Positions 1 through 64,000 of a stretch of DNA of 64,000 nucleotides are shown piece by piece; positions within the stretch are counted from its first letter, which is position 1; the number at the start of each line of letters is the position of its first letter. The notes under the pieces were generated by a model, which worked only from the letters and a program-made list of their open reading frames with translations, did not search any database and had not been told where the DNA came from. A program made the translations under genes and the position numbers. The DNA comes from Brachycybe producta. Taxonomy: Eukaryota > Arthropoda > Diplopoda > Playtdesmida > Andrognathidae. The stretch spans positions 2,949,957-3,013,956 of the forward strand of contig JAUPFP010000008.1 in the NCBI GenBank assembly GCA_036925085.1, in the 5' to 3' direction.

Positions 1-1952
1 GTTTAACAGCGGTAAGAATAACTATAGTGGCACTTCTGTACAAAGGTATAACCAAAACAAACGATATTGGGTAACTATCTCATAGCGACTGGTTGTTCTC
101 AGAGATAACATTAAAACTAATCTCGTGTGCCACATTTATAATGCACCCTATTATATGCGTGATCTTTTCAAGTGTTCCCGACCTAGTTCCTCCGAATAAA
201 TATATCCTATGCCCAATGACACAACAACACTGGCGTCGTCTCTGACAAGGACCAGATCCTTTCGCTTTTACGAGAGACCAATGACAAGAAACTAAAAGAA
301 GAAATAACAATTACGCTCATCTGAGCTTCGATTCCTATGTGTATAGTATTATAAATCGACAACGATACCAGGGTCGAATTTATATAAATCGGCAAAATGC
401 TGATTGTGAATGCCATTATAACCACCAAAAATGTAAAGATGGCCGTTATGAAGAACTGAAACAACATAAAAATAAAGTAGAACGTCAGACGTAAATAAAG
501 AGCAGAGTTTTTTTAATCGAAAATGAAAGAAAAGATTAAAAGAGACTAGGAAGTTACAGGCCGAATGGCTTCGTCTTCCGATAGGCATACGTCCGGTCGT
601 TCTCAACTCCTTCCACGTTTGGTTTCGTGTGTCAAAACAGACGATCTCGTTGCAGTAGATCTCTTCATCTTGCGAATAAAACAATCCCATTCTTCCACCA
701 CGTCCTCCGAAAATATACATACAATGATCAATGGCAGTTGCCGAGTGAAAATCTCGTCGCTTCGGTGGTTTTCCCTACAAAAAATGAAAGGAAAAACACG
801 CTGCCAGTTTACGATCGATACAAAAGAAGAAGAAGGAAACCTATAAATTAGAAACAACACCTTTGCTTTAATGTAATGCCAAACCATCGTTCTCAAATCC
901 AGAGCATAAACATCCTGACTGAACTGATCTAGATTCTCTTCGTATCCGCCGAAGATGTACATCTTGCCGCCGATGACGCAGGACGAGTGTCCGTCTCGTG
1001 CGCCTGGGATGTGGCCTTGAACGATAGGCTTTGACCACTGGTTAGTAACTTTTGTATCAGAAGAAAAGTAACAAAGACGAGAACTGCTAGTTAGGAATTG
1101 TAAAATAGAACAACAATCGATACAATCGAGACATTTTACTTGTATTGAAACAAAAAAGTTGGTTGCAAGCTTTGTTGTCGTTACGTCCTCCCCAAATATA
1201 GATCAATTCTCTAAAGGCAACTGCTGTGTGTCCATAACGTTGAAAAGGAGCCGAAATACATTGTGAGCTTTGTATATCCGGTAAATGCAAAGCCGTCCAT
1301 CTCAAAGACACTGAAAGACAATGCATTAAGGCTGTTTTAATGTACAAACGCGCCCTTCGAAGTCTTTTAGAAATTTGAAAGTGTTTTAAAAACTAGAAGG
1401 GTAAAATCAATCACTTACGGAGTATTTCTTATGAAGTTATGTTGGTATTTGTTAAAATAAACTTTTTATGTCAGTTTGAAAATGACCAAACTTTAAGCAA
1501 TCGTTAGTTTTAAATTTTTGTTCATAAAAAAATTATTTTGAAAGATATAAACAAGAAAGAAAAAAACTATTAAGTGATTCAGCTACCGTTCTAGTTTCTA
1601 TCACGGTTTCAAATTCTCCTTAGTTTTACTCCTGAAACTGCACAGTAACCATGTGTACGAAAAATCAGCCGTTCATAAAACAACTTAAAAAAGCAATTTG
1701 GACCAAACACCGTCAAAACATAAAAAACTATAAAAATTAGGGGTGTTTTTTATTGACAAAAATTATTTTACAAAAATAGAAATCCATGAGTAAAAAAATA
1801 CCTGTATCCAAAACGTGAACGTCCATCGGTCTGGACACTTTGTAATCCTCTCCTGTGCAATAACCACCGAACGAATAGATCTTATCGCCGACAGCAACCG
1901 CTGCATGGTTGACCCTCCGAGGTCCACCCTCCAGATGAACTACCCACTTCAT
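1..1952 (-). CDS. KLHDC3: KLHDC3-like kelch-repeat protein, 3' end beyond window
   Basis: Kelch beta-propeller protein. The vertebrate orthologue is a substrate receptor for CUL2 ubiquitin ligase that reads C-terminal glycine degrons. Exons on the minus strand: 1952-1802, 1310-1140, 1048-861, 774-558, 455-369 and 291 onward. All joined phases agree and all introns are GT-AG. The start gives MKWVVHLEGGPRRVNHAAV, matching the family N-terminus. Kelch blades are visible as YSFGGY, YIWGGRND, MYIFGGYEE, MYIFGGRGG, YIFGGYNG and YLFGGT, with the blade-linking GARDGHS and GRRSHSA motifs. The last visible exon holds the RRRQCCC motif and LFGGT. The splice site after that point, and the remaining ~80 residues expected from the human length, are not resolved. 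A splice acceptor (1965-1966) lies 12 nt before the ATG, so the mRNA start is either an untranslated exon or trans-spliced. Assignment is by recalled family similarity and is strong. Confidence 0.9.
1370..1615. mobile_element. Foldback element (GAAAGTGTTTTAGAAACT family) in KLHDC3 intron 1
   Basis: An imperfect inverted repeat whose left arm begins TTTGAAAGTGTTTTAAAAACT and whose right arm, read on the other strand, begins TTTGAAACCGTGATAGAAACT. Both arms run through an AATCACTTA block and a CAAAATAA block. Related copies lie at 47288-47515 and 54482-54680. Non-autonomous; no coding capacity seen. Confidence 0.6.
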
Positions 1953-2378
1953 CTTCTTCACCTTCTGTTAGGAACCAAGTTTTCTGTGAAAATGTAATAA
2001 CAAAAATGAAAATATATATAGCGAAGATGAACGCTTTATAGCAAGTTTTCACACAAATAAACAAACAAATAGCGGATAAAACTAATCTTGAGGCGCCTTT
2101 TTTGTGTTTCTAAACGAAAAGGTCTTCGAACGAGTTCTTGACCGAATGAGGTTTTGTCTCTTGTGAAGTGTTATAGAGAGACTGAGAGAAAATTCTATTT
2201 CTAGTTAATTTCTGTTGACTTTGAACGGCTTATCATTGTTGGGGGACAAAAAACATCGACAAAATTCACAAATATTAATCACACACAAAGAGAAGGTCAG
2301 AAAAATAAACATAAGATCGTTCTCATTTGATTAAACGCAATAAAAACAGCTGTAAACACACTCGCACGCATAATATGG

Positions 2379-2386
2379 TCACGTGA
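2379..2386. promoter_or_regulatory. Palindromic E-box TCACGTGA
   Basis: A perfect CACGTG E-box extended to TCACGTGA, the type bound by USF/MiT bHLH-ZIP factors, about 430 bp upstream of the KLHDC3 start codon. Motif match only. Confidence 0.35.
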
Positions 2387-2764
2387 TCACTGATTATTAA
2401 CATAACTTTTACTCTTATCGAATCGACGATCCTCCTTTGATTGTTATTCTCGTTTTCAAATAAGGTTAATCCACGAAATGACCTTAAATTACAGGTGGTT
2501 TATTGGATGTATTTGTTTTTTTGTCTTTATAGGTCGAATTTTTAACTAAAATTTAACAAACAAGAACAGAATTTGGCGCCTGTTTCTTCTTTTGTTTTGT
2601 TTGAATTACGGTTTCAATAAATAATTTTCGTCAGAATTCAAATAAACCATCTATTTACATTCGATAAATGAAATTCGTCTAAACTATAAGCTTATAACAT
2701 ATCGTTCTACTAGAAAAACGAAATCACGAGAACAGAATTAGATAAACACTGCATTATTTCACTG

Positions 2765-2773
2765 ACCGGAAGT
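2765..2773 (+). promoter_or_regulatory. ETS-type site ACCGGAAGT
   Basis: Exact ETS-family consensus in the KLHDC3-KIFBP intergenic region. It is 800 bp from the KLHDC3 start, so assignment to that gene is uncertain. Confidence 0.3.
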
Positions 2774-3889
2774 GCAATATTTGCCCCCCCCCCCCTTTTT
2801 TTCAGATTAAGTTTTTCTCTTAATTTTTGCACTTCAAAGCAAAACAACGCAATAATTTATTTAAGTAATCGGTTATAAACGATAATCAGTGCATTTGTAA
2901 GACACTTTTGATTTCGATTGCTATTTAATTTCAACAATTTTAACAAAAAACTCACCCTTTTGACCTTTTGCGAAAGAAACAAAACAAATTTTTTTTTTAC
3001 TCTTAATTAACCGGTTACTAAAACACCGATTCAATAAATAACTCAGTAGATCGATATTTTCAGAAATTCATCGATCCATCTGTTAATCGATGTCATCAGA
3101 GCCAATATTTAAAAAAAAAATGACGTCATATCATTCTAAATGTACGGTACTCAACTTGCGGCTCTTTTTTTTTTAAATGCCGAATACAATAATTTAAATT
3201 ATGGGCCGATTAATTAAAAAAACTAATAATTTTTCCTCGTTTTATTATAAATAAAAATCATTATTAAAAAGACATTTAAATTCTAAAATCTTAAATTTCT
3301 ACTAAAAAGATGACAAAATTAGCGTTAGATAAATATTGAATAAAACTTTGAAAGTTACATTTTTAAGGCTGTCTTTCTCACAACTTTCTAAACAAATAAA
3401 AATTCAGAAATGTGCAAATTGTTTTTTTAAAAAATTGTGTATTTTATGCAAATAAAAGAAAATCAACACAAAATATGTACAAGAAAATTGTTCGTTTTTA
3501 TGCAAATGAGAATATATATTATGTAAGAAAAGCACAATTAATTAAATGTTTAAAGTAATTAACAGCTACAATCGGCAGAAGCTATTTCAAAACTTACCTG
3601 GCTAACAATCATGACATCAACCACAAATTTAACAATTACTACAGCAACTCTTATCAAGCGTTGTTTTACAAAAACTTGAACTGATCAATACTAAAAAAGT
3701 TACTGCAAACATACTGTATATGAATAAAAGCAATTTTAATGTATTTGCAATGATCGTTTTCGGTGATATTTCAAAAAAAAATTTTCCGAAATATATATTG
3801 ACAAACTATGATGAAAAAACTCAATACAGAAACATCTAATATTTAAATAATAATAAACAAAACAAAGCCATAAACCATTTTTATGATGG

Positions 3890-5809
3890 CTATACCGAAC
3901 TCAAAATTTTTTGCATTTTTTTCGGTAGTAGTTCGACCATCTCCTTACAGATCCAAAGTTCTTCTTTGATGGCTTCTGCAGCAGTCGGAAACTTCTCACA
4001 ATAATCGCAAACGACCTGATAGTTCTGAATGCTGGCCCTCAAATTCTCCATTTGTTTGTTCGGATCCGGAGTGATAATTTTCGAGTGTAAACGTCCAGTG
4101 AAGAAATAAGCTAACATGGCCGGACGAAACATGTTTTCCGCAAATTCTTCGGGCATCTTTCCCTCTGCGTCCAGCATCGTATCGAGAAACATCTTAAAGT
4201 ACTTGAGGCTCTGTTCAGCCAAATGATTCACTTTGTTAGCAATGTGGCCGCGAGATGTCTGACTCGTCTCACTCTCAAGACGAGTCAACTTGAGGCTCAT
4301 CATCTCGCTGTATGTTTCGGCCAGTTCGAACTGCAGCTGCCTACAGATCCCCAAATAGTATCGCGGGTTCAGCTCTATTAACGTGGACTCCAACATATCG
4401 ATCCTTCGTTTGTGCATCTTACAACATCGATCTTCGGACGATTCGAAATACGCCAGAACTCGATACAGTTTACTCACGTCCTGTACGATCTGAACGTAGT
4501 CCGAAGTGTAACTTCCCAAAGAATAATATTCTTTTGCTAGATTGAACCACTTCTGCGTGATCAAGAACAAGTTACGTGCCTGCTCGAAATCGAGAACTCT
4601 CTTTGTAGTAACCTGCTCCTCGATCGCAGTCACTTCCAACGACTTAAAAACCATATGAGGTTTTTCTGAATTCTTTCCAAGCGACGAGCAGAACAATAAT
4701 TCGGCTTGTTCATCCTCTTCCGTTTTGCTTGTCAATGCCGTCGCCATCGCACCTTCGCCTTCACCCTCTTCTTCTCTCCCCATCGTTGTCGAATCGCTTA
4801 TCCGAGTTTTGTTCATATCGTCTACGAGTTCTCCTACCGAATGTCTCATAAGATCATCCCAAGAAACCGAAAGAAGCAGCAATCCATATTTCCCCCAACA
4901 CATCGAAACATCGGCTCTTCGATGTCTAATTGATTCCAGAAGTTCCTCGTGGTTCTCGGTCCTCGCCCCTTCTTTACGAGAGTTAACTTCTGCCTCGTAC
5001 GCATTTAAAACGTATGTTGCGCAAGCTAAATGATGTCTCGCGTCTCCATAGCTGTTCTGTGCAACGAAAAACTGCGAAAGAGTTGCCGCGTTGACGGCCC
5101 ATTCGATCGGATCGAAGTCTTTGCTTTGTAATTGACGACGTAAAGTTGTATGGCAATAAACAGCCGCTTTGACAGTCTCGTTCTGACTAGTGTAAACTTG
5201 TGCCAGGTAATAGAGAGTATGAGTGAGGGTCTTCTCGAAACGAGGCCAGTTCGACTCGAGTCTCCTTCCATCCTCATCGTCATCGAGCACGAACAAATCG
5301 ACCACGTCATAAGGCGGAAGTCCGACTTCGTTTCGATATTTCTTACTCAGAGATTCTGACTTCTCGAGATATTCGGCAGATTTCTTTAATTCGCAACGCA
5401 TCGACCAGAGAATACCCAATTGATTCAGCGTGTACAATACCAATAAAATCCATTGAGGATCCATTTCGTTGTTTCCTCCTGTGAATCCTTCTTCACATTT
5501 CATTAGATGTTCCTCTCCGGTCGAAAGTTCTTCTGTTTCAATGGAGATAACACCGATGTTGTAGTTCATTGCCGCCGTCAGAATGTTGACCTTCTTCTTC
5601 AGTGGTCCATCTTCCAGTTCGTCATCGTCCGATACCCTCACCAGTTCGTCTTTAACTTCGGACAGAAGGTCCTTGGCTACATAAAGAGATTTATAAGGTT
5701 CGCTTTCAGGATCTTTCTTACTTTCTTCATCGATCAACTTTCGTGCTTTTTCGTATTTCTCAAGACAACTTGATAAAAGGTCTTTAATGCTTTTCTTCTC
5801 CTCGGCCAT
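3890..5809 (-). CDS. KIFBP: KIF1-binding protein, intronless
   Basis: Single uninterrupted frame of 639 residues (human about 621). KIFBP is an alpha-helical TPR-like cytoplasmic protein that binds the motor domains of certain kinesins (KIF1 and others) and keeps them off microtubules. Family signatures in order: DTEELS-like IETEELSTGEEHLMKCEE near residue 95, LNQLGILWSMR, YLEKSESL, EVGLPP, THTLYYLAQVY, AAVYCHTTLRRQL, FDPIEWAVNAATLSQF, LDFEQARNLFL, CKMHKRRIDMLES, LNPRYYLGICRQLQFE, FRPAMLAYF, KIITPDPNKQMENL and ELLPKKM near the C-terminus. An acidic, low-conservation loop (EEEGEGEGAMATALTS) sits mid-protein. A splice acceptor (TTGTTTTAG) 24 nt before the ATG suggests the only intron or trans-splice site is in the 5' leader. 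Having no coding introns is odd next to intron-rich neighbours; a retained retrocopy is possible, but I see no poly(A) tract or repeats to show it. Confidence 0.95.
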   Translation of the reverse strand: MAEEKKSIKDLLSSCLEKYEKARKLIDEESKKDPESEPYKSLYVAKDLLSEVKDELVRVSDDDELEDGPLKKKVNILTAAMNYNIGVISIETEELSTGEEHLMKCEEGFTGGNNEMDPQWILLVLYTLNQLGILWSMRCELKKSAEYLEKSESLSKKYRNEVGLPPYDVVDLFVLDDDEDGRRLESNWPRFEKTLTHTLYYLAQVYTSQNETVKAAVYCHTTLRRQLQSKDFDPIEWAVNAATLSQFFVAQNSYGDARHHLACATYVLNAYEAEVNSRKEGARTENHEELLESIRHRRADVSMCWGKYGLLLLSVSWDDLMRHSVGELVDDMNKTRISDSTTMGREEEGEGEGAMATALTSKTEEDEQAELLFCSSLGKNSEKPHMVFKSLEVTAIEEQVTTKRVLDFEQARNLFLITQKWFNLAKEYYSLGSYTSDYVQIVQDVSKLYRVLAYFESSEDRCCKMHKRRIDMLESTLIELNPRYYLGICRQLQFELAETYSEMMSLKLTRLESETSQTSRGHIANKVNHLAEQSLKYFKMFLDTMLDAEGKMPEEFAENMFRPAMLAYFFTGRLHSKIITPDPNKQMENLRASIQNYQVVCDYCEKFPTAAEAIKEELWICKEMVELLPKKMQKILSSV

Positions 5810-5939
5810 TTCGATTTACTATTATTTCTCAACCTAAAACAATCAAAATTCATAAACAAACGTGAAATAAGACGAATTCGTCACCCCACAACAACCTACT
5901 GGAATGTCTGCCTTTTTCCATTCGCGCCACCGTTGATTA

Positions 5940-5948
5940 ACTTCCGGT
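5940..5948 (-). promoter_or_regulatory. ETS-type site in KIFBP promoter
   Basis: Reverse-strand ACCGGAAGT about 130 bp upstream of the KIFBP start codon, with a TTCGCGCC E2F-like half site about 20 bp closer to the gene. This is an arrangement typical of TATA-less housekeeping promoters. Motif match only. Confidence 0.4.
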
Positions 5949-6478
5949 TACATTTCACGCTAGTTCCGTTTTTAAGAAGTATCTAAATATGAACATGACG
6001 CGAGTTGTCTGAAGCAAAATTCAAAACTAACTTGTAGTCTACCATGGCGCGTTTACAGACTCAGTAACGTGATGCTTATACTCCATATAAGTACACCCTC
6101 AAATTACTCAATAACGGGAAACGTTCGCTTTTTGCTGCAGATTACCAACCTGTTTATCGAAAGGGCCACCTCACTGCATAACCTATAAATTTCTCCAAAT
6201 CGGCCGAATCTAACCATATCAATGAACATTCTTCACTATATTTTAAAAGGTCATATAAAAATCATTTTAAGTTCACACGGCTTGAGGGCCACATGTTAAG
6301 AATCCATTCATAAACAATAATAGAAGCAGACATTTGCTCCCATACACACAACAAAAACCGATAAAAAAACATTTGAGACTCACTTCATACGGAAATAAAA
6401 CGATCTGCTTTTTAATAAACATTCAAAATACGTTGTATGATTATATTTATTTTCATATCAAATAAAAAGAATAGAAAC
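5949..6478. other. Intergenic between KIFBP promoter and PAF1 stop
   Basis: No gene seen. The part nearest PAF1 is expected to be its 3' UTR; the part nearest KIFBP is upstream promoter sequence. Confidence 0.4.
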
Positions 6479-8819
6479 TCAATCGCTATCACTACCAAAG
6501 ATCTCGGCCTCATCTCTCTTTTTCTGTTCATCTACACTTTCGTTATCGCTCTCGCTACTCGATTTTCCACTCTCTTCCTCGTCACTGCTTCCGCTACTAT
6601 CGCTACTGCTGCTACTACCGCTAGCACTACTTTCACTGGCATCACCACCACGATCACCACTATTACTCTCCTTCTTGTTCCCGTCACTTTCCTCTGCCTT
6701 TTCTTCGTCTTCCTTTCCACTTTCGGCCTCTTCTTCACTGCCCTGTTCTTCATCTCCACTCCCTTTGACATCCACCTTCTCTTCGTCATCAGCGTCCTCT
6801 TCACGATCGCTCTCTTGTTCCTCCTTTTCACTGCCACTCTTTTCAGCCTCGCTCTCGTTCCCACTTTCTTTATCTCCATTTTCTAAAAGCACACAGAGTA
6901 ACGGTAATAAACACTTTCTTATAACAAATAAACAAACCTATAAAAAAGTACCTTCATCTTTATCAGCCTCATCTCCATCTTTGGCGTCTGTTTCCATCTC
7001 CTCTTCTGCTGCTTCTTCAACGGGCTCTTCCTCTTCTTGCTGAGGTTCGAGCTGCATCATTCGAGCTTCCTGTGTCTTGAATTCTAACTCATTCAGTGGA
7101 CGATGATGAACTACCAAACGTGAATTATTCGGTTGAGCTCCGGGTTTCAACCGCCTCTTACTAAGACGAACTCTTTATAACAAAAACAAAACAAAAACCC
7201 AATTTAATCTCAAAACGTACAATAAAAACGTATTTCACACTCACCTAGTTTCAAGTTCATTGTAATAGACACCGTTATTACGAAACACGAAGAAATAGTT
7301 CTCTTCGTAACCCTTCGAAGCTTTGTTCTTTACATTCCAGTTATACTCTCTGGCCATCTTGTACTCGTACCTGTAATTTTATAGCAAAGTGAGTACAAGA
7401 GATCAGTTTAAAAAAAAAAAGACTCGTTAAGTGTTACTCTTCTTCATCCATATATTCGACGCCATCGTCGACATCTCGTTTGCGCTTTCCAATCGTTTCA
7501 TCTGTCGGTAAAAAGTAAGCAACGAACTGTTCGCCGCTTTCGTCCATGACACCTCGAATCATCGCTTGCGACATCTCTTCAAGCTGAGCTGGAAGAGGTC
7601 GTCCAATAGGCGCAGGATCCGAGTCGAAGATGACTTGAGCGCAAGGATAACGCCACATCTTAAATCATGAAAAAAATTAATCATCAGTAACAACATTTTA
7701 AAAGTTAAAATAGAAAAAATTCTCTTTTGTACATCGAAATCTGGAAACAAAGACAACGTTTCAACAGCGACCACGTTCGGTTTCATGTAATGCTTCTCGA
7801 TAGGTTTTTTCGTGTCTTCGAACGTCTTGTCGATCGCATTGATCTGACTGTCGCGATCCATGTACAAGTCTTCCTCTTTGAAGAAACGTTTGACGTTATA
7901 CCCGACCCTATGTTTTAAAATTAAAAAAAAAATATTGAATCTAGAAGAAGAAAAAAACGATGACATCTAAACGAAACAAACTTAGTTTCCGTCTTATCGG
8001 AAGACGGTTGGAACCGCGTGTATTCTGTCGAAATATATTCCGTTCTACGAAGCCATGAAACGCTCTTTGCATGATGCCTTGATCTAGAAAGTGAAAAAAT
8101 AAATCGATTAAACTAATTTTAAAACAAATAACATCATTATGAACGACTGGAGAACCTTTTCGAGTCCTGAGGAGTTGCAAACTCTTCTTCGAGTAATTTC
8201 TCGTCCGCAACATCCAGTATAGCTTAAAAGCGTTTAAAAACCAATTTGAAAATTATTATTCGATTTTGAATCATTTTCATGACAATATAAAAAGCGAAAT
8301 GCGGCCTTTTCTGTATAAAAGTCAGACGATTTTTGGGCTTTTTAAAGTGGTACATTGATAGGTTAAATGAGATTCGTTAACCATTCGGAATGAGTGCATA
8401 TGTATCGGTGTTGATCAAGTCAATCGGAACTCCCAAGTCATGTTCCGTAAGAAGGTCGTGTTTGTAATTTCTTTCCAAAGACGTCGGATTATACTGAACA
8501 AATCTAGGTAAATTTGAACGCAAAAATAAAACAGACAATTTTGACAGTTGGTTGAACATTTTAAGACAATCAAACCTGTTCGATTCAAACGGATACGTGA
8601 TGAACTTTGGATCAAAAGGAATGTCAGGAAGAGTATTGCAGTACTTGATTCTGCAAACCAACTCAGATCTAAAGAGAATGAAAAACAATAACAAGACTGA
8701 TTATGACCTAATGATGAATGGCAGTTGACCGATTTTCATTGACAAATTTACTTTTTGTCACCCGATCGCGATCTCTTGTCGCGATCATTCAGGTGTCCAG
8801 ACTGTATTGTCGGTGCCAT
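6479..8819 (-). CDS. PAF1: PAF1, RNA polymerase II-associated factor 1
   Basis: Nuclear scaffold subunit of the PAF1 elongation complex, which travels with RNA polymerase II and supports histone modification. Ten exons: 8819-8752, 8668-8576, 8503-8382, 8222-8156, 8083-7982, 7907-7733, 7658-7438, 7370-7245, 7172-6952 and 6882-6479. All introns are GT-AG, all phases join, and they give 532 residues (human 531). Hallmarks in order: MAPTIQ start, [111 protein letters not shown]-like [41 protein letters not shown]. The C-terminal ~170 residues are a Glu/Asp/Ser-rich tail ending EIFGSDSD, shorter after that motif than in human. It is head-to-head with TIPIN. An acceptor-like TACATTTAG lies 17 nt before the start codon. 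Confidence 0.96.
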
Positions 8820-8915
8820 TCTATCTCAAACAAACCTAAATGTATTAAACGAAAACCATCACTTCAAGAATGAAACTTATAAAGATTGAAAACAACAACA
8901 TAGACAACGAAACAC

Positions 8916-9108
8916 ACAGGCATCTGTAAACAGCTTCAGAATTCATTTGACTCCGCCCTTTAATGAGCGTCATCAATTTGAAATTGGTTTATTACTGGGT
9001 TTGATGTCACTTTTTCCGCCCTTTTTATTTATAATTGGTTGATATTTGGTCTGACGCTCATAAATGGGCGGAGCCAAAGAAATTCTGAAGCTCTCTACAG
9101 ATGCGTGT
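8916..9108. mobile_element. Foldback MITE, ACAGGCA family, copy 1
   Basis: Long imperfect inverted repeat between PAF1 and TIPIN. It starts ACAGGCATC and ends GATGCGTGT. Flanks are CGAAACAC on the left and CGAAAACAC on the right, a near-perfect 8-bp target duplication as hAT elements make. Inner arms carry TCCGCCC and ATGAGCGTCA, shared with the copies at 38473-38677 and 39385-39599. The outer arm, including AGCTTCAGAATT, is found only here but is repeated in its own partner arm. Confidence 0.75.
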
Positions 9109-9620
9109 CGAAAACACATGCTGATTAACAAAATACTACTGGCCTTAGATAAGAATCATAAGGTATAGAAGACATAAACTGGAATTCCAATGTGCAATTC
9201 TGAAGCACAGTGTAGCCACAAGAAAATTGAAAGCGCACGAATATGGCGTCTTACGTCGCATACAAAGTGTACGAGGCAAACACCATATTAATTCACCCTT
9301 AAGCAGAGTGTATGACTTCAAATTTATTCTGTAATGAACGACTTTTGTTTATCTCGGGCAGTTATTGCCATCTAGCAGAAAAATAGTGAAACAGCTATAA
9401 CGGCGCTTTAGACAACTTTTTTTTTTGTTTTTATCATCAAATTTTTATCTCGGGCATTAGCTTAAACCTTTCATAGAAGTACTGAAGCATACAATATTGA
9501 TAAAAAATGAACGTTCAAGGTTTCTAGAGACATAGCAATTTAATGTAAATTACTCCATTATTGTACACCCTTATGTTTTCAAACGTATGACGCATTGTTT
9601 TTGCTATTTACTTTGATAAG

Positions 9621-9646
9621 TTTTGGCGCTATAATTTCGCGCCAAA
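9621..9646 (+). promoter_or_regulatory. TIPIN proximal promoter with E2F sites
   Basis: A perfect palindromic-type E2F consensus TTTCGCGCCAAA at 9635-9646, preceded by a second TTTTGGCGC half site at 9621-9629, ends 61 bp before the TIPIN start codon. This fits S-phase transcription of a replication-fork gene. Motif match; function inferred. Confidence 0.55.
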
Positions 9647-9707
9647 GTTGTCCACGATTCTTTTCTTTATAAAACTGTAATTTGATTGATTCACTTTGAA
9701 AAATACA

Positions 9708-10752
9708 ATGATTGACGGCATTGATCTTGAAATCAACGATTTATTCGAGAATGACAATGATGATCCAGGAAACGACAATGAAGGTGGCGTTGATAATCCG
9801 AGTAAAAGTGGAACTAAACCTGTCGAAGTGAAACCTCGGAGAGTAGTGAGAAACCCACAACCGAAACTGAACCCACAAAGGTATTTATGAAGCATTTTTA
9901 GAGGAATACGACGTGCTGCTCATAACAAATTTCATTCACAGGCTTGGTGGTAGTCGAGGACTCATACAATTGCCCAAAATATTCTCGGAGGTTCGTTTAA
10001 AAGGGGAAGGACACGAGGTTAAAATTTATCTATCGTATTAATATAATTTCAAACACCTAGGAAACATATACTCTATTATAATTCACTTTCAAACGTTACA
10101 GAAGGAGAACCTAGACGTTGTCATGAAGACCCTTGAACATTGGTCCTACCGGTTGTTCCCTCGGTTTCCATTTGATGATGTTTTAGAAAAGATCGAGAAA
10201 CTCGGAGCAAAGAAACAGGTTCAAGTACGTTGACTAGTAAGTTGCCACTTCAGCTTTCGTGTTTTAAAATATCTCCTATTTGTGTTACAGACCTGCTTGA
10301 AAAAGATCCGATTAGACATGCTGACGGACGACGACTTAGCTCCGGTTCGAGATGATTATGACGATAACGTGGACGGAGCGAGAGCTGGACCATGTTCCCC
10401 TCCACCACCCGATCGTCAATCGAATAATGATCTATTTGATGACATCTTTACTAGCACAACAGCACCTCTTGTTCTCCAGACCCATACACAGAGAACACCC
10501 ACATCAGTTAACATTTTTAGTGTTTTAACAGACGAACAGATCGAGAAAATGGAAAGAAATCGGCACTTGGCAATGGAGCGGAGGGCCGCAAAATTGCAAC
10601 AAACGGCGACAGAGCCAGCTGAAGCGGAATCCTTAGACGTTGAAGATAATCAAGAGAAAGAAAAAACAAACGAAACAGAAGGAGAGAAAAAGAACGAAAC
10701 GGAAATGCTGAACGAAAACGAACTACTTGCTTTTCTAGATGATGATTTGTGA
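9708..10752 (+). CDS. TIPIN: TIPIN, TIMELESS-interacting fork-protection protein
   Basis: Small nuclear partner of TIMELESS in the fork-protection complex, which couples helicase and polymerase and supports ATR-CHK1 signalling. Exons 9708-9880, 9942-10017, 10102-10224 and 10291-10752, all GT-AG, total 277 residues (human about 301). The N-terminus is acidic (IDLEINDLFENDNDDPGND). The conserved Swi3 core follows: PKLNPQRLGGSRGLIQLPKI, VRLKGEGHE, MKTLEHWSYRLFPRFPFDD, KIEKLGAKKQVQTCLKKIRL. Downstream comes FSVLTDEQIEKMERNRHLAMERRAAKL, the RPA-binding-type helix region seen in vertebrate TIPIN. The tail is Glu/Asn-rich and ends FLDDDL. A poly(A) signal lies 41 nt after the stop. Convergent with AAGAB, 75 bp between stop codons. 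Confidence 0.93.
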
Positions 10753-10792
10753 ATTTGTTTTGTTTGTTTTATTATTTCACTGTATATAAACA

Positions 10793-10798
10793 AATAAA
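10793..10798 (+). terminator. AATAAA poly(A) signal of TIPIN
   Basis: Canonical hexamer 41 nt after the TIPIN stop codon, inside the short interval shared with the 3' end of AAGAB. Confidence 0.6.
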
Positions 10799-10827
10799 TA
10801 TTCATATAAATTTATAGTACTTTTATT

Positions 10828-12312
10828 TTAATTGTCTCCATCTAAACCTTCAATTTCATTTTTATCACCTCCAATTGCCTTCCAAAATGCAATCGCAACC
10901 TTTAAACATAACGACATTAGTTCTAAAAACGCACAATTCTCACATCTTAACACTTTGTCAAGTTACTTGTTCAGCATATTCTTTCCGTTCCGAAAATGGC
11001 ATATTTGAAGCTTTCTCTAAAACAAAAAGCATTAAATAAATGTTACAAATTCAAAAAACACCAAACTTTTACCTTTCATTAAATGGAATTTTTCAAAGAG
11101 AGACTCAAACGATTCATCATCTTCTAAAAGCTGCATCGAATCTAACAGTAAATATCGATAATCAAGTTGTGATTTCGATTTTTGAATCCACATTAATTTA
11201 AATATACTTTGCACTTCTTTTTCAATTGAAGAAGCCTCCTCTTGAGTTACATTTTTCACCGATTTTTCCAACGATTCTAAATTTAAAAAATCAGTAACTT
11301 AACAGAAAAAACTAAAAGTTTTAGTATACCATCGAATCGGACTGTTTCATCTGACTCGTCTCTCGAAGCGGACTGCAGTAAACAATCAAACCTGGAAGCC
11401 GATTCCGGTTTATCTAAATAGAATTTCAATTAAATCTTTTTCAACAACAAAAAAAAGTTGACAAAACACCTTTTAGTTTTAAATTTGACCAAGTGTGAGC
11501 ATGCAAAGCCTGAACGATCCTCTTCATGCCGGTTGTTTCACCAAAATCTTCTGAGAAATTCACACAACAAATACTGAATAATCAATAAAATAATTATTAA
11601 AAATAAAATGTAACCTTCACTGTCACTTAATTCACTGGGATTTAATTCAACGAGCTCAAATCCGTTTTTAATACACCATTCTTGAACTTCAATCTTTCGT
11701 ACCTTACCTGAAAGAAGCACGCTTTTTTTCTTTGAAAAAGAAGCAACATGTTAAACAAATTCCACAACGAATTTATACCGTTTTCTTGCGAACAGTTGTC
11801 ACAAACAAGAAGCTGAACGGGCGGACACAAATCCATAGATTCGAACAACTTTAATGCAGCGTCAAACGTAGCTCTCTGTAAACAAAAACACAATTATAGG
11901 TCAAAATACGATATTCTCGATACGCTTTTAAGAATACATCGTTGCTGTCAAACTGTAGAATCACAGCCTCCATCGATTGCAGTTTGTTTCTGACGTTCTG
12001 GTCAAGATGTCTAGCATCGTTGCGAAAAGCACAGATCTCAACTTGAGCTGTATAATATTTGGTTTCCACATTCCAAACGAATGTTTGGATGCTGTCATCA
12101 ATGCTGCCTTTGCCACCACTGCTGCTGTTGATGGAATTCCCAGCTGATTTTGCAATGATTCCTTTATGAGAAACAAACAATTTCGTTTATAGTAAATTAA
12201 CAATAACATTCCTGTAATAAAAAACGACTAAAAGTAACATTTAGTTACCTTCAGCAAGAACTGAAGATTGACAATCAGAAAAGCTGTAAATGATTACAGT
12301 TGGAAACGACAT
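10828..12312 (-). CDS. AAGAB: AAGAB, alpha- and gamma-adaptin-binding protein p34
   Basis: Cytosolic chaperone for assembly of the AP-1 and AP-2 clathrin adaptors. Exons 12312-12249, 12161-11938, 11875-11779, 11707-11615, 11550-11470, 11413-11330, 11276-11073, 11016-10967 and 10899-10828. All introns are GT-AG, phases are consistent, and they give 322 residues (human 315). Recognised blocks: the Rab-like fold with VWNVETKYYTAQVEICAF, AVILQFDSND and PPVQLLVCDNCS; EVQEWCIKNGFELVELNPSEL; TTGMKRIVQALHAHTWSNLKLK; and the C-terminal VAIAFWKAIGGDKNEIEGLD before the stop. The P-loop-like start VIIYSFSDCQSS is poorly conserved, as in the family pseudo-GTPase. A poly(A) hexamer on the minus strand begins 2 nt after the stop codon, so the 3' UTR must be very short and the transcript overlaps TIPIN's. 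Confidence 0.92.
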
Positions 12313-12414
12313 ATTTTTTTTTATTAGAAACTACAATCGGTGAAAAAAGCGAGTTAATCGGTTGAATTTAACACTTTCATTTTCACCATATGGTTAATTC
12401 ACCGATTTAATGTC

Positions 12415-12422
12415 TGACGTCA
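12415..12422. promoter_or_regulatory. CRE octamer in AAGAB promoter
   Basis: Perfect TGACGTCA about 105 bp upstream of the AAGAB start, with an adjacent GAGCGGGAA E2F-like site at about 12430-12438. Bound by CREB/ATF-type factors in other animals; role here inferred. Confidence 0.4.
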
Positions 12423-12725
12423 CAATTTGAGCGGGAATTTTAAAATGAAATGAAATTTCATGAAAATTACTATGAAAATTTCAGTAATAACAGAAATAAA
12501 AAATAACAAAATTGTTTTAACTTTCTTGTAAACTACACAGTTAATTAGACTAATGATAAAAAATATTTTCCCAATATTTTATATATATAATATCCCAGAT
12601 CTGTGTGTGTGTGTGTGTGGAGTAACAACTGTACAAAACCATTGAAGCACGTCGGAATTTATATAAATTTGAATAAATGAACCGTTTTTTTTCTCAAGGT
12701 CAACTATATGTTGAACTCTTCCTTT

Positions 12726-12885
12726 GGAAAGTGTAGAGGGGGGGGGGGGAGAGAGAGAAATGTGGGAAGGGGTGAGGGGGAAAAGGTAGGAAAGTGTAGA
12801 AGGGGAGAGAGAAAGAAAAGTGGGAGGGTGTGAGGGGAAAAGGTTGGAAAGTGTAGAAGGGGGAGAGAGAGAAAAGTGGGAGGGT
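12726..12885. repeat. Purine-rich minisatellite, about 2.7 units of 57-63 bp
   Basis: Three tandem units begin GGAAAGTGTAGA at about 12726, 12789 and 12846. Each continues with a G-run, a GAGAGAGAGA tract and an AAGTGGGAGGG-like block. All-purine on the plus strand. No gene is seen between 12439 and 13202 apart from this and a (GT)n tract near 12602. Confidence 0.8.
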
Positions 12886-13202
12886 TACCCCACTAGTCTG
12901 TAATAATAATAAACCTTTATAACAATTTAAAAATATCATAACAAAGTAGTTACTTCAAAAATACTATTTTTTTACGCTCTCGATAATATACAAACTGTCT
13001 GTCTGTCTGACACTCAATGTCACACCGATCTGTGAACCATTCAGAACGCTAAGTGGCTTGAATTGAAGAGGTTCCAGTTGACACGTATGGTTTGGCTGTG
13101 GTTGCAATGATTTTTTTCTGAAAAGATTCAAAGAGTTGGCGACAACCCGACTTTTATTTTGCATTCGAAATAGACAACCAAAAGTGGTCCGAGTGTTCCA
13201 AA

Positions 13203-13385
13203 TAGGCTTGCCACCTTTCCACTCTTGTGGAAGACAGTCCTCCATTCGGAAGAAATGTCCTCCGGCCAGGACCGTCCTCCACACAATAAATTGTATAATT
13301 AATTAATTAATATTTGTGGATGACGGTCCTAGCCAGAGGACAGTTGTTCTGAATGGAGGACTGTTCTCCACAGGTGGCAAGCCTA
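13203..13385. mobile_element. TIR element with 8-bp target duplication (TAGGCTTGCCACC ends)
   Basis: Starts TAGGCTTGCCACC and ends GGTGGCAAGCCTA. Flanks are GTTCCAAA (13195-13202) and GTTCCAAC (13386-13393), a 7-of-8 match. The arms continue through AGTCCTCCATTC and GGACCGTC blocks to an AT-rich loop around 13290-13312. Non-autonomous and hAT-like by target-site length. Confidence 0.75.
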
Positions 13386-13393
13386 GTTCCAAC

Positions 13394-14041
13394 TCTTATA
13401 AAAGTTGAACTGAATAAGCAAAATACATCACACACACAAATATATGATAGCTTTTAGAACTGACAAGCCAGGATTGTCAACTACGAATTGTTCGCCTATG
13501 GAGAAAGCTTCAATTACATTGGTTAGAATTATAACAAGATTCACTTTCCATAACCCAAGTGATTGCCAGTGTCATAATATTCTTTTTCATGAATTCTCCA
13601 ATTTCTTGCAATAAACATTGCTTTTATTTTATAGTCAGGATAATTACATTGATCAGTTATTATCACTTAATACAACACGAATTAAGCACCAATAATAAAA
13701 ATTAGCAAACCTGGAGTCAATATTAACATTTTTGTTCTAACCTAAACGATTTCTGAACTCTACGGGTCCTAGGTCTTATGAATATTTCACTAAAACACAA
13801 TTTATACAATGATTTAAAACAAAACTACAATCAATACCTTTCAGAATTATTTACGGTGGAACAAAATTTATAAACTTCTTCAGATTCCACAGGACTCCAT
13901 GTACCAAAAAAAAAAATGGGTATCAACAGATAAAACTAAATCGGTAAAGAGCGAGATTAACAAAACCTGTAAGCAATCTCATAATTATTCACAATAAAAA
14001 AAAAGTTATACAAATTCATCCATCATCATACAAACTAAGAT
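13394..14041. other. Intergenic, nothing recognised
   Basis: AT-rich sequence without a supported coding exon, RNA gene or clear repeat. Confidence 0.4.
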
Positions 14042-14049
14042 CACCTACC

Positions 14050-14570
14050 CAGTGCCGGATTAAGGTGGGTGCTATTGATGCTGCAGCATTAGGCCGATTC
14101 CTGAAATAGGCAGGGGCGGATTTACCAATAGGTAGAGTAGGCAGCTGCCTAGGGCGGCAAATTTTTGGGGCGGCAAATTGCAACATTTTTTTTTGGAAAT
14201 TCGTTTTGGATACAAAAAAAGTATTGTAAAACAATAAACTGCCTAATATAACTTGGTTGACAAGAGTAATTGATGTAACAAGAGTACGGTGGCCGAGAAG
14301 TGCAATCCCTACCACTTCCGACAAAACAGTTGACATTACCATTGTTAAAAGCATACAAAAGTAACTATTACTTTAAGAAAGTATAGGCCATGTGTTTTCA
14401 GGTGCTGCCTAGGGGCGGCAAAATGGTAAATCCGCCACTGGAAATAGGCCCAGATGAAAACAGACGACGACGTTAAACAGTTTACTTAGTAATTTAACTG
14501 CGTTTTTTGCAATATCTTGGGGATTCTTGCACTGCTGCATCAGGCCCAATTTCGTCTTAATCCGGCCCTG
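14050..14570. mobile_element. Outer hAT-type MITE interrupted by a second one
   Basis: Ends CAGTGCCGGATTAAG and, on the opposite strand, CAGGGCCGGATTAAG. It is bounded by perfect 8-bp target duplications CACCTACC at 14042-14049 and 14571-14578. Removing the inner insertion at 14111-14440 leaves an element of roughly 180 bp. No transposase sequence remains. Confidence 0.9.
14111..14440. mobile_element. Inner hAT-type MITE nested in the outer one
   Basis: Terminal repeats CAGGGGCGGATTTACC and, on the other strand, CAGTGGCGGATTTACC. Perfect 8-bp duplications GAAATAGG at 14103-14110 and 14441-14448. Subterminal CTGCCTAGGGCGGCAAA occurs in both arms. It is younger than the host element, since it interrupts it. 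The open frames inside it show no transposase motif. Confidence 0.92.
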
Positions 14571-14619
14571 CACCTACCAGAAATATAACTAAAAAAATTT
14601 GCTTAACTTGACACTACAG

Positions 14620-15012
14620 CAGGGCCGGACTGGCCTATCGAGCATTTTCCCAAAAGGGCTGTTTTAGTTTCAGAAAGCCTGAATTTTTTTATTACATGGT
14701 CAATTTCATAATGAAATGCGATAATTGTTTAACATGTCACAAGAAATTCAACAAAAAACTAATGTAAACAGTATTTAACTAATTAACTAATTTAACAGTA
14801 GAAAATATCAAATAAATAAAATCACACATTTTGTGCGAAGAGAAGACGGTAGGAAAAATACTTCTGCTGGCACACACATTTTTAAATTTTTTACTCGCTA
14901 AGCTCGTTAAAAAAAGGGTGTGGTTCTAAGCAAATTTTTGTATTTCTTTTTGGGTCAGGAAAACAATTTCTTCGAGCTGTTTTTATTTTTTTGCTCAGTC
15001 CGTCCCTCCCTG
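14620..15012. mobile_element. Possible third hAT-type remnant
   Basis: Left end CAGGGCCGGACTGGCC resembles the TIR of the neighbouring elements. A degraded counterpart CAGTCCGTCCCTCCCTG sits near 14996-15012. No target duplication is visible, so the right boundary is tentative. Confidence 0.4.
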
Positions 15013-15047
15013 TATTTTAAATTCTAAAAAAAACCCATCAAAAACCG

Positions 15048-16424
15048 TTAACTAACTTTCTCAGCTTCATTTAAACTATCGTCAACGCATTTTTCATCTC
15101 CATTTGGTTCATCTGCAAAAGTACAAATATGTCTCTCAAGATAGACCTTATGAATAAACTGACGAGCACATTTTTGACATTGATGCGGTCTGCTCGCTCC
15201 GTGCGTGTAACTATGATTAGTCAGCGCCACTTTCTGTCGAAACGCTCGCCCGCAGACATTACAAATGTAAGGTTTCTCGCCAGTGTGTATCATCCGATGG
15301 CTTTTTAGTATTTTATTGTCAGTGAAAGTTTTGCTACAAAAATCGCATTTGTACGGACGATAATCGTCGTGTCGCCACTTGTGTTGTCGAAACTTTTTAC
15401 TGTCTGTAAAGACGTCACCGCAAAGCTCACAAGTGTATTTCTTTCTCAGACCTTCGTGAACCACCTTCCGATGTCTATTGAGACACGCAACGTCGCTGTA
15501 AGTCTTTCCGCATATGTCGCACACAGAAGGCGTATTGTCAATGTGACGTTTCTCGTGTTGACCTAAAGTCATCTTGTTAGTAAACGTTTTACCACAAGTG
15601 GCACAAATCAACTTGGGATTCTTCTGATGCCTAACCATGTGGGTGTCCAGTAAAGCCTTCGTGAAAGCGGCAAAGTCGCAGAGTTCACACTTGAAGTCTC
15701 TTTTTCTTTCCGGATCGTGAATAATTTGGTGTCTGTTTAATAAATACACATTTGCGAACTGTTTCTTACAGACCGGACATGCGCTCGGCCCGTTATTTGC
15801 GTGCGCCCTCATGTGAGTTCGGATATTACAATCTGTCACCTCTCGTTCACAAATCGTACATTTTACTTTAGCACGAGGACGACGTTCCGGCACGACCGGT
15901 TTACTCGATTCCAAAATCATTTTACACCATTTCACCAATTCATCGACAAAATCCGTCAGATCCGATTCTTCTACTCCAACCGATTCGCCATCTCGTTGAT
16001 CGTTAGCTATTGTACCGTTCTCAATCTGAGATAGAACGGAAATCATCGACTTCTCCATTAAAGTTCTCATATCGTTAAAACGTACTCCGAGAATGTACAG
16101 CATCAAATAGTCCAGGAGATCTTGCATTCTCGTAACCTTCATAAACATCTTTGATTTTATCATGGAAGCGATTTTACTTTCGAGAACGTAAGAACTGTCC
16201 GTCTGACACGCTATTACCGGACTTGGATTGTTATTTAAAATTGCAACTTGCTGAACTTCCAATTTGGAAGTTACGACCGGCGATCCAATAACTGGCATTG
16301 GCAAAGGATTTCCAGTTGACGAGGAGGAACTCTCTGCGATGTTAAAAACGACTGGTTGTTGGACCAAACATGGTTCAGTCGGAGGGACATTGTTTGCAGT
16401 TTGATTCAGTGGAGCAGCACACAT
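15048..16424 (-). CDS. C2H2 zinc-finger protein, nine fingers
   Basis: Single coding exon of 458 residues starting at MCAAPLNQTAN. The frame is open slightly upstream, but a strong acceptor (GTTTTGTTTCAG, cut after 16438) lies 13 nt before this ATG, so the leader is spliced. The N-terminal ~180 residues carry no finger: a Ser/Pro/Val-rich stretch, then a hydrophobic helical part (LLDYLMLYILGVRF, LVKWCKMILE) that may mediate protein contacts. Nine fingers follow without gaps: CTIC, CPVC, CELC, CATC, CDIC, CELC, CDFC, CNVC and CQKC types. One classical TGEKPY linker (between fingers 7 and 8) is present; other linkers deviate. Finger 9 is degenerate: its second zinc-binding pair reads HIC instead of HxxxH. 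Presumed nuclear DNA-binding protein. I cannot name an orthologue. Confidence 0.85.
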   Translation of the reverse strand: MCAAPLNQTANNVPPTEPCLVQQPVVFNIAESSSSSTGNPLPMPVIGSPVVTSKLEVQQVAILNNNPSPVIACQTDSSYVLESKIASMIKSKMFMKVTRMQDLLDYLMLYILGVRFNDMRTLMEKSMISVLSQIENGTIANDQRDGESVGVEESDLTDFVDELVKWCKMILESSKPVVPERRPRAKVKCTICEREVTDCNIRTHMRAHANNGPSACPVCKKQFANVYLLNRHQIIHDPERKRDFKCELCDFAAFTKALLDTHMVRHQKNPKLICATCGKTFTNKMTLGQHEKRHIDNTPSVCDICGKTYSDVACLNRHRKVVHEGLRKKYTCELCGDVFTDSKKFRQHKWRHDDYRPYKCDFCSKTFTDNKILKSHRMIHTGEKPYICNVCGRAFRQKVALTNHSYTHGASRPHQCQKCARQFIHKVYLERHICTFADEPNGDEKCVDDSLNEAEKVS

Positions 16425-16789
16425 CTTTAAAGCAAGCCTGAAACAAAACAAGAACAGTATTCACATTCCCCTTAAAAATGAATCTATTGAATGAATTAAT
16501 TTGATTAATAGCTAAAAGGGTAAATGAATTATATGGTGCCTATATGCACCTTGATTTATTTACCCTTCTAGTTTCTAAAACCAAGTTAATCGTTTCTTGT
16601 AATGACAAACCTTTGCGACCTTTTAAACTATTCTTGTTTTAGACCATTACCCTCTAAAGACAAAAAAAAAATTATCAAGATTAGTTATGAAGTAAATTCA
16701 ATGCAAATCCCTTCTTTTGATCAGAAATTCTTTAGATTAAAAGCCTCTATCCAGGAGGACTGCTTTTTCGCGTCTTCGGTGAAATCTAT

Positions 16790-17030
16790 ACTTGCGTCGC
16801 CCTCAGATGAAGCTTATGACGTCAGAGATTGACAAAAATTTTAAGATTGTATTATTTTTTTTTTCTGATAAAAAGGAGCAATAACAAAAGAATGCAAAAA
16901 AAAACCGCCTTTGTTTAAATTGCTGAAAACATTTGTTAATACCTTTTTTTTGTATCGAGACAAAATGAGAAATTCTTAAAATTTTCGTTAATCCCTCTGA
17001 CGTCACAAGCTTCCTCAAAAGGGCGATGCA
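16790..17030. mobile_element. CRE-bearing foldback element, copy 1
   Basis: Inverted repeat upstream of the zinc-finger gene. Left arm CTTGCGTCGCCCTCAG, then AAGCTTATGACGTCAGAG; right arm, read in reverse, CTTGCATCGCCCTTTTG, then AAGCTTGTGACGTCAGAG. Both arms continue with ACAAAAATTTTAAGA-like and AATAACAAA blocks. Each arm holds a perfect TGACGTCA (16817-16824 and 16998-17005). Similarity may extend outward to about 16718 and 17115. Confidence 0.7.
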
Positions 17031-17267
17031 AGTCTATAATTATAGAAAAATCCGCCCATTCTCAAATCTGCAGTCTTCGTTTGGAGGCTAGCAGAGCCTT
17101 CTAATCAAAAGAATACTCTTTTGTTCTACCTTTTTTTTATATTGAGTAGTTCCGTCTGTAGAAAAAAATGACGACATAAACTCTCACTTTGCATATAGCC
17201 ACCTATAAAACTAGAATCGCCCTTTGGCAAGACATACAATCAAGTCAATTCAAGTGAATACAGTATG

Positions 17268-17480
17268 ACGCCCGTGACGTCAGAAAGATTAAAAAAAAAT
17301 TAGGATTGCGTCATTTAGTCTGATTAAAAAAGAGATGATACCAAACGTTCTCAACAGTTTAAACAAAAGAGATTGTTCCATTTCTTTGTTATTAACCTAT
17401 TTTTAATCAGACAAAATGACACAAGCTTAAATTTTTGACAACCCCTCTGACGTCACCAGCTTCTTCTTAAGGCTATACAG
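17268..17480. mobile_element. CRE-bearing foldback element, copy 2
   Basis: Same design as the element at 16790-17030 and in the same region: TGACGTCAGA in each arm (17275-17282 and 17448-17455). A TTGNGTCATTTNGTCTGATTAAAAA block is repeated in inverted orientation, with an ATAACAAAG-like block near the loop. The outer arms differ from copy 1. Confidence 0.65.
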
Positions 17481-17499
17481 GTGTATATAGAGGTAGCAA

Positions 17500-18463
17500 A
17501 ACTTAATATTAGAGAAAACAGCGCGGGGGAGTGACAGCCTCTCTTTAGGCCTCTTACAGTCGTAACTTCACGTATCTTTTTATTTTTCTTTATGACGAGA
17601 ATCTGTAATATCTACATAATATGTAGTGTGTGTGCGCGTTTATAAATGTATTACGTATTGAATTTCGATGTAACATAAGAGAAATTTAGCTTTAAGTAGA
17701 GGTGGCGCCATCAATTGACCATATTCAGCTATAGTACAAAATGCAACATACGCAGAACTAGTTGCGTTACCTGTATGTACATGGTTGAAAACGTTGGCGG
17801 CAAAAGCTCTCTCTTCGAATGAATAATTACATAGGAAAAGGCTATGAATAATAAAATAACTTAAGAATGTATAGATTCACAAAATAATGATTTCAGGTGT
17901 GTTGTGAGTGCCTTCTTATGTTTTATGAAGCTAAATGACTAAATTAAATTAACTTACCAGCAAAATTGTAAAGGATGACACAAAATTCATATAAGTCAAA
18001 TGACAAAAAATTAAAGGAAACAATAAACCCAAGAAACAGAACTAAGAATAAGGCTAAAAAAATCGATCAGCAAATAGCAAAATCACATTTTAATTGCGAC
18101 TAGCAATGACGTATTTTGACAGCAAATAGAATCTAATCAAAATTTCTGACACAACCAGTCAATTTGATGTGTCAAAATAAGTTTGGCTTTGAAACTGTCT
18201 CAATTTCAATGAGTATTTCAAGTACTCACAAGCAAACATCAGTAGAAACAAAGTTTTCTTCTTTCAAAAGAAATTACATTACATTGATAACGTATTCAAT
18301 CTTATAAGTTATAACATTCAACAAGAAAAACCAATACACAGAAGCAAAAAAAAACAAAACAAATAAAACGTCAAAGAAGAAATTAAGAAGGAACGAACTT
18401 GTGAATGTCGTTGACAAAACACGACGCGTCTTTTTGCGTACATTCGGAACAGAATCTAAACCA
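17500..18463. other. Intergenic between zinc-finger gene and NR2C2AP
   Basis: No supported gene. An open frame at 18401-18598 on the plus strand is the antisense image of the last NR2C2AP exon and is not counted. Confidence 0.45.
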
Positions 18464-19417
18464 TCAGCCGGTTTCTCCAAGAACGTCCAATTTGTAGACG
18501 ATAATCCTTCCGAAGAAATCTGTGCTATTGTTGAACATGATCCGAAGATTCTTCAGATGAAGTTCCGTGTGGACTGGAAATACGTTAAAACTAATTAAGG
18601 CTTTCAATCTTCTTTCGAATAAATTTAATATATACATATAACAGAAAGGATATTTGTAAACAGTTCGCATCCTCTGGATAAAAGTCCTTCAACCTAATGA
18701 GTTCGGTGTGATCGTGCAGCTGCCCCTCGAGTGTACAATCGCGACCAGCAAAACCTCCTTGGAACTGTATTCGAACCTCCTTTGGACTCACTGGACGACT
18801 GAAATCAAGGTGAACCCACTGAGGAGTTCCCTAAACAATTCTTACATTTAGATTATAAAGAAATTTATCCAATTTAAGACATCAAAACAGCAGCAAATTT
18901 AAATAGGTTATCATTAAGGTTAAAATTTTTATTTAAATAATAAATTCGGAAAAGTGCATAATGTTTTTAGAAATTGTGCATCGAAAAATGAAAAATAAAC
19001 CCAAAAAAAGGCAATATATGTAAGAAAATTCTTCATTTTATGCAAAGATATATCATACATATAAAGGAAAAAATAAGATTTCAGCTTTAATTGATTTTCT
19101 GGTCGTTAGACGGCGCTGTAACGACCGACATTATTAAAATAAACGAGGTTTCTTCGAAATTTACAATGAATTTTTAAATTAGATTTCAAAATCATTTGTA
19201 AATATGTAATTTTATACCTGATCTGAATTCCAACACGTCTCACCATTGTTATCGAACATATTCTTCTTTCCATACTCTTTGGAATCGCGGTTTAAAACCG
19301 AACTAACCCTAGAATAAAATAAAACACTCTAATAATAAGAAAAAAGCCATGTGTTTCATTTGCGACGATCATATATACTTGCCTAATGCTCGCATGCGAT
19401 AATACAGATTCAATCAT
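18464..19417 (-). CDS. NR2C2AP: NR2C2AP (TRA16) homologue with three intron classes
   Basis: Discoidin-fold nuclear protein; the human protein binds and represses the orphan receptor NR2C2 (TR4). Exons 19417-19383, 19308-19218, 18830-18654 and 18583-18464 give 140 residues (human 139). Conserved blocks: VSSVLNRDSKEYGKKNMFDN, ETCWNSDQGTPQWVHLDF, VRIQFQGGFAGRDC, LKDFYPEDANCLQ, LRIMFNNSTDFFGR, IVYKLDVLGE. Intron 1 is GC-AG (exon AG followed by GCAAGT). Intron 2 is GT-AG. Intron 3 is AT-AC, with the U12 donor ATATCCTTTC, and is only 70 nt. Alternative GT-AG choices for introns 1 and 3 break the frame, whereas this model restores family length and sequence throughout. It lies head-to-head with NGLY1, 430 bp between start codons. 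Confidence 0.92.
18584..18653 (-). other. U12-type AT-AC intron in NR2C2AP
   Basis: Donor ATATCCTTTC is the minor-spliceosome consensus. A branch-like GCCTTAAT lies 12-16 nt before the TTTTAAC acceptor; there is no polypyrimidine tract. Splicing is phase 0 and joins CLQ to VFPVHTEL. At 70 nt it is near the minimum for such introns. Confidence 0.85.
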
Positions 19418-19847
19418 TACCAATAAATAATTAACAAACAAACAATGGAAAATTCCGCAAGAATCTTAATTTTACAGCAAGAAAATCTCGAGGAAAAAAA
19501 AAAAACCGTCGACAATTTACTAAAACAATCCGCTAGATGACACCACTAAAAAAAACTCATTTTGGTTAGCCGCCAGCCGCCGTTCATAAATGTTAAAACT
19601 CATATTTCAATAAGAAAAAACTTATTATTTCACGTAACATACAATTTTTTTTTGTATTTCAATGTTTTTATATAAAAAAACAATCCAATTTTTGTATGAG
19701 AATTTTGATGGTTCCTCTTGAATGTGATGTACTTTTTCTTCAAGCGGCTAGCTATACTACTTTATTAGTCGCTAAAAAAGACTTGGTGAGTTGCTGAAAA
19801 TTGACTGCAAAAAGTTCGGTTTTCATAATAAAAAAAAAGTTGTAAAC

Positions 19848-21891
19848 ATGGCTCCGTGCTTGAATTATGACAGTTTTATGCAAACTTTAAGAGAAGAACC
19901 GCCAGAACAAAGCTTACCTGCTGTAGACGTTCTTTTGAGATGTGCTTCCAACATTCTGAATCATCCAACCGAACCGAAATACAGACGAATTAAGATCGGA
20001 TCTCGAGATGTTACGGAGAAATTGATTCCGGTCAAAGGTGCCTTAGAATGTCTCTTCTTCGCAGGATTTACTGAGGTTGACGACAACAAGTTCACAAACA
20101 CACACATTGTTATTTTATACTGATGTTAGTTTGGTATATTTTACAGGATACGGATTATCTCGTTTACCCACACGATGCTCCAACTGTCCCACTGCAACAT
20201 CTGCACTCTGCTCTTCTCAGACTACGTAAGGAACTTGTACAAAAGAATCAGCCGCCGATGCTACTGTGGGACACTAAGACGTATCCACAAGATATACACG
20301 TAAATAACAATGAAATATACACACAAATCGATAAAAAACGTGTCTTAACTTTTATTTCAGGCTCGCGAAATCGTGTTTAACCAAAAAATTGTAGCATCTA
20401 TTGATCTAGTTCGGCTGTACGAAGATGCTGACCTTCAAAAAGAAGCGAAATGTCGTATTCCTGTTGATCTTCTTTTAGAAAAAGCAAAACGAAGTCATTC
20501 TTCTGATAGTTCTGATAAAAATAAATTGGATGTTAATGATTATTTATTATTGGAACTGTTGGCGTGGTTCAAACACGACTTCTTTCGGTGGTTCGACGCG
20601 CCCAGTTGTCAATTATGCTCAAAACCGATGTTAAATATTGGCCACCTCGATCCAACGACAGAAGAACTGTTCTGGGGAGGAAATAGAGTGGAAGGACATC
20701 GTTGTGAGTCTTGTGCAACATCAGCTCGGTTTCCTAGATACAATCATCCGCGAAAACTTCTCGACACAAAGGTGGGTCGTTGTGGAGAATGGGCTAACTG
20801 TTTTACGCTCTGTTGTCGAGCTTTGGGGTTTGAAGCGCGTTATGCCCTCGATTGGACCGATCACGTGTGGACGGAAGTCTATTCGTCTTCACAGAGAAGA
20901 TGGCTCCATTGCGATCCATGCGAGAACGTCTGCGATAAGCCGCTGATCTACGAATCTGGATGGAATAAGAAGTTAAGTTACGTTCTTGCGTTCTCTAAGG
21001 ATGACGTTCAAGACGTTACTTGGCGTTATTCTGCTTATCACAAAGAAGTATTGCAACGTAGGTTACTTTGCCGCGAGTCGTGGCTTCTCGTAATTCTCAA
21101 CGAACAAAGAATCGAGATGCAGTCGAAACTAGATATCGGTAGGAGAAAAGAATTGACAGAACGACTGATAGTCGAATTGGTCGAATTTTTGAGTTCTAGA
21201 AATGCCAATGAAACAGAGACGAAAGGACGGATATCGGGATCCTTAAACTGGAGACGCCAACGTGGAGAATTAGGAATGGACGATCAGAAAGTACAGAGTA
21301 CAACCTTCGAATTAAATGACAAAGAAGTGAATACAAAGAAGTTTCATTTGAAATACTGTTCTGCTACTGATACTTACGTTCGTGTCGTCGACGGAGATTC
21401 CTCGTTTAAAGGATGGCAAAGTGGAGTTTATCTTGTATCTAACATTTTTCGTAAAGTAGAAACGGACTGGAAACAAGTTTATCTCGCAAGAACGGAAGGA
21501 AGCGAAGTCGGTATGATCAGCTGGAGGATCTCCGTTGCAAGAGATTCCAATCTTAGCGTTGCTTCGGTGTCAGTCAAATGTGATAGCGCAGTCTACGAGG
21601 ATGGCGACGTCGTTTGGAAAATCTGTGCTCGTGACAAATGTGTTAGGATTCCTAAAAGTATGAAATTCTTGATGTTCCGTTTTTATCTTTCAGCATTGAA
21701 GAGTTTTTTTGTTTTCAGACGGATTCGTTAGTTTCACGAGTGAAGAATTTTCCGGTGAAAGAGAAGTGACCGTTTCGGCTGAACTGTCCAGAGGAAAAGG
21801 AGACGTCGCCTGGCAACATGCTCAACTTTTCAGACAGTCATTACATGATATCAACGTTTTTCCTTTTGACGTTTGCATTTTATATAAATAA
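19848..21891 (+). CDS. NGLY1: NGLY1, cytosolic peptide:N-glycanase
   Basis: Removes N-glycans from misfolded glycoproteins exported from the ER, ahead of proteasomal degradation. Exons 19848-20075, 20147-20299, 20361-21657 and 21719-21891 (GT-AG) give 616 residues (human 654). Domains: an N-terminal PUB domain ([30 protein letters not shown]) that binds p97 in relatives; a transglutaminase-like core with the zinc pairs CQLC (about 210-213) and CESC (about 242-245) and the catalytic triad Cys ~268 in GRCGEWANC, His ~295 in DHVWTEVY and Asp ~312 in HCDPCEN; then a PAW mannose-binding domain over the last ~170 residues ([20 protein letters not shown]). All key residues are present, so the enzyme looks intact. 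Poly(A) signal at 21945. Upstream shares a divergent promoter region with NR2C2AP. Confidence 0.95.
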
Positions 21892-21944
21892 GAAGCATAA
21901 TTATTATATTTGCTAGTCGTTTTTTTTTTTGGATTGTTCATTTT

Positions 21945-21950
21945 AATAAA
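21945..21950 (+). terminator. AATAAA poly(A) signal of NGLY1
   Basis: Canonical hexamer 53 nt after the NGLY1 stop codon, between it and the convergent gene ending at 22258. Confidence 0.6.
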
Positions 21951-22257
21951 TGAATTTCAGTTACCACAGTGTTGACATTTTTAATTTTTAATAATTAGTA
22001 CATTTTGGATCATGGAGGATGTGAAGAAATTATTAATTTCTTGTATTCATTGGTATTTTACACACGTGAATTAGAAATATGCACTTCATGAACTCGTGTT
22101 AAAAAAAAAAAAAGAAGGAACTCTGCGAACAAACTTCAAGCCTCTTCTGTATTCGTCAAAGAATTCCTTTCCTTTCATGAATTTTTCCATTGCAAGTTTC
22201 TCATTTCCGTCTGCTACATTCAAACGAGGACAAGAAATAAATTTCTTGCCTTAAGTC

Positions 22258-24424
22258 TTACATTCTATGAAATCTCGTAGCCAAGTGTTCGACCCAAGCA
22301 GTTAACGACATGTCACCTTCGTTAATCTAACGAAAGAAACGTCGAGTTGTTCAATCAAAAACAAAACTAAAGCCTTCAGAAAAGTAAAACCAAACCTGTA
22401 AGTCTACATCTGTGTCCGCACCTTCAATTCTTTCAATAGAGATCTTTCCTTTGAGTGGATAGCCTCTCGGAATATTCATCATACAATTGATGTTAACACG
22501 ATCTCCTAAAAGAACACACAGTTTGCCTTCATCTGGTTGCCAATCGATGGGATACCTAAAAAAACGTCAAGCAATATAAACTCAGAACTGAATTGTTGCC
22601 CCACTTTTTTTTTGACATGTTGCTTTCTACCTTTCACGTAGAGATATGACTTCGAGTAGTAGAAAAAAGTGTTTCTTCCAAGCGGCTTGTACGTTTATCA
22701 GCAGATAAACTAAGTCATTTTTCTGTATGGCAAAATCCATTATTGTTTCAACGTTGAGACTATCGTGGTTGACCTAGAACAAAAATAAAAGTAGAACGAA
22801 TAGTTGTGATCAGTGTTTGACATGCAAGTAATAAAGTTGTTGTAAGTTTTACTTTTGCGTGCATTATAGAATAAGGGTTTCCATAACGCTCTCGACTCAT
22901 GAATGTGACTGTCAATATGAGACGAGGAGCATTGTGAGGTGAATCGTGTGGATTTAAGAACTCAAACGCCAGTGTGTTGCTGTCAACGGTGTGACTACGT
23001 AAATCGAATGCGTGCGGAAGTTTTGCCACAACTTCGGAACACCTAAAAAAAAAAGTGAAACAAAACCCAATATTTGAATAAAGCAGCTTTTTTTTTATTC
23101 AAATTTGCTCAATAGAAAATTTTGTTGTGATTTATATTAATCAATAATTTAAAAAGTCACAACCATTATGCAATTGACAATGCGAAAACGACGTACCAGT
23201 TAGAAAGAATGTCTCCCTGTTCGTTACATTCAACTTTACGATTCCGCAGTTGGTTAATGAAATTTTTTGTCCCGTCTAGAAAATCTTCCATTTTGCAACA
23301 CGTCTCAGTCAACGCTTCCTTCTCCATTTTCACATTCGAAATTGAAAGTTCTGTCGAAACGATCGCCTTTTCAAGAGAAGCTAATTTACGTTTCTAAAAA
23401 AAAAAATAGAAACAAAACAATCACCTTGTGCCTGAAATTGTTTCGTTTAACATTTTACACACTCTGTCTGAGAATTCTTCCTTTTTAAGAGCCACAACGT
23501 GAGAATTCAGTCCAGTTCTTAGTCGTTTATAGCATCTGAAACCTTCTTCAAACTTCCCCTTCTATAGAAATAACAACATAAAAGAAAATAATCTATTAAG
23601 ATATAAAATAGAAAAGTATGAAACAAACTTTCGATTGAATACATACTTCGTTACAGAGAATTCCGAGGATATTATCCACTTTTTTAAGATGTTCTTGGAG
23701 AAGTTTAATGCCTAACAAGAAAACAAAAGACAGATTAAAACAAGCGCCCAAACTTTGGAAGAGAACTCTGAAAGTGTGTTGTTACCTTCTTCTGCATTGT
23801 CTGAATTTTTCGTTAACTTCATTCTTAAGAGCGAAACACTTTCTTTTAGTCGTCCGGTCAATTGTTTAAGCCTTGAAATATCGTCTTCTGGAAACAGAAT
23901 CAATAAACAAGACAAAAAAAATTAACAACAAATAAAAATACTGGCGATAAACCTAACCTCCAAACCACAAACACGTAGAATCGTAGATATCACGTACAAA
24001 TGCACTGGAGGATTTTAACGTTCTCACCGTTATTGGGGGCTTCTTCTAGTTCTTCTAACTTCTGTAAAAGACGATGAAACATCTGAATCGCCTCTCTAGC
24101 CTCCAAGAAGTTGACTTTTGCCGAATCGAAAGCCATCTGTAAATGAAACAGTTAAACGAAACTGTAACTTGGGCGGAAACTCTCAATTAGTAAAAACCCC
24201 TAACATTTTCTGTCTAATAATAATAATAATAGGAATAGTTTTCTCAAAACTTTCACAATTCTTTTGTATAGTTTCCATCACTTTCTGCGATTCAGAGAAA
24301 CTCTGCAATGTTTAAATGAATAATTTTCTGAATTTCTTGCCTTTAAACTTCCACAAAGAGCTTTGACCATCCTGGCATCCGGCTGAGACACATTCATCAT
24401 CGCGGTTCCTGAAGCAGTAAACAT
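22258..24424 (-). CDS. Unrecognised coiled-coil protein, 440 residues
   Basis: Eleven exons joined by phase: 24424-24341, 24302-24198, 24136-24028, 23887-23786, 23711-23647, 23561-23463, 23393-23197, 23042-22853, 22773-22631, 22555-22396 and 22326-22258. I do not recognise the family. Residues ~30-250 are heptad-like and charged (SESQKVMETIQKNCESFEK, ISRLKQLTGRLKES, IKLLQEHLKKVDNIL, RKLASLEKAIVSTELSISN). The C-terminal ~190 residues look globular, with ARLILTVTF-like strands (APRLILTVTFMSRERYG), a long hydrophobic helix, IPRGYPLKGKISIERIEGAD and a closing helix. That order, coiled coil then a strand-rich domain with a YPxxxP-like turn, recalls RWD-type kinetochore or scaffold proteins, but this is only a guess. 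Intron 1 appears to be GC-AG (AAG then GCAAGA). The donor ending exon 6 (AGA then GTGTGT) is weak and is the least certain junction. Convergent with NGLY1. Confidence 0.7.
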
Positions 24425-25000
24425 CTTGTATATTGACGTGTATACCTTCCTTCTATGCAAAAACAACACACTTTTGTCCACTTCTTAGGTTCTAACATAG
24501 AAGAACACGAAAAGAATAATATGAGCCAAAATCCCTTCTTTTCGAAGGGCCATAGCCCCCCCCCCCCCGTCTGAGACCCTGCTCTTCGAGGGGTTATAAT
24601 CCCCTATTTTATATACGTTGTAGTTTTCTCTGCATAATAAATAAACGAATCATAATTACCAAGGCTGAACCTAGAATGAACCCTTTCTTAAACTGAATAT
24701 CGATTCAAACGCAAATAAATATCTCCAAAAACAAAAAAATAAAGTCGATATGCGAACCGTAAAAACCGTTACAATTTATAATTCGTAAGTAGGAATGTCA
24801 ATAACCGGTCGGTTAAACCGCTTACTCGTTTTTTTTTGTTGTTGTTGCTTCAGTTAACCGGTTATTTTTGGTTTTTATTTCCGTCAGTTTTAACCGGTTT
24901 TTTAAAAAATTCAATAACCGAAAAATAACCGGGTTAAAATAATTTGAATTTTTTGAAATATCGATTCATATGGAAAAAAGTATCGACACACAATATATAT
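24425..25000. other. Upstream region of the coiled-coil gene
   Basis: No gene. Contains a C-run near 24558, repeated AACCGG/CCGGTT palindromes between 24796 and 24935, and AT-rich sequence leading to a foldback element. Confidence 0.4.
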
Positions 25001-25340
25001 GAAAGCCCGTTTGGGACATTTCGCACAATAATTTACGTTCAATAATATTGCGTACGCGCTCAATAATATTGTGCACAAACATTGAACAAAATGTCCCATT
25101 TGGAGCACCAGTGAAAAAGAAGTAAATGTGCACTATACCTTAGAGAAATGGAGCAAATTAATTTCCCCAAAAAAACATATTAGGAAGTTATATAAAAAGC
25201 GTTATAATCTAAAATTCATCTAAATATTGTTTTTATTTATAGGCGCGAAAAGCAGTCAAAATAGAGGGTGGGGGGTGTACACAATAATATTGAAAGTAAA
25301 ATATTATGCGAAATGTCTCAAACAGGCTTCCGTATAATAT
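25001..25340. mobile_element. Foldback element preceding the satellite array
   Basis: Left end GAAAGCCCGTTTGGGACATT with following TTCGCACAATAAT; right end, read in reverse, GGAAGCCTGTTTGAGACATT with TTCGCATAATATT. A further inverted copy of the end sequence sits internally (about 25070-25105), so the left half can itself form a hairpin. No clear target duplication. Confidence 0.65.
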
Positions 25341-25359
25341 CCAAGATTATATTAAAAAA

Positions 25360-28300
25360 TTCAAATACAATAAATCTAAATAGACACCTCCAAGACTTGA
25401 ACTCAGGACCTCTAGCTCAGAAAGCAGCACTCTTAACACCATAGCTATACTGCCAACTGCAATGGCAGGACCAATAAATTATACTTAGGAATTCTTTAAC
25501 ACCTTGAATATTTCATATAAAAAATTAAAAAATTCAGCCAAAGTAGATGAAGCCACCGTCTCCATTAAAAAAATTTTGCCAAAAAGCAAAAACTTTTTTT
25601 GAAGGTATAGGATTTTTAACATAGAACTTTTTTAATTAATGGTTGAAATGTTTGAAGACGTGGGCGCTATAATCAACTATTACATATAGTCCATGTATAA
25701 AGTGTTACATTGGGTTAGGTTAGTCGGTTAGTGTTGGGTTAGGCTATGTTAGTGAGGAGGAGGGGGGGGGGGGGGTTAGAATTTAAGAGGGAAAATTTAA
25801 AATTTGAAAGAATATACACGTAACTCATGTTTAAGAGAATAACAATAGATGGCGGTATCATCACTATTAAAAAATTTCTTAAATTTTGGTGGGTCGGAAG
25901 GAGAGGTTATAGTTGTCGCTATAACAAGAATATTATTGTGTGTGGCAAGTGTGCCTAAAAATATTAAAAACAAAAGAGACACTACTGAGGCATGAACCAC
26001 TGAATGCAAGATCACAAGGCAGAGATGCTACCAACACAGCTAAACTGACAACTGTGACATCAAAATTAATAAATTTTACTTAGGAACCTTCATAATCTTG
26101 TAAGTTTCCTAAAATAAAATTAAAACAAAATTCAGCCAAAGTAGATGGAGGCACCGTCTCCATTAAATAAATTTTACCAAAAAGCAAAAACTTTTTTTGG
26201 AGGTATAGGATTTTTAACATAGAACTTTTTTAATTAATGGTTGAAATGTTTGAAGACAGGGGCGCTATAATCAACTATTACATAGAGTCCATGTATAAAG
26301 TGTTACATTAGGTTAGGTTAGTGTGTTAGGCTATGTTAGTGGGGGTTAGAATTTAAGAGGGAAAATTTAAAATTTGAAAGAATATACACATAACTCATGT
26401 TTAAGAGAATAACAATAGAAGGCGGTATCATCACTACTAAAAAATTTCTTAAATTTTGGTGGGTCGGAAGGAGAGGTTATAGTTGTCGCTATAACAAGAA
26501 TATTATTGTGTGTGGCAAGTGTGCCCAAAAATATTAAAAACAAAAGAGACACTACTGAGGCTTAAACCACTGAATGCAAGAACACATGGCAGAGACACTA
26601 CCAACACAGCTAAACTGACAACTGTGACACCAAATTTAATAAATTATACTTAGGAACCTTAATAACCTTGTAAGTTTCCTAAAATAAAATTAAAAAAAAA
26701 TTCAGCCAAAGTAGATGGAGCCACTGTCTCCATTAAAATTTTTTTGCCAAAATGCAAAAACTTTTTTTGGAGGTATAGGATTTTTAACATGGAACTTTTT
26801 TAATTAATGGTTGAAATGTTTGAAGACAGGGGCGCTATAATCAACTATTACATAGAGTCCATGTATAAAGTGTTACATTAGGTTAGGTTAGTGGGTTAGT
26901 GTTGTGTTAGGCTATGTTAGTGGGGGGGTTAGAAATTAAGAGGGAAAATTTAAAATTTGAAAGAATATACACGTAACTCATGTTCAAAAGAATAACAATA
27001 GATGGCGGTATCATCTCTATTAACAAATTTCTTACACTTTGGTGGGTCGGAGGGAGAGGTTATAGTTGTCGCTATAATAAGAATATTATTGTGTGTGGCA
27101 AGTGTGCCCAAAAATATTAAAAACAAAACAGACACTACTGAGGCTTGAACCACTGAACACAAGATCACATGGCAGAAACACTACCAACACAGCTAAACTG
27201 ACAACTGTGACACTAAAATTAATAAATTATACTTAGGAACCTTTATAACTTTGTAAGTTTCCTAAAATAAAATTAAAAAAAAAATTCAGCCAAAGTAGAT
27301 GGAGCCACCATCTCCATTAAAAAAATTTTGCCAAAAAGCAAAAACTTTTTTGGAGGTATAGGATTTTTAACATAGAACTTTTTTAATTAATGGTTGAAAT
27401 GTTTGAAGACAGGGGCACTATAATCAACTATTACATAGAGTCCATGTATAAAGTGTTACATTAGGTTAGGTTAGTGTGTTAGGCTATGTTAGTGGGGGAG
27501 GGGGTTAGAATTTAAGAGGGAAAATTTAAAATTTGAAAGAATATACACATAACTCATGTTTAAGAGAATAACAATAGAAGGCGGTATCATCACTATTAAA
27601 AAATTTCTTAAATTTTGGTGGGTCGGAAGGAGAGGTTATAGTTGTCGCTATAACAAGAATATTATTGCGTGTGGCAAGTGTGCCCAAAAATATTAAAAAC
27701 AAAAGAGACACTACTGAGGCATGAACCACTGAATGCAAGATCACAAGGCAGAGATGCTACCACACAGCTAAACTGACAACTGTGACACCGAAATTAATAA
27801 ATTTTACTTAGGAACCTTCATAATCTTGTAAGTTTCCTAAAATAAAATTAAAACAAAATTCAGCCAAAGTAGATGGAGGCACCGTCTCCATTAAATAAAT
27901 TTTACCAAAAAGCAAAAACTTTTTTTGGAGGTATAGGATTTTTAACATAGAACTTTTTTAATTAATGGTTGAAATGTTTGAAGACAGGGGCGCTATAATC
28001 AACTATTACATAGAGTCCATGTATAAAGTGTTACATTAGGTTAGGTTAGTGTGTTAGGCTATGTTAGTGGGGGTTAGAATTTAAGAGGGAAAATTTAAAA
28101 TTTGAAAGAATATACACATAACTCATGTTTAAGAGAATAACAATAGAAGGCGGTATCATCACTATTAAAAAATTTCTTAAATTTTGGTGGGTCGGAAGGA
28201 GAGGTTATAGTTGTCGCTATAACAAGAATATTATTGTGTGTGGCAAGTGTGCCCAAAAATATTAAAAACAAAAGAGACACTACTGAGGCTTGAACCACTG

Positions 28301-31300
28301 AATGCAAGAACACAAGGCAGAGATGCTACCAACACAGCTAAACTGACAACTGTGACACCCAAATTAATAAATTATACTTAGGAACCTTAATAACCTTGTA
28401 AGTTTCCTAAAATAAAATTAAAAAAAAATTCAGCCAAAGTAGATGGAGCCACTGTCTCCATTAAAAATTTTTTGCCAAAATGCAAAAACTTTTTTTGGAG
28501 GTATAGGATTTTTAACATGGAACTTTTTTAATTAATGGTTGAAATGTTTGAAGACAGGGGCACTATAATCAACTATTACATAGAGTCCATGTATAAAGTG
28601 TTACATTAGGTTAGGTTAGTGGGTTAGTGTTGGGTTAGGCTATGTTAGTGGGGGGTGTTAGAATTGAAGAGCGAAAATTTAAAATTTGAAAGAATATACA
28701 CATAACTCATGTTTAAGAGAATAACAATAGAAGGCGGTATCATCACTATTAAAAAATTTCTTAAATTTTGGTGGGTCGGAAGGAGAGGTTATAGTTGTCG
28801 CTATAACAAGAATATTATTGTGTGTGGCAAGTGTGCCCAAAATATTAAAACCAAAAGAGACACTACTGAGGCTTGAACCACTGAATGCTAGAACACAAGG
28901 CAGAGATGCTACCAACACAGCTAAACAGACAACTGTGACATCAAAATTAATAAATTATACTTAGGAACCTTAATAACCTTGTAAGTTTCCTAAAATAAAA
29001 TTAAAAAAAAAATTCAGCCAAAGTAGATGGAGCCACTATCTCCAAAAAAAAATTTTTGCCAAAATGCAAAAACTTTTTTGGAGGTATAGGATTTTTAACA
29101 TAGAACTTTTTTAATTAATGGTTGAAATGTTTGAAGACAGGGGCACTATAATCAACTATTACATAGAGTCCATGTATAAAGTGTTACATTAGGTTAGGTT
29201 AGTGGGTTAGTGTTGGGTTAGGCTATGTTAGTGGGGGGGTGTTAGAATTGAAGAGCGAAAATTTAAAATTTGAAAAAATATACACATAACTCATGTTTAA
29301 GAGAATAACAATAGAAGGCGGTATCATCACTATTAAAAAATTTCTTAAATTTTGGTGTGTCGGAAGGAGAGGTTATAGTTGTCGCTATAACAAGAATATT
29401 ATTGTGTGTGGCAAGTGTGCCCAAAATATTAAAAACAAAAGAGACACTACTGAGGCTTGAACCACTGAACACAAGATCACATGGCAAAGATGCTACCAAC
29501 ACAGCTAAACAGACAACTGTGACACTAAAATTAATAAATTATACTTAGGAACCTTTATAACCTTGTAAGTTTCCTAAAATAAAATTAAAAAAAAATTCAG
29601 CCAAAGTAGATGGAGCCACCATCTCCATTAAAAAAATTTTGCCAAAAAGCAAAAAGTTTTTTGGAGGTATAGGATTTTTAACAGAACTTTTTTAATTAAT
29701 GGTTGAAATGTTTGAAGACAGGGGCACTATAATCAACTATTACATAGAGTCCATGTATAAAGTGTTACATTAGGTTAGGTTAGTGTGTTAGGCTATGTTA
29801 GTGGGGGAGGGGGTTAGAATTTAAGAGGGAAAATTTAAAATTTGAAAGAATATACACATAACTCATGTTTAAGAAAATAACAATAGAAGGCGGTATCATC
29901 ACTATTAAAAAAATTCTTAAATTTTGGTGGGTCGGAAGGAGAGGTTATAGTTGTCGCTATAACAAGAATATTATTGTGTGTGGCAAGTGTGCCCAAAAAT
30001 ATTAAAAACAAAAGAGACACTACTGAGTCTTGAACCACTGAATGCAAGAACACAAGGCAGAGATGCTACCAACACAGCTAAACTGACAACTGTGACACCA
30101 AAATTAATAAATTATACTTAGGAACCTTAATAACCTTGTAAGTTTCCTAAAATAAAATTAAAAAAAAATTCAGCCAAAGTAGATGGAGCCACTGTCTCCA
30201 TTAAAAAAATTTTGCCAAAATGCAAAAACTTTTTTTGGAGGTATAGGATTTTTAACATGGAACTTTTTTAATTAATGGTTGAAATGTTTGAAGACAGGGG
30301 CGCTATAATCAACTATTACATAGAGTCCATGTATAAAGTGTTACATTAGGTTAGGTTAGTGTGTTAGGCTATGTTAGTGGGGATTAGAATTTAAGAGGGA
30401 AAATTTAAAATTTGAAAGAATATACACATAACTCATGTTTAAGAGAATAACAATAGAAGGCGGTATCATCACTATTAAAAAATTTCTTAAATTTTGGTGG
30501 GTCGGAAGGAGAGGTTATAGTTGTCGCTATAACAAGAATATTATTGTGTGTGGCAAGTGTGCCCAAAAATATTAAAACCAAAAGAGACACTACTGAGGCT
30601 TGAACCACTGAATGCTAGAACACAAGGCAGAGATGCTACCAACACAGCTAAACAGACAACTGTGACATCAAAATTAATAAATTATACTTAGGAACCTTAA
30701 TAACCTTGTAAGTTTGCTAAAATAAAATTAAAAAAAAAATTCAGCCAAAGTAAATGGAGCCACTATCTCAAAAAAAAAATTTTGCCAAAAAGCAAAAACT
30801 TTTTTGGAGGTATAGGATTTTTAACATAGAACTTTTTTAATTAATGGTTGAAATGTTTGAAGACAGGGGCACTATAATCAACTATTACATAGAGTCCATG
30901 TATAAAGTGTTACATTAGGTTAGGTTAGTGGGTTAGTGTTGGGTTAGGCTATGTTAGTGGGGGGGTGTTAGAATTGAAGAGCGAAAATTTAAAATTTGAA
31001 AGAATATACACATAACTCATGTTTAAGAGGATAACAATAGAAGGCGGTATCATCACTATTAAAAAATTTCTTAAATTTTGGTGGGTCGGAAGGAGAGGTT
31101 ATAGTTGTCGCTATAACAAGAATATTATTGTGTGTGGCAAGTGTGCCCAAAAATATTAAAAACAAAAGAGACACTACTGAGGCTTGAACCACTGAACACA
31201 AGAACACAAGGCAGAGATGCTACCAACACAGCTAAACTGACAACTGTGACACCAAAATTAATAAATTATACTTAGGAACCTAAATAACCTTGTAAGTTTC

Positions 31301-32720
31301 CTAAAATAAAATTAAAAAAAAATTCAGCCAAAGTAGATGGAGCCACTGTCTCCATTAAAAATTTTTTGCCAAAATGCAAAAACTTTTTTTGGAGGTATAG
31401 GATTTTTAACATGGCACTTTTTTAATTAATGGTTGAAATGTTTGAAGACAGGGGCGCTATAATCAACTATTACATAGAGTCCATGTATAAAGTGTTACAT
31501 TAGGTTAGGTTAGTGTGTTAGGCTATGTTAGTGGGGGTTAGAATTTAAGAGGGAAAATTTAAAATTTGAAAGAATATACACGTAACTCATGTTTAAGAGA
31601 ATAACAATAGAAGGCGGTATCATCACTATTAAAAAATTTCTTAAATTTTGGTGGGTCGGAAGGAGAGGTTATAGTTGTCGCTATAACAAGAATATTATTG
31701 TGTGTGGCAAGTGTGCCCAAAAATATTAAAAACAAAAGAGACACTACTGAGGCTTGAACCACTGAACGCAAGATCACAAGGCAGAGATGCTACCAACACA
31801 GCTAAACTGACAACAGTGACAACTGAATTAATAAATTATATTTAGGAACCTTCATTATCTTGTAAGTTTCCTAAATTAAAATAAAAAAAAAATTCAGCCA
31901 AAGTAGATGGAGCCACCGTCTCCATTAAAAAAATTTTGCCAAAAAGCAAAAACTTTTTTGGAGGTATAGGATTTTTAACATAGAACTTTTTTAATTAATG
32001 GTTGAAATGTTTGAAGACAGGGGCGCTATAATCAACTATTACATAGAGTCAATGTATAAAGTGTTACATTAGGTTAGGTTAGTGGGTTAGTGTTGGGTTA
32101 GGTTAGTGGTTTAGTGTTGCGTTAGGCTATGTTAGTGGGGGGGGGGGGGGGGGGGGGTTAGAATTTAAGAGGGAAAATTTAAAATTTTAAAGAATATACA
32201 CTTAACTCATGTTCAAAAGAATAACAATAGATGGCGGTATCATCTCTATTAACAAATTTTTTAAATTTTGGTGGGTCGGAGGGAGAGGTTATAGTTGTCG
32301 CTATAATAAGAATATTATTGTGTGTGGCAAGTGTGCCCAAAAATATTAAAAACAAAACAGACACTACCGAGACTTGAACCACTGAACACAAGAACACATG
32401 GCAGAGACACTACCAACACAGCTAAACTGACAACTGTGACACCAAATTTAATAAATTATACTTAGGAACCTTCATAACCTTGTAAGTTTCCTAAAATAAA
32501 ATTAAAAAAAATTCAGCCAAAGTAGATGGAGCCACCATCTCCATTAAAAATTTTTTGCCAAAAAGCAAAAACTTTTTTTGGAGGTATAGGATTTTTAACA
32601 TAGAACTTTTTTAATTAATGGTTGAAATGTTTGAAGACAGGGGCGCTATAATCAACTATTACATAGAGTCCATGTATATGGTGTTAGGTTAGTTAGTGGG
32701 TTAGTGTTAGGTTAATGGGA
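25360..32720. repeat. Satellite array, about 12.5 units of ~0.58 kb with tRNA-like core
   Basis: The anchor GGTTGAAATGTTTGAAGAC recurs at 25641, 26239, 26809, 27392, 27967, 28537, 29120, 29701, 30277, 30846, 31431, 32000 and 32620. Spacings are 598, 570, 583, 575, 570, 583, 581, 576, 569, 585, 569 and 620. Each unit holds a GTAGATGGAGCCACC block, an AGGTATAGGATTTTTAACA block, a TTAGGTTAGGTTAGTG telomere-like tract followed by a G-run of variable length (up to 22 at about 32137-32158), an open frame of ~72 codons on the minus strand, and a tRNA-like segment. That segment, read on the minus strand, has box A TAGCTGTGTTGG, box B GGTTCAAGCC 32 nt later, and a TTTT stretch shortly after. Length differences follow a three-unit pattern. 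No host gene lies inside. Confidence 0.95.
25375..25461 (-). ncRNA. tRNA-like segment in the first, most diverged array unit
   Basis: Minus-strand sequence with a box A-like TAGCTATGGTGTTAAGAG, an anticodon-arm-like region (GCTGCTTTCTGAGC) and a T-arm whose 5-bp stem CTGAG/CTTGG closes over TTCAAGT. It resembles the tRNA-derived head of a SINE more than a functional tRNA: the acceptor stem is poor. It shows where the array core probably came from. Confidence 0.5.
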
Positions 32721-32740
32721 GGTAAGGAATGGTGATGAAA

Positions 32741-32788
32741 TGACGTCATTGAGAACCGGAAGTTGTTAAGTTACTTTTTCGCGGGAAA
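32741..32788 (+). promoter_or_regulatory. MCM9 core promoter: CRE, ETS and E2F sites
   Basis: Within 48 bp: TGACGTCA at 32741-32748, ACCGGAAGT at 32755-32763, and TTTCGCGGGAAA, a full E2F site, at 32777-32788. It lies 125 bp before the MCM9 start codon and starts about 20 bp after the last recognisable satellite sequence. This is a textbook TATA-less S-phase promoter by motif content. Confidence 0.65.
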
Positions 32789-32913
32789 TATAACAGAGGA
32801 ACTTGTGTCAAAAATCACGTTTATGTAGTCGTTACTAACAAGATTATAATTTTTTCTTTTGATTTATGAGTGATAATTATGTTAATTTAATTATTAAATA
32901 GAAGAAAACAATT

Positions 32914-36969
<4,056 letters not shown>

Positions 36970-37675
36970 TCCTAACATTTCAATAACGTAAAACAATTTA
37001 ATAATTAGTAATTCAATCCAATACTACAATTTAATACAAATCTAGATTTTAGTTTTACAGACTTGTGCCAAATATATAACTTATTGCATCATTTTTGTTT
37101 GTAACGTTGAGATTTACTTAAAACTGATAACAATTTGATGAAATTTTCATGCAATTCATTGTCATTGATTTTTTTTAGATGAAACTACCATGAAATACAT
37201 AATTTTTCAACACATTTCTTCAGTTTAGTTCAAATCAATCTAACTCAACAATAATTTTAAGTAATCGTAATTAAGTAAATGTAATTTAGTATTTAAAGAT
37301 ACAACAACAGATTATTATGCTAAAATGATTTTCACGTTGATTATATCTAAAAATTTAAAACTCATTTTGCCAGTTATTAATAAAATATTAGAAAGAAAGT
37401 ATAATAGTCTAAGATTAAATGACCAATTTTAGCGAAAGTTGCTTTTAAAATTGTCGTAAAAAGCTGTTGTTTTACAGATATTATCATTCAAATAAATTTA
37501 GCATATTCAACTATAATTCTAGTTTATAACAACTGAATTTTTTTTAAAAAAAAAACAATTAACCATTTAATCATAAATTATGTAAATATTTGCAATGTAT
37601 TTGCATGAGAAGCATTACACAGCTAATAGACGCCGTGCGGCTTCAGCGGCGACTAAATTTAAAATAAAATAGTCG
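36970..37675. other. Intergenic after MCM9
   Basis: AT-rich; expected MCM9 3' UTR at the left end. Nothing else recognised. Confidence 0.4.
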
Positions 37676-37963
37676 CTATAAAGTAATCGGTTCAATATGA
37701 TAACCGATTATTGCCACGCTACACCGTGGTGTTACAAAAATGACTCCCGTGGTCATGCCAAGGTCAAACAGATCTCTCGGAGTGTTTGAAGTTTCATAGA
37801 ACATCATGGAAACAGATTGCTCGGAGTAGAAATTATTTAGATAAGAAAACACCGTTTGCATATAGCGAATAGAGAGGGAGGGGATTAAAGTCCGCGTCGT
37901 TCGTTTTATATCAACCTCGCACTCCTGAGACGTGGATGTATGTTCCATTTCCGGCATCGTCAT
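37676..37963 (-). CDS. Uncertain 95-codon open frame upstream of DAZAP1
   Basis: Uninterrupted frame with three Met codons near its start (MTMPEMEHTSTSQ), ending GYHIEPITL, divergent from DAZAP1 whose first exon starts 125 bp away. I recognise no domain, signal peptide or membrane segment. It could be a small divergent gene sharing the DAZAP1 promoter or simply a chance frame antisense to the DAZAP1 5' leader. Composition is less AT-rich than the flanks, which is the only reason to list it. Confidence 0.2.
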   Translation of the reverse strand: MTMPEMEHTSTSQECEVDIKRTTRTLIPSLSIRYMQTVFSYLNNFYSEQSVSMMFYETSNTPRDLFDLGMTTGVIFVTPRCSVAIIGYHIEPITL

Positions 37964-38087
37964 CGGCCGTAGAGTTTGTTTCGTCCGCTTCTCTTTCGAG
38001 CTTTTAATTTGCTGCTTTCAGATGGCGTAGTTAGTGCTATAAGTTGATTACATAGTCAAATTTATTCATTTTTCTGCAAACAGAAGA

Positions 38088-41000
38088 ATGGCCCACCAGG
38101 ATGAGCTCGGGTACGTAAAAGAAGAGGGTGGAGAGGAAGACAGAGAGAGAGAGAGAGAGAGGGAGGGAGGGGACGCTTTGTAGGGGCTGTTTTTGGAGGG
38201 AAACTGTACAACCTTTGCGCTTTCTATTTCTGCACATTTATAGGCGAGTTTCGTGATTTAAGTGGCCTTCTCCTTGTTTATTTTACATTTTTCTAATCGA
38301 ATGAGGAAACTAATTAAAAATTTTTTATCAAACGATAAATGGGTACACGAGGCGATATATCGATTAGGTCAATCGTATTGAGTTATCGGCAGTGCTTAAT
38401 GTATCGATATATCGACTGTTACGTTAGCAAATTTTACATTATGAGAAAATTGAAGATTTCTTCAACAAAAACACAGGCATTTAGAAATCGGAACGAACAC
38501 AAGTTGGCTCCGCCCCTTTTTATGACGACCGGGACTTTAATTGGTTTGTTGTGTGGTTCGACGTTGAAAAGGGCGGAGCATGTGACGTCAGACTACATAA
38601 CCAACCAATTAGACGTAGCCGGTCGTCATAAATAGGGCGGAGCCAACTTGTGTTCGTCCCGATTTCTAAATGCCTGTACAAAAACTAGGTTATTACAAAG
38701 ATTTAAGCTCTAAAAATAAGAATATTACTATTTACTTCCTTAAACTGGTATCAGGGAAAGGCGAAAGTAACGAAGGCCGTTTCAGAATGACGGCTCATAT
38801 TTAATCCATTCTAATAATGGAAGATAATTTGATTATAATAATCCTTCCTTCTAATTATTATTATTAACAGGAAAAGAGAGAACATCAAAGTTAAGGTTCC
38901 CAATGAAGCGTTATGTATGACGTCATGTATGTTTTTGGTGTCACGGGTGCACAAATATGGCGTGTACAGATAGAATCCTTTGTGACGAGACGCCATGTTT
39001 GGTTACCCTTTTGTATAGCAGGTTTGCGCTTCAATTTTTTATTGAGAGAAGATTGCTTATACCCCCACTCTCCCCTCCTCTTTTTTCCTAACTTCCCTGT
39101 TGACCACTTGGGTAGCATAAATTATTATAACCCATGCTGTGAAGCGTCAGCTGTTTATAAGTAAATTAAATTTTCAGGACTTTTGGGCGAGTAGTAATAT
39201 AAACAAAGAGATATAATTAATATTAAGTACATTAGCTAAGCCACGCCCCTTTCTCGTAAATAATAACCCCTCTTCAAAAGTGGAACGCAACAGCCAAATA
39301 GAAAGTTGTTTGGTTTTTGTACCAAAAGCTTTTTAAGTAGCAACTTTTTAAAAGTATGTTAGAAACTTGAAAATGCTAAGGGCAACAGGCAAGTGTGCCC
39401 AGCACTAACTTTTTGTTTGCCCCGCCCTTTTATGAGCGTCATCAATTTCTAATTGGTTAGTTACTTGGTCTGATGTCACATGCCCCCCCCCCCCCCCCCC
39501 CCCCCACCCTTTTTCAATTTCTTGTTGGTTGATATTTTGGTCTAACGCTCATAAAAGGGCGGAGCAAACGAAAAGCTAGCGCTGGCCACAGTTGCCTGGT
39601 TGTTGATTCAACTTTGGAATGAAAAGAAACGAAAATAAAAGTTTTATTTTTTTACCTTTTAGCACAATTTATTCGCGAATTCTATAGAATTCCTACCGTT
39701 TTCAGGTTTCCTTTTTAATTTTACTGCTAAGTACTCTTCTGACTACTTCGAATACAGTTTTACCAGTTAACATTTTATAATTTCTAAGGTATTTAATTTT
39801 AAACGATTTAGCTGCGCCATTCCGTATATTTTGATAATTTATTCGGGGCGTTTTATCTTTAGATAAGGCTACTGTATATGTTTATTTAAATACAAATAAA
39901 CACATATGGTCGAGGTAAAGATGCGTAAATAATAAACAACGATCCAATTCAATTCGTTTCCTAATGTATTTGTACAGTTGTGTTTATTCTTTTCATATAT
40001 ATTTATTCAATCGGTGATTTTGAATGATGAAACACCTTACTAATGGTTGAAATGTAAATGGCGAACCCCTTTTTTTTTGTTTTTTTTTCGAAATGACAGT
40101 AAAATGTTCGTGGGGGGTCTCAGTTGGGAGACATCGCAGGAAGATCTATGTCAGTATTTCGCTCGTTACGGAGAGGTTATCGATTCTGTAGTAATGAAAA
40201 ACAACGAGACGGGCCGGTCGAGGGGCTTTGGATTCGTTACCTTCAAGGATCCTACCTGTGTTCAGATTGTACTGGACAGCGGTCCTCATATTCTAGACTC
40301 GAGGACGGTCGATCCGAAGGCTTGCAATCCGAGAACGCAACAGAAAGTCAGTTGGATGAATGCAAACATACTCATAATTTGAAAATTTGGTGTTGTTGCA
40401 TAGCATTTTTTTTTTTGTTCTCCGATTTTAGCCCACGAAAGCCAGGGACAAGAATTCGTATCCCAAGATATTTCTCGGAGGTCTTCCTTCGAACGTCACC
40501 GAGACAGAACTGAGTTCTCACTTTGCAAAATACGGAAACGTAAGTAAATGTAAACTTATATGTAACACACAATATCGCATCTCATCTATTCCGTTTTTTA
40601 TGGCTTTCGTTGGAAAAAAAAGGTGGTCGAAGTAGTCATTATGTACGATCAGGAGAAGAAGCGAACGAGGGGTAAGTTTCAGACGATTAAAAATCTCCTT
40701 TTGCGTGTGTTTAGGTTACGTTTTCTTTTAAAAATCCTACGTTCGTTTCTTAGTTCAAGTAAGTTCGACAATATCGGCCGTTAATTTGATCATTCATTCA
40801 TTCATTCATTCGCTTACTAATCGTAAATAGTTTGACAAAAGAAGTTGTCTTTAGGTTTTTCTTGTGCTCTTTATATCTTAGGTTCCTATTCGGACCTTTT
40901 AATCGTTATCTTGCTCGTCTTTCTATACCGTACTTCGGCCACCGTTTTCCCTCACTCTTTCAAAGATCGACAATTCGATGATCGTAACTCGAAAAGATTG

Positions 41001-44000
41001 CACGAGAGAGAGGGAGGGAGAGACTTAACGGTGGCTGTAGTCGCGATAGAGAGCGAGACGAGCATTTTTAATATTTTGACGTAAGCTTAAGTTGCTGCTG
41101 TGGTTGCATTAGGCTTTGGATTTGTATCGTTCATGACTGAGGACAGCGTTGATCAAGTCTGTGCCGAGCAATATGTCGCCATCAATGGGAAACAGGTGCA
41201 GTTCAAACTGTCCTCCTAATTATCACCATCCCTCCTTTAACAGTCTTACCCCTCCCCACTTTACTCGTCGAAGGTTGACATCGTTTGAAATCCCTTTTTT
41301 TTATTGGGGCCACTTGTTCTCTCTGAGCTCTTTGGCGCGCTTGCGGTCGGCTCTCACCAACATGAGGAAACCCGTTTCTCATAAAACAGCTAATTGACAA
41401 TTTATATTTTTTTTGTATAACATTTCAAGCGCTTAATTTTAGTTAAAACCTGCTAATTATAGTATTAAATTACTCTCTTTTTCAATTAAAAAGCCTGTCT
41501 AGAGGCTAGAGTTTTCACAGAGCTAATCATCACTTGTATATAGCCACCATGAGTTCTAGATTTACACATAGGACATATACTAAGAACAAAACAATCAAGT
41601 TTTTTAAACAATGAGACTGTTTAGAAGCTCGAATTTCCAAAAGAACTGATGGCAAGGCTGTACACTTGCTTTGTCCCCTTCTCTACCAAAATTGATTTAA
41701 TTATACAAATTATAGCCTCAAAACAGTCTCATTGATTGAAAAACGTGTAATTCTTTTGTACTTAAGTTATAAACACATAAATAATTGAAATGAGAATGTA
41801 TAATTAGTTGTATTTCGATATCATACATCTAAATTTAATTACAATTTTGCATTTTTTTCTTGGTTCATTAATAAATCGGCCATTTACACCATTTTTAGAA
41901 GCAACTTTTTCATAACAAATTAAGTTTTAAACTAAAATAGTAAGTGAATTTGCTTGTAAAGCCAGTTTGAAAATGATGCACAAACCAAAATGTGATCAAA
42001 TTTCGTTAAATTAAAATGTGTTCTGTTTGTTCACCTGTCAATTATATTATTAATATAATAAATTCATTTCAAAAACATAGAAAAAAATTTCCTTTGTTAT
42101 AAAAAAATAGTGAACAAAAAACTGGAAAAAATTTAAATCACTTGATTTTTATGGTAATGCTGATTTTTTTTTATTATTATTAAATCAATATTTAAATCAA
42201 TGTTGCTTCTGAAAAATGTTTACGTTTCCCTTTATACATTTTCGTTGTTACTTTTGACCTCCAAACCCCATAATAAACAGCTCGTCACAATTAAACTTAA
42301 TCGGCTCCTCCCATTGTCTCCAAGAGTCCTCATTTTTGCACTTAAGTCCTTACGTATCTGTAAACTCTCCCGGTCCCCAACTTAAGCGTAAATGTATCTG
42401 AAGAATTAAGCAGGCCCTTGGTTTATTATATATTATTGGGTCGTGATTATTATTATTCTTTATTATTATTATTATTATATATTCATAGCTAATGAAAACT
42501 GATCGTTGCTTTCAGGTCACATTTCCAAATTAGCATCACCACCACCGATTTACACTTGAAAAGGTGTGTGTGGTGCATGAAAATTATTTTATTTTAATAT
42601 TATATATGTAATTATAGAAATATATCTAATATACATATCTATATTTAATATATTTAAATATTTTAATTTCTCTCCATAGTTTTTATGATGTTTTGTTGTA
42701 AATTGCTACTTGATAATATATTAGTAGTAGTAGTAGTAGTTAGATATCCTGCACTTTAAAATTAGATTACCATTAGTGATTTGGTTAATTTTTAATAGTA
42801 GTTCTTATTAGATTAAAATTTTCTTTTTGTGTCTTTTCTATCTTATCTAGGCATTTCAATTTTTGCTTGAGAAAATACTTTAAAATATAGAAATTTTACA
42901 TTTTGACAGTTTTACAGTTATATTTACCTTTCTCTACGCATTTTAAGAGTTGTTGTTTTTTTATTAATAAATGTAAATGTGCCAAGGGTCTGCGCAAATT
43001 ATTCTGGCACATTTAAGATTTTTGCATAGATATACAGTATATAAAATAAAAAAAAAGCTCTTCCATCTAATATTAGATCCTTATTATAATTGGGATAAAA
43101 ACATGGGGTTTGGGGGGCTTTAGATAATAATAATTTAAAAGAAGAAAATCATCATGGAAATATTTGCTAATTGTTTTTCTACTCGTTTGTAGGTTGAATG
43201 TAAAAAGGCAGAACCTCGAGAGAACAGTAGGGGAGGTGGGGGTGGTTTCGGCGGCGGTGGAGGAGGAGGAGGAGGTGGTTTTGTTCGACGTGGAAACCGA
43301 GATCGTAACGGTGGTGGACCCATGAAAACTAGTCGTGGAATGGCACCGATGGGAGGAGGAGGAGGACCTCAGATGGGTCCTTCAGCAATGGGAATGCCGA
43401 ATGGGATGGGATATCAAGCGCAAGGATGGGGACCACCACAAGCCGGTTATCCTCCTCAAGGTAACTTAACTTAATTTAATGAATATTTAAAAAAAAAAAA
43501 CCTCCCGACACTTATTTGTTTATTGAGCACAACTTCCGTTGTTGATTAAAATGTTGTTTATTCCCTCCACGGATGAGAATATTTTTTGTCAGGATATTGG
43601 TCATTTGTGCACCAGTTTCGCAAACTTGGGGGTTCGTTAACGGAATCTCATTCCTTTTGTTTACAGGTGCATGGATGCCATCAACAGTTTATCCTGGTAC
43701 GTGTGCTATTGATGTAACACACATGCTAGACGAAAGTGTCGGTCACGAACCAAAAAAAAACTCGTTAATTTATAAAATGCCTTTCGTTGTTGCCGGACAG
43801 CTGAAAACTTTGTTAGTCTGGGTGTCAAAGGAGGCAGATATTAAGTTTGCCCTCACGAACCTCGACTCGAGAATGGTCTTAAACTACAGTTCATTCTTTA
43901 GTGGTTTTGGGCTAACAAAAACACTGATTTCGATCGTGTTTCTTTAATGTTTTACGTGATCCATTTTTTTTTTTCTCGTTGACATGTTGTCCGCGTCATT

Positions 44001-45602
44001 TTTCATGGCTAAGGTTCTTTTTCCCCTGAATGTCGTTGTTTGATCAGGTCCTTATGGAGCTCCCGCTGGTGCACCGGGCTATCCTGGTTGGGGAGCACAG
44101 CCATATGGACCTTATGGTGCGCCACCTCCTCAGTATGGACCACCACAAGGATACACTGGTTACGGTACGTGCGATGTATTTTAATTTGTATAGTTAGTTA
44201 CTTTGTCTCTCCATGTTGCCCAATCGACTTAATCTCTTGTCATTTGGGGTGTCAAGGGGGACATACATGAAAAAACGTCTGCGTTTCATTTATAACACAT
44301 TTCAAATTGAACTTTTGATGGGCTTGAATCGTGACGTAACAACTATTTACGTTCAGAAAAAAGGAATAAGAAAAACTAAGCAAGGCAAAAGAATTTTGCT
44401 CTTTGTATTCAAAGAGATTGGTTAGAGACTAGAATTATTCTAGATTTACCCTACAATTACTTGCCCAATGGTATATGTTAACTCTATCCTCTAACCATTA
44501 TCTTTTTGCCTTACAGATAAGCTTTTTTTTAGAAATAAATATGGAATAATGCAAAATAACTATTCTGTTGTAATTATCTGCAATTTCCTTAACATGAGTG
44601 AATGTGCGTGAGCAGAAAAATGATACCCATGATCATCGTTATGGATCAAGCGATGACGACATAAGTACTGCAAATGTATTATGCAAATATGCGATGACTT
44701 AACAGTCGTCAATGTTCTGTGTGGTTAGCATAGAACATTCAGAAGAATGAAAAAAAAACATTTGAAGATGGCTTTCGCTCATCCTAAGGCTCATCAGACA
44801 GACGAGGAATTATTTAACCGATGAGCAGGAAATCGTAGAAGTAGTTTCGTTTAGTTGTTAATGTTATTACTCCCCACTGTGGCTATTACAACAGATTAGA
44901 CTTTGAAAATACACTTGAATCTTCTTTCAAAGTTCCTTATTTTGTTTTTCAAACCGTAAAATCGCTTTTAGTTAAGTTAGTTTTTACTTTCCTTTAAAGG
45001 GTATGGATATAATTGGGGAGGACCTGTTCCACAGCCTGTAACTGCACCAACGAATGGGAACGGAAACGTCGCAGCCAGTCAACCGGCTGCTAATCATTAC
45101 GGTTCACCTGCAGCAGCATCGGCGGCTGCCGTAAGTGGTTCGCCAACCAAACTTCCCGGTCAAGAAAATACCGCGTCTTCTCCAATCAAACAAGAATATA
45201 GTGCCTACAGTGCCTATGGTAAGTCGATACGTGTGGTTCTGCGCTTCTCTTTCGGTTTTGCTTTAGTCGCCCTCCCTTGTTTTTGCAGGCTCGGCGGCGA
45301 CTTCGTACCCTCAACAATCCTCAAACTTTGGTCCTTCGCGAACATATGATAATAATAATAAAAATGACGGAGGGCACGACAGTACGAACGAACTTTATAA
45401 ACTGCAATTTTAACATTTCGATTATTCTGAACTCCTTTTTTTTTTTTTTTTTTTTTTTTTGTTCGCTGTTACAGATTATAACTCGTCGACTGGAAGCTAT
45501 TCGGCAGCAGCGCAACAGAGCGACTCGTCTCAGAGTAATAGCTACAACGGTTCGAGTGGACGAACTGGTGGTTCTCAGAGTTACCATCCATATCGACGCT
45601 AG
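38088..45602 (+). CDS. DAZAP1: DAZAP1-type hnRNP, two RRMs
   Basis: RNA-binding protein of the hnRNP A/B-Musashi group; DAZAP1 acts in splicing and translational activation, notably in the germ line. Exons 38088-38110, 40100-40346, 40432-40539, 40623-40671, 41113-41195, 43193-43460, 43667-43696, 44048-44164, 45000-45218, 45289-45381 and 45475-45602. All phases join; 454 residues (human 407). The 23-nt first exon gives MAHQDELG, which joins to KMFVGGLSW. RRM1 carries RNP2 KMFVGGL and RNP1 RSRGFGFVTF; RRM2 carries KIFLGGL and KRTRGFGFVSF, then KQVECKKAEPRE. The rest is Gly-rich, then Pro/Gly/Tyr/Ala-rich low complexity (PYGAPPPQYGPPQGYTGYG), ending SYHPYRR. The small downstream introns may be alternatively used. 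Intron 1 (about 2 kb) holds two foldback elements. An acceptor-like CTGCAAACAG lies 4 nt before the ATG. Confidence 0.93.
38473..38677. mobile_element. Foldback MITE, ACAGGCA family, copy 2
   Basis: In DAZAP1 intron 1. Ends ACAGGCATTTAG and CTAAATGCCTGT, with perfect 8-bp duplications ACAAAAAC at 38465-38472 and 38678-38685. The two arms are nearly identical over about 65 bp, including GAACACAAGTTGGCTCCGCCC. The loop region includes TGACGTCA at 38583-38590. Confidence 0.9.
39385..39599. mobile_element. Foldback MITE, ACAGGCA family, copy 3
   Basis: In DAZAP1 intron 1, 700 bp from copy 2. Left end ACAGGCAAGTGTG, right end CACAGTTGCCTGG. Arms share CTTTT-GTTTGC-CCGCCCTTTTATGAGCG. The centre carries a C-run of about 23. 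No target duplication seen. Confidence 0.75.
41600..41746. mobile_element. Short foldback in DAZAP1 intron 5
   Basis: TTTTAAACAATGAGACTGTTT near 41600 is inverted at 41715-41745 (AAAACAGTCTCATTGATTG), enclosing about 90 bp. The rest of this 2-kb intron is AT-rich with (TAG)n and (TTA)n microsatellites and no coding exon. Confidence 0.45.
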
Positions 45603-46156
45603 TAGTAGCGCATTCAGAGAGAATTTTCAAAGAAAGTTTTATGTTTTTAATGTTAAATGGGGGGGGGGGGGAGAGAGATTTCTTAAAAGTAATTGAAAGT
45701 ATTCGTCATTTTATAAACGAAAATGAGTTAGGGTAATCTGTTCAGCATTGTTGGTGAATTTATATATATATAAAAATTATATATATTATAACCTATATAT
45801 ATTTTCAAACTTTTTTTTTGTTAATTGTATAAAAAAGATAGATGTTTTAACGTTTGACTCTTATGATTTTTTTGTAAGTGACAAGAGAAAGTATGTGGGT
45901 CAAATGTTTCTTGACATTCGGTGATTATTCTTATTAATAACATTTTTTTTTAAAAAAAAATCCTATTTTTACACAAAGTATAAAAAATCGCATACGTAAA
46001 AAATTGTTATTTTTTACATTTTTGGGGGATTGAGCAATTGTTTTTTTTTTCTTTGAATGTTTATTATATACATTTGTGAATTATTATTTCATCTTCACTT
46101 TGTTGACACATTTAAATATGTAATATGGGTTGCAGTTAAGGTTATATGGCCGACCC
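45603..46156 (+). other. DAZAP1 3' UTR region
   Basis: AT-rich sequence with G-, T- and A-runs following the stop; expected untranslated tail. No poly(A) site chosen with confidence. Confidence 0.4.
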
Positions 46157-46432
46157 TTCACCTCAGAACACTTTGTGGTGCCAGAAAGGGGGTTGTTGTG
46201 GCTTGCTTCACACACAGACCACCATTGAAAGCCACACTTATTATTGGGTCTTAATCATCACTGATAAACAGGCGATGGTCGCCATTTGTGTCTGGACTTA
46301 ACCACTCGTTGCCACTGTGGTGCAAGAAAAAAAAACGGTGACTTGTGTGAACATCTATCTCCCTATGAAATCAATGGTTACTACAAAAAAAACGATCATC
46401 TCATGTGGCGCCACAAAGTGGTCTAAGTGAAT
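46157..46432. mobile_element. Foldback element between DAZAP1 and SKOR
   Basis: TTCACCTCAGAACACTTTGTGG, shown only in part here, has its inverted partner at about 46405-46432 (CCACAAAGTGGTCTAAGTGAA). Internal sequences include several GTGGT/ACCAC pairs. No target duplication determined. Confidence 0.5.
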
Positions 46433-47287
46433 AACGCCTACGACAAAAGTTTGTTCTCTCCGCACTTTTCTTAACTTACGATTTGCCTATCGGTTAAAAC
46501 GAATCGCGTTCCTTAGCTGTCTGATTTGTCTTAAGATGAGTGAACGTCATTTTCCTGTTTTGCTCAACGATTTGTTAAGGAAAATGCAGTTAGTGTTGTT
46601 GTGCCTCATATTTTTATCTTATTTGCATACATTTTTTTCCCACCTCCTCATTAATAATAAGCTCAATTTCATTTTCATTCTAGTTTTTTTCTGTTTAAGA
46701 TTTAAAAATCATCCTCACAAAATCCATTAAAAACACTGACGCACCAAAGTGCAAAATAAAAAGTTATGTTTTAACAAGTCTGTATAAGTTTTTAATTTAA
46801 ATAACTTCTTTTTTTGTTGTGAACTCATAAACGAAAGGCATCTTTTTCACTTCCATGTGTTTTATGTATGAGTATTTATTTACACTAACTATAACGAAAA
46901 CTTAAATTAGCATTGCACAAAATTGCTTTGCATAAATATCATTTAAACATTGTTCTCTAAAAGCAATTCACATTTTTCTATAATATGAATTATTTGTATT
47001 ACATGTTCAAACTGCTTTCTAATGTTTTACTCTTTTTTGAACATAAAAATTTATTTTTCAACATATTTTTTTTTTTTTGCTACGGATTGCGGTTTTTTTT
47101 TTCGTTTACTGTGGAAGTATTGGTTTATAGGAGCATTCATTACATTGCCTTGGGATCAGCACTTTGCAAGAAAAATGATGAAGTGCATCATGTGCCTCTG
47201 TACCGCAAAAAGAGAGACAAGAACACAATTTTTGAAACAGCTGATTTATAATCTCTGGGGTTAGTTTGCGTTTAAAGAACAAACATT
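46433..47287. other. Intergenic, nothing recognised
   Basis: AT-rich with T-runs; open frames here are short and hydrophobic from T-rich composition, with no motif. Confidence 0.35.
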
Positions 47288-47515
47288 AAAGAGAAATTGA
47301 AAGTGTATTAGAAACTAGAACGGATAGCTGTATCTCTTAATAGTATTTTCATGTTGATATATTTCAAAATAAACTTTTTTACAGGCAAAATATATCGTCT
47401 GCTTAAAGTTGCTTCATTTCAAATTCACATGAAGCCGAAGCTTACGTAAGATAACATTAAAATATCCATACGTGATTTGAGCTTCTCCTTGCTAGTTTCT
47501 AAAACCACTCGCTGT
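47288..47515. mobile_element. Foldback element, GAAAGTGTTTTAGAAACT family
   Basis: Left arm TTGAAAGTGTATTAGAAACT and right arm, read in reverse, GAGTGGTTTTAGAAACTAG. Both are followed by a CGGATAGCT/AGGAGAAGCT-type block and an ATATTT(C)A block. Related to 1370-1615 and 54482-54680. Confidence 0.5.
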
Positions 47516-48220
47516 CAATGCTCCTCCTCCCTCTAAACTAATCTTAAAACGAGCGTTAATACTATGAAAACCAGCTTAAAAAGACTGAAAAAAAAATACA
47601 TCGACATGCAAAAAGCTACAATTTATACAGCGGACTGTTCAGGACAAATAATAAAAAGGAGGACAAATAATAAAAAGGAAGTGTTGGACATGCAAATGTC
47701 ACAAATCATGTTGATGGGAATGCAAAATCTGACTGATTGTTTCAAACCTAAATCTAGTTTAAAATTGGACTTTTAATTAAATTTGTATATTCATGCAAAT
47801 AATGTGGCTTAGTGTCATTACAAAATATTTAATGACTTTTTAAAAAGTGCGCTTCAGAGCATAATGGGGTCAGAATTCTATTCAGTTTGTTTCCTTCATT
47901 TGCATATTTTGCAGTGGTTACTTATTTAACCGCCTTTAAACAAGCAAAATCACTTTTATAAGATTGTGTGTGTTATTTGCAATATTATTATTAAAAAAAA
48001 ACGTCATCAACGCACAGCTTATTTACAGGTTCCAATAAATACAAATTGTTGCATCACCGACCAGTGTTGCATTATTTTTAAATGTCATCATGCTCACGTT
48101 TTACTTGGAAACATAATCATTCAACATGCAAAGCCAAACAAGATTCCAATTATGCAAATGTAGTAAGAAATAATAAGACACTAAACTAAACAATAACATA
48201 AAATCAAAACTGGAAATTAC

Positions 48221-51200
48221 CTTTAAGTTTCTGTAAAACTGCAAATCTGGCTTTTCTTTCTTGATCCAATTCATTACAGAGTGTTCCTATAGTAATGAGA
48301 AATAGGTTTACTCATTAGTAACACAATTTATATTGAAAAAAATAAATATATTTAAGTCTAATGAATCACCTTTAACAATTTCTAATTGCTTTGTAATTTC
48401 CTCTCTGTAAGCAACTTCCCTTTTAACTTGTTCTTGAAACGTTTCTGAAATAAAAGTTGTCTTCGTTTAAGTGACTTTGACTAAACAATAGTTTTCAAGC
48501 ATTTTTTTTAAATTTTGGGCACATTCAGAAACGAAATAAAAAACCATTATTTGTAACCATGCTAGCTAAACAACATTCTTTCTCTAGTTGATTAAATATG
48601 GTGACCTTCCCGTTTGTTTCCACTATTCCCTCCTCATATGAGGCTTTGTATTGTGCAAGGAGGCAGGAGCAATTACTCTTCTAGCTTATTTATAGCATAA
48701 AGTGTTTAGTTTCCGATTGCACCTATTTTATTTTTTAAAAAATAATTAATTATTGCTGTCTGTGACTTAATTCTTGGAAATATTAGTTAATTAAAATGAC
48801 ACCTAAATCAAACATCAGTCGGATATAATTCCTAAATATGAATAATTTCAGCTAAAATGTTTCTAAACACACAAATACTTGACGAATGCAACTTTAGTTT
48901 GACCTTTAATAAAAATTTATCTACAAAATAATTAAAAAATTTTGCAAAATAAATAATCAAGTAGATCTTTTTTTTTTTTGTTGTTGTTGTTAAAAAAAAC
49001 CATGAAATACGATTACAGATAAAGTCTAAAAGGTACAACAAATACATATAAATGTAACCTTGCGACAAATTAAAAGAATCTAAAAAAAAAAAACGTCATT
49101 CTTTACAAGAGAAATCCCAAATAATCTTGTTACATATGCTTCAATGGAAACTTAAAAAAGTAGAAGGGGGGGGGAGCTTAAATATTCAACTCTTACCATA
49201 TTTTCTACCAAATTCAGATTGTGTGTACAGTTTGTAGATGTACTTTAAATGTCATTCAAATATAATAAAGAAACACGTTTTGTTCAAATGTTTCCAATTT
49301 TTATATTAAATATATACATATCTATTTCCTTATATTTCAAATACTCTTCTTTCTTAAGCCGTTTTGTGTATTTTTTTTATATATATATACTGCAGATTTA
49401 ATATTACTGATAAATTTTATACATTTTCAAAACGCTTTTACGTTATATTCGAGAATAAATGCAAAAGAAAACTATAAACTTTTCGATTTCATACTTTTAA
49501 TCAAATTGTCTTATTATTTGTCGAAAAACAAAATTATCTTGAGTGGTTTATATTGTTCATATCTTTCAAAATAAAACTTTTTGTAGCAGTTCGTAAATGT
49601 GCATTGTGGAAGTTGAACACGGGTTCCATGGCAGGTCAACTGTTCACCACTTGCTTAACGTTGATTCCCAAATGAATTATATAAATAGGAACGTGCGCAA
49701 TTAAATAGGTTAAGGATGCACCTCCACACTTGCAACACTCCACATGAATGCACCGCAACTTTAATTGTGCATAGAAATGGACACACTGTCTGGAAAGGGA
49801 TCTACAGTATGGTCCCGAGTACGTTGACTGGGGCGGTATAGAGTCAAGGCGACCCATAACCGTGGTGTTGCAAGTTAAACCCGGGTTTCACGGTGGGTCC
49901 ACTGTTCACCACATACTGAACATAGCGTTGATTCGCAAATGTGTGGTATAAACAGGGACGTTTGTACTAATAAGTACCTTAAGGTTGCACTTGTTAAGGT
50001 TGCACCTCCACACTTGCAACACTCCACATGAATGCACCGCAACTTTAATTGTGCATAGAAATGGACACATTGTCTGGAAAGGGATCTACAGTATGATCCT
50101 GAGTACGTTGACTGGGACGGTATAGGGTCAAGGCGACCCATAACCGTGGTGTTGCAAGTTAAACCCGGGTTTCATGGTGGGTCTACTGTTAACCACATAC
50201 TGTACATAGCGTTGATTCGCAAATGAGTGGTATAAACAGGGACGTTCGTACTAAGTATGAAAAGGGTGCATCTCAATATTTTTCATTATTCTAGTTTCTA
50301 GAAAACTTTCAATTTTTTTTAATAAAATTAGATTCGATTAAGCAAAAAATACAACAAGGTTCTTCGTCCCACCTTTGCTATTAAATGCATTATCCTGAAA
50401 TCACTTAGAGAAACAGAGCAAATAAAAATATAAACTCAACAGTTTCAATGTGTTCTGTTTTGTTGTTCCACAAACTACAGGAGTTAAGAGGGCCACTTTT
50501 GGCCCTGACTAAAGAAGACATCTTGAATTTCAACCATTGCTTTATACAGTTGAAATTCAAGCTAAGCAAAATATGTAGCTGAAAATAAGGTATTGTCAGA
50601 AAATTCGAAGCTCCAAATGGATTTAGTGACTTTTTCTGTGTGACTTTTTCTGTCACAATTTTTCAGAAGAATTTGAAACCAAATGAGTCAAGAAATCAAA
50701 GGGTTAAGAAGTGGTTTTTATTGTTCATATCTTTCAAAATAAAACTTTTTGTAAATTTGCAATGTGGAAGTTAAACACGGGTTCCATGGTGGGTAAACTG
50801 TTCACCACTTGCTTAACGTTGATTCACAAATGAATTATATAAATAGGAACGTGCACAATTAAACAGGTTAAGGATGCACCTCCACACTTGCAACACTCCA
50901 CATGAATGCACCGCAACTTTAATTGTGCATAGAAATGGACACACTGTCTGGAAAGGGATCTACAGTATGATCCCAAGTACGTTGACTGGGGCGGTATAGG
51001 GTCAAGGCGACCCATAACCGTGGTGTTGCAAGTTAAACCCGGGTTTCACGGTGGGTCCACTGTTCACCACATACTGAACATATAGCGTTGATTCGCAAAT
51101 GTGTGGCATACACAGGGACGTTTGTACTAATAAGTACTTTAAGGTTGCACTTGTTAAGGTTGCACCTCCACACTTGCAACACTCCACATGAATGCACCGC

Positions 51201-54200
51201 AACTTTAATTGTGCATAGAAATGGACACACTGTCGGGAAAGGGATCTACAGTATGGTCCTGAGTACGTTGACTGGGACGGTATAGGGTCAAGGCGACCCA
51301 TAACCGTGGTGTTGCAAGGTAAACCCGGGTTTCATGGTGGGTCCACTGTTCACCACATACTGTACATAGCGTTAATTCGCAAATGAGTGGTATAAACAGG
51401 GACGTTCATACTAAGTATGAAAAGGGCGCATCTCAATATTTTTCATTATTCTAGTTTCTAGAAAACTTTCAATTTTTTTTTAATAAAATTAGATTCTATT
51501 AAGCAAAAGATAAAACAAGGTTCTTCCAACTTCTTCGTCCCACCTTTGCTATCAAATGCATTCTCCTATCATCACCGAAAGAAACAGAGCAAACTTTATA
51601 CAAAATGAAAATATAAACCCAACAATTTCAATGTGTTCTGTTTTGTTGCAGCTGAAATTAAAAGTATTGTCAGAAAATTCCAAGCTCCAAATGGATTTAG
51701 TAACCTTTTCTGGTCAAAAAATGTGTCACAATTTTTCAGAAGAATTTGAAAGCTTATTTGAAACGAAATGATGAAAGAAATCAAAACGTTAATAGACGTT
51801 GATTTTACCTTTGATAGCTTCACATTGTTTCTCTGCTCTTCTTCTTGCTTGCGTTTCTTGAAACAAAATTTCTTGAAGTTCTTCTGAAATAAAAAATACG
51901 TATTAAAATTTAAAAATAATTGTAGAATTGTTTAAATTTTCAATGGTCAACTCAAGTACAAAAGAGAAAAAATGTGCCAACCTTTAGTCAAATTTTGTGA
52001 TTTTGTTTCTTGAGAGTCCAACTGACCATTAGACTGATTTTCTAAATAGAAAGAAAGAGAAAAAATAGAAACAAAGAGAAAAAAATTTAAAAAATGACAT
52101 ACTAGTAGTTAATAAAAAAAATATATACAGTATGTATGCATAACAAAATAAAATTAAAAAAAGCTGAATGTTAAAAAAAAGTCGAGGCTGGGGTGAAGAA
52201 AAGACTGTAGAAAATGATGTCATTCTGAGGGGAAGTTCTCGTGGTTTAATATGGAGACCCCAATGTGACCCTAGTATTTCTCCTTAGTTTAGGTCTTGTA
52301 TTTCTGTTTTTGTATATGTCCTTGTGATTATTTACCGTTTGTATCAAGTATGCAAAGTCTTTGGTCTAGCCATCAACGCAAGTCACTTTGCAGCATCTTT
52401 CTCCAGACACTCGTCCAATGATAATTTTGGAGATTTTTCTTTATTGGGTTTTATACAGTAGTTTGATGACATTTTGGAGATTTTTCATTTCCTAATTTTC
52501 CTATTATGTTTCACAATACTTAAAGGTGGGTTTACATTAAGTAACAAAGTTTAGTAATGTGCTCTAAAATGTAGTATACCACAGACTTAACACATTTTTA
52601 TGACAGTGTTGTAGAAAGTAGAGCTATCATTCTACTTTTTGTTGTACGTAAAATGTTGTAGTCAATGGGAAGCCACAACCCATCATTGCACTTCAAGGTT
52701 ATAAAAGTGATGCATATTAATGATCAACCGGTCAAAATAAACTTGCTGTTAAGGCTAGTACACACCAATATTCTTCGTTGCGATACATTGTTGCGGGGCT
52801 GAATCGTGTCATTTGCAATTCATGTTTCTTGACTCCCATCGAAATGGGAAACTTTGAAACATTGTTGCGGGTCTGAATCGCGTCAGTTGCGATCCTGCCC
52901 TGCAATAATGTATCGCAACAAAGAATCCTGTTTATGTACTAGCCATAACAGTGTAGCACAGTGTAAACACCATACAACACATGTTGTATAACGCATTCAT
53001 ACAGTTATCTTGTTTAATGTCAACCCGCCTTAACAGTGTTTAAAAAAAAAATTTTTCTTCCAAAAATTATCACTATTGTTTAATTGAGTTCTAAAATGGC
53101 CCATTATATAATTTTTTTTTAGAAAAAACAAAAAAACAAAATTCAATGTTTGAATCTTTGAAAATTTAACTTTTTCTAGTAGTTTAAAGATATTCAAATT
53201 GTTTTCACCAACGTTTAGTGAAAAAACTCTTTATTTCCAAATTCTTCATAATACTCTTGATAGAAAAAAAGTTCATGTTCATTATGCAAATCTGTGTCTG
53301 ATCAATGTTAAAGTAAAATTTACTGATGAATCACACATTAAAAAATAATGAAATAAAATCTGCTTGCAAATTTTTCAAAATGAGCACACAAATTATACAA
53401 GATACAAATTAGAAGAAACTAATTGGCATATGAATATAATGTATGAAGAAGAAGCAAAAAAAAAAAAACGCAAAGACACTGGAGGAGGAGGAGGAGGAGG
53501 AGGAGGCGGCGTCTTGTTGGCTTTCTAATCGGTTGTTATTGACTATCGTAATCCACCGCAGCCAGGGAATTTAATTAATTCGGAAATAACATGTTAAATA
53601 AATGACGTAGCCCAAACCCCACCTAAAACCACCCCCATTTCTTCCTTGTTCAAGTATATAAGTCGCTTCAACAAGCCACATAAATTAAATAAGATTAAAC
53701 AGAGACACGTTAACCAATTCGCAGGGGATAATTGAACGAAACTTCTTCTTTGCTTCAAATCGAAGAAGATTAAAACTGTAATGTTAGAAACTCCATTATA
53801 GGTCCCTCTTACTATGTGTGTTATATATTATACAATTGTATTACATTGTAAATGTAGACCTATTTTTGCGGTATATAACTTGGAGAAATAAAAATAGAAT
53901 CTGTACACAACCAAAACACTTTTTAAGTTGTTTGGCCACAACCAACCACCTTCTTATATATGCAGTATAGGATCTATTATATTATGTATATAGTCTTAGA
54001 AAAAGAAATGAACAAATCTCATTTCAATCAACCCTCAATTTGTGTTCATTTACAGTAGTTGGTGGGGTTTTTTTTTAGAGGCTTTTATGCGGTTTTAAGA
54101 CTATTTAAGCCTCTCTCCATCTTCCGTTTTTGTTGTTAAGAAAACGGCTTAATTACATGCTCCCTTTTCCATATAATTGTTTTCTACATAATAACTTAAT

Positions 54201-56744
54201 CAACGTTTGGCAAAGTTGTCAGATAAACACAGACACAACATTTTACAAACACATTCACAGTGGCAACATTCTGAAGCACCCCCAATCACCTTTATGTACT
54301 TTAAAAAAGGGCTCTTTTCTTTGGACCTTTTTCTTTAATTAAAAACATAATCACAAATATAGAAATTAATAACGTTGGCCTCTATAATAATGCATAAATT
54401 TAGTTAAGGTGGTTTTAAAAAGTAAACGCCCTTCGAACAACTGGTTATTCTGTCTTTAGAAGCAAAAATGATAAAAAAAAACTTTGAAAGTGTTTTAGAA
54501 ACTCGAAGGGTAGCTCAATCACTTATAGATATTTTTCATGTGAACATCTTTTAAAATAAGCTTTTTAATGTACGTGAGTTTGACAAAAAAGTTTATTTTG
54601 AAAGATATCAGCCTGAAAATACTATTCAATGATTTAGCGGCCCGTTCTATAGCTTCTAACACTTTCGATTTCTTTTTAGTGTTGCTCTTCTAAAGCTAAA
54701 AATAACCAAAGGCCTCATTACAGAAATGAAATAAGACTGTCATAGACTCATATGAGAGTAAACTATCATAACCTTATAATAGTCACAAAAGCAAATTACA
54801 AAATATTATTACCAGGTACTACAAGGTGTACAACATAATGTGATAGTCGTATGTCCTATGTCCTATAAAATTCTAGGACACATAAAAATGAAATCAAGTA
54901 ATGAAATAAAAAAAAGCTAACTTTAGTTTATCATTTAAAAATAATAACACACAACCAGTGATATAATAAAGTATGACTGTCATAATTAAATGACGTTTTT
55001 GTAATGACACCTCGGAGTATTATGAGCGTAAAATCAGCTGTTCATATAACAAACTTAAGATTAAAACAGTTCTTAATTTATTGTTTTTGACTCAAATAGT
55101 CAATTGATTCAATGAAAGTTCAATTACTTTTTTGATTGCAACAAGCAATTTTTACTTTTCTAGGACACATAAAAATGAAATCAAGTGACAGTTCGAAAAA
55201 AAAAACGGAACTTTAGTTTATCATTTAAAAAACTTTACTTAAAACCTGACTCAACTTTAATCTAGATCTGTGTCTATATGGTTTATAATACACTACTGCT
55301 GACTATCGATTTAGAAACGCACTTTCAGCAATAAATTACTTGTTTTTTTCTCTCGATATGATGTATTTTTTTCATAATGTTTTTTTCTTCTTTACTTTGT
55401 ATTTATTAAAAAAAGAGAGACTTCAAGAAATATTTACTAGATTTTGCTCTAAACACATCCGCAACATGTTTTTTTCTTCTTCTTCTCTGAATTTGGATAA
55501 AGATATAATTGGTTTTTGATTGCGGATGAAACCTTTACTGAAAACACAAAGGCATTTTCAATTTCTGCACCTCTAAAATAAAATAAACATTTTTCGTATT
55601 TTTTCAAATCAAAATCCAATCAGAAATATATTAAAAATTTGTTGTTTAGAAATTGTTTTTTGAATGCGAAAAAAAAGCATCTCACACAATTTCTTTTGTT
55701 GGAAACGGATTAAGCACCTTTTTTTCTGTTGTTGATCTAAAAAAAAAAGGTAGAAAGGATATAACCAAATAAATTATTCCATATAAAGCGAACCTAAGCA
55801 AACTTTCTATTATCCCAGCTATCTGTATCTCTAAATAGAAAATGTTTGAGAAGAAGAAGAAAAAAAAGGTATATAGCCCAGTTGTAGACAATAAATGGCT
55901 CTGGAGTGTATCTACCTCCCAGTCCTACCCACAAGTTTAATCGAAGCCGTGAATCAATGAGAGAAGAAAAAAAAAGTAAAATAGGGGATGAGGTGAGGGG
56001 GTATGTGGGGATAGAGAAAGGGGCATCGTTCCAGGTGGATTAACTTTTGAGTCAATTCCACTGAGAAACAAATCGCATCAGAGTATAAAAAATACGATTA
56101 CATGTTTGGTGGTTGAAGAGAAACTGAGACAGAAGCTATATAGTTTTGAATAGTTGGTAATAAAAACCATTTCTTCTTCTGTTTGGGCCCCACCTACCCA
56201 ATTCTTTTTTTTTTCTTTTCTCTCTCTCTCTCTCTCTCTCTCTCCTTAACCCCTTTATTTTTCTTTTGTCTTGACTGGTTTTGAGGCACCACTTTGCAAA
56301 CAACACCAAAAAAACCCTAGAAGAATCAGAAAAAAAAACATCCTTTCTTTCTCTCTCTCACTATATATATATAGTTTAAGTTTATTTCTTGTTACTATTA
56401 CCATCTATTTACTGTCACTGTATATAGTCAAGTAAAAAAAAGGTAGGAAAAAGGTAGTAATGTACCTTTTAAGGCCAACTACTTTCGTAAATACAAATAA
56501 AACTTCTACAAAAATGGATAGAAACAATAAAGTAAAAAAAAAGAAAAATAACCATTATTATTATAATAATTAATTATTATTGTCAACATATATAAATATA
56601 AATACAATTTACCTGAAGGTTCCAGTTCAGAAGCGGCACATGATGTAATAGTAACCCCTTTCTTCTGAACCTAGACCAAAAAAAAAAGAAGAATGAAATA
56701 CAATGAATAACGAGTAAATAATGTTTAAATTAAAACATACACAT

Positions 56745-56831
<87 letters not shown>

Positions 56832-57029
56832 TATATATATATTATAGTCCTACAAAATTAGTTTTTGACATCACATTTGATTACTGCATGTTATCACATC
56901 ATTTCAAATGTGAGTTTATTTCTATCTTTAATAAGCTACTATGTCCACATACTATGTGTTCATTTGTTTTCATATTTTTTTATGAATTTCTATATTTTAT
57001 ATATATATATATATAAAATATAGAATATA

Positions 57030-57121
<92 letters not shown>

Positions 57122-60100
57122 TGCAGAAAAAAACTCCACTCTTAATTGGGGTTTTATTAGTACTGGTTCTAATTCTTTGAAGCAGAACAACGCAAAAATA
57201 AACGCATGCCATGTTTGTTGTTGTCTAATTGGACTCCTTGTTTGATGAAAGCGGGCAATCACTGCAAACACGCTACTCACATTAGTTATTAAAAGGATTT
57301 TTTTTTGTTCAGTACATGAGACACAATAATATCACTCTATTCGCTTAGGGCACCATTTGGTCCCTTTAAGTATTCAGTTGTATTCAATAGACAACTGGTT
57401 GCGTGAAAAACATTAATCAAGTTTTCTCTTCTAAAAAGTGTTTTTAATTTGAATTTCTTGTCAAAAACATCATCAAGTTTACAATCGGAGAGAATCCTCC
57501 TCCGCCTTCTCTTTCTGACCTACCTCTCTTTTAAGTGATCATTTTTGTATCAGAAAACTACAAGAATTAATTTCCATTAAGCTCAAAAGAGATTTGGGAT
57601 TTAATTAACACAAACGAAAAGGTCAATCTTGATTCAATTAATTATGATGAACCTCTGTTGACACCACGAACAAAACCATAATTGAATAATTATAATTAAA
57701 ACATGCTTTAGAATTATCTTACATTAAATTTGAAAGTTCAATTGATTAGATTTTCAGTTTAAATTTGTCTTTCATTAGCTCATTTTTTTAAAAAAAAATA
57801 TAATTAAAATACTTAAAATGAAGTCACTAAGGATTGCATTCTTAAGTCAATGGTAGTGCTCAACTCATGAATTTTGGATAAGAAAGTTTCATGTAAAAGT
57901 TTATAAGTTTAGCTCTAACTTTTTGGCTAAGCATTCATTAAGAATCCGACCCTGAATTTTTGCCAATGCTGAAATACTCATGTTAAATTTAATTAACGTA
58001 GGTAAAAAAAAAAAGTAAAGGTTAGTTTGTAAATGTAGTTGGCTGACTAAGGGACTGTCACTGACTACAGAAATAGAACTACAAAAAAAATTAATAGATA
58101 AGAATCGGAGGGAGAAAGAGAAAATCAAACGTGGAATCGTGAATGACGATGACGATGATGATGATCATGATGCCCTTTTCTCCTATAAAGTTGATTGGTT
58201 GCCCATATATATATATATATATGAAGAAGAGTAAGTGGGCCGTGACTTATTACTTGCTTCAACCAACCCTCCCATAATGTCTATTGGGACAAACACAAAG
58301 TCACGAAACAGCAGATGACATTTGCAACGGCACCATCTCATCCTCACTCCCCCCTTCTCCCTCAACCACCTCATCCCCTCTCCCTCCTTCCCTCCCTCCC
58401 TTATTCACCAACCTACCATAATACAATACACACATATACTGTATATATGTACACACTCCCTGAGATCACAATTACAAGTCAATTATTAATTACACAATTT
58501 TCATGACACACACCAAACTAAAACGGTGCTCAACATCATTTGTCAATAATTCTACCCCCTCCTCCACACACACACACACACACACTTCTAATGACGTCAC
58601 CACTGACCAATATACCGGTCAAAATATGGCCATGTGTGCGTGTGTGTAATTTAATACTAGATTCAAAATGATATTAATATTGAGTGAAGATGAAAATGAT
58701 TCAATCAGAATTGATCAATCTTGGTGACCTTTCTACTGAAATGTCATTAAATCTTTCTCATATCTGAACCTTTGATGAAACTGGAAATTACCATCCGACA
58801 ATGAGACTACTGGACTTAAGTTCAGAAACTCGGATTTTTTATAAGTAACTTTAAAAATCCAACATTATTTGAAACTATAATAGTAGAGGAATTCCAAAAG
58901 GACATTCACAAGATAATATTTGGGACAATAAAAATTGCAAGGCAGTTTGAAGAAAAAAATGGAGTTTTTACAACTAATTTAAAGAAATAATTAAAGTTGT
59001 TTTTTTAAACTGTTCTAAAAATTTAATTTACAAAAATTATTATTATAAAATTAATAATGTAAATTATTATTTATTTTTTCAATTCGATTTTAGAATTTGT
59101 TCATTTTATGCAAATTTTATATTCCATAGCAAAAGCACAATTAATTAAATGTCTGAAGCATTTAAAGCTACAATCATCCAAAAACAACAAAAGAAATTAC
59201 AAAATCAAAAACGGTTTTCGTTAAAGAATTCTGACCAAAAAATTGTTCATTTAAATACGTCTTTTATGCATACTTTTGGCCTTAATAATTAGAAATAAAC
59301 TTTGAATTTCTTTTAAAAGTTACTTCTCAAAAGCTAAGGACCACAATTCAGATTTGCGTCTTAAAAATGTTTAAAAATACTTCCATTACTTCTTAAATAT
59401 GAATATCAAACTCCATCCAGCATCAATTCCACAAATATGAATTATATTTTTTATAAAATTTAAAAAAATAATATGAAAGTATTAACCTGGATTTCAGGTG
59501 TGCTGAGAGGCACTGATTCCTTGGGACCGGTACCCAAATTGGTTCGAAAGACAGAATGAACTACATGCCGTTGTTGTTTGTCTTGACTTGATTCTGATAT
59601 CTTTGCCTTAGCTTCATTGCCATTCTCATTCATCCCTTTTTCTTCCTCCTCCTCTTCTTCTTCTTCTTCAGGCTCTTCAAAATCAACTTCAGGTTCTTCT
59701 TCCTCGTCCTCATCCTGCATCTCTTCCTCCTCACAATCTTTGGTCACCTCCAGTTCCTTTGTCTCTTTCTCATCGGCTTCCTTACTATCATCGGTCACTT
59801 CTACGTCGATCACATTGTCCGATTCGATCGACTTCCTCGAGTTCGGACATGACTCTTTAATGGCTTCTATATCTGAATAAACCGGATATAACCCAGGTCC
59901 ACCACTATACCTATCAGGACCCAATGAGTCATCCACCTTCACAGTAGTGGTGGCAGTAGTAGTGGACGATGGTTGAATAAGACTTTCCACAGAATGCAAA
60001 CTAGCACCACTACTATTGTTGGCTCTAATCACTGGCCGAAACGCAGAGCAATACCCAGAAGATTTATCACCTCCGACACAATGTCCAATTTGATGATGAT

Positions 60101-63100
60101 GATGATGATGAACTGGACCAAGAAATCCAACAGTGTCTTTAGCACGAAGGGTTCCAGATGTGGAAAGGTGGTCGTCATTGTCCGAAGATCGAACGTCTGG
60201 TTCACTACAACTTGAAACGGAACGACGAGCCACAGTAGTCTCCAATTCACTGTCACAATTTCCTCGAGATGAAGACTCACTACACGTATCATCACGAAAG
60301 TTCCGATCGTCGTAAAAATGTCCACCGGGACTTAATTTAGATTCGATAGACGATATGGCTGCCACGGGAGACGGAAGTCCCTGATGGTGTTGCTGTTGTT
60401 GCTGCCTGGATGGCCAAATGAAACCATAAGTTGACGGTGGCAGTGGAGGACCACCTGGTTTTCCGGCCCATATGTAGTCAACAAACGAAGGACCTCGTAG
60501 CTCTCCTGGTGAATTTAAACCTTTGTCAATGACGGGACATCCAGAAGCTGAAACCGAAGTAGGAACAAAGTTAGTACAAGGTGTTGTTCCTGTAGTTGTT
60601 ACTCCACGACTTAAATAAGGATTCGGAACAGACGCCGAAGACATTTGTGCAAATGAGGTTTTATTGGAAGGATGATAGGGTAACATAGAGACATACGGAG
60701 GTGGTGCTCTTGTGTCTGAAGTAGTCGAAATACCCGATGACATTATGGATGGCGGCGGAATGCTCGAATGACCGCTTGGTCCGGTGCTATTGTCCACAAT
60801 CTTTGGACGTTTCATGTGTTGAAAACGAGAGTAAGAAGCGGCCATCACTCTTTTCCTACTTCCACCATTAAACATAGCCTTTACATCTTCCCAAGCGTAA
60901 ATGACTTCATCCATAGGAGTACCACTCAATTTCAGATGTCGCCTCCAAGAGTTAAAATTGGCCGCATCCGGTTGAACGTACTTGGACTCGGGTAAACGAT
61001 GCGAATGAAAAATGAACTTGTTCGGTGAGAAAAACATATTGCAAAAAGAGCATTTAATACATTTGGCTCTGGACGAATTATAACGTGAGGGTAGAAAACT
61101 GCCTCTACAGCCCCAAGCACACTCGTGAATAACTTCAAAGCTAAAGTTGTCCGGTAACTTCGGAGGACAGTTTTCGGTAAGAAAAGATTTGCAGAGACGT
61201 TCGGCCTCTCGTTTTGAGATCATTCCACAACGTCTTGATGAAATTGGCATCGCACCGGCCCGTCTCAAGATTTCCAATTGAACTGGAGTGCACTGAACAC
61301 AAGTGATTCCCAAAGCAACTCGACGATTGTGAATCTCATTGTAACTGAACGACTTGAGAAGTGTATTGGAGATCTGGGCCAAGCAAAGGCGTTCTTTACC
61401 ATCGATGACTAATGCCACAATTGGCGTTCCATTCAATAGTACGGTCCGAACTTGATTTGGCTTCATTGCAGACTTGGCGGGTGCTGAATTTTCTGATGTC
61501 GCACTTGACGGTGGTCTCACTTCAATGGGACGATGAGGATTTGAAGGTTGGATGGTACTTGACGTTCCGGCCAAAATTGTACGACTACCTTCTAATTGTT
61601 TGGCTGTTGACTGTAACTTTGCCGAATTCAATTGAATTGAAATCGACACCTGTAACGAAAAATCAAATATAACATTAAAATTTTTTAAAAAATAAAACTT
61701 TCAACATACATGTAGATTTAAATAAAAAAGTCAATTAAATCTTACATCATAATTTTACACAAAGAATTCAAAATTTATCTAAAAGATGAAAGACTTTGAA
61801 AAAGACTTTTTTTTTGGTAACAAAAACTAATTAAATTTGTGCAAATTTTGTGCAACTTTTGTTTAAAAACAGATGATTTTCTAACTCTGGTTATTTTTGC
61901 GTTTCAGAAGCAACAATAAGGAGATATTTAAAAAGAAATAACATTTAATTCTAAAACATTATTCGTTTCCCAAAACCGTCTTATTTAAGATAATAATCAA
62001 ATGTTATTCTGGACTTGTTTCTTTTCTCTCATTTTATTTATTAAAACATAAACTTTTTTCTTCTTTCTTATGAAACCTGTATAAAAAATGGAGTAAATGG
62101 CACTTTTTTTGTACAGTTCAAGTTGCTACCTTTTAAACGAATTATAGAAGATGGTTAAATTATACATATATGAAGAGAAAAAAAAACTAGAAATGCCAAA
62201 AAGGAACCATAAACATAGACATAACAAAGACGACATTTATTATGTGCAGTATATGAGAAAACCTATCCCATAGCAATTGACATAAAAACACAGAAATAAA
62301 TTATACTGTTATTTCAGTGTATGAATAAGATAAAGGGGAGGAGGAGGAATAGGGTTAACTTAAAGGACCCATGGGATATTCTTCTGACGTTTTTTTAAGA
62401 GATTCTTAGTTACACGCCAAAAACAGAGTACTTATAGACACTGATTACAGTATCAATCAGTCTGTGTCGGATACACAGAAAGAAACAGAGAATGGAAAAA
62501 GAAGTGTTTTCAGGGAGAGAATAACAAACAACTCTCCCACATTTTTTTTTTTATTTTAACTTTTTTTTTGTCTCGATTAAACTTAAGTACTCAACTTAAG
62601 TAGAAACAAACAAAAAAAAAAAAGAAAGTCCCAAGTTGCTATTTATTGTTTTTTGCTTGTAACCAATAAACATAACTTCAGAAAATTAAAAGAGGATCTT
62701 ATTTATCTGAAAAAGAAGCATTTTTCATACGCAAGATATCCATAAATTTAAACAGAAAAAAAAACGAGAAGAATAAGAAAAAAAAAGGGGGGTAAAAGGT
62801 GAGGAAGATGTTATGACTCGAAGTTCTTAATAAAAGAAATACTAGAATTCCTTTTATAGGAAACAATTGTAAAATACATTATTCACATGTAAGTACATAC
62901 ATTATATTAAAATTCATTCTTTAATCACTATTATTATTATATTATTTTATTATTATTAGAATGTCTTAAAACGTAAATCATTTCTAACTTATCGACATAA
63001 AATAGTAATAAAACATAAAATACTAATATTGTCAATAATTAGTTAAATTATTTTATTTTAAAGATTATTTGAACAATTGAAAACTTAATTACAATGACAT

Positions 63101-63508
63101 TTATTATTTTTAATTATATTCTTGAAAATATACTTTTTGAGTATGTTTGACTAATTTCAAATGAAAAGTAGTTTTAATATAAGTTTTTAAAAAATGTTAT
63201 TTTAATTCTCTGATAATAGTATAAATTTAGATTAAATTTCTGCTGAAAATAGACCAAAACCACAAAATGTAATTTGAAACATAGTATATCTAACGTATAC
63301 TAATAAATATTTTAAACAAACTTTTTGTAAAAGTTTCCCCCTTTTTTTTAGAATTTGCTCCTTGAATAAGGCAATCACTGCAAGCACCTAAATAACTTTT
63401 GAGAAGAAAAAAAAAAGCTAAAATTATTTAATTTTCAAAACTTACCTTCTGTTGTTCAGCATCGGATTGAAGTTGATATTCGTCGGAAACACTTTCAGTG
63501 CCCTGCAT
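48221..63508 (-). CDS. SKOR: SKOR-family SKI corepressor, last exon(s) not located
   Basis: Nuclear transcriptional corepressor of the SKI/SNO/DAC family, SKOR (Fussel/Corl) branch, which in vertebrates acts with LBX1 and in SMAD signalling. Exons 63508-63446, 61649-59487, 56670-56613, 52041-51982, 51883-51809, 48444-48370 and 48286-48221 give 853 residues up to an unfinished GT-AG donor. The SKI/DAC domain spans ~86-180 (VRTVLLNGTPIVALVIDGKE, FSYNEIHNRRVALGITCVQC, GAMPISSRRCGMISKREAER). A SAND-like SMAD-binding zinc domain follows to ~290 (HECAWGCRGSFLPSRYNSSR, CSFCNMFFSPNKFIFHSHRL, FNSWRRHLKLSG, VKAMFNGGSRKR). Then come low-complexity Ser/Pro, poly-His and a long Glu-rich tract. The last coding exons of 75, 75 and 66 nt are all phase 1 and encode 25/25/22-residue coiled-coil modules (EELQEILFQETQARRRAEK, FQEQVKREVAYREEITKQLE), the dimerisation coil of the family. 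Confidence 0.92.
49580..51440. repeat. Duplicated block with four ~240-bp repeat copies in a SKOR intron
   Basis: A unit containing CCACATGAATGCACCGCAAC, GTGCATAGAAATGGACACA, GTACGTTGACTGGG and CGACCCATAACCGTGG occurs at about 49661-49860, 49929-50160, 50817-51020 and 51087-51320, with partial copies at 50211 and 51370. The pair at 49.66-50.16 kb and the pair at 50.82-51.32 kb are themselves a ~1.17-kb direct duplication. That duplication also carries flanking sequence: TTGTTCATATCTTTCAAAAT before each pair, and a TTTTCATTATTCTAGTTTCT stretch about 80 bp after each (50279 and 51439). Every copy keeps an open minus-strand frame (MGRLDPIP...CCKCGGA), probably from recent duplication. Confidence 0.85.
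52520..53033. mobile_element. TTAA-flanked TIR element, host of a nested copy
   Basis: Left AGGTGGGTTTACATTAAG and right, in reverse, GGCGGGTTGACATTAAAC, both bordered by TTAA. This looks like a piggyBac-type non-autonomous element in a SKOR intron. It is interrupted by the element at 52749-52948. Confidence 0.6.
52749..52948. mobile_element. Nested TTAA-type TIR element
   Basis: Ends GGCTAGTAC and GTACTAGCC, flanked by TTAA on the left and ATAA on the right. Subterminal arms TTCTTCGTTGCGATACATTG and, in reverse, ATTCTTTGTTGCGATACATT match closely. Internal GAAACATTGTTGCGGGTCTGA is a further repeat of the left arm. Confidence 0.65.
53034..54481. other. SKOR intron, no coding feature
   Basis: AT-rich intron with an A-run followed by a (GGA)n tract near 53480-53510. 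No exon or RNA gene recognised. Confidence 0.4.
54482..54680. mobile_element. Foldback element, GAAAGTGTTTTAGAAACT family
   Basis: Left arm TTTGAAAGTGTTTTAGAAACT region with GAAGGGTAGCTCAATCACTT; right arm, in reverse, TCGAAAGTGTTAGAAGC with an AACGGGCCGCTAAATCATT block and ATCTTTCAAAATAAACTTTT. Third clear member of this intronic family. Confidence 0.6.
54875..55230. repeat. Direct repeat pair in SKOR intron
   Basis: AGGACACATAAAAATGAAAT followed by a CTTTAGTTTATCATTTAAAA segment occurs at about 54875-54940 and again at about 55162-55230, roughly 287 bp apart. Confidence 0.65.
56749..56844. repeat. (AT)n microsatellite with (AC)n edge
   Basis: About 70 bp of uninterrupted AT dinucleotides, then ACACACACAC and more AT, 80 bp upstream in transcription of SKOR exon 3. 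Open frames here read as Ile-Tyr repeats and are not genes. Confidence 0.95.
57001..57122. repeat. Long (AT)n microsatellite
   Basis: Nearly pure AT dinucleotide tract of about 120 bp in the SKOR intron; probably length-variable and hard to assemble. The rest of 57123-59486 is AT-rich intron with a CA tract near 58566 and a CRE octamer at 58592-58599. Confidence 0.95.
61650..63445. other. SKOR intron 1, no coding feature
   Basis: AT-rich intron between the 21-codon first exon and the main exon. Homopolymer runs only. Confidence 0.5.
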
Positions 63509-63550
63509 TCCGCCGGACACGTGGATGACCAAAACCCGAAAAGATTGTTT

Positions 63551-63551
63551 C

Positions 63552-63575
<24 letters not shown>
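63551..63575. repeat. (GA)n tract upstream of SKOR start
   Basis: About 12 GA dinucleotides on the plus strand, 45 bp from the SKOR start codon; CT-rich on the coding strand. Could be a GAGA-type promoter element or a leader pyrimidine tract. Confidence 0.6.
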
Positions 63576-63582
<7 letters not shown>

Positions 63583-63889
63583 GATATAGTACGTCAGAAG
63601 CAGAGTGGAGTGTTTCACTCTCACGCAATCGAAAATCTCGGACTGATTCAATGTACGATGATGACGATGATGCATGCAAAAAACGTATTATGAATAAGTC
63701 GACGACGGCAACGACGTCATTTTTAAAAAAATACAGACACAAACATTACTTTTTCTTCTCAAACTCTTAAATTTGCTTTTCTTCTTTTAAGAGTTTCCAA
63801 ATCATTTGTGGGCCTCATCTAGAAAAATACAACAATTGATGGAATAAATATACACTGCTGTTGCTTCTGCTTCATCCAAACAATAAAAA

Positions 63890-63917
63890 ATGTCTAAAAA
63901 TGTAGAATATCAGAAGG
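63890..63917 (+). CDS. Probable first coding exon of a divergent gene
   Basis: ATG followed by nine codons (MSKNVEYQK), then G and a strong donor GTGAGT. It lies 380 bp from the SKOR start on the opposite strand, in a head-to-head layout seen repeatedly in this window. The rest of the gene is beyond the window, so it cannot be identified. Confidence 0.35.
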
Positions 63918-64000
63918 GTGAGTGTATTTTTTTCTGTCTTAATTTTTCGTATGACCAAAATATTTTTTTTTGTAAAAGTAAAACTAAAAACCAATTTCTC

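Follow-up and report, generated by a model that had tools for sequence, protein, structure and literature searches.

A tandem array in Brachycybe producta built of units with relic tRNA-like heads and candidate Pol III promoter boxes

The window analysed here, a 64-kb stretch of the Brachycybe producta genome, holds a tandem array whose units carry a tRNA-like segment, naturally raising the question of whether these segments are tRNA genes, the heads of a SINE turned satellite, a boundary between neighbouring genes, or part of another kind of mobile repeat. The first-pass annotation had described about 12.5 tandem units of roughly 0.58 kb, which we could refine to 12 full units (569–620 bp, ~0.58 kb) and a final partial unit of 360 bp at 25382–32719, together ~7.3 kb or 11% of the window (Table 1). 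The inner full units 2–12 are 93.3–99.5% identical to one another, and the partial unit is 92.5–95.3% identical to them, while unit 1 is an outlier with a different head and only 82.1–89.0% identity to the other units. Near-identical units thus follow each other head to tail, as in a satellite. On the plus strand, the repeat reads in the order AT-rich end, antisense tRNA-like head (H), S1, S2, GGTTAG-rich T and, often, S4.

Table 1. Positions in the 64-kb window of the array, its heads, the parts of one example unit (head start 31170) and the left flank
Feature	Position	Strand	Remark
Tandem array	25382..32719	- (strand of tRNA-like heads)	12 full units of 569–620 bp and a 360-bp partial unit
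Unit 1 tRNA-like head	25382..25454	-	65% identical to reference head; RF00005 matched in full length, 16 bits (cut-off 29)
Unit 2 head (H)	25978..26064	-	
Remaining inner head starts	26548, 27131, 27707, 28276, 28859, 29443		
Remaining inner head starts (continued)	30016, 30586, 31170, 31740, 32360		
Box B GGTTCAAGCCT, example unit	31180..31190	-	
Box A TAGCTGTGTTGG, example unit	31223..31234	-	32 nt upstream of box B (minus strand)
Terminator-like TTTT run, example unit	31164..31167	-	12 nt past box B
Module S1, example unit	31257..31320	+	
Module S2, example unit	31321..31501	+	Best conserved module of the repeat family
Module T, example unit	31502..31532	+	GGTTAG-rich, variable length
Module S4, example unit	31533..31737	+	
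Flank adjoining the array on the left, inverted ends gaaagcccgtttgggacattt / aaatgtctcaaacaggcttcc	25001..25331	.	Read by eye; similar ends adjoin other copies (L014, L025, L029 and L039)

Box A was found without mismatch on the minus strand in 11 of the 13 units, the exceptions being unit 1 and unit 5 (27707), where 1 nt is deleted. Box B GGTTCAAGCC was exact in only 7/13 units, and the other six differ from the tRNA consensus by 1–2 mismatches (GGTTCATGCC twice, GGTTTAAGCC, GGTTCAAGAC, GGTTCAAGTC and AGTTCAAGTC). The earlier claim that both boxes occur in most units therefore stands for box A, while for box B it applies to the seven exact copies and the remainder are altered. The two boxes are separated by 32 nt in 11/13 units and a TTTT run begins 12 nt past box B in 12/13, in agreement with the spacing and early terminator reported initially; in unit 1, the terminator-like run is T6 and starts 33 nt past box B. 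We scanned both strands of the window for box pairs with a gap of 25–60 nt, taking the chance level from 20 dinucleotide shuffles. With at most one mismatch per box, the array gave 9 pairs and the rest of the window none, compared with 0.1 (maximum 1) in shuffled 64-kb sequence. When 1 and 2 mismatches were allowed, the counts were 11 in the array, 2 in the rest of the window and 1.95 in the shuffles. At 2 and 2 mismatches, 24 pairs lay in the array, where ~3 were expected, and 18 lay elsewhere against 25.6 in the shuffles, so the window outside the array is at chance level. The units thus contain what appear to be internal Pol III promoter boxes, a feature shared with SINEs.

A genome search with a 22-mer of the unit core (up to 3 mismatches) returned 430 places, while a reversed-pattern control returned 0; the dispersed copies whose existence the first-pass annotation had proposed to check are indeed present. 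Core copies occur singly and in about ten array loci. Among the 100 places listed of the 430, 64 lie no more than 1300 bp from another on the same strand, and the 100 form 38 clusters, 23 of them single. Unit lengths differ by array (425, 479/612, 510, 570–584, 605/624, about 615 and 738), as does the sequence separating T from the next head, suggesting that arrays formed repeatedly; the arrays read have about 3–13 units each among the copies listed. Loci were taken from the top of the lists, which began with the best matches and the exact 22-mer matches. An S2 match of no fewer than 161 of 181 bases, with an identity of at least 85%, and flanks of at least 300 and at least 500 bases were required, which left 134 copies; after neighbouring loci were merged and each locus was represented once, 36 loci remained. 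S2 is about 0.95 identical in the aligned part of these 36, a value biased upward because loci were chosen by best matches and partly by a 22-mer inside S2. One of the 36, L026, has no recognisable head at the copy used, and it was counted in the conservation and TTTT tests below.

Are the heads tRNA genes? ARAGORN made no tRNA call in the window and Rfam none at its cut-off, and an Rfam search of the whole array found no tRNA match with E up to 10, nor did searches of 18 other loci, each taken whole. Submitted alone, the unit 1 head matched RF00005 over positions 1–71 with 16 bits against a cut-off of 29, whereas one inner head submitted alone matched no tRNA at E values up to 10. The best head therefore falls short of the covariance score of a tRNA gene, and the cloverleaf is lost as well: in a test of 35 loci (without L026), only 50/175 cells of the anticodon stem and 118/240 of the acceptor stem were paired, compared with 124/173 for the T stem and 97/139 for the D stem, both of which overlap the boxes. 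No covariation was detected in the cloverleaf, and no stem paired better than with shuffled partners. Sub-cut-off scores and mostly unpaired anticodon and acceptor stems rule out intact tRNA genes in the array.

Descent from a tRNA gene is nevertheless evident. At an 80% cut-off, ARAGORN placed 49 of its 182 hits on heads, which make up ~4% of the bases searched, and all 49 lay on the expected strand; stricter cut-offs left 18/48 hits on heads at 85%, 6/11 at 90% and none at 95% (intron-free runs, since the long-intron setting at 80% gave very many hits). We further compared 37 heads (those of 35 loci, leaving out L026, their consensus and one inner head of the window) with 20 of the 63 tRNA genes listed for the same genome, covering Lys, Thr, Arg, Ala, Cys and Ser only. 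tRNA-Thr gave the best score for 36/37 heads, and 37/37 exceeded the best of 30 shuffles, the consensus scoring 26 against 14. Among these 20 genes of six amino-acid types, tRNA-Thr appears to be the nearest relative of the head. tRNA-Gln was rejected as the parent: a vertebrate tRNA-Gln sequence scored 17 on the head consensus, compared with 26 for the genome's tRNA-Thr(AGT). With tRNA similarity along its length and in one orientation, the head is that of a tRNA-derived repeat. The RF00005 match, the ARAGORN strand agreement and the similarity to tRNA-Thr show that each head is the relic of a tRNA gene whose predicted promoter signals survive and whose cloverleaf has decayed, consistent with the relic originally proposed.

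If the boxes matter, they should vary less than the sequence around them, and here the evidence is split. In favour, the units of ten array loci differ at 92/1404 box cells versus 463/4368 other head cells, with the lower rate at the boxes in 9/10 loci; this test counts gaps as differences and treats related units as independent, pools L009/L010 and L020/L021, and includes in some groups extra, non-tandem copies of the locus. Likewise, across the 36 loci, 12 fixed box letters, a subset of the tRNA consensus chosen after viewing an earlier alignment result, have a mean identity of 0.928 versus 0.79 for other head columns. Against this, box variability in the array of the window is 0.019 versus 0.025 for the whole unit, a value that 239/531 site sets of equal spacing reach or undercut, so the boxes of this array do not clearly change more slowly than the unit overall; in the 134-copy alignment, box A (0.757) falls below the head mean (0.802). 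Whole-box identity across the 36 loci (0.813 for box A, 0.866 for box B) is marginal, at p 0.04–0.06 for the two together. The boxes thus seem better conserved than other head positions, strongly for the 12 fixed letters and weakly for whole boxes. The gap between the boxes is 32 nt in 10/10 array consensuses (28–40 allowed), and a TTTT run lies no more than 60 nt past the box B match in 35/36 loci compared with 58% of random points. Most copies examined retain both boxes, their 32-nt spacing and the TTTT run but have lost the anticodon and acceptor stems. The change of 6/13 box Bs in the array and the marginal whole-box conservation across loci count against the reading that we prefer.

That reading, which we hold to be more likely than not, is that one copy of a dispersed composite repeat, non-coding and with a putative Pol III mini-gene, was amplified in tandem where it stood. 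Because its family is scattered through the genome, the unit is probably the passenger of a mobile element, in a broadly familiar form, and not a boundary dedicated to the neighbouring genes. The inner units are the most alike and the first unit is the most different, and the array may therefore have grown through unequal exchange or replication slippage. Each head could bind TFIIIC and yield an RNA of ~80–90 nt, which would run away from the core and end at the T run; any such Pol III activity would most likely be tolerated passenger activity. Given S4 and the neighbouring inverted repeats, the element that moves may extend beyond the repeat outlined here.

A tentative alternative, unlikely but worth weighing, takes the units to be the inverted, internally repetitive ends of a foldback or Galileo-like DNA transposon that carries the tRNA relic as cargo. 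In some other loci relatives of S4 stand inverted beyond the head, on its left. Inverted arms were found in 13 of 15 loci, which were taken from 40 fetched loci mostly for having both orientations, and not every arm belongs to the present family; L038 has arms of 458 nt. An ORF-like fragment with 8 short matches in the genome adjoins the S4 ends in L009, L016, L017 and L018, and tandem repeats can occur within Galileo ends, according to passages of PMC3573991. However, the 79-aa ORF-like piece matched no Pfam family at E values up to 1, neither a complete element nor a transposase was found in the loci examined, and several arrays, that at 25382–32719 included, lack an inverted counterpart within the sequence read.

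A classical tRNA-derived SINE turned satellite, in which a LINE would have retroposed a Pol III RNA starting at the head and a single insertion would then have multiplied in tandem, is doubtful. It would explain a tRNA head with box A and box B at hundreds of genomic places and the variable-length GGTTAG-rich stretch at one end of the core, and SINE-derived satellites are known (described in parts of PMC10702118). However, the promoter of a SINE reads into the element body, and in the 35/36 aligned loci that have a head the strand of the tRNA points away from the S1-S2-(GGTTAG) body, as do the 49/49 ARAGORN hits from S1, S2 and T. With TTTT so soon after box B, the predicted Pol III transcript would leave out the repeat body. 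Of the proposed origin, amplification of a tRNA-derived SINE or a tRNA relic, the relic therefore holds, and a SINE of the usual form is doubtful.

Another reading, to which we give little credence, is that of a mobile Pol III promoter cassette, in which selection within the repeat would maintain TFIIIC binding, through both boxes, their exact spacing and the terminator, rather than a tRNA product, and stalling of TFIIIC or Pol III at the head would repeatedly drive tandem duplication on the spot. If true, ready-made TFIIIC-bound arrays would have been seeded at many genomic places.

A selected, TFIIIC-bound, ETC-like boundary between neighbouring genes seems very improbable, even though many adjacent A/B pairs lie between coding regions and the box letters outlast the rest of a head that has lost its cloverleaf. 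The same repeat family occurs at hundreds of other places, box B is altered in almost half of the units, and the recognised flanking genes share one strand: in a scan of ten window ORFs, the closest Pfam matches to either side were a PNGase-like exon at 20349–21731 and an MCM exon at 34748–35179, both on the plus strand, which does not bear out the two divergent genes initially assumed. A minus-strand ORF at 22760–23098 had no Pfam match but may still belong to a divergent gene. Least credible of all, to a nearly negligible degree, is that the boxes are chance matches within AT-rich repeats, for although whole-locus Rfam searches found no tRNA and 2-mismatch pairs outside the array occur at chance level, this is contradicted by the excess of strict pairs, the similarity of all heads to the genome's tRNA genes and the ARAGORN strand agreement.

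Tandem repeats with Pol III promoters have been described in a few vertebrates. Whether such a promoter drives tandem growth or is simply carried along could be tested in the present family, which has several arrays as well as many single copies and includes both intact and damaged boxes. ETC sites are single sites defined by measured TFIIIC binding; like tDNA insulators, they have TFIIIC-type boxes without a functional tRNA product, as does the present repeat, where TFIIIC binding is predicted from the boxes. Foldback elements such as Galileo share long inverted ends with, in some subfamilies, tandem repeats inside, but neither transposase nor defined element ends were found in the present family, and its tRNA relic has no counterpart in the passages of PMC3573991 that describe Galileo. 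The remaining comparisons are by description, from parts of PMC10702118. PolIII/TAN of the newt Cynops pyrrhogaster is likewise a tandem unit with a tRNA-like sequence, one that can be transcribed in vitro, for which those parts report no similar SINE identified; its unit is ~360 nt, whereas ours is about 580 bp and has dispersed copies and several separate arrays. OAX of Xenopus and Rana/polIII of green frogs, which the authors there call inconclusive SINE-satellite cases, have in common with our repeat a tRNA-derived or tRNA-similar segment, in other hosts. Squamate SINE-derived satellites (sSats) consist of parts of SINEs, the 67-nt snake unit holding box B, and they resemble the present arrays in that tandem units arose repeatedly from dispersed tRNA-headed repeats and the terminal unit deviates; the present unit differs in keeping both boxes and in a head that faces away from the body.

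The window maps to C8:2949957-3013956 of the 295-Mb genome, with C8 denoting the contig, and the genes recognised in it are those for KIF-binding protein, Ski/Sno, MCM and PNGase. The first-pass annotation had described tandem units carrying box A and box B 32 nt apart with a TTTT run, and that description held. On the minus strand, box A TAGCTGTGTTGG, agreeing with the consensus at 11 of 12 letters, was found in 11 of the 13 units and box B GGTTCAAGCC in seven, the other six having box B altered by one or two letters; the gap between the boxes was 32 nt in 11/13 units, and TTTT began 12 nt past box B in 12/13. With at most one mismatch per box, the array contained nine A+B pairs and the remainder of the window none, while shuffled windows averaged 0.1. 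When two mismatches per box were allowed, 24 pairs fell in the array and 18 elsewhere, against 25.6 in a shuffled window, so pairs outside the array are at chance level. Identity among full inner units was 93.3–99.5% over aligned bases; unit 1 was 82.1–89.0% identical to the others and has its own distinct head, the tRNA-like segment (H) of the unit. The closest units were sometimes three or four places apart (2 and 5, 99.5%; 7 and 10, 98.8%; 4 and 8, 98.3%), as would be expected from exchange of multi-unit blocks.

Coordinates of the array and of other features in the window and genome
Feature	Location	Description
Tandem array	window 25382-32719	12 full units of 569-620 bp and one partial unit of 360 bp
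Repeat with inverted ends	window 25001-25331	directly left of the array; contains CAATAATATTG motifs
Position within S4	window 27573-27584	AATAGAAGGCGG in many units of this array
Tandem duplication	window 49709-50254	284 bp, 1.9 copies, 95% matches
AATAGATGGCGC within S4	L039 near 2390	one of many dispersed copies with this sequence
ORF-like fragment	L016:851-1087 (-)	79 aa, adjoins S4 end
ORF-like fragment	L018 from 7290	79 aa, adjoins S4 end
Genuine tandem tRNA genes	C3:2752517-2754368	12 full matches, steps of about 153-173 bp; one sampled, tRNA-Lys(TTT)
Genuine tandem tRNA genes	C18:1393169-1394066	six, 165-bp steps; tRNA-Arg(TCT) sampled nearby at C18:1392300

The head is tRNA-derived. 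That of unit 1 aligned along the full tRNA model, scoring 16 bits (cut-off 29), while the one inner head tried alone gave no match to the model, nor did a whole-sequence tRNA search of the array and 18 other loci. We compared 37 sequences (heads from 35 loci, the consensus of these heads and one inner window head) with 20 tRNA genes of the same genome, among 63 listed. tRNA-Thr scored best for 36 of them, and all 37 outscored the best of 30 shuffles, some by a narrow margin. A relaxed tRNA finder placed 49 of its 182 matches on heads, every one on the predicted strand. Together with the unit 1 match and the tRNA-Thr similarity, this agreement supports the tRNA relic proposed earlier. By eye, two loci (L027 and L033) have a second, different tRNA-like sequence left of the head, which suggests another tRNA-headed repeat family.

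The dispersed copies that had been anticipated also exist, since a 22-base piece of the S2 module occurs at 430 genomic places with up to three mismatches, whereas the reversed control has no match. Units read, on the plus strand, H (the antisense tRNA head)–S1–S2–T, with T rich in GGTTAG and S4 often following. Among the 100 exact S2 places listed, 64 lay within 1300 bp of a neighbour on the same strand, and single copies made up 23 of the 38 clusters. Unit lengths in other arrays were 425, 479/612, 510, 605/624, about 615 and 738 bp. The sequence between T and the next head varied as well, being S4 in the window array and resembling hairpin repeats of other loci in L011, L012, L036 and L037. 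Because it differs between arrays, we interpret the arrays as having arisen where the element was already present, incorporating local sequence into their units. AATAGATGGCGC, found within S4 in many dispersed copies, resembles a CTCF site. Inverted copies are present in many of the loci read and S4-like sequence can sit inverted across the head, so the origin may be foldback-like. Ends like those of the repeat left of the array adjoin family copies in L014, L025, L029 and L039. The 79-aa fragment, seen at the S4 end in several loci, had eight genome matches and no Pfam match, and may be what is left of a coding element.

Within this array the most variable part is the head outside the boxes (0.056), and the boxes together do not change clearly more slowly than the whole unit (0.019 versus 0.025; of 531 site sets with equal spacing, 239 were as low). 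Across 36 loci, one copy each, whole-box conservation was only marginal (box A 0.813 and box B 0.866 versus 0.79 in the remaining columns of the head; P = 0.04, or 0.06 with a wider head). Twelve fixed box letters, chosen after a first look, averaged 0.928 (P about 1e-4 over columns). In a 134-copy alignment, box B (0.865) lay above the head mean of 0.802 and box A (0.757) below it. Among ten array loci, departures from the array consensus affected 92/1404 box cells versus 463/4368 cells at other head sites; boxes were less divergent in nine (the exception being L019; Fisher P = 2e-6, with gaps scored as differences and no correction for shared ancestry). The gap was 32 in all ten consensuses, where 28–40 was allowed, and TTTT lay no more than 60 nt past the box B match in 35/36 loci and 129/134 copies versus 58% of random points. 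The anticodon and acceptor stems were mostly broken (50/175 and 118/240 cells paired); the T and D stems (124/173 and 97/139) both overlap boxes, and no stem paired beyond randomly dealt partners. S2 was the best conserved module across loci that had been chosen partly by a match within S2. In a plain count over the six largest groups among the ten array loci, five had a box A consensus ending in TTGG; this is nearer to the tRNA consensus than is TGGCTGTGGGGT, obtained as consensus when each locus contributes one copy.

Judged by sequence, the heads resemble short Pol III genes reduced to their control signals. If TFIIIC binds there, Pol III transcription would begin shortly before box A and end at the T run; the predicted RNA, about 80–90 nt long, would be directed away from S1–S2–T. 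Such an RNA could not be a retroposed copy of the unit, which weighs against a classical SINE and favours spread within a larger or DNA-based element, presumably followed by local tandem growth. The SINE origin first proposed thus keeps its tRNA relic and dispersed family, but its classical form is doubtful. Sites of Pol III and TFIIIC can hinder the progress of replication forks, and the head might, speculatively, favour tandem duplication in this way. We favour, with moderate confidence because cross-locus conservation of whole boxes is marginal, local tandem expansion of one copy of a dispersed non-coding composite repeat. A boundary role for the array is unsupported.

Tandem repeats can grow within the inverted transposon ends of Galileo (PMC3573991), and repeat-derived RNAs are the subject of a review (PMC4233971). 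According to PMC10702118, newt PolIII/TAN is a tandem repeat with a tRNA-like part transcribable in vitro, Xenopus OAX and green frog Rana/polIII also have tRNA-like parts, all three are judged inconclusive as SINE-to-satellite cases, and squamate satellites originated from SINEs repeatedly. Likened by description, the array belongs to this general kind. The millipede arrays differ from these described systems in that several keep both boxes, their fixed spacing and the terminator, and in that the head is directed outward.
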